A DNA stretch of 45,400 nucleotides, from positions 1 through 45,400 of the forward strand of contig JAGYMQ010000050.1 in assembly GCA_018400535.1 (NCBI GenBank), written 5' to 3'. Positions within the stretch are counted from its first letter, which is position 1; each line of letters starts with the position of its first letter. Below the pieces are notes generated by a model. It was not told the origin of the DNA and made no database searches. It saw only the letters and a list, made by a program, of their open reading frames with translations. Below are positions 1 through 45,400 of the stretch, in pieces. Position numbers and translations under genes: made by a program. Source of the DNA: Candidatus Cloacimonadota bacterium (lineage in GTDB: Bacteria > Cloacimonadota > Cloacimonadia > Cloacimonadales > TCS61).

Positions 1-1246
1 ACGATATTAGACTTAATTGGTGATGGGATATTTTGAAAGTCCTGTTGAAGATATTTTTCCCATATTTCAGGCCAGCAAATACAAGAGCTCCGAGAATGAG
101 CAGAATTATAATATATTTGAAATATCTGCTGAATTTTCCTGAGCTGGGTGGGACATATTGTGGTTCGCTTTTTTCTTTTTTGGGAGCTGGTTTCGGTTTA
201 TCTGGTGGAATAACTGGTTCATCTTCAGGTTCTGATTCTTTTTTTATTTCGTTCACTGGAATTGGATCAGGTAATTCAATTTTTTTCACTTGAGGTTCTA
301 CGTGGAAATTAAAGTAAGCACCCAACAGATTTTTGGGGCTGGCATTTCTGGTTTCGAAGCGTGTTTCGATAAATTTATCCAGATCTTTCTTCATATCCAG
401 TGCTGAATCGTAACGGAATTCTCTATTCTGCGCAGTAGCTTTGGCAATGATCTTAAAAAATTCTGGATCGATTTTTTCTTTATCGATGATGTCGCTATAA
501 TTTTTCATTTTCTTTTTGATGATGGAAATTTCTGTCTCATGATCAAAACCACTTTCTCCAGTCAATAATCTATAAAGCGTCACTCCTAACGAATAAATAT
601 CACTTCTTTCATCGGTTTTTTCATTGTCAAATTGTTCAGGTGGCGCGTAGGCGAAAGTTCCGAATATCTTTCCTGAAGATTTATCATTGATAAAGGTTTT
701 TGCCTTTGCCAGTCCAAAATCAAGGATCATCACTTCGCCATCTTGATTGATCATCAGATTATCTGGTTTGATATCACCGTGGATCACGCCACGAATATGC
801 GTGTGTTCATCCAGAGAAATTTTTGCATTATGAGCATAATTTAGCGCATCTGTAACTCTGCTACCGATCAGGGCGACAATGGAATGAGGCAGCTTTTTTT
901 TCTCAGAAAGCTTGGTGCCATCGATATAATCCATCACGATAAAAAGTTGATCATCCTCAATATCAGCCTCATATATCTTCACGATATTTTGATAATTCAA
1001 CTGGCTGGTGATCTGAACTTCACTCTTATATTTCTTAACGAATTCTTTGTTGGCACTGAATTGAGAATGAATGAATTTCATCGCCTTATTCATATTCACA
1101 TGCGTATCAAAAACTTTATAAACTGTAGCCTGCCCGCCTTCGCCAATTTTCACACGTTTCTTATATCGCTTTTTGGAAGTATTGATATCAAAACCTAAGA
1201 TGGATTCACCAGTAACATCAATCGAATTGTCATCATTATCAATCAT
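1..1246 (-). CDS. Membrane-anchored Ser/Thr protein kinase (PknB-like), 3' end outside window
   Basis: I translated this reading frame by hand: 415 codons with no stop before the window edge, so the C-terminus is missing. It is a eukaryotic-type Ser/Thr kinase. The glycine-rich loop IGEGGQATV is at about residues 34-42, the catalytic Lys (AMK) at 57, the catalytic loop HGDIKPDN at 156-163, DFG at 176-178 and APPE at 201-204. The catalytic loop has Gly where most kinases have Arg before the Asp, so it is a non-RD kinase and may not need activation-loop phosphorylation. A Pro/Glu/Lys-rich linker (about 320-370) precedes one transmembrane helix (about 377-392). The kinase domain is therefore probably cytoplasmic, with a periplasmic tail that is not seen. 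The ATG overlaps the last 8 bases of the upstream cyclase-like gene, implying translational coupling. Substrates cannot be read from sequence. Confidence 0.9.
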   Translation of the reverse strand, partial: MIDNDDNSIDVTGESILGFDINTSKKRYKKRVKIGEGGQATVYKVFDTHVNMNKAMKFIHSQFSANKEFVKKYKSEVQITSQLNYQNIVKIYEADIEDDQLFIVMDYIDGTKLSEKKKLPHSIVALIGSRVTDALNYAHNAKISLDEHTHIRGVIHGDIKPDNLMINQDGEVMILDFGLAKAKTFINDKSSGKIFGTFAYAPPEQFDNEKTDERSDIYSLGVTLYRLLTGESGFDHETEISIIKKKMKNYSDIIDKEKIDPEFFKIIAKATAQNREFRYDSALDMKKDLDKFIETRFETRNASPKNLLGAYFNFHVEPQVKKIELPDPIPVNEIKKESEPEDEPVIPPDKPKPAPKKEKSEPQYVPPSSGKFSRYFKYIIILLILGALVFAGLKYGKNIFNRTFKISHHQLSLIS

Positions 1247-2372
1247 TTGACCGACTCCTTTCGAGTTTTTCTGGAATTTTCTTATTGCCAAATCCTTCTT
1301 CTTCCGAATAGATATTAAAAATTTCTAATTGAACACCGTGTTTCACTTCCACAGAACCCATCTGATGAAATACTGAACGATGCCATTCATCCAAATTTCC
1401 CAAGCTGTCAAACATCGACCGATTTGCAATGATGTGATTGGCATCACCCACGTTCATTACACGTGCTGCCATATTGATACCACTTCCTGCAATATTGATG
1501 TTGTTGTTTAAATCGCGATAGCGAAAGATCGAACCAAAATTCATGCCATAGCGCACCTGAAGAGCACAGTCTTTGATCGTCATCTGCAAATTTGCACAAA
1601 TTTTTACCGAATCACGATAAATTGATTCTCCCAATGCGATCGCACAACCATCACCAGTTGGCAAAAAGACGATATCGCCGAGATTTTTTCTGATCATCTC
1701 GTTGGAAAAAATTGATTTCTGCAGCTGAACTATCATCTCTTTTTGTTTGGCATCGGAATATTTGGAATAGCCCACAATGTCCATTATGATAACGGCAAAA
1801 AGATTTGCTCGCGTGATGCCGAGGCTTGTCTTTTTTATCGATTCTAAAAGTCTTTCCAGATTCGAGATCGTCTTATTGTTCACACCCAGAATCAACAATT
1901 GGGATTCGCAATAATCGCACAAAGACGTATTGGAAAGATCAGTTTTATTATCAAAAAAGCAGCCTTCCGATTTATGTTGCAGATATTTTTTGATAACGAT
2001 CTGCGTTGCTTGTTTCAGAAGGTCATATTTCAAATATGATATCGTGGAATCTTCCTTCAGAGTGACAAAGCCAGATTTGAATTTATGTGTGAAATGAGTA
2101 TTGACGCTTTTTTCGCGATCATTCGTCAGAATGGCGAAATCCTTGACTATAATCAAGTTTGTCAGTTCATTCTTTTCTTTGTAAGGAAAGACTACATTTC
2201 GATAAAAATCACTGATTTGAGGTGCTTTTTCTTTATCTACTGGAATGCTTTTCCGACATAATTTGAAATGAATGAAATCCTGTTGCTCATTCAATTCATT
2301 TACTGCAATCCTGACAATGTGGTTATAGCTATCCACAAGCAATTGCAGAACATTAACTTCAGCAGAATTCAT
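1239..2372 (-). CDS. Class III adenylate/guanylate cyclase-homology domain protein
   Basis: The 377-residue protein has an unrecognised N-terminal half, including a Cys pair CDYC near 152-155, and a C-terminal class III nucleotidyl cyclase homology domain (about 190-340). Both metal-binding Asp positions are present: D198 in IIMDIVGYSK and D241 in LPTGDGCAIAL. The Asn-x3-Arg pair of the transition-state site appears as N300 and R304 in GINMAARVMN. By those residues it could be catalytic; whether it makes cAMP, cGMP or neither is not decidable here. It overlaps the downstream kinase gene, so the two were probably co-selected, perhaps with the N-terminal half sensing a signal for both. A TTGACA box lies 88 bases upstream of the ATG. 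Confidence 0.82.
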   Translation of the reverse strand: MNSAEVNVLQLLVDSYNHIVRIAVNELNEQQDFIHFKLCRKSIPVDKEKAPQISDFYRNVVFPYKEKNELTNLIIVKDFAILTNDREKSVNTHFTHKFKSGFVTLKEDSTISYLKYDLLKQATQIVIKKYLQHKSEGCFFDNKTDLSNTSLCDYCESQLLILGVNNKTISNLERLLESIKKTSLGITRANLFAVIIMDIVGYSKYSDAKQKEMIVQLQKSIFSNEMIRKNLGDIVFLPTGDGCAIALGESIYRDSVKICANLQMTIKDCALQVRYGMNFGSIFRYRDLNNNINIAGSGINMAARVMNVGDANHIIANRSMFDSLGNLDEWHRSVFHQMGSVEVKHGVQLEIFNIYSEEEGFGNKKIPEKLERSRSND

Positions 2373-2437
2373 AACGAATTTCCTTCGTTGTTCTCTTCAT
2401 TACCAATACCACCCTATACATTATTTTTTTTGTTTGC

Positions 2438-2466
2438 CTTTTACTTTTTTGATTTTCTGATGTCAA
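2438..2466 (-). promoter_or_regulatory. Candidate promoter of cyclase-kinase operon
   Basis: TTGACA (2466 to 2461) is followed after 17 bases by TAAAAG (2443 to 2438), about 65 bases before the cyclase ATG. The -35 is perfect and the -10 is a 4/6 match. Confidence 0.35.
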
Positions 2467-2513
2467 GTATTTTTGTAATTTGTTTTTTATTGATCCAGCT
2501 TTCAAGCCCAAAC

Positions 2514-2519
2514 TTGACA
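2514..2519 (+). promoter_or_regulatory. TTGACA box just upstream of lptD
   Basis: A perfect -35 hexamer ends 29 bases before the chosen lptD ATG. If it is a working -35 element, transcription would start at or next to the ATG, giving a leaderless message. That fits the lack of a visible ribosome binding site. Confidence 0.25.
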
Positions 2520-2548
2520 CAAAAAGTCTTTTTCAAAAAATGCCAGCT

Positions 2549-5020
2549 ATGAAAAAATCGGTCATTCATTTTCAGAAAACGCTATTCTTCCCTATTCTAG
2601 CGCTCTTTTGCTTTCTTCTCAGCACTTCTATTTCTGGTGAAGAAAAAACAAATGATAGCGCAGAACAGGATTCTCTATTGACCGATAGTCTGAATTTACC
2701 ACTAGATTCGCTGGAAATTGATTCCGTCAGTTATACCGCCGATAGCATTCGTTATGCTGTGCAACAAGAAAAGATTATCCTTTCTCGTAATGCTGAATTA
2801 CAGTATCATGCGTCACGGATCACCGCAGATTCGATCATCATCGATCTGAAAAATGAACAAGCAAAAGCAAAAGGACAGGCTTTTCTAAAAGATAAAGATC
2901 AAAATATGCTGGGTCAGGACATCGATTTTGATCTGGAAACAGAATGGGGTATTGTCAGAATGGGTGCGAGCGAGTTTGATAAAGGTTATTATTATGGCGA
3001 TGAGATCCGCAAGATCGCCAAAGAAACTTTTGATGTGGATAATGGAAAATTCACGACCTGCGATGCGCTTCATCCCCATTTTTATATCAAATCACGAATT
3101 TTACGTCTATACAAAGACGACAAGATCGTGGCGAAACCGATCATTTTTTATGTCAATCATTTCCCCGTGATGGCTCTACCCTTCGGAACTTTCACAATCA
3201 AACGTGGCAGACAATCTGGCATTCTCGTTCCTTCTCCCGGTTGGAATGAAACCAATGGTAAATATTTGGAAAATATCGCTGTCTATTATGCATATAAAGA
3301 TTATGCTGATGTGATCCTTGCTTTAAATTATTATGAAAAAACCGGTTGGCAAGCAACCTTCTCTTCTGACTACATTAAACGCTATATTTTGAATGGCGAC
3401 TTCAACGCAACTCTCCAGAAAAATATCATAGATCCACAAAGAGCAAGATATGAATGGAACATTCGTAGCAGACACCATCACGATCTTGGCAATAATACGA
3501 CCTTTGATGCCAACCTGAATTTCGTCAGCAGCAAAGAGATCTGGGAAGGAAACGAAGATATTGATGAAAGACTGGCAGAACGCATTACTTCGTCGCTTTC
3601 CTACCAAAGACCTCTTTTCGGAAGAAATTTAAATGTTTCCGCAAAATATGTTGATGATCTGAAAAATGAAACTAAAGATATCACTCTGCCCAACGCTTCT
3701 TTTTCGCTTCCTTCCAAACCAATTTACGAATTATTCGTTGCTGAAGATGACGAAATTCCCGAAGAAGCCTGGTGGAAAAATTTTTCCTATTCCTATAGTT
3801 TCAGAGCCGTTCATACTGGTGATATCAATGATCCTGATGCCACTTTCGAAGAAGTGATCTATCAGACAAAAAAAGACAGTTCTGATCAATATCTGACACA
3901 ACATAATGCTGGGATCAAGCATTCTGGAGGTTTACGCTATTCCTACAAATTCAAAGGTTGGTTGAATCTATCCCAATCGATCACAGCAAATGAAGCTTGG
4001 TTTGATCGTGATAAAAACGAACATAAATTAGTGCGCGGAATGGATTATTACACAAATTCTTCTCTGAATTTCAATCTTTATGGTTTGCGGAAATTGCGCA
4101 CTCCCTATCTTCAAGCAATTCGTCACATAATTACGCCATCCTTGAATTTTACCTATCGCCCTGATTACAGCGAAAATGAAAAATTTTATAGTTTTGGTGG
4201 TATTAATTTGAGCAGTTCGGATAAACAGCGGAATATCAGCTTTTCTCTGGAAAATAAATGGCAGCTGAAACTACGCAAAACGAAAGATCAAAAGGAACGA
4301 AAGATCAATGATTTTTTCAAGATCACTTCTCGCATTTCCTACGATATGGAAAAGGAAAAAGGCTATAGCGATATTAACCACAATATTGATCTGCGACCGA
4401 AAAAATTCCAATATAAAGTAATGGATATTTTTTTCACACCGTCTTTTGATCTGACTCAAAAAACCTACGAACTGAAAATACAAGATTGGAATTATCAAAA
4501 TTGGGATCTGGCAATCGATAATTGGAACTTTAATTTGAATTCAGGACTGAATTTTTCTGGAAAAGCTGGATACGTCGATTATTTTCCACATCCAAAAAAT
4601 AAATTTGTGACGGGAAATTTTTTTTCAGCGGACACACTTTCGATCGAGCAAGAAGGTCTGATCACCAGCCTGGCGCAGCTGGACGAATTGGAGCAAGAAA
4701 AAAAAAATTGGGCGATCGGATTCTCGCATTCCTATCGTGTGAACAAAACGCAATATGAAGACAATGATTATTCCAGTTCTGTGCGCACTAATATTTCGGC
4801 AAAGATCACCAGAAATTGGACGATAGCCTACGATAATTACATCGATCTGAAAGAAGATGAAATGGTTTCACACAGCTTCACGATCACGAGAGAACTGCAT
4901 TGTTGGAAAGTCTTTTTCCGTTACACAAAACAAGGTGATTATTGGAATTATCGCTTCCAGTTATTTAACATTAAATTACCCGATGCGCTAAAATTCAGGA
5001 CTTCCGATCATAAAAGGTAA
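2549..5020 (+). CDS. lptD: LPS-assembly outer-membrane protein LptD/OstA-like
   Basis: LptD is the outer-membrane barrel that inserts lipopolysaccharide into the outer leaflet. I place the start at 2549, giving 823 residues, because translation from there opens with a classical signal peptide: MKKS, then a hydrophobic stretch ending near SISGEE. An in-frame start at 2480 would bury it. Residues about 60-165 match the periplasmic OstA/LptA-like beta-jellyroll with its repeated Ala-Asp-Ser-Ile and glycine strands. The rest is aromatic-rich alternating beta-barrel sequence, including the family's FPVMALPFG region and an aromatic-rich C-terminus. No good Shine-Dalgarno precedes either start. It is followed after 6 bases by a GmhB-like phosphatase, consistent with an LPS theme. 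Barrel sequences diverge fast, so the assignment rests on overall pattern. Confidence 0.8.
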   Translation: MKKSVIHFQKTLFFPILALFCFLLSTSISGEEKTNDSAEQDSLLTDSLNLPLDSLEIDSVSYTADSIRYAVQQEKIILSRNAELQYHASRITADSIIIDLKNEQAKAKGQAFLKDKDQNMLGQDIDFDLETEWGIVRMGASEFDKGYYYGDEIRKIAKETFDVDNGKFTTCDALHPHFYIKSRILRLYKDDKIVAKPIIFYVNHFPVMALPFGTFTIKRGRQSGILVPSPGWNETNGKYLENIAVYYAYKDYADVILALNYYEKTGWQATFSSDYIKRYILNGDFNATLQKNIIDPQRARYEWNIRSRHHHDLGNNTTFDANLNFVSSKEIWEGNEDIDERLAERITSSLSYQRPLFGRNLNVSAKYVDDLKNETKDITLPNASFSLPSKPIYELFVAEDDEIPEEAWWKNFSYSYSFRAVHTGDINDPDATFEEVIYQTKKDSSDQYLTQHNAGIKHSGGLRYSYKFKGWLNLSQSITANEAWFDRDKNEHKLVRGMDYYTNSSLNFNLYGLRKLRTPYLQAIRHIITPSLNFTYRPDYSENEKFYSFGGINLSSSDKQRNISFSLENKWQLKLRKTKDQKERKINDFFKITSRISYDMEKEKGYSDINHNIDLRPKKFQYKVMDIFFTPSFDLTQKTYELKIQDWNYQNWDLAIDNWNFNLNSGLNFSGKAGYVDYFPHPKNKFVTGNFFSADTLSIEQEGLITSLAQLDELEQEKKNWAIGFSHSYRVNKTQYEDNDYSSSVRTNISAKITRNWTIAYDNYIDLKEDEMVSHSFTITRELHCWKVFFRYTKQGDYWNYRFQLFNIKLPDALKFRTSDHKR

Positions 5021-5026
5021 AAAAAT

Positions 5027-5644
5027 ATGAATAAAGAAAATGTAAAAAATATTTCGAATAAAAGCAATTTTTCGCGAGCTGTTTTTCTGGATCGTGATGG
5101 CACGTTAAATTCTGATGATCACGGATACATCAGCGATCCAAAAGATTTCCACCTTTTTCCTTTTGCTGGAAAAGCTATCGCGGAGTTAAAACAACTTGGT
5201 TTTTTCGTTTTTATCGTCACAAATCAATCTGGAATTGCGCGCGGCTATTATGACGAAAATGCAGTCAAATTATTACATGAGAAAATGCTTGCTGAATTGG
5301 CAAAAGATGCTGCTCACATTGATGCGGTTTATTATTCTCCCTATCATCAAGATGGAATTGTTGATCCTTTTGCTGTTTCTCACGAAGACCGCAAACCAGG
5401 TTTGGGTATGTTCAAAAAAGCAAAACGTGATTTTTGTTTCAAGACCAAAAATTCTTTTATGATCGGAGATCGCTACAGTGATGTGGAATTTGGCAAAAAT
5501 GCCGGAATGACAAGCATTTTAGTTTTATCGGGTTTAGGAAAAAAAGAGTTTTTGGAAGATAGAAAAAATTGGGAAAAACGGCCTGATTATATTGTGAAAG
5601 ATCTGTGGCATGCAAAAGAATTGATCAAAGAATTGGAAAAATGA
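5027..5644 (+). CDS. HAD-superfamily phosphatase, GmhB/HisB-N family
   Basis: The 205-residue HAD phosphatase has motif I FLDRDGTLN (Asp nucleophile near residue 21 and acid/base Asp near 23), motif II TNQSGIARGYY, the conserved RKPGLGMF Lys region and motif IV GDRYSDVEFG. This is the pattern of D-glycero-D-manno-heptose-1,7-bisphosphate phosphatase and histidinol-phosphatase. The short zinc loop that carries Cys/His ligands in typical GmhB proteins is here SPYHQDGIVDPF and lacks the Cys residues, so it is probably a zinc-free variant or a related sugar-phosphate phosphatase. It sits 6 bases after lptD, so a role in LPS inner-core heptose supply is a reasonable inference. Confidence 0.82.
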   Translation: MNKENVKNISNKSNFSRAVFLDRDGTLNSDDHGYISDPKDFHLFPFAGKAIAELKQLGFFVFIVTNQSGIARGYYDENAVKLLHEKMLAELAKDAAHIDAVYYSPYHQDGIVDPFAVSHEDRKPGLGMFKKAKRDFCFKTKNSFMIGDRYSDVEFGKNAGMTSILVLSGLGKKEFLEDRKNWEKRPDYIVKDLWHAKELIKELEK

Positions 5645-6825
5645 AAAAATTGCTCCTGTTGATCTTACCTTTACTGATCGCAAGTTGCGGCACTTCTACT
5701 ACTCCTACGCAATCTTATGACAAGCCTTCTGAACTGACAGCAGCTATTTCAGGAACAAGGATCAAATTGCGCTGGACAGACAATAGTAATGCAGAAATTG
5801 GATTCGAACTGCAGAAGAAAATCGGAGAAGCTGAATTTTTCGTTTTGGATACCATTCCTTCCAATCTGGAATATTGCGAAGATTTTGACGTTTCTTTTGG
5901 ATCAAATTACACCTATCGTATCAAAGCACTTTTCTCAGATTTTTCTTCCGACTGGAGCAATGAAACGCAAATCCAATATAATGTAAATCTCGAATTTGGA
6001 ACTGATTCTACTTTTGATGTGATCACCTGGAATATCCAATATTTTCCTAAAGAACAAGAAACAACTGTTTTTCTAGTCAAAGATTTTATCTTAATGATGG
6101 ATGCCGATATTGTCTGCTTACAGGAAATCGAAAGTGCCAGCTTTTTTGTAGAACTGATAGCTGAATTGAATTACTATGATCCAAGCAATATCTGGAATGG
6201 TTTTAGAGATTCTACAGCCTCCTACGAGATCAATCTTGCGCTGATCTACAAAGAAACAGTTCTTTCCAACGTGGAAATTTCCAATATTTATTCTTCCTAT
6301 CAATATCGCCGACCTTTTCCACGTCCACCGCTTTTGATCGAAGCAGATTATGAAAATGAAAGGATCTATCTGATCAATAATCATTTAAAATCGGGTGGTG
6401 ATGGAATTCTCGATCTGAATGATTCGTGGGATGATGAGACGCGAAGATTTGACGCAGCAAATCTCTTAAAAGCTTTCATTGATGATAGTTTAGACAATGA
6501 AAATGTAATTCTCGTCGGTGATCTCAATGATGAATTGACCGATGAAATGGAAAACAATGTTTTTTCACCTTTTCTGAACGATGAGGAGAATTACTATTTT
6601 GCTGATCTTGAAATCGCCGAAAATCCCAGCACTGAATGGTCGTATCCTTCCTGGCCTAGTCATTTAGATCATATTCTTATCACAAATGAACTCTTTGACG
6701 CATTTGATCAGCAAGATGCTTTGGTGCTGACCATCAAGCTCGATAAATTTTTCGAGAGCTGGCAGGAATATGATGACCTTATTTCTGATCATCGCCCGGT
6801 TGGATTGAAATTATCTTTTGAATAA
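5641..6825 (+). CDS. Secreted lipoprotein: fibronectin-III-like plus endonuclease/exonuclease/phosphatase domain
   Basis: The ATG at 5641 overlaps the TGA of the preceding phosphatase (ATGA) and opens a lipoprotein signal peptide, MKKLLLLILPLLIASC, with lipobox IASC and lipidated Cys16. This start is preferred over the in-frame one at 5605; the product is 394 residues. Residues about 25-110 look like a fibronectin type III domain. The rest is an endonuclease/exonuclease/phosphatase (DNase I-like) domain with WNIQYFP, DIVCLQEIES (metal Glu), NNHLKSGG, GDLNDEL and the closing SDHRPVGLKL His/Asp motif. All the usual catalytic residues are visible. It could be a surface nuclease or phosphodiesterase. 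A shorter paralogue without the FnIII domain follows at 6990. Confidence 0.85.
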   Translation: MKKLLLLILPLLIASCGTSTTPTQSYDKPSELTAAISGTRIKLRWTDNSNAEIGFELQKKIGEAEFFVLDTIPSNLEYCEDFDVSFGSNYTYRIKALFSDFSSDWSNETQIQYNVNLEFGTDSTFDVITWNIQYFPKEQETTVFLVKDFILMMDADIVCLQEIESASFFVELIAELNYYDPSNIWNGFRDSTASYEINLALIYKETVLSNVEISNIYSSYQYRRPFPRPPLLIEADYENERIYLINNHLKSGGDGILDLNDSWDDETRRFDAANLLKAFIDDSLDNENVILVGDLNDELTDEMENNVFSPFLNDEENYYFADLEIAENPSTEWSYPSWPSHLDHILITNELFDAFDQQDALVLTIKLDKFFESWQEYDDLISDHRPVGLKLSFE

Positions 6826-6849
6826 AATGAGTTCTGCCTGATAAAAAAG

Positions 6850-6893
6850 AAGGTCATTCTGAGGAATCTTTCTTCTTTACTCACAAAGAATCT
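6850..6893. repeat. Possible interspersed intergenic repeat (GTCATTCTGAG type)
   Basis: The gap between the two nuclease-like genes holds GTCATTCTGAGGAATCTTTC, followed about 20 bases on by AAAGAATCT. It resembles the GTCATTCTGAG...GAATCT intergenic repeats seen in FCB-group genomes. Only one copy was noticed here, so the call relies on recalled pattern. Confidence 0.3.
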
Positions 6894-6989
6894 GGTGCTT
6901 TTATTTCTTGATCTTCTTGTATCTTGTTCACAAACAAAGCAGTGTAATTATGCAAAAGTCTTTCTTAATATAAAAAATATGGAGTGATT

Positions 6990-7865
6990 ATGAAAAAAAT
7001 TATTATCTTTCTTTTCTTCAGTTGTATCTGTTTTGCTGAAGAACTGCCCAAAATCCAATATGAAAAATTATTTTTTGGCACAGAAGAAACGCTGGAAGTG
7101 ATGAGCTGGAATATTCAACGCTTTCCAAAGCACGAAGCAACAATTTCTTACACTGCAAACATCATCAATTCCGTCGATCCTGATCTGATCGCATTGCAAG
7201 AGATCAATAGCGATTCTGCTTTCTTTTCGCTGGTCGCACAGTTAAATCTGCTGGATAAAAATAATTGGAGTGGTTTTCGTGCTAATTCCGATGAATGGGA
7301 AACCAATCTGGCTTATCTCTATAAATCTGATACGATCCGGGTGCATACTATCAAGGAGCTATTTGTCAAAGATGAATATTCGTTTCCACGCTTTCCATTG
7401 CTGATGGAATTTCAGTTTGGCGAGGAAAAATTCGTTATCATCAACAATCATTTTAAAGCGATGCCAGGCGAAAAGAACAATAAAAGACGCCAGACTGCTT
7501 CCGAGAAATTGCATTCGTATATTTCAGAAAATCATCCAGATGAAAATGTGATCATGTTGGGCGATTTGAATGATGAATTGATTGATGAAGAAAAGGAAAA
7601 TGTTTTTCAGATCTTTTTGGAAGATGCTAAGAATTTCCGCTTCGCAGATTGGGAAATTGCTCAAAATGAAAACGCTGATTGGTCCTATCCCTATTGGAAA
7701 TATCGCGGACACATCGATCACATTCTGATCTCAGATGAACTTTTCGATGAAGTTGAATTTGTGAAGACGATCGTCATCGATGAATTTATGGAAGGCGAAG
7801 GTGATGCTCGCTACAAATATATCACAGATCACCGTCCTGTTGCGATCAAATTGCGAATTGAATAG
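6990..7865 (+). CDS. Secreted endonuclease/exonuclease/phosphatase family protein (paralogue of the preceding lipoprotein)
   Basis: The start at 6990 is chosen because GGAG lies 5 bases upstream and translation gives a clear signal peptide (MKKIIIFLFFSCICFA, cleaved before EELPK). The mature protein is about 275 residues and is nearly all nuclease fold: WNIQRFP, DLIALQEINS, NNHFKAMPGE, GDLNDELIDEEKENVF, HIDHILISDELFDE and TDHRPVAIKL. Several motifs closely match the upstream lipoprotein (for example NVI-x-GDLNDEL and E-N-V-F), so the pair looks like a tandem duplication. In this copy the lipid anchor and FnIII domain were lost, or in the other they were gained. Expected to be periplasmic or exported; substrate (DNA, RNA, nucleotide or phospholipid) unknown. 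Confidence 0.85.
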   Translation: MKKIIIFLFFSCICFAEELPKIQYEKLFFGTEETLEVMSWNIQRFPKHEATISYTANIINSVDPDLIALQEINSDSAFFSLVAQLNLLDKNNWSGFRANSDEWETNLAYLYKSDTIRVHTIKELFVKDEYSFPRFPLLMEFQFGEEKFVIINNHFKAMPGEKNNKRRQTASEKLHSYISENHPDENVIMLGDLNDELIDEEKENVFQIFLEDAKNFRFADWEIAQNENADWSYPYWKYRGHIDHILISDELFDEVEFVKTIVIDEFMEGEGDARYKYITDHRPVAIKLRIE

Positions 7866-7906
7866 GAAATCTAAATTTCCAAATTGTTGCAGAAGTTTGT
7901 CATAAA

Positions 7907-8470
7907 ATGAATTGGTTTGAGATAATTCTGATCGCTTTAGGCTTAGCGATGGATGCTTTTGCTGTCTCGATTGCCAGCGGAGTTACCCTCCAAAAATTTA
8001 AGTTTCGGATTGCGTTTCGAGTTGCCTTTTTCTTTGGCTTTTTTCAGGCGATCATGCCGTTGATAGGTTGGTTTGCCGGGCATCAATTCAGCCGTTTCAT
8101 CACAGCAATCGATCATTGGCTGGCTTTCGGATTGCTCGCTTTCATCGGTGGCAAAATGATCTACGAATCAACAGTTTTGGAAAAAACAGAGACAACCTGC
8201 GATCCAAGAAAAATAAATATTCTTTTTATCCTGGCGATTGCAACAAGCATTGATGCGCTGGCAATTGGTCTCAGTTTTTCCTTTCTAAATATCACGATCA
8301 TCACCCCCGTTCTGATCATTGGCCTTGTCACTTTTTTTCTTTCATTTTTAGGCGTTTTTCTGGGAGATCGTTTTGGCAGACTATTTGAAGGAAAAATTGA
8401 ATTGATCGGTGGAATAGTTCTTATCGCTATCGGCACGAAAATACTGTTGGAGCATATTTTCGGATTTTGA
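7907..8470 (+). CDS. mntP: Manganese efflux pump MntP
   Basis: The 187-residue integral membrane protein has the two MntP (DUF204/YebN) signatures in its two homologous halves: GLAMDAFAVSIASG near residues 13-26 and IATSIDALAIGLSFSF near 111-126. Each carries the conserved membrane-embedded Asp thought to bind Mn2+. About six hydrophobic helices are visible and the length is typical. It exports Mn2+ to prevent toxicity. In other bacteria mntP is often under an Mn-sensing riboswitch or MntR; only 41 bases separate it from the upstream gene and I saw no such element. Confidence 0.93.
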   Translation: MNWFEIILIALGLAMDAFAVSIASGVTLQKFKFRIAFRVAFFFGFFQAIMPLIGWFAGHQFSRFITAIDHWLAFGLLAFIGGKMIYESTVLEKTETTCDPRKINILFILAIATSIDALAIGLSFSFLNITIITPVLIIGLVTFFLSFLGVFLGDRFGRLFEGKIELIGGIVLIAIGTKILLEHIFGF

Positions 8471-8482
8471 AAAATATGCAGC

Positions 8483-8488
8483 TTGACA
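8483..8488 (+). promoter_or_regulatory. TTGACA box upstream of lysS
   Basis: A perfect -35-like hexamer ends 50 bases before the lysS ATG. At 17-base spacing there is no good TATAAT, although TATTAA occurs after a longer spacer. Confidence 0.3.
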
Positions 8489-8538
8489 GCTTGGCTTCCA
8501 AAAAAAATCGGTATTAAGAATTTTTGAATGGAGAAAAT

Positions 8539-10032
8539 ATGGAAAATATTAATCAGCTGATCGGAATAAAAAAGCAAAAACTAAAAAAATTGCAGGCGAT
8601 GGAAATCTCTGCCTATCCAAATCGGTGTCAACGTAGTCATCATATTGCAGAATTGAACAAAACTCAGGAAAAATTCATTGCTGAAAAAAATAGAGTCGTG
8701 ATCGTGGGACGGCTCGATGCTATGCGGCGTCAAGGAAAAGTTGGCTTTTGCAATATCAATGACGAAAGCGGACGCATCCAGATATTCGTGAAAAAAGATG
8801 AAGTTAGTGCAGAAAATTACGAAATTTTCAAATTATTTGATCTCGGAGATTTTGTGCAGATCGAGGGTGTTTGTTTCCGCACACAAAAAGGAGAATTTTC
8901 AGTTCGTGCTCAAAAAGTTACTATCCTCGGGAAAAGTCTGAAGCCACTCCCCACGGTGAAAGAAAAAATCGTTGCCGGTAAAAAACAGCGTTTTGACGAA
9001 TTTTCTGACATCGAACTTCGTTATCGCAAGCGCTATCTCGATCTGCTATTGAATCCTGAATCGAAAAAAACTTTCCAGATCAGAAGCAAGATCGTGCAGG
9101 AAATCCGGATTTTTCTAAAGGAAAGAAATTTTACAGAAGTAGAAACTCCAATTTTACAACCGCTCTATGGTGGAGCGCAGGCACGTCCTTTTATCACACA
9201 TCACAATACACTTGATATCGATCTTTATTTGCGTATAGCTTTGGAACTTTATCTCAAAAGATTGATCGTGGGTGGAATGGAAAAAGTTTATGAGATCGCT
9301 AAAACTTTTCGCAATGAAGGAATGGACCGCACTCACAATCCTGAATTCACGATGCTGGAACTATATCAAGCTTATGCAGATTATAATGATATTATGGAAT
9401 TGGTGGAAGATCTTGTTTTGCATCTCTCACAAGCAGTTTTTGATGCTGACGAGATAAAATTCCATGAGCAAACTATCTCTTTCCAAAAACCATGGCGACG
9501 TGCTTCTATGTTAGAATTGATCAAGGCAGAGACGGGATTTGATGCGTCTGATTTCGATCTCGAAAAGATCAAAAAATTCTGTCTGGATAATGAGATCGAA
9601 GTAGAAGATACGGTTGGTGCTGGAAAATTGATCGAAGAGATCTTCCAATATTTTGTAGAGCCAACTTTGATCCAACCTACTTTCGTTACTGATTTCCCCA
9701 AAGAAATTTCTCCTCTCGCAAAAGAAAAACCCGAAGATCCGCAATTGACTGAACGATTTGAAGTTTTCATCAACGGCAATGAATATGGTAATGCTTTCAC
9801 CGAGTTAAATGATCCGCTTGAGCAACGCAAAAGACTGGAAGCGCAAGTAAAATTGCGGGAAATGGGTGACGCGGAAGCAAACGTTCTGGACGAAGATTTT
9901 CTGGAAGCCTTGGAATATGGCATGCCGCCAACTGGCGGATTAGGAATAGGTATCGATCGTTTGGTGATGCTATTTACTAATAATACTTCGATCAAAGAAG
10001 TAATTCTGTTCCCGCAAATGAAACCGGAATAA
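8539..10032 (+). CDS. lysS: Lysyl-tRNA synthetase (class II)
   Basis: LysRS charges tRNA-Lys. The start at 8539 has GGAG 5 bases upstream and gives 497 residues, the usual bacterial length; an in-frame TTG at 8524 is less likely. The N-terminal OB-fold anticodon-binding domain (VVIVGRLDAMRRQGKVGF, IQIFVKKDE) precedes the class II catalytic core: motif 1 in VETPILQPLYGGAQARPF, motif 2 FRNEGMDRTHNPEFTMLELYQAY and motif 3 GIGIDRLVML at the C-terminus. All three motifs are intact. Confidence 0.97.
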   Translation: MENINQLIGIKKQKLKKLQAMEISAYPNRCQRSHHIAELNKTQEKFIAEKNRVVIVGRLDAMRRQGKVGFCNINDESGRIQIFVKKDEVSAENYEIFKLFDLGDFVQIEGVCFRTQKGEFSVRAQKVTILGKSLKPLPTVKEKIVAGKKQRFDEFSDIELRYRKRYLDLLLNPESKKTFQIRSKIVQEIRIFLKERNFTEVETPILQPLYGGAQARPFITHHNTLDIDLYLRIALELYLKRLIVGGMEKVYEIAKTFRNEGMDRTHNPEFTMLELYQAYADYNDIMELVEDLVLHLSQAVFDADEIKFHEQTISFQKPWRRASMLELIKAETGFDASDFDLEKIKKFCLDNEIEVEDTVGAGKLIEEIFQYFVEPTLIQPTFVTDFPKEISPLAKEKPEDPQLTERFEVFINGNEYGNAFTELNDPLEQRKRLEAQVKLREMGDAEANVLDEDFLEALEYGMPPTGGLGIGIDRLVMLFTNNTSIKEVILFPQMKPE

Positions 10033-10102
10033 ATCTGGAAACTATAAAATATTAGAGATAAAGTTTCAGTTGGCTATTGTTTTTTCCTATTTTAAAATTC
10101 CA

Positions 10103-10312
10103 TCACTTCTTCTCGATCCGATATTTTCGGAACAGACTGGAAACAATAAACCCGGTAATGATCCCAGCTAAAAACGTGAGTAATAATAAAATAACACGGG
10201 ACATACTGATCTTCCAGAATAATAATTGCACATCAACAACTTTCGTATTTTGAATTAAGATAATCAACAAGATAAGCACAATCAGAATTATCAAAATTGG
10301 TTTGAATTTCAT
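10103..10312 (-). CDS. LapA-domain small membrane protein (DUF1049)
   Basis: The 69-residue protein has two hydrophobic helices (about 5-22 and 40-62) joined by the typical LapA/DUF1049 stretch QNTKVVDVQLLFWKISM, with a basic tail RKYRIEKK. In enterobacteria LapA works with LapB in LPS assembly control. No lapB is visible nearby, so the role here is open. It lies 15 bases downstream of lepA and is probably co-transcribed with it. Confidence 0.75.
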   Translation of the reverse strand: MKFKPILIILIVLILLIILIQNTKVVDVQLLFWKISMSRVILLLLTFLAGIITGFIVSSLFRKYRIEKK

Positions 10313-10327
10313 ATTATCTCCTTTTTT

Positions 10328-12130
10328 CTAGTCACGGTCTGCTTTCAATACTTCCAAAAATGCTTCATGGGGAATATTGACCGAACCGATCTCCTTCATT
10401 CTTTTTTTCCCTTCCTTTTGCTTTTCCAATAATTTTCGTTTTCGCGTGATATCACCGCCATAGCATTTGGCTGTCACATTTTTTCGCAGTGCGCTGATAG
10501 TGCTGCGAGCAACGATTTTCCCGCCGATGGCTGCCTGCAAAGCAACTTTATACATTTGTCTCGGGATCACGTCTTTCAATTTTTCCGTAACACTTTTTCC
10601 CCAACGAAATGCCTTATCTTCATGACAGATAAAAGACATCGCATCCACTTTTTCGCTGTTCACCAGAATATCTACTTTCACCACATCAGATATTCGATAT
10701 TCTTTGAAATTATAATCCATCGAAGCATAGCCGCGACTGACAGATTTCAATTTGTCATAAAAATCAAAAATGATCTCGATCAAAGGCATTTCATAATGCA
10801 CTGATAAGCGCTTCTCATCAATATATTGCAAATCTTTTTGGATTCCTCGGCGTTCTTGAACCAGCTGTAAAATATTTCCCAGATAATCTGATGGCACGAT
10901 GATCTCCACGTCCATAATCGGTTCTTCAATGCTCTCGATCTCCAATGGATCAGGCATATCGACTGGATTATAGACGATCTGTTTTGAACCATCTACGCGA
11001 TTGATATTGAAACGAACACTGGGCGTCGTTGTGATGATAGGAACATCATATTCGCGAAGCAATCTTTCTTTGACGATTTCCAGATGCAACATTCCCAGAA
11101 AACCGCAGCGAAACCCAAAACCGAGCGCTAAAGAACTTTCTGGCTCAAAAGTCAAAGCAGCATCATTCAATTTCAATTTTGCCAGACTATCACGCAGATT
11201 AGCGTAATCATCTTTATCCAAAGGGAATAAACCGCTATAGACCATTGGCTTGGGTTCAGCAAAACCAGGTAAAGCTTTTTCACAAGCGTTTTTGATGGTT
11301 GTGATCGTATCACCGACCCGTGCATCTGCCACTTCTTTGATATTAGCAATAATATAGCCCACTTCACCAGCAGTCAATTTTTTGGTCGAAACTTTCTTTA
11401 AACCCAGATAACCAATATCTTCGATCGTATATTTTTTGTTGTTAGAAAAAAGTTTGATATCATCTCCCTTTTCCAATTTTCCCTCAAACATCCTCACAAG
11501 CACGATTACGCCACGATAAGTATCAAAGTAGGAATCGAAGATCAACGCTTTGGCTGGTTGGAGAATGTCGCCTTTTGGTGGAGGAATAAAATCGATCATT
11601 CCAGCCAACATCTCTTCCACACCTTCACCAGTTTTTGCACTGATACGAAAGATCTGTTCGGATGGAATTCCAATATTTTCTTTGATATCAAATTCCGTTC
11701 CTTCCACATCAGATTTGGGAAGATCGATTTTGTTTATCACGGGAATTATTTCCAGATCGTTTTCCAGCGCCAGATAAAGGTTACTCATTGTTTGAGCTTC
11801 GATCCCTTGCGAAGCATCGATCAATAATAAAGCTCCATCACAAGATGCCAGACTTCGTGAAACTTCATAAGAAAAATCCACGTGTCCCGGCGTGTCGATC
11901 AGATTCAAGATATATTTTTTATTATGTAATTCATATTCCATGCGAATTGCGTGGGATTTGATGGTGATACCACGCTCGCGTTCCAAATCCATATCATCCA
12001 AAATTTGATCGATATTTTTCCCGGCTTCCACGATGTGAGTTAATTCTAACATGCGATCTGCCAGAGTAGATTTGCCATGATCAATATGCGCTATTATGCA
12101 AAAGTTCCTGATCCTTTCTTTCTGCATCAA
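10328..12130 (-). CDS. lepA: Elongation factor 4 / LepA translational GTPase
   Basis: The 600-residue protein has standard LepA length. The GTP-binding motifs are AHIDHGKST (G1), ERGITIKSHAIRM (G2), DTPGHVDF (G3), NKIDLP (G4) and SAKTGEG (G5). They are followed by the LepA-specific C-terminal domain (KCYGGDITRKRKLLEKQKEGKKRM). LepA binds ribosomes and helps during stalled or back-translocated states or assembly. There are two adjacent ATG codons at the start. GGAGG lies 6 bases upstream, and a TTGACA box ends 37 bases upstream. Confidence 0.97.
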   Translation of the reverse strand: MMQKERIRNFCIIAHIDHGKSTLADRMLELTHIVEAGKNIDQILDDMDLERERGITIKSHAIRMEYELHNKKYILNLIDTPGHVDFSYEVSRSLASCDGALLLIDASQGIEAQTMSNLYLALENDLEIIPVINKIDLPKSDVEGTEFDIKENIGIPSEQIFRISAKTGEGVEEMLAGMIDFIPPPKGDILQPAKALIFDSYFDTYRGVIVLVRMFEGKLEKGDDIKLFSNNKKYTIEDIGYLGLKKVSTKKLTAGEVGYIIANIKEVADARVGDTITTIKNACEKALPGFAEPKPMVYSGLFPLDKDDYANLRDSLAKLKLNDAALTFEPESSLALGFGFRCGFLGMLHLEIVKERLLREYDVPIITTTPSVRFNINRVDGSKQIVYNPVDMPDPLEIESIEEPIMDVEIIVPSDYLGNILQLVQERRGIQKDLQYIDEKRLSVHYEMPLIEIIFDFYDKLKSVSRGYASMDYNFKEYRISDVVKVDILVNSEKVDAMSFICHEDKAFRWGKSVTEKLKDVIPRQMYKVALQAAIGGKIVARSTISALRKNVTAKCYGGDITRKRKLLEKQKEGKKRMKEIGSVNIPHEAFLEVLKADRD

Positions 12131-12167
12131 ACCTCCGATATTGCAAAAGGAAAATAATGCAATTTCG

Positions 12168-12173
12168 TGTCAA
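12168..12173 (-). promoter_or_regulatory. TTGACA box upstream of lepA
   Basis: A perfect -35-like hexamer is read on the minus strand, ending 37 bases before the lepA ATG. TTTTG follows at roughly the -10 distance. Confidence 0.3.
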
Positions 12174-12221
12174 TAATTATCAAGTCTTCTCTTTCTTTAT
12201 TCAAGAAACGCTTTGAAATTC

Positions 12222-12227
12222 TTGACA
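12222..12227 (+). promoter_or_regulatory. TTGACA box upstream of subtilase gene
   Basis: A perfect -35-like hexamer ends 45 bases before the protease ATG. There is no TATAAT; GATTTTTGC is found near the expected -10. Confidence 0.3.
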
Positions 12228-12272
12228 ATTAAAATAATGAAATTGATTTTTGCAAGTAAATTGGAGGTATTG

Positions 12273-14222
12273 ATGAAAAAGATCATAGTCTTGATTTTAT
12301 TTTGTTTCTCATTTCTATGGGCAGATGTTTTATCACAGCAGCCTTTTTATATTCAATCAAAAATAGATAGACAAGCTGACGAAATATCTTTGATCCTGAA
12401 AGGAGAGATCGATGAAACAGAATTAAAAAAGATCGGTTGCAAGATCGGAGCACAATTTGGAGATTTCACCACGATCAAAATCCCAACAAAAAATTTGGAT
12501 AAATTAGAAAATTTCGAACAATTCACCATCTATCCCAATAAACCTGACGAACCGCTCTTAGATGAATCTACCAGCGATCTGATGAACGGAGATAATTTTG
12601 CTGGCTGCAATGCTGACGCAGCACAAGCTGAAGGAAGTGATGGCTCTGGAATTTTGATTGGAATTCTTGATTATTATCCTTTGAATTGGAAACATGAAGA
12701 TTTTCATGAAACAAGCTGGAGTTCAGACGATCTAAGAGTTTTGTATATTTGGAATCAGCAAGATGATAGCGGAACACATCCAGCTGGTTTTGATTATGGC
12801 AGCGAGTATAACAAAAATGATCTGATGAATGATAATGGACCTGTTATTAACAGCGGAAATCATGGAACGCAATGCACTGGAATTACTGCAGGTGATGGAT
12901 CTGCCAGCGGAACTGGAAATCCAAAAATGGGGATTGCTCCCGCAGCAGAGATCATTTATGTGCACAAAACTTGGGATGATGCAGGAACTCTGGATGGAAT
13001 AGCCTATTTTCAGGATAAAGCTGATGAATTGCAGAAACCGATCGTCATTAGCTTCAGCGGAGGAACTTATCTCGATTTTCCCGATGGCACTGATCCTGTC
13101 TCGATTGCAATCGATTCCCTTTGCACAAACGGCAGATTGGCTGCAGTTGCTGGTGGAAATTTTTATAGTTCTTCTGTTCATGCTCTGGGAACTACAACTT
13201 ATGAAAATCCTACCAACGATATTTATTTTGAAATAAATTCCTATGAAGATACAGGTTCAGACCCTTTTGATGATTTTTTAGATGTTGTATTTTATTTTAA
13301 GGAAGGCGATAATTTCAATGTAACTGTGATCTCTCCTGATGCTGATTCCTGCACCACAACCGTTACTGAAGGTTACGGAATGTTCGATACTATTAGTGGT
13401 CGTTTACACATTTCGATTAATGATGATGCCAGCATTGAAGTAGTTGTTACCGACGAAGTAGGAATTATTTCTGTTGGAGATATCTGGAAAGTCTCGCTGC
13501 AATGTCCCGATCCAACTTATGATGATCAGGGTGGAAATTGGTCTGCCTGGTGTTATGATAAACATATTGACGGCCATTTCAATACTTACAACAATTCTGA
13601 TATGACATTAAATATTTATGCAACAGGGCAAGATTGCATTTGCGTGGCAGGACACAATAAAACGAGTGGAAGTCTTTACAGCGGTTCAAGCGCTGGATTC
13701 ACTTCTGATGGCAGGATAAAACCGGAAATTTCTGCTCCTACTTATGCATATACAGCAACTAATTCTTCTTCAACGAGTTATGCTTCTCTGGGAGGAACAA
13801 GTGGTGCTGCACCGCACGTAGCTGGAACACTTGCACTTATTTTGGAAAAGAATCCAACAATTTCACCTGATAGTGCTCGAACTCTTTTGACGGATTATGC
13901 TTATACTGATACTCAAACTGGAAATTATGGCGCAGAACCGAATAAACGTTATGGTTATGGAAAATTGAATTCTTTTCGCTCTGTTTATCCTCAACTAAAT
14001 CCGCCAGAAAATGTTGATATTCATATCATCGAAGATGCTGACAGCGTCAGAATTACTTGGGATAATGAAGGATTCATCTACAAAATTTATTCTTCCACAA
14101 ATCCTGAAAGCATTTTTCCGGGAATAGACTGGAATCTGAAAGCGACTGTGGTAAATGATGGTGAGATAACTTTGACCAATATTGGTGATCAGAGAAAATT
14201 CTTTTTAGTTACAGCTGAATAA
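12273..14222 (+). CDS. Secreted subtilisin-like serine protease (S8 family)
   Basis: GGAGG at 12263-12267 and a signal peptide (MKKIIVLILFCFSFLWA) support the start at 12273 over the in-frame 12213; the product is 649 residues. The S8 catalytic triad is complete: Asp133 in GILDYYP, His197 in NHGTQCTGI and Ser510 in GGTSGAAPHVAG. The oxyanion Asn is in VAGGNFY (about 296). A prodomain-like segment covers about 25-110. Some 200 residues between the oxyanion and Ser motifs form an inserted beta-rich (PPC-like) domain, which is why the protein is long. A C-terminal fibronectin-like beta domain (about 575-649) may act in anchoring or secretion. Probably extracellular or surface protein breakdown. 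It is a single-gene unit between divergent and convergent neighbours. Confidence 0.93.
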   Translation: MKKIIVLILFCFSFLWADVLSQQPFYIQSKIDRQADEISLILKGEIDETELKKIGCKIGAQFGDFTTIKIPTKNLDKLENFEQFTIYPNKPDEPLLDESTSDLMNGDNFAGCNADAAQAEGSDGSGILIGILDYYPLNWKHEDFHETSWSSDDLRVLYIWNQQDDSGTHPAGFDYGSEYNKNDLMNDNGPVINSGNHGTQCTGITAGDGSASGTGNPKMGIAPAAEIIYVHKTWDDAGTLDGIAYFQDKADELQKPIVISFSGGTYLDFPDGTDPVSIAIDSLCTNGRLAAVAGGNFYSSSVHALGTTTYENPTNDIYFEINSYEDTGSDPFDDFLDVVFYFKEGDNFNVTVISPDADSCTTTVTEGYGMFDTISGRLHISINDDASIEVVVTDEVGIISVGDIWKVSLQCPDPTYDDQGGNWSAWCYDKHIDGHFNTYNNSDMTLNIYATGQDCICVAGHNKTSGSLYSGSSAGFTSDGRIKPEISAPTYAYTATNSSSTSYASLGGTSGAAPHVAGTLALILEKNPTISPDSARTLLTDYAYTDTQTGNYGAEPNKRYGYGKLNSFRSVYPQLNPPENVDIHIIEDADSVRITWDNEGFIYKIYSSTNPESIFPGIDWNLKATVVNDGEITLTNIGDQRKFFLVTAE

Positions 14223-14394
14223 CGAAGCATTGATATCCAATATGAAAAAATCTGACTTGATAAATTTTACTTTATGATTTTTCCAAATCAGCTGATTGGA
14301 TGGAATTTTTTAAAAATCCCGATGAAAAGAGATTTCAGTGTGGAAATTCTTCTTAATACAAAGAAATTGTTTTTGAGAAAGTTACTTAAAAAAC

Positions 14395-15045
14395 TCATCG
14401 ATGGAAATATTTTTTTAATGTAGTAACAACGTTTTTCCAACCCATTATGAGAAAAAAGCCGGCAACCAAACAAATGATGAAAGAAATTACAGCGAAGAGA
14501 GAACCTGCGAAAGCAAGGAAATAATTATTTGCGATGGCTTTTGAAAAAATTGATATCAAACCAATCAGGAATAAAACAAAACCAATTGATCTGCTTTTCG
14601 AAATTTTAGTGGATCTATCAAATAGCTTCCACTTCCTTTTATTGGCGAGAATTATTTCGTCGAGTTCTTTCATAATTCCTTCTGTAGCAACAGAATAAGC
14701 TCTTTCGGATTTCTGTGTTTTAGAAATTTTTAATAAGGGAAGATCAATTAACTTTATTATGAAAAGTAAACAAGTCGGGCAAACATAAATAGCAGTTTTA
14801 TAATCATTTAACTCATATTCTACTTTTCGGAAAGATTGTCTGCAACTGAGACAGAGACCTGCGAAATTCGATTGATTATGCTTTGCTTTTAACAAAAAAT
14901 CTGTGAATAGATTACGTTTGAAACCTAACCTTTTCAGCATAGAAAAATTATATTCAACAGCATGACAACTCGGACATTGATAAAAGATACCTTTACCTTT
15001 GTTTTCCGCTTGCAATTCAGAAGAACAAAATGGACAGGTTGACAT
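14395..15045 (-). CDS. Zinc-ribbon membrane protein of unknown function
   Basis: The 216-residue protein has four Cys pairs in its first 100 residues: CPFC, CPSC, CLSC and CPTC. They are spaced like two treble-clef zinc ribbons. Two long hydrophobic helices (about 150-172 and 175-200) follow, with a short basic tail. The layout resembles zinc-ribbon-tagged membrane proteins found beside rhomboids or peptidases, but there is no recognisable catalytic motif. Its ATG follows the ruvB stop codon directly, so it is likely translated with ruvB, the last gene before it in the long minus-strand run. Confidence 0.75.
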   Translation of the reverse strand: MSTCPFCSSELQAENKGKGIFYQCPSCHAVEYNFSMLKRLGFKRNLFTDFLLKAKHNQSNFAGLCLSCRQSFRKVEYELNDYKTAIYVCPTCLLFIIKLIDLPLLKISKTQKSERAYSVATEGIMKELDEIILANKRKWKLFDRSTKISKSRSIGFVLFLIGLISIFSKAIANNYFLAFAGSLFAVISFIICLVAGFFLIMGWKNVVTTLKKYFHR

Positions 15046-16077
15046 CTACTCATCCACAATTTCAAAAACGCTTATCTGCTCTTGATTCGGCGTGATATTA
15101 AAATGTTTATACGCTTTCAAAGTTGCCTTTCTGCCTTGCGGTGTGCGATCCAAAAATCCTTGTTGGATTAGATAAGGTTCATAAATCTCTTCCACAGTTC
15201 CCGCATCTTCTCCGACTGCAACAGCCAGAGTTTTCAATCCGACAGGACCACCACTGTAATTTTCCATTATCGTTTGTAATATTCTTTTGTCCATTTCATC
15301 TAAACCAGCATCATCAACCATCAGCATTTTGAGTGCTTTTTGTGCGATCTCTTTCGTGATCTTGCCATCACCTTTGATCTGGGCATAATCGCGCACACGA
15401 CGCAAAAGACGATTTGCCACGCGCGGCGTGCCACGGCTGCGTCTCGCTATTTCACTTTTTCCAGCTTGATCCAAAGGAATTTTCAAAAGATCAGCAGAAC
15501 GCTCAACTATCTTTTCAATGCTCTTCACATCATAATAATCCAGCCTGAGAACCAGGCCAAAACGAGCTCGCAAAGGTGAAGTGAGCAAACCAGCTCTTGT
15601 CGTGGCACCGATCAGGGTAAATGGTTCAATGTCAATTTTCAGAGAACGCGCCGAAGGACCGCTATCAATGATGATCTCCATCTCAAAATCTTCAATAGCA
15701 GGATACATATATTCTTCCACCACGTGATTCAAACGATGAATCTCATCGATAAAAAAAACATCGTTACGATTGAGATTTGTCAAAATTCCCGCCAGATCGG
15801 GAGCTTTTTCCATCACGGGACCAGCGCTAACCTTGATCTCTACATTTAACTCATTGGCAATAATATGCGCCAGCGTGGTTTTGCCCAAACCGGGTGGACC
15901 ATAAAATAAAATGTGGTCGAGAGGTTCTTTGCGTAGTTTGGTCGCCTGAATGGAAATATCAAGGATCTCTTTGATCTTCTTCTGCCCGACAAAATCGACC
16001 AGGGTTTTGGGACGCAGACTGCGATCAAAATCTTTTTCTTCTGCTGTTTCAACTGGATCTGTAATTCTTTCTAACAT
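15046..16077 (-). CDS. ruvB: Holliday junction branch-migration helicase RuvB
   Basis: RuvB is the hexameric AAA+ motor that drives branch migration with RuvA during recombinational repair. The 343 residues match the family. Walker A is [13 protein letters not shown], Walker [10 protein letters not shown], sensor 1 GATTRAG, the arginine-finger region SPLRARFG, and the C-terminal winged helix contains [26 protein letters not shown] precedes the ATG. ruvA and ruvC are not in the window, so the usual ruvAB pairing is broken here. Confidence 0.97.
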
Positions 16078-16090
16078 ATTTTCCTCAAAA

Positions 16091-16372
16091 TTATCTTTTA
16101 TATTTTCTCCACAACATCAAAAAGATCAAAGCAATAATTGCAAATATGATGACAAGGAAAAAAAATGGAATTGTATCACTATATTTCAATAATCCTGAAA
16201 ATAGGAAATAGATATAAACTAACTGAACAATGATTATAAAAAATCCAATCAGCCATACCAGAAGCGGTTTTTCATCATATTCCTTTCGCAGCGGGTAAGT
16301 TTTGAAAATTGCATTCCAGATAAGGAAACCACCACCAATTATGAAAATTGCCAATAATCTATCGAATAACAT
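16091..16372 (-). CDS. Small three-helix membrane protein, unknown
   Basis: The 93-residue protein has three hydrophobic segments (about 5-20, 38-60 and 68-87) and basic ends ([10 protein letters not shown] loop, WRKYKR tail). No family is recognised. It lies 13 bases upstream of ruvB, within the operon, and its reading frame is open over a length hard to get by chance in this AT-rich sequence. Confidence 0.6.
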
Positions 16373-16427
16373 TTTTTTCCTTTTTCAATTCCTTTTTTTA
16401 AATAAGTGAAACAGAATTTGACGATCG

Positions 16428-16488
16428 AATACGCAAATTTTTTATTAATTTTGCGTATTAAAACGCAAATTTACTTTTTATTTTGCGT
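16428..16488. repeat. Cluster of four alternating ACGCAAA arms (two hairpins) / possible terminator
   Basis: AATACGCAAA (16428-16437) pairs perfectly with TTTGCGTATT (16450-16459). ACGCAAA (16463-16469) pairs with TTTGCGT (16482-16488). The first and last arms can also pair with each other. The array begins inside the last codons of the methyltransferase gene and could terminate the upstream operon. It shares the TACGCAA/TTGCGTA core with the palindromes inside the RAYT gene at 44.2 kb. Confidence 0.65.
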
Positions 16489-17121
16489 ATTATTGTTTTT
16501 TATGGCGATTGTTGCCGGACTTTTTCGGCCAACCCGCGGACCATCCAAAACTTTAAATCCAACTTCTTTCATATTTTCACGAATCATTTTAGCACAGCTA
16601 TAAGTGCTGAGTTTTCCGCCATTTTTCATTTTTAGATAAATTTTGTGAAAGATCTTTTTGCTCCACATTTCAGGTTGTTTTTTTGGTGAGAAAGGATCAA
16701 AAAATACGCGCTCGAAAAATCCATCTTCGAATTGCCCTAAATTCTGCCAAGCCTCGCCAATTAAGAGTTTTATCGTGTTATCATTTTCATCTGTTATTTC
16801 CATTTTTTCAAACAGCAAACGAAAATTATCATATTCAGGTTCAAGCAGATCAGGAACTTCCAGATCTATCATTTTCTGGATTATAGTAAGATCATTTTCC
16901 AGGCCGAATATCTCCAGTTCTTTGTGCCCTTTTGTAGCAGCGATCGCATTATAGCCCAGTCCAAAACAGAAATCCAAGATCTTCATTCCATCTTTGATCC
17001 CCAGAGCCTTGACGTGCTTTTCAAAAGCTTCTTCCAGAGCTCCAGAAATAGAGTGATAATGTTCTTGATATTTTTCGCTGAAAAAGGTCAGAGAACCATC
17101 TTCAGTTTTGACGAGTTTCAT
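16471..17121 (-). CDS. MnmC-like (MnmD) tRNA-modifying SAM methyltransferase
   Basis: The 216-residue Rossmann methyltransferase has the MnmC N-domain pattern: [16 protein letters not shown]-binding [33 protein letters not shown] and [15 protein letters not shown]. In MnmC this domain methylates nm5U to mnm5U at the tRNA wobble uridine. The FAD oxidoreductase half of MnmC is absent, as in stand-alone MnmD enzymes. The ATG overlaps the stop of the fused isomerase gene by 4 bases. The last codons (TQNKK) run into the hairpin cluster at 16428-16488. Confidence 0.85.
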
Positions 17122-19604
17122 TTGAAATATTCAGCCAGAATTTTGTTGTAAACTTGATAAGTTCGGTCATCAAAACAGACAAAAATGATCTTTTCCAGAA
17201 TAGGATTTTCTTTTAGATAACTTCTGATTTTTTGCATTGCGATGTGAGTTGCACGTTCCAGTGGAAAGCGATAAATCCCAGTGCTGATAGCTGGAAAAGC
17301 GATGGTTTTGATATTATTTTTTTCGGCGATCTGGAAACTTTTGTGATAACAGGAAGCCAAGAGCTCATCTTCTTGATTGGAGCCGCCATGCCAGATAGGT
17401 CCGACTGTGTGGATCACATATTTTGCTGGCAAAAGATGTCCTTTTGTGATAACAGCATCGCCGGTAGCACAACGCCCCAGTTTTCGGCATTCTTTACGCA
17501 ATTCGATGCCAGCAGCACGATGGATCGCACCATCGACTCCACCGCCGCCCATAAGCGTATTATTCGCAGCATTCACGATCGCATCGACTTCCATCTGAGT
17601 GATATCGCCTTTGATGATATGAATCTTGTTGCGCAGACTTTTGCGTTTTTCGAAATAATAGGCGAGAACTTCTTTTCCTTTCAAAGTAATCCGATATTTT
17701 TGATTGGAATGATGCGGTTTCTGGGGAATCGTGTAAGCCAATAATTTTTTCTTGCGCAAGGAGATCAGAGCGCGCTTCAGATTGCCAGAGCGATTATGTT
17801 TTCCCAGAATATCAGTTATCTGCTGACTGGAAAGCAATTTTTCTTTGCAGATTTCCAGAATATCGATTTGAATTTCTGGGAGATCTGGAAAGGCAATAAA
17901 TTTGTTTTCATTACCGATCTTTTTCAGGATCTGCCGTGATTTTTTTTCATTTTGATCATTCATCTTCTTGAAATAGTTGATCAGTCCATTTGTGGAAACA
18001 TCGTGATTTCTGGCTTTTTTATTATCGGCTAATTCTTGTAAGATCTTTTTTGCCAGCTGTTTTCCCAGCTCAACTCCCCATTGATCGAAGCTGAAAATAT
18101 TCCAGATCACGCCCTGTGTGAAGATCTTGTGTTCATACATTGCGATCAGGCTACCCAGCGTGCGGGGAGTGAGTTTTTTGAAAAGAATAGAGTTCGTCGG
18201 TTTGTTGCCAGGAAAGACCTTGAAAGGCAATAGTAATTTGATCTGCTTTTCATCCAAGCCAGAGCTTAACAATTCTTTTCGCACTTCTTTTTCTGTTTTT
18301 CCTTTCATCAAAGCTTCGGTCTGTGCAAAGAAATTCGCCAGTAATTTTTGATGATGATCTCCGATCGGATTTTGTGTGCAAATGGGTGCCAGAAAATCAC
18401 AAGGTATCAATTTCGTGCCTTGATGAATCAACTGATAGAAAGCGTGCTGACCATTTGTACCCGGTTCTCCCCAGATTATCGGTCCAGTTTGATAATTAAT
18501 TTTTTTTCTATCACGACTGATATTTTTGCCATTACTTTCCATATTTCCCTGCTGAAAATAGGCTGGAAAACGATGCATATATTGATCATAAGGAAGGATG
18601 GCTTCTGTTTCAGCACCAAAAAAATTATTATACCAAACGCCGATCAGAGCAAGAATTACAGGAATATTTTTCTGGAAATCGGTTTTACGAAAGTGTTGAT
18701 CCATCTTAAAAGCACCTTCTAACAATTCGACAAAATTTTCATATCCGATAGAACAGGCAATGGAAAGCCCGATCGAACTCCAGAGCGAATATCTCCCGCC
18801 AACCCAATCCCAAAAAACAAACATATTTTCGGGATCAATTCCAAATTCGGTGACCGCTTTTTCGTTCGTTGAAATTGCCACAAAATGCTTTTTGATACGA
18901 GCTTCTTCTTTGGCATGAACTAAAAACCAATTACGAGCTGTATGAGCATTTGTCATTGTTTCCTGCGTTGTAAAACTCTTGGAAGCGATCATAAAAAGAG
19001 TAGTCTCTGGATTCAGCTTTTTTAAAATTTCCACGATCTGTGTGCCATCAACATTGGAAATAAAATGCGGAGTGATATTGATCTTTTTGTATGGTCGCAG
19101 CGCTTCAACGACCATTTGCGGTCCCAGATCAGAACCACCGATGCCGATATTCACGATGTCAGTGATCGCCTTACCAGTGAATCCTTTCCATTGACCGCTG
19201 GTAATTTTTTCGGAAAATAACCTCATCTGCTCCAAAACTTTTCGAACCTGTGGCATCACATTTTGCTTATCCACGTAAACTGCCTCTTCAGAGCGATTGC
19301 GCAGAGCTGTGTGTAATACGGCCCGATTTTCTGTCTCGTTAATCTTTTCTCCTCTGAACATCGCTTTGATAGCATCTCTCAAATTCACTTCTTCTGTTAA
19401 TTTGATAAGAAGTTCCAGTGTTTCTTCCGTGATTATATTTTTGGAAAAATCGACTAAAATATTTTCGAACATCAGCGAAAATTTCTCGAAACGTTTCTTA
19501 TCTTTTGCGAACAGATCTTTCATATGAACATCTTTCATGCGTTGAAAGTGTTCTTCCAAATTCAACCAGGCTAAGGTCTTGGTAGGATCGGTTTTGTTTA
19601 GCAT
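17118..19604 (-). CDS. pgi: Glucose-6-phosphate isomerase fused to winged-helix and macro domain
   Basis: The start is set at 19604, where AAGGAG stands upstream and [20 protein letters not shown] matches a PGI N-terminus; the product is 828 residues. Residues 1-547 are a complete [62 protein letters not shown] and the usual ending [11 protein letters not shown]. The frame stays open into a winged-helix-like linker (about 575-650) and then a macro domain (about 660-828) with [31 protein letters not shown] and [13 protein letters not shown], the ADP-ribose-binding motifs of MacroD/YmdB-type deacetylases. The first part interconverts glucose- and fructose-6-phosphate. The last part probably binds or hydrolyses ADP-ribose derivatives. 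Met548 (codon at 17963) has no good ribosome site, so one polypeptide is favoured. Confidence 0.9.
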
Positions 19605-19641
19605 ATTAATTTTCTCCTTTTCAATAAAAGTTTTTAGTTTA

Positions 19642-20385
19642 TCATTCAAAAATATCGATAAATTCCCTGCTCTTTTGAACAATTTTATCCTGGTCATTAT
19701 CCAGAGTTGCCACATGGTAGGAATTCTGCAACCAGATCAATTTCTTTTGCTTAGAACCAAGGTTCTTTATTGTGTATTTTGCATTATTTTTTGGGACCAC
19801 GTGATCTACTGTGGATTTAAAAATTAGGACAGGAAGTTTTATGTATGGCAGATATCCACGAACTTTCTTTAACAATTTCAATAATTCGTGCACAGCATGC
19901 GTGGGAGTTCTTTCGTAGGCGATTTCTGTTATGCCTGGTTTTTTAATATCGGAAGCAATAGCTGGAACCGAGGGAATGAGATTTTTTATGATCGGGATGA
20001 ACCAGAACTTGGGATGGTTAAATTTTATTGCATGGTTGATCAGGATAATCCCCTTAATTTGCGGATAGTTCGCTGCCAGGTACAAGGCAATGGCTCCACC
20101 CATGGAAAGACCACATACAAATATCTTAGAGCAGCGTTTCTGTAATTTTTTCAAAGCTTCTTCGGCATCTTCTATCCAATCAGTATATTTTACTGAATTC
20201 ATATCCTGCCATTTTGTGCCATGGCCAGAAAGACGGGGAAGTTCTACGTTAAAACCAGCTTCAGCAAACTTTTCTGCCAGAAGTTTCATCGATGAAGTAG
20301 TAGATGTGATCCCATGAATCAGGAGCACGCCAATTTCACTTTTTGAAATGCTTTGATAATATTTATGGTATTGAGAATAATCCAT
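19642..20385 (-). CDS. Alpha/beta-hydrolase, Est30/monoacylglycerol-lipase-like carboxylesterase
   Basis: The 247-residue cytoplasmic hydrolase has oxyanion-loop [12 protein letters not shown], nucleophile elbow [10 protein letters not shown] (Ser), acid in STVDHVVP (Asp) and His in NSYHVATLD. That makes a complete Ser-Asp-His triad in the Est30/lysophospholipase pattern. The length is usual. It lies between glpK and pgi (gaps of 41 and 37 bases). Release of glycerol from acylglycerols feeding the adjacent glycerol kinase is an attractive but unproven link. Confidence 0.87.
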
Positions 20386-20426
20386 TCTTTAACTCTTCAT
20401 TTTCATTTTTTTCCAAAATCATCAGA

Positions 20427-21908
20427 TCAATCAATCCAATCTAAAGAACGTCTAACTGCCTTTTTCCATTTGCTGTAAAGTTTTTTCCTCTTCTCAGTTT
20501 TCATCCTGGATTGCCATCTAATCTTTTCTTTCCAGTTCTGTCGCAATTCTTCGATGTTTTGCCAAAATCCAACTGCGATCCCAGCAGCATAAGCAGCACC
20601 AAGAGCGGTAGTTTCGGTGATCAGCGGCAGGATAACTTCAGCATTCAGGATATCCGCCTGGAATTGCATCAAGAAATCGCTGGCAGTCATTCCGCCATCG
20701 GCTTTCAGCTTTGTTATCTTTAAACCGGAATCTTTCTGCATAGCTTTGAACACATCGCAAGTTTGGAAAGCAGTAGCTTCCAGAACTGCCCTGGCAATGT
20801 GATTTCTGTTTGTATAATGAGATATGCCAATAATCGTTCCGCGCGCTTTTCCATTCCAATAAGGTGCAAATAAACCGGAGAAAGCAGGAACAAAATAGAC
20901 TCCACCGTTATCTGCTACAACTTCTGCTAAACAGTCTATTTCTGCAGGATTTCCGATCAGTTTCAAATTATCTCGAATCCATTGTATCAGCGAACCTGCA
21001 ATTGCCACAGATCCTTCGAGTGCATAAACAGGTTTTTCATTTTTTATCTGATAACCAACTGTGGTCAATAAACCATTTTGTGAATGAACGATATCATTTC
21101 CTGTATTCATCAGCAGGAAACAGCCAGTGCCGTAGGTATTTTTGGCATCACCTTTGTCAAAACAGGTTTGACCGAATAGCGCAGCTTGCTGGTCACCCAG
21201 AATTCCTGCTATGGGAATTTTGGTTTTAAAAAGATTTTTGCAATGTCCTAATATTTCGGAGGATGAATGAATTTGAGGTAATATTTTTCTGGGAATTGCA
21301 AAGATCTGCAAGAGTTCCTCATCCCAATCGAGTGTCTCCAAATTCATCAGCATTGTCCGCGATGCGTTGGTTACATCAGTAACATGATGACCTTTTGTCA
21401 TTTTCCAGATTATCCAACTATCGATAGTTCCAAATAGCGCTTCACCAATTTCTGCATCGTTCCTGAGAGATTTCACATTTTCCAGCATCCACTTGATCTT
21501 TGTAGCAGAAAAATAAGTAGTTAGAGGAAGTCCCGTTTTCTGTCTGATCAATTTTTCTTTGTTCTTCAAATTTTCGCAAATTTCTTCTGTTCGCGTATCT
21601 TGCCAGACTATCGCATTATAATAGGGCTTTCCTGTTTTTTTATTCCAGATTACGCTGGTTTCTCTCTGATTTGTAACACCAATTGCGGCGATCTCTTTTT
21701 CAGCGTTTTTAGTTTCTTGAATAACGTTTCGCATAACTTTTTTTGTATTTTCCCAGATCTCAAGTGGATCATGTTCCACCCACCCTGCGTGTGGAAAAAT
21801 TTGTTTGTGTTCCTGTTGATGTGATGAGATGATATTCGCTTTTTGATCAAATAGAATAAACCGAACACTTGTCGTCCCTAAATCTAAAGCTCCGATATAT
21901 TTTTTCAT
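20427..21908 (-). CDS. glpK: Glycerol kinase
   Basis: GlpK phosphorylates glycerol to glycerol-3-phosphate. The 493-residue FGGY kinase has the N-terminal GALDLGTTSVRFILFD phosphate loop, TNQRETSVIWNKKTGKPYYNAIVWQDTRT (glycerol and magnesium site), GDQQAALFGQ, the signature EATAFQTCDVFKAMQKDSG and KADGGMTASDFLMQFQADI. The length is standard. A GAGG sequence lies just upstream of the ATG. No glpF or glpD is visible, so import and oxidation are encoded elsewhere. Confidence 0.96.
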   Translation of the reverse strand: MKKYIGALDLGTTSVRFILFDQKANIISSHQQEHKQIFPHAGWVEHDPLEIWENTKKVMRNVIQETKNAEKEIAAIGVTNQRETSVIWNKKTGKPYYNAIVWQDTRTEEICENLKNKEKLIRQKTGLPLTTYFSATKIKWMLENVKSLRNDAEIGEALFGTIDSWIIWKMTKGHHVTDVTNASRTMLMNLETLDWDEELLQIFAIPRKILPQIHSSSEILGHCKNLFKTKIPIAGILGDQQAALFGQTCFDKGDAKNTYGTGCFLLMNTGNDIVHSQNGLLTTVGYQIKNEKPVYALEGSVAIAGSLIQWIRDNLKLIGNPAEIDCLAEVVADNGGVYFVPAFSGLFAPYWNGKARGTIIGISHYTNRNHIARAVLEATAFQTCDVFKAMQKDSGLKITKLKADGGMTASDFLMQFQADILNAEVILPLITETTALGAAYAAGIAVGFWQNIEELRQNWKEKIRWQSRMKTEKRKKLYSKWKKAVRRSLDWID

Positions 21909-21957
21909 AAATACCTCAAAATAAATTCAGTGCGCTTATTATCCATTTTATTATTCA

Positions 21958-22665
21958 TCAAATTTTGCTTTGATTTGCTTTTTTTAAAATTGCTTCGTAT
22001 TTTTCGGATAATCCTGGAAAGTTTTTCAACTCCCTTTTTCCTTTGGCAGAAATGTCATAAATTCCATGCTCAATTCGCGCAAACCAGCCATAAAAATTAT
22101 TGTATAAGATCGAAGTTGTTTTCTTGCCACAACCAAATTTTCGCAAAACTTTCGGAGCCTTTGCCCCTAATTCATTTAGATAGACAGCGATCTGGATGGC
22201 ATTTTCACGATAAGCAGTAATGATCTTTCTTTTATTTGATCCGCCAATATTCAAATTTTTTGAACGATTTTCTATCTCTTTTATGATAACTCTTTTTCGC
22301 TGTTTAATTTTCTTTCGCTGAAATTTGAGGGGATGAAAAATAATTTCCACAGGATTAATATTACTTTCAATATCCACCAATAACAAACCTAATTCCAGTC
22401 TCCGTAATACATGCAACGTTTTTTTCCATCTTTTGCGATTTTTGATGATCTTTCTGGGAACAGCCACATAGACCGCATCAGTAATACGTTGACGATCGGC
22501 AGCCTGAATCAGAAGAGAAATATTTATGTTGAGTTTCAGCTCAATAATGATCAATTCATCATTTTTGGTAGCAGTGATATCACAGTTTTTCACTTCCGCA
22601 CGGACGGTATAATTATTTGCTTCCAAATATTTTTTTACTGGTTCGAATAGATCAACTTCTTTCAT
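21958..22665 (-). CDS. DUF2161 / PD-(D/E)XK-like protein
   Basis: An ATG at 22665 gives 235 residues; an in-frame TTG at 22686, adjoining the upstream stop, is possible. The N-terminal part has the PD-(D/E)XK-type pattern KNCDITATKNDELIIIELKLN, with Asp and the E-x-K pair. This matches the DUF2161 family of putative phosphodiesterases. The C-terminal part (about 130-235) is basic and helical and looks nucleic-acid binding. No function is established. The pairing with a nucleotidyltransferase-fold gene directly upstream is tight. Confidence 0.7.
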   Translation of the reverse strand: MKEVDLFEPVKKYLEANNYTVRAEVKNCDITATKNDELIIIELKLNINISLLIQAADRQRITDAVYVAVPRKIIKNRKRWKKTLHVLRRLELGLLLVDIESNINPVEIIFHPLKFQRKKIKQRKRVIIKEIENRSKNLNIGGSNKRKIITAYRENAIQIAVYLNELGAKAPKVLRKFGCGKKTTSILYNNFYGWFARIEHGIYDISAKGKRELKNFPGLSEKYEAILKKANQSKI

Positions 22666-22686
22666 GATAAGTTTATTATCAGGCAA

Positions 22687-23433
22687 CTAATTGGAAAGCT
22701 CAGTTGCCAGTTCCCAAAATTTTTTCACACTTGTTTCAAATTTCTTTTCCAAGTCTTCCAAATTTTCTATCTGCAAAAGAGTTTCTATTAACACAATTTC
22801 GTGTTGGGGAAAATCACGATAAAGATAGCGCAAACCAAAATCGTATTTTTCAGGGCGATATTTAATATTCAGCAAGATCATTAATCTTCTGATCAGACCT
22901 TGATAAAGCGCCATCGCATCGATGAATTTTTTCCGTTTGATATATTTGAGAACATCATTTTCATAGATTGGAAATATCTGCTTGCTGATTTTTAATTGAT
23001 GCTGACACTTTTTTTCGATCTCTTTTCGAGAGGTCGGCGTCAGATCGATTAGGTTCTTTTTATCAAACCAGATTTTAGCTTTTCCGTGTCGACCTGCTTC
23101 AGTCAGACGATTTTTTGCACTTTCTTTTTCGATGAGTAGATCAATATAATAGAATTTCGGTGAGTTTTTTAGAAAGTAAAAGGCTTGCGAATGTCCATGC
23201 CACGTCGGTTCTGGCAGACGGAATTTTGATCTTATTCCAATTTTTTGTAAATAATTTTCGATTTTCGAGAAAGATATTTCGACTGCATCATCTTTTGAGA
23301 TCAAGATCAGGTCAAGATCAGACAATTCATCCTGAAAACCAGTAGCAGCAGAACCGCCTTCCCACGCGGCCAGAATATTCTCATCTTTCTTTAATAATCT
23401 CTTTAGACCAATTTCAATTTCATCGCGCGTCAT
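22687..23433 (-). CDS. Nucleotidyltransferase-fold protein
   Basis: The 248-residue protein has an N-terminal polymerase-beta-type nucleotidyltransferase core: GGSAATGFQDELSDLDLILI supplies the G-S motif and the D-x-D metal pair. A helical C-terminal half follows, resembling kanamycin/lincosamide adenylyltransferases and related predicted enzymes. Further conserved acid residues lie in YYIDLLIE. The substrate cannot be told. It sits directly before the DUF2161 gene and 51 bases after the patB gene. Confidence 0.75.
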   Translation of the reverse strand: MTRDEIEIGLKRLLKKDENILAAWEGGSAATGFQDELSDLDLILISKDDAVEISFSKIENYLQKIGIRSKFRLPEPTWHGHSQAFYFLKNSPKFYYIDLLIEKESAKNRLTEAGRHGKAKIWFDKKNLIDLTPTSRKEIEKKCQHQLKISKQIFPIYENDVLKYIKRKKFIDAMALYQGLIRRLMILLNIKYRPEKYDFGLRYLYRDFPQHEIVLIETLLQIENLEDLEKKFETSVKKFWELATELSN

Positions 23434-23484
23434 TTGCTTTGGATTCTCCTTAATTTTTTTTCCAACTACTGTAAAAAAATTTAG

Positions 23485-24669
23485 TTATTCAAAAACAGAC
23501 TTAAATTCTTTTACCGTTTTTTGTAAACGTCGCATCGCTTCAGCGAGATAACTGCGTGGACAGCCGATATTCATCCGCATAAAGCCCTCTCCCCCGCTTC
23601 CGAAATCTTTTCCGCTACTCAAACCCAACTTTGCTTTTTCCACGAATAGTTTCACGAGTTCTTTTTGCTCCAGACCCAATTTTCTGCAATCGAGCCATAA
23701 GAGAAAAGTTCCTTCCATTTTGATTGCTTTGATGGCTGGAAGTTGTTTTTCCAGAAAATCTTTCACAAATAAATAGTTTTCTTCCAGATAATTAAGAAGT
23801 TCTTCCAACCAATCTTCGCCAAAAAAATAGGCAGCTTTCAGAGCTTCTATCCCAAAAATATTCCCGTGTAGCAACCAAAGTTTTTCCAGACTATTTTGGA
23901 ATATTCGCCGCAAATTTTCCGCTTCAATCACCAGATAGGATGTGGAAAGGCCAGCAATGTTAAAGGTTTTGCTCGGCGCCATCATTGTGATGATCTGATC
24001 TTTTAATTTTCTAATTTTTGCTGCTGGAAAATGTTCATATTCAGAAAATACTATATCAGCATGGATCTCATCTGAGATCAAAAGAACGTTGTATTTAAGA
24101 CAAAGATCAGCTAATTTTTCGAGCTCTGTTTTTTTCCAGACACGGCTGACAGGATTATGGGGACTGCAAAGCAGCATCATTTTCAAACCGTTAGCAAATT
24201 TTTTTTCCAGATCAAGAAAATCCATTTGATAGTGATCATCGATAAGTTTCAATTGCGAATTCACTATTTTTCTTTGATTTTTTTGGATCGATAGAAAAAA
24301 AGGAAAATAGACAGGAGTCTGCACCAGAATCTGATCATTTTTTTTCGTGAACGTCTGGATGGCGATATTGATGGCGGGAACGATTCCTGGAGTATTGATG
24401 ATCCACTTTTTTTTGATCTTCCAATCAAATCTTTTTTTCAACCATAGAATGATCGAATCATAGTAGGAATCTGGCGTGATAGTGTAACCAAAAACGCCGT
24501 GTGAAGCTCTTGTTTGCAAGATTTCGGTAACCTTTGCGGGAGCAGGAAAATCCATATCCGCCACCCACATTGGCAGAATATCATTTTTCCCAAAAACTTC
24601 GTTGAGATAATCCCATTTGAAGCAATCAGTATTTTTTCTGTTTACTGGTCTATCAAAATCAGATTTCAT
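23485..24669 (-). CDS. patB: PLP-dependent C-S lyase, MalY/PatB family
   Basis: The 394-residue fold-type I aminotransferase-like enzyme starts at 24669, where AAGGA stands about 10 bases upstream. The family opening NTDCFKWDYL...LPMWVADMDFP, the substrate-binding LLCSPHNPVSRVW, LLISDEIHADIVF (Asp to the PLP ring) and the Schiff-base Lys in MMAPSKTFNIAGL are all present, with the C-terminal carboxylate-binding Arg in FMRMNIGCPR. These enzymes cleave cystathionine or cysteine to pyruvate, ammonia and a thiol. It follows the EIIA-like gene by 4 bases. Confidence 0.9.
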   Translation of the reverse strand: MKSDFDRPVNRKNTDCFKWDYLNEVFGKNDILPMWVADMDFPAPAKVTEILQTRASHGVFGYTITPDSYYDSIILWLKKRFDWKIKKKWIINTPGIVPAINIAIQTFTKKNDQILVQTPVYFPFFLSIQKNQRKIVNSQLKLIDDHYQMDFLDLEKKFANGLKMMLLCSPHNPVSRVWKKTELEKLADLCLKYNVLLISDEIHADIVFSEYEHFPAAKIRKLKDQIITMMAPSKTFNIAGLSTSYLVIEAENLRRIFQNSLEKLWLLHGNIFGIEALKAAYFFGEDWLEELLNYLEENYLFVKDFLEKQLPAIKAIKMEGTFLLWLDCRKLGLEQKELVKLFVEKAKLGLSSGKDFGSGGEGFMRMNIGCPRSYLAEAMRRLQKTVKEFKSVFE

Positions 24670-24673
24670 AATA

Positions 24674-25489
24674 TTAAATTCCTTTGGCAAAGAAAATATC
24701 GAGGACGATCACGCTGATCCCGGAATAGGTTTCCAGATCACCAAAACTATCTTCCAATCCTTTGATAACGGCATTGATGTGATCTTTCGCCAGTTTCAAC
24801 ATAATCACCTTGCTCTGTGCTTCTTTCTCGCTGGTGAAATTAAAAAATCCCATAAAAAGGGGAACAGTGGACAGCAAGTTTTCCATATTATTCGTATCAA
24901 AGATAATTGAATTTTGAATGCCATATTCAATGAAAACTTCTGTGATATCTTGCATAATATCAGGATCATTGACAAATAGAAGCATCAAAACTTCTTTTCC
25001 CTTTTTACTGATCTCTTGTCTATCTTCGCTCGTTGTATGTCGCAAAAATTCCTCATAAAGATTGATCTTCGTCTTCACCTGCAAAAGTTCTCGACGCAGA
25101 TTTTTTTCTTTGAGGACCTGCGAAACGGTTGCCAATAACTGTAAATGTGTATTTCGATCTGCTTCTGGTCCGATAATGGTCACAAATATTTTTGATCTTT
25201 TATTATCCAGAGCGCTAAAATCGATTCCTTTTTTACTGATTGCGATCGAGATCACAAATTTATTTAAATCGGGTAATTGACAATGCGGGATGGCAATTCC
25301 GTCGCTGAAACCGGTGCTTCCCATTTCTTCTCTTTTGGCTAATGCTTCAAAAACTTTGTTTTCTGAAATATTTCGCAGTTCTCTACTTCTTTTGAGCAAT
25401 TTTGCGATCTCATGCAAACTTTCGGTTTTCGTTTTTGCTCGAAGGTCAACTTCGCAACATTCCAATTTTACAATGTTGGAAAGCTCCAT
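24674..25489 (-). CDS. PTS EIIA-like protein with C-terminal PII-like domain, antiporter-linked
   Basis: The first 150 residues of 271 are a mannitol/fructose-type EIIA domain with the phosphorylatable His69 in DGIAIPHCQLP. The remaining part (about 165-271) looks like a ferredoxin-fold PII-type ligand-binding domain (EVLMLLFVNDPDIMQDITEV...KVIMLKLAKDHINAVIKGL). No other PTS component is nearby. Its ATG follows the antiporter stop codon directly, with AGGAGG inside the antiporter's end, so the two proteins are probably made together. I infer regulation of the antiporter by phosphorylation or small-ligand binding. Confidence 0.75.
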   Translation of the reverse strand: MELSNIVKLECCEVDLRAKTKTESLHEIAKLLKRSRELRNISENKVFEALAKREEMGSTGFSDGIAIPHCQLPDLNKFVISIAISKKGIDFSALDNKRSKIFVTIIGPEADRNTHLQLLATVSQVLKEKNLRRELLQVKTKINLYEEFLRHTTSEDRQEISKKGKEVLMLLFVNDPDIMQDITEVFIEYGIQNSIIFDTNNMENLLSTVPLFMGFFNFTSEKEAQSKVIMLKLAKDHINAVIKGLEDSFGDLETYSGISVIVLDIFFAKGI

Positions 25490-26728
25490 TTATTTCCTCC
25501 TCAATAGATTTTTTGTGACAGCAAATTTGGATAAGGGTGGCCCAAGGATCTCGTTACAAAAAACTGACATCAAGATTATATTCGTCATTTCAGATATCTC
25601 TGCTTTGATCGAAATACCAGCTTCTGCCACCAAAGGTGAACCCTGGACGAAAAGAACTAAGCCGATGGCAACGCCAGCTTGCGGCAACAGACTCAATCCC
25701 AAATATTTTTTTACGTTGCTTTCCAATTTTAGTAGTGAAGATGAGAAAAATATCCCAAAATATTTTCCCAAGAAACGCAAGAGAATAAACATAAATCCAG
25801 CAAACAGAATTGTTTTATTTTGGAAAATTTTCAGATTCAATTCTGCACCAGCAATTGCAAAAAATATTGCATAGAGAGGTGGCGTCAGCGGCTCGAAAGA
25901 AAAAAGAATTCGAGCGTTTTTTTTATTTAGATTGATCAAGACCATACCGAGCGTCATATTTGCGATCAAAGGAGAAAGATGTAAACTGATAGTGATGGAA
26001 GTGACGATGAAGATCACACCGAGAGAAATTATTTTTATCTCATTGATGTTTCTTTTCTTGATCGTGGCAAGATGAATAATTGCGCCGCCAGCAGCTCCCA
26101 GAAGAATCGAGACAAATATCTCTTTGAAAGCAGATAAGATCGAAGAAAACAAATGCATATCGGTCTGAGCGATCATCGAACCAGAAAGTGCGAAAGCAAT
26201 TGAAAAAAGAATGACCGTTCCCGCATCGTCCAGCGCTACGATCCCATAAAGGTAATCGACAAATTTTCCTCGAGCTTTCAATTTTTCTACGATCACGACA
26301 GTTGCTGCTGGTGCTGTGGCTGCGGATATAGCTCCCAAAATGAAACCAATATACTGCGAGAATCCAATGATGATCAGACCAAAAGAAACCAGAAAAAAGG
26401 TGAAGAGCATCTGTGATAATGTGAGGATCATAATATTTTTCCCGTAAATTTTTAGTTTCGAAAAAGAAAATTCACCGCCGATGATCACAGCAATGAATGA
26501 AAGCGTTATTTCTGATAGAATATATAAAATCTCCATATTTTCATGACGGATCATTTTGAGTCCTGAACTGCCGATCAAAACACCAGCCAGAATATAACCT
26601 GTAATGGTGGGCAATTTTATCTTCTCTGCTAATTGACCAAAAATGTAACCAGCAACAAGCAACAACCCAGCACTGAAAATTATGTGATGAGCAAAATAAT
26701 ACTCAATTATCTCCAAAATCTTTATCAT
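25490..26728 (-). CDS. Cation:proton antiporter (CPA family, KefB/NhaS3-like)
   Basis: The 412-residue membrane protein has about 12 hydrophobic helices. Characteristic parts are GYIFGQLAEKIKLPTITGYILAGVLIG, the SAATAPAATVVIVEK segment, YGIVALDDAGTVILFSIAFA (the Asp pair of the ion site) and SLLPQAGVAIGLVLFVQG. This matches Na+(K+)/H+ antiporters of the CPA1/CPA2 families without a C-terminal TrkA-N domain; the following EIIA-like protein may supply regulation. It begins 1 base after the asparaginase stop, so it is translated in the same operon. Confidence 0.9.
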   Translation of the reverse strand: MIKILEIIEYYFAHHIIFSAGLLLVAGYIFGQLAEKIKLPTITGYILAGVLIGSSGLKMIRHENMEILYILSEITLSFIAVIIGGEFSFSKLKIYGKNIMILTLSQMLFTFFLVSFGLIIIGFSQYIGFILGAISAATAPAATVVIVEKLKARGKFVDYLYGIVALDDAGTVILFSIAFALSGSMIAQTDMHLFSSILSAFKEIFVSILLGAAGGAIIHLATIKKRNINEIKIISLGVIFIVTSITISLHLSPLIANMTLGMVLINLNKKNARILFSFEPLTPPLYAIFFAIAGAELNLKIFQNKTILFAGFMFILLRFLGKYFGIFFSSSLLKLESNVKKYLGLSLLPQAGVAIGLVLFVQGSPLVAEAGISIKAEISEMTNIILMSVFCNEILGPPLSKFAVTKNLLRRK

Positions 26729-26729
26729 A

Positions 26730-27716
26730 TCAGCCTTCAGATTCTATTTCATAGAGTAAATAATCGCGAACTTTCTGCGATTTTTTGTATTTACCAAACA
26801 GGATCATCAGCTTGATCCTCATTTTTGGACCTTTTAGATCGCTACCCAGAATCACACCTTTTTTCTGCAAATACATGCCACCGCCCTTGTATCCATATTC
26901 TGGCAAAACACGTCCTGTGTGAGTTCGTGAAACCACGACGACCACAATATCTTCAGCAAGTGCTTTTTCTACAGCTGACACCATTGTCTTTGGAATATTA
27001 CCACGACCAAAAGCTTCCAAAACGATCGCTTTCGCTTTTTTCTTGATCGAGGTTTCAATGAATCGTCCATCCATACCACTATTACATTTGATCAAATCAA
27101 TATTTGTTTCAATTTCTTGTGTAAAAATTTTCTCGTGAGTCTCTGCTCTGCGGTAGTAAATAATCTTATCAGGATCGATCACTCCGAGCAATCCCAAAGA
27201 TGGACTGGCAAAGGCATCAGTTTTTCCAGAATCTGTTTTGACAACATCGCGTGCCGAATCTATCTCATCATTCATAACGATCAAAACTCCACGGTCTGCT
27301 GAACGGTCAGCGCCTGCCACGCGCACAGCTCCCACGATATTTCTGGGTCCGTCCAGACCAAGCTCGGAGCTGCTACGCATCGCTGCTGTGAAAACGACTG
27401 GCTTCTTTGTTTGCAAAACAAGATCTAGCATATAAGCAGATTCTTCCAGCGTGTCAGTTCCGTGCGTTATCACGACGCCATCATAATCTAAGATTTTTTC
27501 ATCAACGGTTTTTGCCAGCTTGAACATACGGTTTGGCGTGATAAAAGGACTGGGAATATTGGCAAATTCAAAAACATCGATCTGAGCAATTTTTTCCAGT
27601 TTGGGAAATGATTTCAAATGTTTGGCAAATTCATCATCTGGAATCACTCCGAAGGGACTATTATATTTCATGGCAATTGTTCCACCAGTAGTGATTATCA
27701 GTATCTTTTTCTTCAT
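26730..27716 (-). CDS. ansA: L-asparaginase (type I/II family)
   Basis: The 328-residue amidohydrolase has both threonine motifs: ITTGGTIAM near residues 8-16 and VITHGTDTLEESAY near 84-97, the two catalytic Thr regions. The conserved TAAMRSSSELGLDGPRNI region is also present. There is no signal peptide, so it is a cytoplasmic AnsA-like enzyme making aspartate and ammonia. It is the first gene of the long minus-strand run. A TTGACA box ends 48 bases upstream. Confidence 0.94.
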   Translation of the reverse strand: MKKKILIITTGGTIAMKYNSPFGVIPDDEFAKHLKSFPKLEKIAQIDVFEFANIPSPFITPNRMFKLAKTVDEKILDYDGVVITHGTDTLEESAYMLDLVLQTKKPVVFTAAMRSSSELGLDGPRNIVGAVRVAGADRSADRGVLIVMNDEIDSARDVVKTDSGKTDAFASPSLGLLGVIDPDKIIYYRRAETHEKIFTQEIETNIDLIKCNSGMDGRFIETSIKKKAKAIVLEAFGRGNIPKTMVSAVEKALAEDIVVVVVSRTHTGRVLPEYGYKGGGMYLQKKGVILGSDLKGPKMRIKLMILFGKYKKSQKVRDYLLYEIESEG

Positions 27717-27764
27717 AGATTACCTCAATTCAATTTGCTGGTAAGAAATTTTTTGAGATAACAA

Positions 27765-27770
27765 TGTCAA
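27765..27770 (-). promoter_or_regulatory. TTGACA box upstream of asparaginase operon
   Basis: A perfect -35-like hexamer on the minus strand ends 48 bases before the ansA ATG, with only TTCTTA at 17-base spacing. It is the best promoter candidate for the 27.7-14.4 kb gene run. Confidence 0.3.
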
Positions 27771-27828
27771 GTTTGATATCTGAAATATTGGCAAAGCATA
27801 ATTTTCATGGTCAGCTGTTTAGAAAATC

Positions 27829-27834
27829 TTGACA
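27829..27834 (+). promoter_or_regulatory. TTGACA box upstream of tRNA-Arg
   Basis: A perfect hexamer ends 35 bases before the tRNA 5' end, an ideal place for a -35. The -10 region contains ATTTTGAAG rather than TATAAT. Confidence 0.35.
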
Positions 27835-27869
27835 GAAAAGACCAGGATTTTGAAGTGTCTTTTACGTGC

Positions 27870-27946
27870 GCGCCTGTGGCTCAACTGGATAGAGCATCTG
27901 ATTACGGATCAGAGGGTTAGGAGTTCGAATCTTCTCAGGCGCGCCA
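27870..27946 (+). tRNA. tRNA-Arg (anticodon ACG)
   Basis: The full cloverleaf can be drawn. The acceptor GCGCCTG pairs with CAGGCGC, with discriminator G and an encoded CCA. The D-arm is GCTC..GAGC. The anticodon stem TCTGA/TCAGA encloses loop TTACGGA with anticodon ACG. The T-loop is TTCGAAT. An A34 reading CGN would need deamination to inosine by TadA. Confidence 0.97.
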
Positions 27947-28079
27947 TTGTATTTTTACCACTTTGATCGCAAATGAACAAAACTGATTATCCTCAATTCA
28001 ACTCGTGAAATTGACTACGTATTTGGTTTAGACTAACCTTCTCTGATCCAAAGAACTAAACCTGATATAGAAGCTGAAA

Positions 28080-28463
28080 TCAATCTACAAAAATGCGAAT
28101 CGTCAGTTGTTCATTATTTTCTTCTTTCACATCAAGGTGAAATAATTCACCAACTTCACCCGCTGTTACTAATTCCAAAATTTCTTGCCAATCGATCGTG
28201 GAAAAATCGAAATCAGTATTTCCCAAATGAGCATTTAATTTCGAATTTTTGGGAATGAATTTCAAGCCCAATTTTGCGAATTTCACAGGAATAGAAAGAT
28301 CGAGTTTTGGATTCTTTTTTCCGCTCTCCGTGATCAGAATATGGAAATTCCTACCTTTTTTTCTGGGTTTTTCTCGCAATGCACCAAGCAGTTTCGCAGC
28401 ATCTTCTGCACTGATCTTTCCTTCCGCCACCATTTGAATGATCCTTTTTTGTTCTTCTTGCAT
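28080..28463 (-). CDS. Small protein with YvlB/SHOCT-like N-terminal helical motif
   Basis: The 127-residue protein begins with a short helical motif (IIQMVAEGKISAEDAAKLLGAL, residues about 8-29). That motif is also present at the C-termini of the two upstream genes. The rest is a beta-rich domain of unknown function, similar in feel to the tail of YvlB-type proteins. Its ATG overlaps the upstream TGA (TGATG in the operon sense). It has no signal peptide or membrane helix, so it is probably cytoplasmic. Function unknown; inferred partner of the DUF4097 and DUF2089 proteins. Confidence 0.75.
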   Translation of the reverse strand: MQEEQKRIIQMVAEGKISAEDAAKLLGALREKPRKKGRNFHILITESGKKNPKLDLSIPVKFAKLGLKFIPKNSKLNAHLGNTDFDFSTIDWQEILELVTAGEVGELFHLDVKEENNEQLTIRIFVD

Positions 28464-29761
28464 CAGTTCTCCAAAGCATCGAGCAATTTTTCTGCTTCTT
28501 CAGTTGTGATCTTGCCATCCTTCAACATCTGCAAAATCTTTATACGACTGCGTTCACCAACAGTTTCTTGTTCTTCTTTGTTCAAAGCACGATCTTGTAT
28601 TTTTTCTTTTACTGCTTTGACGATTCGTTTACTGAGCTGATTGGCGTTTTGTTTATTATCGTCAATATCATCTACAACTTCTTTGATGTTTTGCGAAATT
28701 TCCTGACCAATTCTGGATTCGATCAGATTGGATAGGTCAAGGTCATTCATTTTTTTTTGGACTTTTTTCAAACCTTCTATAATCTTCTTTTTTGCCGTTA
28801 GATTGGGAACTTTTTCCAGAATTTTTCCAAGATCAGGAAGCTCGATATTTTCGGTGTGTTGATGAGCTTTCACCAGATTTATACTACCCAGCTCATTCTC
28901 GATCTGAATCTGCAAAGTGCCTGCTCCTTTTGTCATTTGGATAGAACGAACAGAATCGTTTTCACTGCTTTGATATTCTCCATCCAAACCCATATAAAGT
29001 CTGCCAAGACGATTCTTTGCCGCCAAATCATAGGGAATTTTTTCTGGAATCATCAGCTGAACTTTTCCTCTTTTATTTTTAATTTTCATTTTTCCCTTTT
29101 CCTGATTTCCCAAAACGTAAAAGATCCCACCATTAGAATTTTCAATTTCAGCTTCTCTGAATTTTGATCGTAAAATTTTGATATTTCCATTTTTATTGTA
29201 AGCAAAATGGTTTCCAAAAGAGTCTGCTATTTTAATCGGGCCATTTTGGGAAAATACTTTAATCTCACCTTCTTGTTTGTGGATCTTAGAGGCACCATTC
29301 GTCAATTCCAATTTTAAATCTCCCTCTGAATTTTGGATTGATAGCGCTCCGTTAGTAGATTTTGCTTGTATATTTCCCAAAATATTTTCAGCTTTCATAT
29401 AACCATTTTTAAGAACAAATTGCTGCTTTCCTATCAAATCTTTGATCTTGAAACCACCATTCTTAGATTCAGCAGTCACGCTGGTTTCTTTTGGCGTTTT
29501 GATTAAAATTCGCAGCTTATTAACATCATCTCGTTCGTTAGTTTTTAGATGCAGGGAATTTAATTCTTTATCAAATTTCACATCAAGACAATCTTCGATC
29601 TGAATGGCGGTTGCGTCATTTTTCTTGAGAGTCAATTCCAACGAAATTTCTGTCTGTGGATTTTCCCAACCGATAATTTCCGCTCCAAAATTTTTGGAAA
29701 GAAATTCTAATTTTAATTTTTCTTGCGTTTCAAATGATAGTTTTCCAATAAATTCTTTCAT
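28463..29761 (-). CDS. DUF4097-type beta-helix protein with C-terminal shared helical motif
   Basis: The 432-residue protein has a central DUF4097 (putative auto-transporter adhesin-like) region. About ten short beta repeats of the N-G / S-N-G type occur at roughly 100-260 (SKNGGFKI, LKNGYMKA, STNGALSI, LTNGASKI, SQNGPIKI, NKNGNIKI, NSNGGIFY), which suggests a right-handed beta-helix. A charged helical segment (about 315-400) leads to the C-terminal motif ILQMLKDGKITTEEAEKLL, shared with both neighbours. It has no signal peptide, so despite the adhesin label it is likely cytoplasmic. It starts 1 base after the DUF2089 gene. Confidence 0.82.
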   Translation of the reverse strand: MKEFIGKLSFETQEKLKLEFLSKNFGAEIIGWENPQTEISLELTLKKNDATAIQIEDCLDVKFDKELNSLHLKTNERDDVNKLRILIKTPKETSVTAESKNGGFKIKDLIGKQQFVLKNGYMKAENILGNIQAKSTNGALSIQNSEGDLKLELTNGASKIHKQEGEIKVFSQNGPIKIADSFGNHFAYNKNGNIKILRSKFREAEIENSNGGIFYVLGNQEKGKMKIKNKRGKVQLMIPEKIPYDLAAKNRLGRLYMGLDGEYQSSENDSVRSIQMTKGAGTLQIQIENELGSINLVKAHQHTENIELPDLGKILEKVPNLTAKKKIIEGLKKVQKKMNDLDLSNLIESRIGQEISQNIKEVVDDIDDNKQNANQLSKRIVKAVKEKIQDRALNKEEQETVGERSRIKILQMLKDGKITTEEAEKLLDALEN

Positions 29762-29762
29762 T

Positions 29763-30125
29763 TCACTTCTCCTTATTGATCTTTTCTAGAGCTTCTTGGA
29801 CGCTCATTTTGCCAGCAGCGATCATATCCAAAATATCTTCTGATAATTTGTTTGAAGCGACTGTCGCTTCGCATAAGATCGCTTTCACTTCAGCCAGTTT
29901 GTTTTTTACTGTGGGATAGGAAATTTTCAGTTCCTTTTCTACTTCTTTGATATTTCCACCACAACAGATAAACACCTTCACGAATTCTTGTTGAGCAGGA
30001 TTGAGAGCAGCAAAATCGCTGATCGAGAAATTGCCATGGATACTCGTTCCACAAGAATTGCAACGATAACCTGTTATTTCCAATGTTGCATTGCAGACGG
30101 GACATTGTTTCAGTCTTCTATTCAT
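29763..30125 (-). CDS. DUF2089-family zinc-ribbon/helix-turn-helix regulator
   Basis: The 120-residue protein matches DUF2089 throughout. It has an N-terminal zinc ribbon (CPVC near residue 8, CNSC near 22), a helix-turn-helix with LSISYPTVKNKL-like recognition sequence (KISYPTVKNKLAEV), and the helical tail DILDMIAAGKMSVQEALEKI that recurs in the next two genes. It is predicted to be a DNA-binding regulator and first gene of a three-gene operon, probably autoregulated through the ATTAATAT-rich upstream region. GGAGG is placed 6 bases before the ATG. Confidence 0.88.
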   Translation of the reverse strand: MNRRLKQCPVCNATLEITGYRCNSCGTSIHGNFSISDFAALNPAQQEFVKVFICCGGNIKEVEKELKISYPTVKNKLAEVKAILCEATVASNKLSEDILDMIAAGKMSVQEALEKINKEK

Positions 30126-30129
30126 ATAA

Positions 30130-30200
30130 ACCTCCTGAATATTAATGTCAGTTTTTGAAAATATTTTTAATTAATATTGTCAAGGATTATATTAATATTT
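30130..30200. promoter_or_regulatory. Divergent promoter/operator region with repeated ATATTAAT sites
   Basis: Between the DUF2089 operon and the ABC exporter lie TTGACA on minus (30183 to 30178) and, overlapping it, TTGTCA on plus (30177-30182). The plus box is followed after about 17-18 bases by TTTATAT. ATTAAT-core sites recur at 30139-30146, around 30170 and around 30194. The arrangement suits mutually influencing promoters and a regulator binding site. Confidence 0.4.
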
Positions 30201-30372
30201 TTTATATATTCAAAATTTTTTTTTAATTATTTTATCTTAAAAGACATTTTAGTTGATTTACAGATTAATTATCTTATCATTAAAAAATATCACAATCAAA
30301 TTTGTTCAAAAAAAAGATTGCTCACTTTTTTGCTTATCACTTTTATTGATCGCAAAATGTTTGGGAGTGCGA

Positions 30373-31266
30373 ATGAATATTTTAGAAGTAGATTCGATCA
30401 GTAAGAATTTTGGTGATTTTGAAGCGGTCAAAGAGCTTTCATTTTCCCTCGAAGAAGGAAAAGTATTTGGCTTATTAGGACCAAATGGAGCTGGCAAAAC
30501 AACCACGATCAGGATGATCATGAATATTATCATACCCGATTCAGGCAAAATATCCATAATGAAAAATTCTGATGTAGAAAAAGCGAACAATCTGATCGGT
30601 TATCTGCCTGAAGAACGTGGTATTTATCGGAAAATGAAGGTGAATGAAGTCCTATTGTTTCTGGCAAAATTGAAATTGATGCCCCGTAAAACAGCACAAA
30701 ATGAGATCGATAACTGGCTGGAAAGACTTGATCTGAAAAAATGGAAAGATAAAAAAGTAGAAGAGCTTTCCAAAGGAATGCAGCAAAAATTGCAGATCAT
30801 CAGCACAATTTTGCACAAACCAAAAATTCTGATCTTTGACGAACCATTTATGGGTTTGGATCCATTGAATACGAAGCTCATCAAAGAAATTTTGTTGGAA
30901 TTGAAAGAAAAAGGAACGACCATCATTTTTTCGACGCACCTGATGGACAACGTAGAAAAGCTCTGTGAACAGATATTGATGATAAACAAAGGTAAAAATG
31001 TGCTATCGGGAAATTTAAAAACGATCAAAAACAATTATGGAAAAAATCGTATCCAATTAAAATTTTCTGGAGACGACAAATTTTTACAAAATTCAGCAGT
31101 TAAAAATTTTGATAATTTTGGCAATTACGTTGAATTACAATTGAATAAAGAAATCGATCCTCAGGAGTTTTTGAAAAAGGTCTGCTCACAAGTTCAGGTC
31201 TCAAAATTTGAGATCATTGAACCTTCCTTGAATGATATTTTCATTGAAATTGCAGAAAAAAATTGA
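30373..31266 (+). CDS. ABC transporter ATP-binding protein (NatA-like, DUF4162 C-terminus)
   Basis: The start at 30373 has GGGAG 5 bases upstream and gives MNILEVDSISKNFG, the normal N-terminus; an in-frame upstream start adds 40 unlikely residues. The 297-residue ATPase has Walker A GPNGAGKTTT, signature LSKGMQQKLQI, Walker B ILIFDEPFMGLDP and the switch His in FSTHLMDN. A DUF4162-like C-terminal domain (about 215-297) is typical of exporter ATPases of the Na+-efflux NatA type. It forms an operon with the permease 8 bases downstream. Confidence 0.93.
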   Translation: MNILEVDSISKNFGDFEAVKELSFSLEEGKVFGLLGPNGAGKTTTIRMIMNIIIPDSGKISIMKNSDVEKANNLIGYLPEERGIYRKMKVNEVLLFLAKLKLMPRKTAQNEIDNWLERLDLKKWKDKKVEELSKGMQQKLQIISTILHKPKILIFDEPFMGLDPLNTKLIKEILLELKEKGTTIIFSTHLMDNVEKLCEQILMINKGKNVLSGNLKTIKNNYGKNRIQLKFSGDDKFLQNSAVKNFDNFGNYVELQLNKEIDPQEFLKKVCSQVQVSKFEIIEPSLNDIFIEIAEKN

Positions 31267-31274
31267 GGTGATCT

Positions 31275-32576
31275 ATGAGTAAATTGGGCGCAGTTATCCA
31301 GCGTGAATACGTTACCCGCGTGAGAACAAAAGGATTTATCATTGGCACGCTACTCTTCCCCTTGATCATAATTTTTCTTTTTGGTGGAATTTTTATCTTT
31401 GCTCAGCTATTCGCTCCTTCCACCAAAAATTATGCTGTTATCGATCAGACTGGAAAAGTATATGCCGATTTCGTAAAATTATTACCTGACACATTAAAAA
31501 ATGGCAAACCAAAATTCGCTTTTCATCAGGTCCAAACTACCGATCCAATCTCGGAAAGGACTTTTTCTGTTTTACAAAAACAGATCGTAAATAAAGAGAT
31601 CGACGGCTATATATTTATCCCAAAAAATGTGATCGCAACTAAAAAAGTTAAATATGCAGCTCGAAATGTCAGTGATTTTGAAGAATTAAATGACCTGCAA
31701 CGCAGTCTTTCCCGCGTGATCGCCAATTTGCGATTGTCAGAAAAAGGCTTTCCAGCCGAAGAGATCAGACAAGAAATGGCAAAAGGTTGGATCCAATTAG
31801 AAAGTCATCAAGTTACAGAAAAAGGAGAAGTGAGTAAACACAGTGCATCAAGTTTTTTGCTCACTTATCTGCTTTCCTATATGCTCTTGCTTTTCATTAT
31901 GACTTCGGGACAAACAGTCACGCGTAGTGTGATCGAAGAAAAGAGTCAGCGCATCACGGAGACGATAATCTCTTCGATCAATGCCCGTGATCTAATGTTG
32001 GGAAAGATGCTTGGAATCTGTCTTTTGGGGATCACACAACTGATCGTGATCGGCGGATTTGTCTATAGCACAAGCATTTTTGGTGCACCACTTTTTGCCA
32101 AAGCTGGCATCCAGATCCCAAAATTGATGAATATTCTGGAAAATTTACATTTCTCACCTGTTATATTCATTTTCTTCATTCTTTTCTTTTTTATGGGATT
32201 TTTTTTGTATGCTGGTCTCTTTGCCGCTATCGGTGCGATGGTGAATACAAATGATGAAGGACAACAATTCCTCTTGCCAATAGTCTTCTTAAATTTGATG
32301 GGATTTTTTATCATGTTCTCGGTCGCCAAAAATCCTGAGACAACTTCTGCTTTCTGGGCATCATTATTTCCATTTTTCACGCCGGTCGTGATGTTTGCCC
32401 GTATTGCTGTGATGGATCCAATATTGCCTTCTGGTGCGATCATCTCACTTTTTACTCTTGCACTTTCGATCATCATTCTGATAAAATTTGTCGCAAAAAT
32501 TTATCGCGTTGGCATCTTGATGTATGGGAAAAAACCATCTCTCAAAGAAGCTTTGAAATGGATCAAATATAAATGA
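31275..32576 (+). CDS. ABC transporter permease (NatB/ABC-2 type)
   Basis: The 433-residue permease has one N-terminal helix (about 20-45), a large extracytoplasmic region (about 50-190) and a cluster of five or six C-terminal helices (about 195-420). This is the ABC-2/NatB architecture. The motif QREYVTRVRTKGFIIGTLLFP at the N-terminus and SVIEEKSQRITETIISSI before the core are characteristic. GAGGTGA precedes the ATG. With the ATPase it should form an exporter (Na+, drug or lipid substrate unknown) coregulated with or opposed to the DUF2089 operon across the divergent region. Confidence 0.9.
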   Translation: MSKLGAVIQREYVTRVRTKGFIIGTLLFPLIIIFLFGGIFIFAQLFAPSTKNYAVIDQTGKVYADFVKLLPDTLKNGKPKFAFHQVQTTDPISERTFSVLQKQIVNKEIDGYIFIPKNVIATKKVKYAARNVSDFEELNDLQRSLSRVIANLRLSEKGFPAEEIRQEMAKGWIQLESHQVTEKGEVSKHSASSFLLTYLLSYMLLLFIMTSGQTVTRSVIEEKSQRITETIISSINARDLMLGKMLGICLLGITQLIVIGGFVYSTSIFGAPLFAKAGIQIPKLMNILENLHFSPVIFIFFILFFFMGFFLYAGLFAAIGAMVNTNDEGQQFLLPIVFLNLMGFFIMFSVAKNPETTSAFWASLFPFFTPVVMFARIAVMDPILPSGAIISLFTLALSIIILIKFVAKIYRVGILMYGKKPSLKEALKWIKYK

Positions 32577-32705
32577 AACCCTGAAGCAAAAATCTAAATG
32601 TTTTATCTAAAACTCTTTATCCAATTTTCTAAAATATTTTTTGTTTCGTCGCAATTTTCTCCTTGAAATAGGAGCAGAAATCAGCCTATGCTATGATTTT
32701 AAGGA

Positions 32706-32728
32706 TTTTCTAATTGTTTATTAGAAAA
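32706..32728. repeat. AT-rich perfect palindrome in the exporter/caspase gap
   Basis: TTTTCTAAT and ATTAGAAAA form a 9-base-pair stem with a 5-base loop. It lacks a terminal T-run on the plus strand and could be a weak terminator or operator. The rest of this 290-base gap shows nothing else besides the TTGACA box. Confidence 0.4.
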
Positions 32729-32817
32729 AAATTGCAATCATTACACATCTCAATTTTTTATTCTATCAGACAACAACGATCATTTTCCAACAGAAAAGAC
32801 TATTTTCAAAATTTTAT

Positions 32818-32823
32818 TTGACA
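32818..32823 (+). promoter_or_regulatory. TTGACA box upstream of caspase-like gene
   Basis: A perfect -35-like hexamer ends 43 bases before the ATG, with TTAAAA at 17-base spacing. Confidence 0.35.
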
Positions 32824-32866
32824 AAAAATCAGCAAAATAATTAAAAAACTAAAGAAGGTGGAAGAA

Positions 32867-34558
32867 ATGAAGGTAAAAATAGTTTTTCTAATTTTACTGA
32901 TCTTGATCAGTTCAGAAGGATTCACAGAAAGGGTAGCTCTTGTGATCGGAAACGAAAGCTATGAGCAAGAGCCTTTGCAAAATCCAGTAAACGATGCAAA
33001 AGCGATCGCCAAAACATTGAGCAAATTGGATTTTTACGTGACGATCGAAACAGAACTCAATCGCAAAAATATGATCAATGTGATCAATAATTTTTCGGAA
33101 TATCTTGAATATGATGATGTTGTTTTGCTTTATTACAGCGGGCACGGAGTGCAACTGAATGGGATCAATTATCTCATTCCTCTAAATTCCAACATCCAAT
33201 CAGAAGAAGATGTAGAATTTGAGGGAGTAGCAATTGACCGCTATCTCAGGAAATTAGAAAAAGCAAGGATCAATATTATCATTCTTGATGCCTGCCGCGA
33301 TAATCCCTATAGAAGAGTTCGTTCAATGAGCAAAGGTTTGGCACAGGTCTCCGCAAAAACCGAAGGAACTTTCATCGCCTATTCAACAGCGCCAGGAACT
33401 ACTTCTCTGGACGGGCAAGGCAACCACAGTCCATATACAAAAAATTTACTAAAAGAATTAGAAAGACCAAATCAGCAGATCGAAGAAGTTTTTAAAAATG
33501 TTAGAATTGCGGTCAAAAATGAGACAAATAATCAACAAATTCCCTGGGATTCTTCCAGTTTGACAGATGATTTTATTTTTTGCAAAGCAGATATTCTGGA
33601 AAATATTCCAGAAAAAATTGAAATTAAAACTAAAAAGAAATACAAAACTGGAACAATGAAAGTTTCTTCCAATCAAAGTGGAATGTTATATTTGGATGGT
33701 GACTTTCTTGCTGAAATCAAGAAGAATAAAACAGAAATTATAAAAGATATTAGATTAGGACAACATGATCTGGAAATGCAAGCAAAAGGTAAATCTCAAA
33801 AAAAGCAAATAGAGATATTTCAGTTTGAGATCATTTCTGTGCATTTCGAAATATCAGAAAGCGACAAAATGATTTTCGTAGAAGGTGGAGAATTGCATCT
33901 TGAAGATAAAAATAGTGGTAATTCTGTTTGTATCGAATCTTTCTATGTTAGCCAATATGAAGTGAAACAAAACGAATATGAAAGTTTGATGGGTGAAAAT
34001 CCGAGTGGTTTTATTGGTAAAGACTTACCTGTTGAATCAGTCAACTGGCAAAAAGCGGTGGAATTTTGCAATGCCAAAAGCAGAGCTGATGGTTATGAAG
34101 AATGTTATATTGAGCTGGATGGAGAAATGATCTGTGATTTTTCCAAAAACGGCTATCGCCTTCCCACTGAAGCAGAATGGGAATTTGCCGCAAAAGGTGG
34201 GAACAAATCTCAGAATTTCAAATTTGCTGGATCAAATTCAATTCAAGAAGTTGCCTGGTTTAGAGATAATTCTGGAGATCAAACTTATTCTGTTGGCAAA
34301 AAAAAACCAAATGAACTCGGGATCTATGATATGAGTGGGAACGTCTGGGAATGGTGTAATGATTGGTTCGCTGTAGATCATATCAATGCAATAAGTGAAG
34401 ATCAGCGCGGACCAAAAGAAGGTTCTTCTCGCGTTTGTCGTGGGGGCGGTTGGGATTGCGGAGCTATGGCAGTGAAAATTGATTTTCGGATCAGCCACTC
34501 TCCGCTAAATTCCAATAGCTCACTCGGTTTTCGTTACGTAAGATCAGCCAAGAAATGA
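32867..34558 (+). CDS. Exported caspase-like (C14) protein with PEGA-like and FGE-sulfatase domains
   Basis: AAGGTGG and a signal peptide (MKVKIVFLILLILISSEGF) support the start at 32867; the product is 563 residues. The N-terminal caspase/metacaspase-like domain (about 21-240) has the His of YYSGHG (93) and the Cys of ILDACRDNP (143), so the catalytic dyad is intact. A short beta domain (about 262-332, MLYLDGDFLAEI) resembles PEGA. The C-terminal domain (about 333-563) is of the formylglycine-generating-enzyme/SUMF type (ESVNWQKAVEFCNAKS, YRLPTEAEWEFAAKGG, YDMSGNVWEWCNDW, GFRYVRS). The FGE catalytic Cys pair is not evident, so it is more likely a binding module. The protein acts in the periplasm or at the surface and is followed 18 bases on by a DUF4384 gene. 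Confidence 0.9.
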   Translation: MKVKIVFLILLILISSEGFTERVALVIGNESYEQEPLQNPVNDAKAIAKTLSKLDFYVTIETELNRKNMINVINNFSEYLEYDDVVLLYYSGHGVQLNGINYLIPLNSNIQSEEDVEFEGVAIDRYLRKLEKARINIIILDACRDNPYRRVRSMSKGLAQVSAKTEGTFIAYSTAPGTTSLDGQGNHSPYTKNLLKELERPNQQIEEVFKNVRIAVKNETNNQQIPWDSSSLTDDFIFCKADILENIPEKIEIKTKKKYKTGTMKVSSNQSGMLYLDGDFLAEIKKNKTEIIKDIRLGQHDLEMQAKGKSQKKQIEIFQFEIISVHFEISESDKMIFVEGGELHLEDKNSGNSVCIESFYVSQYEVKQNEYESLMGENPSGFIGKDLPVESVNWQKAVEFCNAKSRADGYEECYIELDGEMICDFSKNGYRLPTEAEWEFAAKGGNKSQNFKFAGSNSIQEVAWFRDNSGDQTYSVGKKKPNELGIYDMSGNVWEWCNDWFAVDHINAISEDQRGPKEGSSRVCRGGGWDCGAMAVKIDFRISHSPLNSNSSLGFRYVRSAKK

Positions 34559-34576
34559 AAATGAAGGAGTTTTGGA

Positions 34577-36106
34577 ATGCGAATTATCAGCACTATTTTA
34601 TTGTTACTAGCTAGCAATTTTATTCTTTCAGCATCGCCAAACTGGTATGAAAATGACGTCAGTAATGAATTTCCTGATTATTTTATCGGCAAAGGATTTG
34701 CTGAGATCGAAGCTAAGAATTATGAACAAGCAGCATTAAGAGCAAAAAAAGAAGCTTTGAAAAATGCTGCTTCCACGATTTATTGTGAAGTTTCTGGCCA
34801 GACTATCAATCAATCCAAATTAGTCGGATCAGATAAAAACGTACGCCAGGAAGATTATTTCTTGAGCGAAACGCAGGTCAAAACTGATCTGGAAATTATG
34901 GGCTATGAAATATTAAAGACAGAACATGATAAAAAGAATTATTATGTTTTAGTTGGTATTCCAGCCGACAAAATGCGAAAAGCTTTGCGCAACAAGATAT
35001 CTAATTCAATTCAGAAAATTTCCGAAACTTTCGTAATGGCAGAAGAAATGATAAAGTCCGACCCCAAAACATCTCTCAAAAAATATGAAGAATGCATCGC
35101 AGAAACATCTACACTGCATGATGATCTGAATATTTATCTCTTTTTGAATGACTGGAATAATGACCTTAAATATGATCTAAAAAAATTGCCTTCCTCTCAG
35201 CTGATCGAAAAAAAAATGATCAGTCTGGCTGATTTGATACCAAAATCTACCCAAGAATTAGCTCACAAGATTTTGAAACCTTTCATGCTTGAAAACGCTG
35301 AAAATTATTCATTCACTTTTTATCCTTTCATCTATGAGAATACCGGATTTATTCCACATTTTGGTAAAAATTTCGCAGACATTTGCACAGGCATCATAAT
35401 TGAAAAAAATAATTGGACCGAATATTATGCAGGACAATATGGACAAGCTGATGTTACTTTCAAAGGAAAGATCATGGAGATCGAAAAGGGCGTAATGATC
35501 TCGATAACAATGAAAAGTAAAAGTGGAATGATCAACAAAAATAATCAGATCTTCCTGACCAACGCAACTTGTAAAAATATCGGCTGGGATAAGATACGTC
35601 CCGAAAATCTGCGCTCTGCTCTGGAAAATAAATTAGCTCTCTTCGATGCGATCCAAACAGATAATAAATTGCACGTAGAATTTCGTTCCGATAAGACTGC
35701 AGATGGACCCATAACCTATTTTTATGAAGAAGAACCCAAATTTTTTGTGAGAGCAAATAAATCCTGCTATCTAAGATTGATCTATATTTTTTCTGATGAC
35801 ACAAAAACGCTGCTGCGTAATAATTATTACATCGCACCTGATCAATTGAATCAATGGATAAATTTACCTTTTCAAGGAGTTATATGTGAACCGAGCGGCG
35901 TGGAACAATTGATCTTGCAAGCTTCCACAGAAAAGCAACCGCCAGTCAATTTTCGCCGTCAAGAACTGGGAAATGGAACGTTCATCGACATCATCGAAGG
36001 TGATATTGCAGAACAGATATCAGCAACACGTGGTTTGAAACTGAAATATCCAGAAAAAGAAATCACGGAAAAAGTCTATCAATGGACAGTTTTTGAAAGT
36101 AAATAA
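34577..36106 (+). CDS. Exported LPP20-like/DUF4384-domain protein
   Basis: The 509-residue protein has a signal peptide (MRIISTILLLLASNFILSA) and AAGGAG upstream of the ATG. The N-terminal region (about 25-140) has the LPP20-like pattern PDYFIGKGFAEIEAKN...RAKKEALKNAA, a lipoprotein-associated domain, though no lipobox Cys is seen. The C-terminal region (about 360-460) resembles DUF4384 (FFVRANKSCYLRLIYIFSDD...LLRNNYYIAPDQ). DUF4384 commonly travels with caspase-like genes, which supports joint function with the preceding protein. It ends only 5 bases from the convergent PP2C gene. Confidence 0.78.
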   Translation: MRIISTILLLLASNFILSASPNWYENDVSNEFPDYFIGKGFAEIEAKNYEQAALRAKKEALKNAASTIYCEVSGQTINQSKLVGSDKNVRQEDYFLSETQVKTDLEIMGYEILKTEHDKKNYYVLVGIPADKMRKALRNKISNSIQKISETFVMAEEMIKSDPKTSLKKYEECIAETSTLHDDLNIYLFLNDWNNDLKYDLKKLPSSQLIEKKMISLADLIPKSTQELAHKILKPFMLENAENYSFTFYPFIYENTGFIPHFGKNFADICTGIIIEKNNWTEYYAGQYGQADVTFKGKIMEIEKGVMISITMKSKSGMINKNNQIFLTNATCKNIGWDKIRPENLRSALENKLALFDAIQTDNKLHVEFRSDKTADGPITYFYEEEPKFFVRANKSCYLRLIYIFSDDTKTLLRNNYYIAPDQLNQWINLPFQGVICEPSGVEQLILQASTEKQPPVNFRRQELGNGTFIDIIEGDIAEQISATRGLKLKYPEKEITEKVYQWTVFESK

Positions 36107-36111
36107 AAAAA

Positions 36112-36849
36112 TTAACCTTCCCAATATTTCAATAAAATGATAGAAATATCATCATTAGAACCTTTTGCAACAGCTAAAGAATGAAGCTGTTCAAGGCAGA
36201 CTTGACTATCTTTTTGATCAACCAAAATGTCTTCAATTTCGCGATCGAGAACCGCATCACTCAAACCATCTGAAGTCAATATGATCGTGAATTCTGTCGG
36301 CAACTTGATCTTGTAGGAATTGTATTGGAATCCTGTTCGCAAACCAATAGCTTCAGTGAGAACATTCCCATATTCATTTTTGACGATGTCATCTTTGGTG
36401 ATCTTCCCTTTTTTAAAGAGATCCCAGAGTGGTGAATGATCTTCACTGATCTGACGAAGTTGACCTTCTGAAAAAAGATATAATCTGCTATCTCCACAAT
36501 TCTGGACATAGGCAATATTTTTTTCCAGGATGAGAGAGACAAGCGTGCTGGACATATTTGGTTTTTTCAGTTCTTGTCCTTTTTTCATGATCTTATCATT
36601 TATCAGCTTGATCTGGCGATGAAACCATTTCTCGTAATCAGAAATATTTTCTGAATAAAAAGAATCGGATAATGATCTAACCACAAATTCGCTGGCAAGC
36701 TCGCCACCAGGATAACCACCCAGTCCATCGGCCAGACAAAAAATATTTGCTCGTTCTTGGTCAATCTGAGCTTTTGTTGGTATAAACAGAGCATCTTGAT
36801 TATTTGAATGAGTTTTACCAATGATACTGATCGCTTCCAATTCAAACAT
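36112..36849 (-). CDS. PP2C-family Ser/Thr protein phosphatase
   Basis: The 245-residue PP2C (PPM) phosphatase has the metal and catalytic motifs THSNNQDA, LADGLGGYPGGELAS, VQNCGDSRLYLF, LTSDGLSDAV and KGSNDDISIILL, with the Asp residues for two metal ions. It is cytoplasmic, with no membrane helix. It could reverse phosphorylation by the Ser/Thr kinase at the left edge, though 35 kb separates them. It lies 3 bases after the zinc-ribbon gene in a tight operon. Confidence 0.92.
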   Translation of the reverse strand: MFELEAISIIGKTHSNNQDALFIPTKAQIDQERANIFCLADGLGGYPGGELASEFVVRSLSDSFYSENISDYEKWFHRQIKLINDKIMKKGQELKKPNMSSTLVSLILEKNIAYVQNCGDSRLYLFSEGQLRQISEDHSPLWDLFKKGKITKDDIVKNEYGNVLTEAIGLRTGFQYNSYKIKLPTEFTIILTSDGLSDAVLDREIEDILVDQKDSQVCLEQLHSLAVAKGSNDDISIILLKYWEG

Positions 36850-36852
36850 ATC

Positions 36853-37023
36853 TTAGCTCTGAATCATCCCAATTATGATCAATATGATCGTGACAGCTAT
36901 GAATGCTAGGATAACAAATAATGCAAATGGTGACATTTTCAGAAGAGTTCCACAATTGGGACAACGTTTTGCATTTGAATTAACCAATTTCCCACAATTC
37001 CTACATTTAATTTTTTTATTCAT
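36853..37023 (-). CDS. Small zinc-ribbon single-helix membrane protein
   Basis: A 56-residue open frame found by eye. CRNC (residues 7-10) and CPNC (21-24) form a zinc ribbon, and one hydrophobic helix (about 33-54) ends at MIQS and the stop. Its ATG follows the racemase-like gene's TAA directly, and its stop lies 3 bases before the PP2C ATG, so it is coupled on both sides. The context suggests an adaptor for the phosphatase or a kinase-pathway membrane anchor. Function unknown. Confidence 0.75.
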   Translation of the reverse strand: MNKKIKCRNCGKLVNSNAKRCPNCGTLLKMSPFALFVILAFIAVTIILIIIGMIQS

Positions 37024-38118
37024 TTATCTCACAATTTTTCTAATAAATTTTGAATTCATCAAACGTGCCACAGCCATATAAGTTGGTTCAAATCGAACTT
37101 TTTTCCCGACCTTATATTTTGCCTTTCTGCTTTTGGATATATTTGCTCCAAGATCATAAACCGTCATATCGGATGTCGTTCCTGCAAAATTCACTCTGCT
37201 GTCTTTCGGAGTCAATTCTTTCACGTCAACATCCAAAATCCCAAAATCTAAAATGGCACGATAAGTTCTGGTCTGCGCTTGCTCTTGTTCTTCGCTGGTG
37301 TGACCAACACTTGCCTCACTGATATTACCATCAGGAACAGTTTCTTTTTCATACATTTCGATAATATTTGCGTCATATTCAAAAGCTTTTGTTGAGAGAT
37401 TGCGAAATCTTTTGTTGTGAAAAGGTGATTTGCCGAGAAAGGCAGCTTCGCCAATGCGGAAATGGTTCATTGCATGTGGAATTTTATTCTTGCAGATCAA
37501 GGGCAATGTGATCGAACTTCCACCTGAAACGAGCTTGAGATCAAAATTGAATTTCGCCTCCAAAAGTTGCTTGTAAAGACAAAGCTGGATTAATTTATCG
37601 TAGGTCGGTTCAACGCCATACATACAACCCAAATTTGTCCCGATCCCGTCAATTCTGATGTGAGAAAGTTCAAAGGTTTTTTGATAAAATTCCAGTATCC
37701 CTTCTCGTAAGATACCTTCGCGCAGCTCGCCCAATTCGATCATAATAATGACGCGATGGATCTTATCCTGTTTTTTTGCTTCTTGATTGAGAGCCTGGAT
37801 CGTGGAAAAAGAAGAATTCAAAGAAATATCTGCGAATTGAACAACTGATTTGACGTGTTGGATTGCAGGTGGTTTGATATACATTGTTACAATATCAGAT
37901 TTCAGTTTTTTGATGGTCTTCAAGCTGGAAAGACGAGAATCACCGATCGAATGAACCTGCTTTATCGAAGGATGATTTAGCAATCTGGTCAATATCTCTC
38001 TATTTCCTGACAAGATCTTTGAGATAAGCGTCCATTCAATATTGTGCTTTTGCATATATTCATTTAATTTGATGATATTTCCAACAATGCGATCGGTATT
38101 CACTACTAATTCAGCCAT
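37024..38118 (-). CDS. Alanine/ornithine racemase-family PLP enzyme
   Basis: The 364-residue protein has the alanine-racemase N-terminal TIM-barrel pattern. The PLP Lys is likely in WTLISKILSG, with phosphate-binding and barrel strands RVIIMIELGELREGI, IGTNLGCMYG and LVSGGSSITLPLI, the FRIGEAAFLG region and a small C-terminal beta domain. It matches the ornithine-racemase (Orr) type better than biosynthetic Alr. The role could be in amino-acid fermentation or envelope amino acids. It is the second gene of the GNAT / racemase / zinc-ribbon / PP2C operon, an unexpected mix with signalling genes. Confidence 0.83.
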   Translation of the reverse strand: MAELVVNTDRIVGNIIKLNEYMQKHNIEWTLISKILSGNREILTRLLNHPSIKQVHSIGDSRLSSLKTIKKLKSDIVTMYIKPPAIQHVKSVVQFADISLNSSFSTIQALNQEAKKQDKIHRVIIMIELGELREGILREGILEFYQKTFELSHIRIDGIGTNLGCMYGVEPTYDKLIQLCLYKQLLEAKFNFDLKLVSGGSSITLPLICKNKIPHAMNHFRIGEAAFLGKSPFHNKRFRNLSTKAFEYDANIIEMYEKETVPDGNISEASVGHTSEEQEQAQTRTYRAILDFGILDVDVKELTPKDSRVNFAGTTSDMTVYDLGANISKSRKAKYKVGKKVRFEPTYMAVARLMNSKFIRKIVR

Positions 38119-38567
38119 TATTTATCCTTTTGATAACGCATCTCAGCATATTTTGTGGTGAATCCTAAACGTTCATAAAGCCTTTTTGCTGGATTATCAT
38201 ATTCCACGTGAAGTTTCACATCCGTTCCCGCTTCAGCTAATGCTTTTTTAATAATCTTTGCACCGACGCCTTTGCCTCGCTGATCTGCTCGCACAGCCAC
38301 ATAAACCAAAATGTATGGTGGAATATAATCTTCCATTGCAGTTTCATTCATAATAACAACACCAATCAACTCCTCATCATCTTTACCTACAACTAAAAAC
38401 CCACCTTTTCCAGATTCTGTAGAAAAACAATATTCCAAAGATTTTGAAATTGCTTCTTTTGTATCTCCAAATCTATCCAAATGTTCATATAAAAAATCGA
38501 TGATCTCCGTTTTAGATGAAAGCTTATTCAATTCTTTTTCAGTTTTAGCGATCGAAAAGTTCAGCAT
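38118..38567 (-). CDS. GNAT-family N-acetyltransferase
   Basis: The 149-residue GNAT protein has the acetyl-CoA pyrophosphate-binding motif VRADQRGKGVGAKIIKKAL and the C-terminal YDNPAKRLYERLGFTTKYAEMRYQ (motif B). AAAGGAG upstream supports the ATG. The next gene begins within the last bases of this gene's stop (1-base overlap). The substrate is unknown. It is the first gene of the four-gene operon ending with PP2C. Confidence 0.9.
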   Translation of the reverse strand: MLNFSIAKTEKELNKLSSKTEIIDFLYEHLDRFGDTKEAISKSLEYCFSTESGKGGFLVVGKDDEELIGVVIMNETAMEDYIPPYILVYVAVRADQRGKGVGAKIIKKALAEAGTDVKLHVEYDNPAKRLYERLGFTTKYAEMRYQKDK

Positions 38568-38667
38568 AATAACTCCTTTAAAATTTTAAAAAACTGTAAG
38601 ACATAATATTAAAATAATAAAGTGCGTCAAGTAGTTATCCTTGTTCAGAATTAGTAAAACTGAAAAT

Positions 38668-38673
38668 TTGACA
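38668..38673 (+). promoter_or_regulatory. TTGACA box upstream of EamA transporter
   Basis: A perfect -35-like hexamer ends 40 bases before the ATG. ATTTTG rather than TATAAT lies near the -10 position. Confidence 0.3.
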
Positions 38674-38713
38674 TGATTAAACACTTGCAGATTTTGTCTT
38701 GAGAGAAAAAAAT

Positions 38714-39625
38714 ATGAAAAAAATATCGATTTATTCTGCAGCTATTCTTGCTTCCCTATTTTGGGGTGCCAGTTTTATCTGGTATAAACAAGCTTACATC
38801 CATTTTGATGCACTCACGGTGATTTTCCTACGCTTGATCCTTGCTGCTTTTTTATTAATCGTAATTAACATTTTTTTTAAGCAAAAAGAAAGTATCAAAC
38901 GAGAAGATATCCCCATCTTTCTTTTGCTCTCTTTTTTTGAACCTTTTTGTTATTTTTTGGGTGAAAGCCTTGGTATGCGTTTGGTTTCTGCCACTCTGGG
39001 TTCTTTGATTATTGCTATGATCCCATTATTCACGCCGATTTTTGCTTATTTTATGATCAAAGAGAAGATCACGATATATAGTTTTTTGGGATTGATCATC
39101 TCCTTTGCTGGTGTTTCTTTGATCCTGTTAAACAAAGTTTACATCACTTCATCCTTTGTTGGCATTATCTTTCTTCTTATCGCAGTTATTTCAGCAAATT
39201 TATATGGGATTACCTTGAAAAAATTATTGGATTCTTATTCGGGTATTACAATTGTTAAGCTCCAAAGCATTATCGGTGTGATATATTTCTTACCATTATA
39301 TTTCATATTTTCCTCTCCAACAAATTTAAGTTATCAGCTGATCAATTACCTGCCAATTCTGAAACTATCTATCTTTGGCTCAGTTCTCGCCTTTCTTTTT
39401 ATCACTTTCGTTATCAGAAATATCGGTGTGATCAATGCAAACATTTTCACAAATATGATTCCCGTTTATACTGCAATCTTGGCTTATTTTTATTTACAAG
39501 AACCGATAGGGATCAGGAATATATTCGGTATTTTTTTTGTGATCTTTGGACTTGTCTTTTCTCAGATTCCTCAGCTGCGACGTGGAAAAGCTTTCAAGAA
39601 TGAAATATTCAGAAGGAATATATAA
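38714..39625 (+). CDS. EamA/DMT-superfamily transporter
   Basis: The 303-residue membrane protein has about ten hydrophobic helices in two EamA repeats. The first opens with ASLFWGASFIWYKQA and ends near helix 5. The second is marked by ANIFTNMIPVYTAILAYFYLQEPI, a typical EamA pattern, and ends at GLVFSQIPQ. The start at 38714 is preferred over an in-frame TTG at 38699. These permeases export amino acids, nucleosides or other metabolites. It forms a single-gene unit. Confidence 0.9.
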   Translation: MKKISIYSAAILASLFWGASFIWYKQAYIHFDALTVIFLRLILAAFLLIVINIFFKQKESIKREDIPIFLLLSFFEPFCYFLGESLGMRLVSATLGSLIIAMIPLFTPIFAYFMIKEKITIYSFLGLIISFAGVSLILLNKVYITSSFVGIIFLLIAVISANLYGITLKKLLDSYSGITIVKLQSIIGVIYFLPLYFIFSSPTNLSYQLINYLPILKLSIFGSVLAFLFITFVIRNIGVINANIFTNMIPVYTAILAYFYLQEPIGIRNIFGIFFVIFGLVFSQIPQLRRGKAFKNEIFRRNI

Positions 39626-39739
39626 ACATCCTATCAAAAAAATTTTGACATTTCTCATACTTAATTGACTCATTATTATAACCTGTAAAATAAAGACAGT
39701 TGCAAATTCTTGATTATGTTAAGAAATAAAATTAATCTA

Positions 39740-39745
39740 TTGACA
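39740..39745 (+). promoter_or_regulatory. TTGACA box upstream of hsdM operon
   Basis: A perfect -35-like hexamer ends 46 bases before the hsdM ATG. A second one occurs at 39645-39650. AAGG lies just before the ATG. Confidence 0.35.
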
Positions 39746-39791
39746 AATGTTATTTGAAAAAAAATTTCCAAAAAAAATTTAAGGTAAAATT

Positions 39792-41591
39792 ATGCCAAAC
39801 TATAGAGAACACGCAAATTTGATTTGGAAAGTCGCAGATCTCCTGCGAGGAGATTATAAACAATCTGACTACGGAAAGATCATACTTCCGATGACAGTTC
39901 TGCGAAGACTGGATTGTATTCTTGCTCCAACAAAAAATGAAGTACTGGAATATCTTAAAAAAATAGAAATGCTAACAGATCAGGCAAAAGATATTGCTCT
40001 GAATAAAATTGCAGGTTTCAATTTCCATAATCGCAGTCAGTATGATTTCGAAAAATTAATAGCAGATCCAGAGAACATCGCAGCTAATCTAAGAAACTAT
40101 ATTAGTGGCTATTCTGCAGGTGCTCGTGAGATAATTGAATATTTCAACTTTGATGATCATATTAGCAGGCTCGATGATCCGCAAACAGATCTCTTGTTTC
40201 AAGTAGTAAAATCATTTGCTGAGATCGATCTTAAAGGTATTACTACTATGGAAATGGGATATATCTTTGAAGAGCTGATCAGAAAATTTGCAGAACTATC
40301 CAATGAAACAGCTGGAGAGCACTTCACACCCCGTGAAGTAATTAAGCTGATGGTCAATCTTATCTTCACGGATGAAAAAGATATTTTCACCAAATGTATA
40401 GTTAAAACTCTTTACGATCCAGCTTGTGGTACCGGCGGGATGCTCTCAGTAGGTGAAGGCTTTATTAACGAGCAAAATCCTGATGCTAAACTTCAATTAT
40501 TCGGCCAGGAAATAAATCCTGAATCCTATGCGATCTGTAAATCTGATATGCTGATAAAAGGTCAGAATACTTCCAATATTAAATTTGGAAACACTTTTAC
40601 TGTGGATGGATTGCAACATGAGAAATTTGATTACATGCTGTCTAATCCACCATTTGGTGTTAGTTGGAAGAAAGTAAAAGATACAATTAAAACTGAACAT
40701 GAGAACAAAGGATTTGCCGGAAGATTTGGTCCGGGACTTCCACGTATCAATGATGGTTCATTACTGTTCCTGCTTCATATGATCTCAAAGATGAAGAAAG
40801 ATGGCTCCAGGATTGCTATCGTTTTCAACGGATCTCCGCTTTTTACCGGACAGGCGGGAAGTGGTGAAAGCAAAATCCGTAAATGGATAATTGAAAATGA
40901 TATGCTGGAAGCTATCGTTGCAATGCCCGATCAATTGTTTTATAATACAGGTATTTCTACTTATATCTGGATTGTAACAAATAAGAAAAGCATGGAACGC
41001 AAAGGTAAAATCCAATTGATCAATGCTACTGGTGCAAAAGATGAAGAACTGATAGCAGAAGGAGTACTCACCGAAAATCGTTTCTGGCAGAAGATGACAC
41101 GCAGCCTGGGAAATAAACGTAAGTTCATTCCGGAAAATGGTGATGATAAAGGTATCGGACTTATTGCCAAGATCTATGGAGAATTCAAAGAAGGACAATT
41201 CTGCAAAATCTATCCAAATGAATTCTTTGGTTTCCATCGCATCACAGTTGATCGACCCAAAAAGGATGAAGATGGTAATATCGAATATGATAGAAAAGGA
41301 AATCCCAAACCTGATTCAGAACTTAGAGATTACGAAAATATCCCATTCCTAAGGAAAGATCCTGATGGAAAATTAGTTCCTCAGACAATTGAAGAATATT
41401 TTGAAAGAGAGGTCCTTCCACACGTTCCCAATGCCTGGATCGATGATAAAAAAACCAAAACAGGTTATGAAATCAATTTCACAAAATACTTCTATGAATT
41501 CAAACCACTTCGATCTTTGGAAGAAATTAAAGCTGACATCCTGAAACTGGAAGAAGAAACGGAGGAACTTGAGAGGAAGGTATTGGAATAA
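39792..41591 (+). CDS. hsdM: Type I restriction-modification system methylase subunit HsdM
   Basis: The 599-residue N6-adenine methylase has the HsdM N-terminal helical domain (about 5-150). The SAM site is YDPACGTGGML (near 214-224) and the catalytic NPPF sits near residue 286 (DYMLSNPPFGVSW). The HFTPREVIKLMVNL segment is characteristic. A C-terminal helix (LKLEEETEELERKV) is expected to contact HsdS. It should methylate adenine in a bipartite site read by HsdS. Its TAA overlaps the next ATG (TAATG), indicating coupling. Confidence 0.96.
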   Translation: MPNYREHANLIWKVADLLRGDYKQSDYGKIILPMTVLRRLDCILAPTKNEVLEYLKKIEMLTDQAKDIALNKIAGFNFHNRSQYDFEKLIADPENIAANLRNYISGYSAGAREIIEYFNFDDHISRLDDPQTDLLFQVVKSFAEIDLKGITTMEMGYIFEELIRKFAELSNETAGEHFTPREVIKLMVNLIFTDEKDIFTKCIVKTLYDPACGTGGMLSVGEGFINEQNPDAKLQLFGQEINPESYAICKSDMLIKGQNTSNIKFGNTFTVDGLQHEKFDYMLSNPPFGVSWKKVKDTIKTEHENKGFAGRFGPGLPRINDGSLLFLLHMISKMKKDGSRIAIVFNGSPLFTGQAGSGESKIRKWIIENDMLEAIVAMPDQLFYNTGISTYIWIVTNKKSMERKGKIQLINATGAKDEELIAEGVLTENRFWQKMTRSLGNKRKFIPENGDDKGIGLIAKIYGEFKEGQFCKIYPNEFFGFHRITVDRPKKDEDGNIEYDRKGNPKPDSELRDYENIPFLRKDPDGKLVPQTIEEYFEREVLPHVPNAWIDDKKTKTGYEINFTKYFYEFKPLRSLEEIKADILKLEEETEELERKVLE

Positions 41592-42583
41592 TGGAAAATA
41601 AAGAACAGAATAAAATTGAAATATTTTTGAGTGAAGATAATAAAACCGAAGTTACAGTTATGTTTGAAAAAGATACGGTTTGGCTTACTCAAAAATTAAT
41701 GGCTGAGTTATTTCAGGTGAAACCTCAAAATATTACCATGCATCTGAGAAATATTTTTGCCGAAGGAGAGCTTGAAAAAGATTCAACTTGTAAGGATTTC
41801 TTACAAGTTCAAAAAGAAGGTTCAAGAACAGTTAAACGAAAGCAAAAATTCTATAATCTTGATGCAATTATATCGGTTGGTTATCGCATCAAATCCAAAA
41901 TAGCTACTCGTTTCCGCCAATGGGCGACTAAAAGATTAAAAGACTACCTTGAAAAAGGTTACGCCATAAACGAAAAACGCCTGGAACAAAAGAATCAGCA
42001 AGTATTGCATTTAAAAACTGGATTACAAATTCTGAGTAGAGCAATTAAAGAGAAAAGTGATTATGACAAAAACGAAATCCTGACAGTATTTGCCAAAGGT
42101 TTGGAACTGTTAGACAAGTATGACCACGAAAATTTAGATAAAAAAGGTGCAACCAAGCAGAAAACGATTTTTCCAAATTACGAAGATTATTTCGGTTTCA
42201 TCAAAAAAATGTATTCCGATTTTGAAAGCAGTGTATTTGCCAAACCCAAAGATGACAGCTTTAAAAGCTCGATAAATCAAATAAAACAAACTTTCGATGG
42301 AAAAGAATTGTATCCTACTATTCAGGAAAAAGCTGCCAACCTGCTTTATCTTATTGTAAAAAATCACTCCTTCATTGATGGAAATAAACGCATTGCTGCT
42401 GCCTGTTTTCTCTACTTTCTGAACAAAAACAAAATTCTGTTCGGAGAAGATAACAAAACTATTATCAGTAATGACACGCTGGCATCTTTAACTCTGTTTA
42501 TTGCCAACAGCAAAAGCAGCGAAGCTGAAATTGTGAAACAGCTTGTCATCAGTATTTTGAACAGTAATGATAAAATTAAATGA
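41591..42583 (+). CDS. RhuM-like protein fused to Fic/Doc domain
   Basis: The first 120 residues of 330 match the virulence-RhuM family (KDTVWLTQKLMAELFQVKPQNITMHLRNIF; FYNLDAIISVGYRIKS; RFRQWATKRLKDYLEKGYAINEKRL). A helical linker leads to a C-terminal Fic/Doc domain (about 190-330) with HSFIDGNKRIAAACF near 258, the H-x-F-x-D-G-N-K-R motif that transfers AMP or phosphate to targets. No inhibitory S/T-x-x-x-E-G helix is obvious. It sits between hsdM and hsdS, overlapping both (TAATG and ATGA). RhuM genes often occur in type I systems; the role of the Fic half is unproven. Confidence 0.88.
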   Translation: MENKEQNKIEIFLSEDNKTEVTVMFEKDTVWLTQKLMAELFQVKPQNITMHLRNIFAEGELEKDSTCKDFLQVQKEGSRTVKRKQKFYNLDAIISVGYRIKSKIATRFRQWATKRLKDYLEKGYAINEKRLEQKNQQVLHLKTGLQILSRAIKEKSDYDKNEILTVFAKGLELLDKYDHENLDKKGATKQKTIFPNYEDYFGFIKKMYSDFESSVFAKPKDDSFKSSINQIKQTFDGKELYPTIQEKAANLLYLIVKNHSFIDGNKRIAAACFLYFLNKNKILFGEDNKTIISNDTLASLTLFIANSKSSEAEIVKQLVISILNSNDKIK

Positions 42584-43869
42584 TAAAATACGATAAATAC
42601 AAAAACAGCGGCATCGAATGGATCGGAGAAATTCCAGAGCATTGGGCAAAAAAGAAAATAAAATACTTTTTAAAATGGGAAAAAGGTATTAATGCGGCTT
42701 TATTTACAAGTGATTATATCGGATCAAATATCGGAGATTACCCTGTTTATAGTGGTCAAACTGAGAATGAAAGTATTCTTGGATCAATAAATACATATGA
42801 TTACGATTTTTCTAAAAAAGTATTATTAGTAACAACTGTTGGTGCAAAGGCAATGACAATAAGAGTAATTCAAGGAAAATTTAGTCTATCTCAAAATTGC
42901 GCAATTATTTTTACAAAAGTCAGCAATACAAACATTAAATATCATTATTATTTTTTATTAAGACTATTTGAGTTTGAAAAAGGTATGATATCATTGATCA
43001 TGCAACCATCGCTTAGATTCGAGGATTTAAATACTTTTTTTGGTTATCTTCCACCTCTCCCAGAGCAAACCGCCATCGCCAATTTCCTCGATCGAAAAAC
43101 TGCAGCGATCGATAAACTCATCGAAAACAAAAAGAAACTGATCGAACTGTACGAAGAACAAAAACAGGCGATCATCAACCAGGCGGTAACCAAAGGACTC
43201 GATCCCAATGCGCCAATGAAAGATAGCGGCATCGAATGGCTGGGAAAAATTCCTGAACATTGGGAATTGAAGAAATTGAGATATATTGGAACTTGTCAGA
43301 ACGGTATAAATATTAGCGGAGATTCTTTTGGAAAAGGTTTTCCTTTTGTTAGTTACGGAGATGTATACAATAATTATGAATTGCCAACAGATATTGATAG
43401 TTTAGTTGATTCTTCCCGAAAAGATAGAGAAAATTATTCTGTTAGAAGAGGAGATGTTTTTTTTACCAGAACATCAGAGACTATTGAAGAAATTGGAATT
43501 GCTTCAACAAGTTATTCAGATATTAAGGATGCAGTATTTGCCGGATTTCTCATTCGATTTCGACCTATGAATGAAATTTTGCATTATGGATTTAGTAAAT
43601 ACTATTTTAGAACTAATCTGCTTAGAAGATTCTTTGTAAAAGAAATGAATATTGTAACAAGAGCATCTTTAAGTCAGGAATTGTTGAAAAAACTTCCTGT
43701 ATGTTTACCTTCAATAGAAGAACAAAATCGAATTAATGATTTTATTGAAATAGAATGCAATAAAATCAATCAAATCATCAATAAACTACAAAAGCAGATA
43801 AAATTATACAAGGAATATCGTACAGCACTTATCAGCGAAGTTGTAACAGGTAAGATTTGCATTGTATGA
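42580..43869 (+). CDS. hsdS: Type I restriction-modification specificity subunit HsdS
   Basis: HsdS reads the DNA target. The 429-residue protein has two target-recognition domains, each opened by a repeated sequence (GIEWIGEIPEHWAKKK near residue 9 and GIEWLGKIPEHWELKK near 218). Each is closed by a conserved helical spacer (LPEQTAIANFLDRKTAAIDKLIENKKKLI near 165-190, and EEQNRINDFIEIECNKINQIINKLQKQI at the end). Both halves are complete, so specificity should be intact. Its ATG overlaps the RhuM-Fic stop (ATGA), and its own stop overlaps the next gene's ATG. Confidence 0.95.
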   Translation: MIKYDKYKNSGIEWIGEIPEHWAKKKIKYFLKWEKGINAALFTSDYIGSNIGDYPVYSGQTENESILGSINTYDYDFSKKVLLVTTVGAKAMTIRVIQGKFSLSQNCAIIFTKVSNTNIKYHYYFLLRLFEFEKGMISLIMQPSLRFEDLNTFFGYLPPLPEQTAIANFLDRKTAAIDKLIENKKKLIELYEEQKQAIINQAVTKGLDPNAPMKDSGIEWLGKIPEHWELKKLRYIGTCQNGINISGDSFGKGFPFVSYGDVYNNYELPTDIDSLVDSSRKDRENYSVRRGDVFFTRTSETIEEIGIASTSYSDIKDAVFAGFLIRFRPMNEILHYGFSKYYFRTNLLRRFFVKEMNIVTRASLSQELLKKLPVCLPSIEEQNRINDFIEIECNKINQIINKLQKQIKLYKEYRTALISEVVTGKICIV

Positions 43870-44462
43870 ATAGATTTAAAGATAAATACAGAATCGATTC
43901 TGCCAGATATAAAAATTGGGATTACAGTTGGGCTGGTAGCTATTTTATAACAATTTGCACAAAGAATAGAAAACATTTTTTTGGTAAAATTATAAATGCT
44001 AATATGGAATTATCCGAAATCGGTAAAATCGTGCAGAGAGAATGGGAAAAAACAGAAATTATTCGTAAAGACATGAATTTGGGAGTCGGTGAATATTGCA
44101 TAATGCCAAATCATTTTCATGGCATCATATTATTAGGTGAAAACCAATATAATCATGATCGTAGATACGCAATGTGTTGCGTCTCCTCCACAGAAAAACA
44201 AAAATCAGAAAATAGAGACGCAATGTGTTGCGTATCCACGGAATATAAAAATGAATTTGGACCTCAACGAAAAAATATATCATCGGTCATTCGTGGTTTT
44301 AAATCTGCGGTTACAATTCAGGCAAAAAAAATAAATCCTGATTTTGGATGGCAATCACGTTTTTATGATCATATAATTAGAAATGAAATGGAATATAGAA
44401 AAATAGCATCTTATATTCTGTATAATCCACAAAAATGGGAGAACGATACATTCCATGAATAA
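43866..44462 (+). CDS. REP-associated tyrosine transposase (RAYT, IS200/IS605 Y1 family)
   Basis: The 198-residue Y1 transposase has an HUH motif in YCIMPNHFHGIILL (HFH). The N-terminal RAYT pattern is YDYSWAGSYFITICTKNRKHFF-like (AGSYFITICTKNRK), and the C-terminus is YRKIASYILYNPQKWENDTF with the probable catalytic Tyr. An ATG at 43866 overlaps the hsdS stop (ATGA), and its own stop overlaps the hsdR remnant's ATG. Residues about 100-127 are an odd insertion (YAMCCVSST...RDAMCCVSTE) encoded by two near-identical palindromes. They keep frame and are not part of the transposase fold. RAYTs act on REP palindromes, so the inserted pair is a plausible substrate. Confidence 0.9.
   Translation: MNRFKDKYRIDSARYKNWDYSWAGSYFITICTKNRKHFFGKIINANMELSEIGKIVQREWEKTEIIRKDMNLGVGEYCIMPNHFHGIILLGENQYNHDRRYAMCCVSSTEKQKSENRDAMCCVSTEYKNEFGPQRKNISSVIRGFKSAVTIQAKKINPDFGWQSRFYDHIIRNEMEYRKIASYILYNPQKWENDTFHE
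44164..44236. repeat. REP-like inverted palindrome pair inside the RAYT gene
   Basis: Unit 1 (44164-44185) has arms GATACGCAA and TTGCGTCTC around TGTG. Unit 2 (44215-44236) has arms GAGACGCAA and TTGCGTATC around TGTG. Each unit is a 6-bp-stem palindrome. The outer arms of the pair match each other over 9 bases (GATACGCAA with TTGCGTATC), and so do the inner arms (TTGCGTCTC with GAGACGCAA). A 29-base spacer separates them. This is the layout of a REP doublet or BIME. Confidence 0.85.
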
Positions 44463-45024
44463 TCTTTCTGAAGAAACCTTTGAAACTTCAATTATAAAAT
44501 CCTTAACTGAAACCGGCGGTTACCGCGAAATTCTGGAAGGACAATACAGTCCCAAACTTGTTCTATTCAAAATATGAATTGTTGGAATTCCTGCAAAACT
44601 CTCAACCTAATCAATGGAAAAAGCTGGAAGAAATTCACGGAGCAAATTGTGATGAACGCATTTTGCAGTGTCTGTTCAAGGAACTCAATCTGCGCGACAG
44701 TCTGGATGTTTTACGAAATGGTTTTATTGATTACAATATTCGTTTTTAAACAGCATTCTTCCAACTGGAAACCGATCTCAATCCTGATACGATAAGGAAC
44801 TATGAAATGAACAGACTGTGTGTAACTCGTCAGGTTTATTGCAGTGAGAAGAACATAAATTCTGTAGATCTGGTTCTGGTTTTGAATGGCATTCCTTTTG
44901 CTACAATGGAATTAAAGAACCTTTCATTGGGCAGAATACAAACAATACCAAAAAACAGTACAGCTTTTCGCAACGGTTTGAATTTATTTGTGGATGTAAA
45001 AATGGCGTAAGCAACTTTATTTAG
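44455..45024 (+). pseudogene. hsdR: Broken, truncated type I restriction subunit hsdR
   Basis: Starting at ATG 44455, which overlaps the RAYT stop, the translation gives MNNLSEETFETSIIKSLTET, the classic HsdR N-terminus, for 40 codons. It then stops at 44575-44577. HsdR similarity resumes in another frame from about 44558 (KYELLEFLQNSQPNQWKKLEEIHG...LDVLRNGFIDYNIRF). A TAA at 44747-44749 interrupts it, and it continues in the same frame (FFQLETDLNPDT..TRQVYCSEKNINSVDLVLVLNGIPF..MELKN). It then shifts again (GQNTNNTKKQY) and ends at 45024. HsdR is normally near 1000 residues; the nuclease and helicase parts are gone. Confidence 0.9.
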
Positions 45025-45037
45025 CCACTTACGCCAT
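45002..45037 (-). terminator. Rho-independent-like terminator of tRNA cluster
   Basis: On the minus strand ATGGCGTAAG pairs perfectly with CTTACGCCAT (10 bp, 16-base loop) and is followed by TTTTT. It is placed just downstream of tRNA-His and at the end of the hsdR remnant. Confidence 0.65.
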
Positions 45038-45043
45038 CAATAA

Positions 45044-45119
45044 TGGGGTGGATGATGGGACTTGAACCCACAACGCCTGGAACCACAATCCAGTGCTCTA
45101 CCATTGAACTACATCCACC
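45044..45119 (-). tRNA. tRNA-His (anticodon GTG)
   Basis: The acceptor GTGGATG/CATCCAC is present with the extra 5' G (G-1) opposite the discriminator C, the hallmark of tRNA-His. The anticodon stem CTGGA/TCCAG encloses loop TTGTGGT. CCA is encoded. Confidence 0.97.
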
Positions 45120-45125
45120 ATAATA

Positions 45126-45202
45126 TGGCACGCCAAAAGGGATTCGAACCCCTGACCTACGGATTAGAAATCCGTTGCTCTATCCAACTGAGCTATTGGC
45201 GC
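45126..45202 (-). tRNA. tRNA-Arg (anticodon TCT)
   Basis: The acceptor GCGCCAA pairs with TTGGCGT (a terminal G-U pair). The anticodon stem ACGGA/TCCGT has loop TTTCTAA, the T-loop is TTCGAAT and CCA is encoded. It reads AGA/AGG codons. Confidence 0.97.
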
Positions 45203-45208
45203 AAAAAA

Positions 45209-45285
45209 TGGTAGCGGCGCAGGGACTTGAACCCCGGACACTCGGATTATGATTCCGATGCTCTAACCATCTGAGCTACGCCGCC
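45209..45285 (-). tRNA. tRNA-Met elongator (anticodon CAT)
   Basis: The acceptor GGCGGCG/CGCCGCT, D-arm GCTC..GAGC, anticodon stem TCGGA/TCCGA with loop ATCATAA, and encoded CCA are all visible. Its body matches elongator tRNA-Met rather than the lysidine-modified tRNA-Ile2, but both share CAT, so that choice is an inference. Confidence 0.9.
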
Positions 45286-45340
45286 GCACTCAAACAAATC
45301 AATAAATTTTTTTTCAAAGAACGGATTTTAGATAAAAAAA

Positions 45341-45400
<60 letters not shown>

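Follow-up and report, generated by a model that had tools for sequence, protein, structure and literature searches.

A caspase-FGE gene beside an LPP20/DUF4384-type gene in Cloacimonadota: a recurrent pair with signal-like N-termini

Caspase-type peptidases joined to FGE domains have been described in bacteria. A C-terminal FGE-sulfatase domain occurs in 33 of 671 metacaspase/orthocaspase sequences, and N-terminal helices, possibly signal peptides, are common in that caspase set, according to the available part of the survey (PMC3501461). Both the caspase-FGE fusion and the idea of an extracellular action are already published there, and the available parts of other papers describe DUF4384 in orthocaspases (PMC7475262, PMC6426788) and orthocaspases diversified by a DGR (PMC7517822).

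We analysed a window of 45,400 nucleotides from a Candidatus Cloacimonadota bacterium (contig JAGYMQ010000050.1), in which two genes, here called gene 1 and gene 2, lie on the + strand with a spacing of 18 bases. Gene 1 has the domain order of the caspase-FGE proteins in PMC3501461, where the FGE domain is considered potentially enzymatic, whereas the FGE domain of gene 1 lacks the catalytic Cys pair. The available text of that paper mentions no LPP20/DUF4384 partner gene and lists neither LPP20 nor PEGA; here a partner gene adjoins the caspase gene. The cyanobacterial orthocaspases with a DGR (PMC7517822) combine a caspase-type peptidase with a DGR-diversified lectin-like domain, as do relatives of gene 1, but they are described in the available part as mostly predicted to be cytosolic, whereas the proteins studied here have a signal-like N-terminus before the caspase and a dedicated partner. 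In STAND and ternary conflict systems an FGE-type lectin head is proposed to sense antigens and is linked to peptidase effectors (available parts of PMC10907252 and PMC7159879), a likeness to gene 1, but these systems are NTPase-centred and mostly cytoplasmic, and we identified no NTPase in either protein studied here. Caspase and DUF4384 also co-occur in the orthocaspases of PMC7475262 and PMC6426788, which, as far as the available parts go, carry both in one protein, whereas here the DUF4384-type protein is separate and has an LPP20 domain. In the literature searched, a collection outside which most subscription journals lie, we found no exported caspase paired with an LPP20/DUF4384 protein, and the available part of PMC4933709 does not describe one.

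Domains of the caspase-FGE protein

Gene 1 (32867..34558, + strand) encodes 563 amino acids, and a Shine-Dalgarno-like stretch (32855..32861) lies 5' of its ATG. The protein begins with a signal-like hydrophobic stretch of about 20 residues (32867..32926, end approximate), followed by a caspase domain at residues 22-236 (32930..33574; PF00656, E 1.2e-44, 153.2 bits against a cut-off of 21.4). The initial annotation had proposed an intact His/Cys dyad, and we find it: His93 (33143-33145) and Cys143 (33293-33295) are identical, together with Asp141, in all 16 caspase-FGE proteins collected. A hydrophobic stretch immediately N-terminal to the caspase domain is present in the same 16 of 16, and the signal-like N-terminus is conserved. 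We judged export of both proteins by eye and from the hydropathy of their N-termini, and by this measure the gene 1 protein is probably exported.

Caspases in which an Asp lies two positions N-terminal to the catalytic Cys cleave after Arg or Lys. Since gene 1 has this Asp-x-Cys motif (Asp141), its caspase, if active, would probably cleave after Arg or Lys as well. The NCBIfam model of the EACC1-associated caspase, NF047832, scores gene 1 below its cut-off (56.5 against 140 bits).

A linker of about 95 residues follows the caspase (33575..33862). It had been called PEGA-like, a label that does not hold, as the linker of gene 1 searched alone against Pfam gives no PEGA match. A distant caspase-FGE protein in G032 has a weak PEGA match below the cut-off (E 0.0064), and a genuine PEGA domain (E 8.7e-10) occurs in one caspase near a gene 2 relative in G107.

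The C-terminal FGE-type, C-type-lectin-like domain covers residues 333-559 (33863..34543; PF03781, E 1.4e-39). In the predicted model of gene 1 the mean pLDDT is 70.5, and the FGE part is mostly above 90. Cys531 and Val536 stand at what we take to be the positions of the two catalytic cysteines of formylglycine-generating enzymes. An apparent loss of the Cys pair had been noticed before for gene 1; it extends to the family, as none of the 15 caspase-FGE proteins aligned carries both cysteines. Both by sequence (E 6e-39) and when the fold of the model is compared (E 6.9e-25), the solved structure closest to the domain is 2y3c, Treponema denticola variable protein 1, which has no caspase joined to it and is presumably a DGR target. 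PorK/GldK are also similar. We read the FGE domain of gene 1 as a putative lectin-like binding head of the DGR-diversified kind.

DGRs in relatives of gene 1

Exported-type caspase-FGE proteins are DGR targets in two genomes, G068 and G070. In G068 (contig C141), a caspase-FGE gene with a signal-like N-terminus is followed by bAvd, RT and the template, and the contig end cuts off the partner side. In G070 (C7), three caspase-FGE genes fit one template and stand with bAvd and RT among LPP20- and DUF4384-type genes. A third locus, in G109 (C17), has an FGE target, bAvd, RT and template and then a DUF4384 partner; the target is counted as an FGE protein only, because the contig start cuts its N-terminus and any caspase part is out of view. 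Neither the lectin-like, DGR-diversified type of the FGE domain nor the DGR targets among the exported-type caspase-FGE proteins of relatives was part of the initial annotation.

Differences of the variable repeat at template adenines are a known DGR signature. They make up 16 of 20 differences in G068 (3 of the 20 are gap columns), 19 of 20 (one gap), 18 of 24 and 15 of 17 in the three genes of G070, and 24 of 25 in G109. The available part of PMC10907252 likewise treats mismatches at template adenines as the DGR signature.

A stretch of gene 1 (34427..34543) aligns with the variable repeat of these relatives and is single copy in its genome: a search of the assembly (95.67% complete) found no second copy of the gene 1 tail, with the next match at E 0.4. 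The DGR of the window genome (contig 118) has a template of another type, without a match to gene 1. With no template copy and a mismatched template in its own DGR, gene 1 is not supported as a DGR target in its own genome. The FGE-type DGR in G032 does not match the caspase-FGE gene of that genome.

We also considered variability at template-Asn columns as a DGR trace in members without a DGR, and dropped it. In 12 members that are not DGR-linked, these columns show more variation (2.52 against 1.40 bits, p 5e-5; one of 16 caspase-FGE rows was left out, its variable stretch being out of frame), but this was discarded as DGR evidence because 21 general FGE relatives show the same more strongly (3.07 against 1.29 bits). 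Codon endings at the template-Asn columns gave 11/15 against 15/25.

The partner gene and its recurrence in the phylum

Gene 2 (34577..36106, + strand) encodes 509 amino acids, with a Shine-Dalgarno-like stretch at 34564..34569, 5' of its ATG. It has a signal-like N-terminus (34577..34633, end approximate), and in the relatives shown with their N-terminus the hydrophobic stretch stops just before a P-x-W motif. An exported DUF4384/LPP20-like partner had been proposed at this place. The adjacency, the signal-like N-terminus and the LPP20 domain stand: LPP20 (PF02169; residues 21-127, 34637..34957) passes its Pfam cut-off (27.5 against 25.9 bits), and a search with the family profile links the LPP20 part to 4kzs, a protein of the LPP20 lipofamily with a solved structure (E 7.8e-4). 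The DUF4384 assignment is weaker. The DUF4384-like stretch in the C-terminal part (residues 385-452, 35729..35932) scores 17.2 bits against a cut-off of 27; all five aligned family members match DUF4384, the best at 25.0 bits and none above the cut-off. A single-sequence fold of gene 2 was unusable (mean pLDDT 34.2).

Only 18 columns are identical among 11 divergent gene 2 relatives, and Thr484-Arg485-Gly486 (36026..36034), 23 residues from the C-terminus, is the sole run of three. Where a relative aligns with the C-terminal part of the profile and its own C-terminus is in view, the motif is kept in 20 of 21 cases; the exception, in G097, has Lys-Arg-Gly in a stop-containing frame. Six weak relatives of about 290-460 amino acids, which match only at the N-terminus, do not have it at that place. 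Because Asp-x-Cys caspases cut after Arg or Lys, we speculate that the motif is a candidate cleavage site, or a contact, of the caspase; it may equally be structural.

A search of 124 genomes of the phylum with the gene 2 profile (E <= 1e-20) gave 19 places in 15 genomes, 17 of them close (E <= 1e-100). The 17 represent at least 15 genes, since the fragment pairs in G093 and G118 may each be one gene divided between contigs. At 11 of the 17, a clan-CD peptidase, either caspase or CHAT, is encoded in the same direction no more than 2 kb away, and at the other six the contig ends inside the gene or within 4 kb. The pair is recurrently adjacent and the signal-like N-terminus conserved, and hence neither of the findings that the initial annotation named as speaking against it has come up; chance adjacency is rejected, as the pairing counts lie far beyond it. 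We conclude that gene 1 and gene 2 form a module that recurs across the phylum.

The peptidase varies from place to place, always on the same strand as the gene 2 relative. A caspase-FGE gene lies upstream in the window, G022, G020, G093 and G113 (C161). Also upstream are a caspase-PDZ and a PEGA-caspase in G107, a caspase that continues into an outer-membrane beta-barrel domain (E 5.4e-12) in G118, and a WD40-caspase in G119; the fusion in G118 favours a site of action outside the cytoplasm. Downstream are a caspase with WD40 in G023 (C84), a Big_7-caspase and then a WD40-caspase in G096, and a TPR-CHAT protein in G023 (C33) and also in G022. CHAT is rare (seven matches in the 124 genomes, four above the cut-off), and two of these four proteins adjoin gene 2 relatives. 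An IS200-like transposase gene stands between peptidase and gene 2 relative in G020, G113 (C161) and G118. In G113 (C181) and G115 (C439), the next or next-but-one gene to the gene 2 relative codes for a WD40 protein and is truncated where the contig stops; in G115 nearly 4 kb can be viewed to each side, and no caspase is seen there. The remote relatives in G045 (C50) and G048 (C169) have no caspase nearby.

Seen from the caspase side, the pairing is looser. Of the 21 caspases in 40 relatives, 11 stand with a DUF4384-type partner, seven lack one within the two ORFs inspected to either side, and three were out of view. A gene 2-like neighbour within four ORFs is found for 10 of 15 caspase-FGE genes in the stretches fetched (three of the 10 in one cluster) and is lacking for five, including the DGR target of G068, whose contig ends about 150 bases upstream. 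A link to PP2C and kinase genes, also suggested initially, finds no backing here, as the PP2C of the window has no homologue (E <= 1e-3) in ORFs of at least 150 amino acids at the compared relatives' loci.

Possible roles of the pair, and a shorter DUF4384 family

Our preferred reading, to which we give a little under an even chance, is that the two genes encode an extracytoplasmic, ligand-gated sensor-protease with gene 2 as the dedicated partner. The gene 1 protein would be exported, and its FGE domain would serve as a non-enzymatic, lectin-like binding head. Its ligand may be a foreign cell, a phage or envelope material, whose binding would switch the caspase-type protease to cut after Arg or Lys. 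The gene 2 protein would share this compartment and act on or with the protease, as its substrate, its inhibitor or other regulator, or a tether, and might be cut at the invariant Thr-Arg-Gly near its C-terminus. The sequences themselves show the domains, the dyad, the missing Cys pair, N-termini of signal-like character, a pairing that is conserved, and DGR diversification in relatives; export, ligand, proteolysis and the role of the partner are what we infer. Envelope sensing by an exported caspase and a DUF4384-type protein had been the initial interpretation, with surface proteolysis as a conjectural alternative, and the sensing part fits the comparative evidence; as a whole, that annotation is partly confirmed in its observations and partly supported in its interpretation. 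A bolder version, which we hold to be quite improbable, is an adaptive extracytoplasmic receptor-protease, in which a lectin head rewritten by a DGR in some lineages would bind its ligand, the partner would be cut after Thr-Arg, and the freed tail of 24 residues would set off an envelope response.

Should the sensor-protease reading be true, caspase signalling would extend to the envelope, through a conserved exported module whose head is diversified by DGRs in relatives. Most discussion of caspase-type systems in bacteria treats them as death or defence switches of the cytoplasm. The pairing also gives the functionally uncharacterised LPP20/DUF4384 proteins a recurrent partner, and Thr-Arg-Gly in gene 2 offers one concrete candidate cleavage site.

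Among the alternatives, a housekeeping role in envelope processing fares best, though we think it rather unlikely. The protease would mature or turn over secreted or outer-membrane proteins, with the FGE domain serving for structure or docking, as in PorK/GldK, and with gene 2 as an assembly factor. The PorK/GldK likeness, the similarity of the LPP20 part of gene 2 to LPP20/FlgT_N proteins, and a stable chromosomal pair without a template in the window genome are consistent with this role, but the patchy spread (gene 2 in 15 of 124 genomes) and the DGR-diversified heads of relatives argue against it.

Defence or suicide, in which phage or rivals would be sensed outside and the caspase would kill its own cell or a neighbour, is unlikely, and slightly more so. 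Putative conflict systems repeatedly feature caspase, CHAT and WD40 along with lectin heads diversified by DGRs (PMC10907252, PMC7159879), and extracellular fratricide has been suggested (PMC3501461), in the available parts of these papers. However, PADLOC assigns gene 1 only a general caspase match (E 3.6e-12) and yields no meaningful match for gene 2, we identified neither an effector nor a pore-former in the two proteins, and the conflict systems in question are, in the same available parts, mostly predicted to be cytoplasmic.

Highly improbable is a working formylglycine-generating enzyme coupled to the protease, which the Pfam name and fold would fit and on which the available part of PMC3501461 speculates, but which the missing second catalytic Cys (Val in gene 1, with the full pair in none of the aligned relatives) contradicts.

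A separate family of shorter DUF4384 proteins was examined as well; profile comparison with gene 2 gives a probability of 63.7, too little to join the two families or to keep them apart. Searches of solved structures gave this family one match only, at a meaningless E of 1.1. It occurs at 42 places (E <= 1e-8), 28 of them strong, and a same-strand caspase stands beside it at 25 of the 28. This count combines 11 neighbours by coordinates within 3 kb with 14 of 17 found by our own caspase HMM on fetched flanks, the 17 being the strong places without a listed neighbour (10 weak ones without a neighbour were left out). The caspase lists merge a phylum-wide search with a search of 40 relatives, the latter adding G002 (C16), G021 (C74), G022 (C44) and G027 (C381), which the former missed; by the merged lists alone, a caspase is adjacent at 15 of 42 places and 11 of 28 strong ones. 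Pfam confirms the caspase in 12 of the 14 neighbours found by HMM. Of the other two, L229 was outside the Pfam scan and has the same ORFs as L228, the two probably being one stretch assembled twice, and L225 is the weakest of the 25 because it has no Pfam caspase match at E <= 0.001 (own HMM, 5.2e-80). Three strong places are without a caspase: at two the contig breaks off on the usual caspase side, and at the third, in G109, the DGR stands on that side instead. A simple pattern finds a lipobox-like motif in 15 of 27 of the shorter proteins. The window genome has a second caspase (contig 89), and a DUF4384 protein comes after it too.

Neighbors of the caspase pair

Gene 2, the LPP20/DUF4384-like partner of the caspase-FGE gene (gene 1), is convergent with a PP2C phosphatase gene (36112-36849). 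No PP2C gene was seen close to pairs of this type in the relatives' loci compared. The window also contains a stretch resembling a Type I restriction-modification locus (39792-44462). It encodes a specificity subunit (Methylase_S) and a RhuM-Fic protein, along with an ORF that looks methylase-like by eye. In three genomes, IS200-like transposase genes lie between the caspase gene and the gene 2 relative (stretches L099, L181, and L186), and the pair nonetheless stays together.

Other caspase and CHAT architectures

The window's own genome encodes a second caspase unit on contig 89 (L101:2011-5784), in which the genes overlap; it comprises a PDZ-caspase, a DUF4384 protein, and an NlpC/P60-like protein, the last assigned below cut-off. 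Among related genomes, a gene in G118:C255 (L186:6434-7960) that adjoins a gene 2 relative encodes a caspase fused to a beta-barrel domain of the outer-membrane type (PF13568, E 5.4e-12). Tandem Big_7-caspase and WD40-caspase genes are found downstream of another gene 2 relative in G096:C169 (L178), with a third caspase further along identified in the phylum-wide caspase search. A caspase-FGE gene in G099:C34 is convergent with a CHAT gene (L236:6342-8546) whose product has a weak PEGA match and an N-terminus that appears LPP20-like by eye only, with no Pfam match.

Diversity-generating retroelements

Five caspase genes, interspersed with LPP20- and DUF4384-type genes, cluster adjoining a diversity-generating retroelement (DGR) in the relative G070 (L252, G070:C7:44000-62000). 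Three of the five have FGE heads, all matching one template, and one DGR target in the cluster has an out-of-frame tail. Another relative has an FGE-type DGR (G032:C1 near 1390132, L138), where the upstream second repeat contains an in-frame stop. The window's own genome has a DGR on contig 118 (L122:480-2474), with an Avd-like ORF, an RT, and an Asn-rich template of another type, DUF1566/FISUMP-like by eye.
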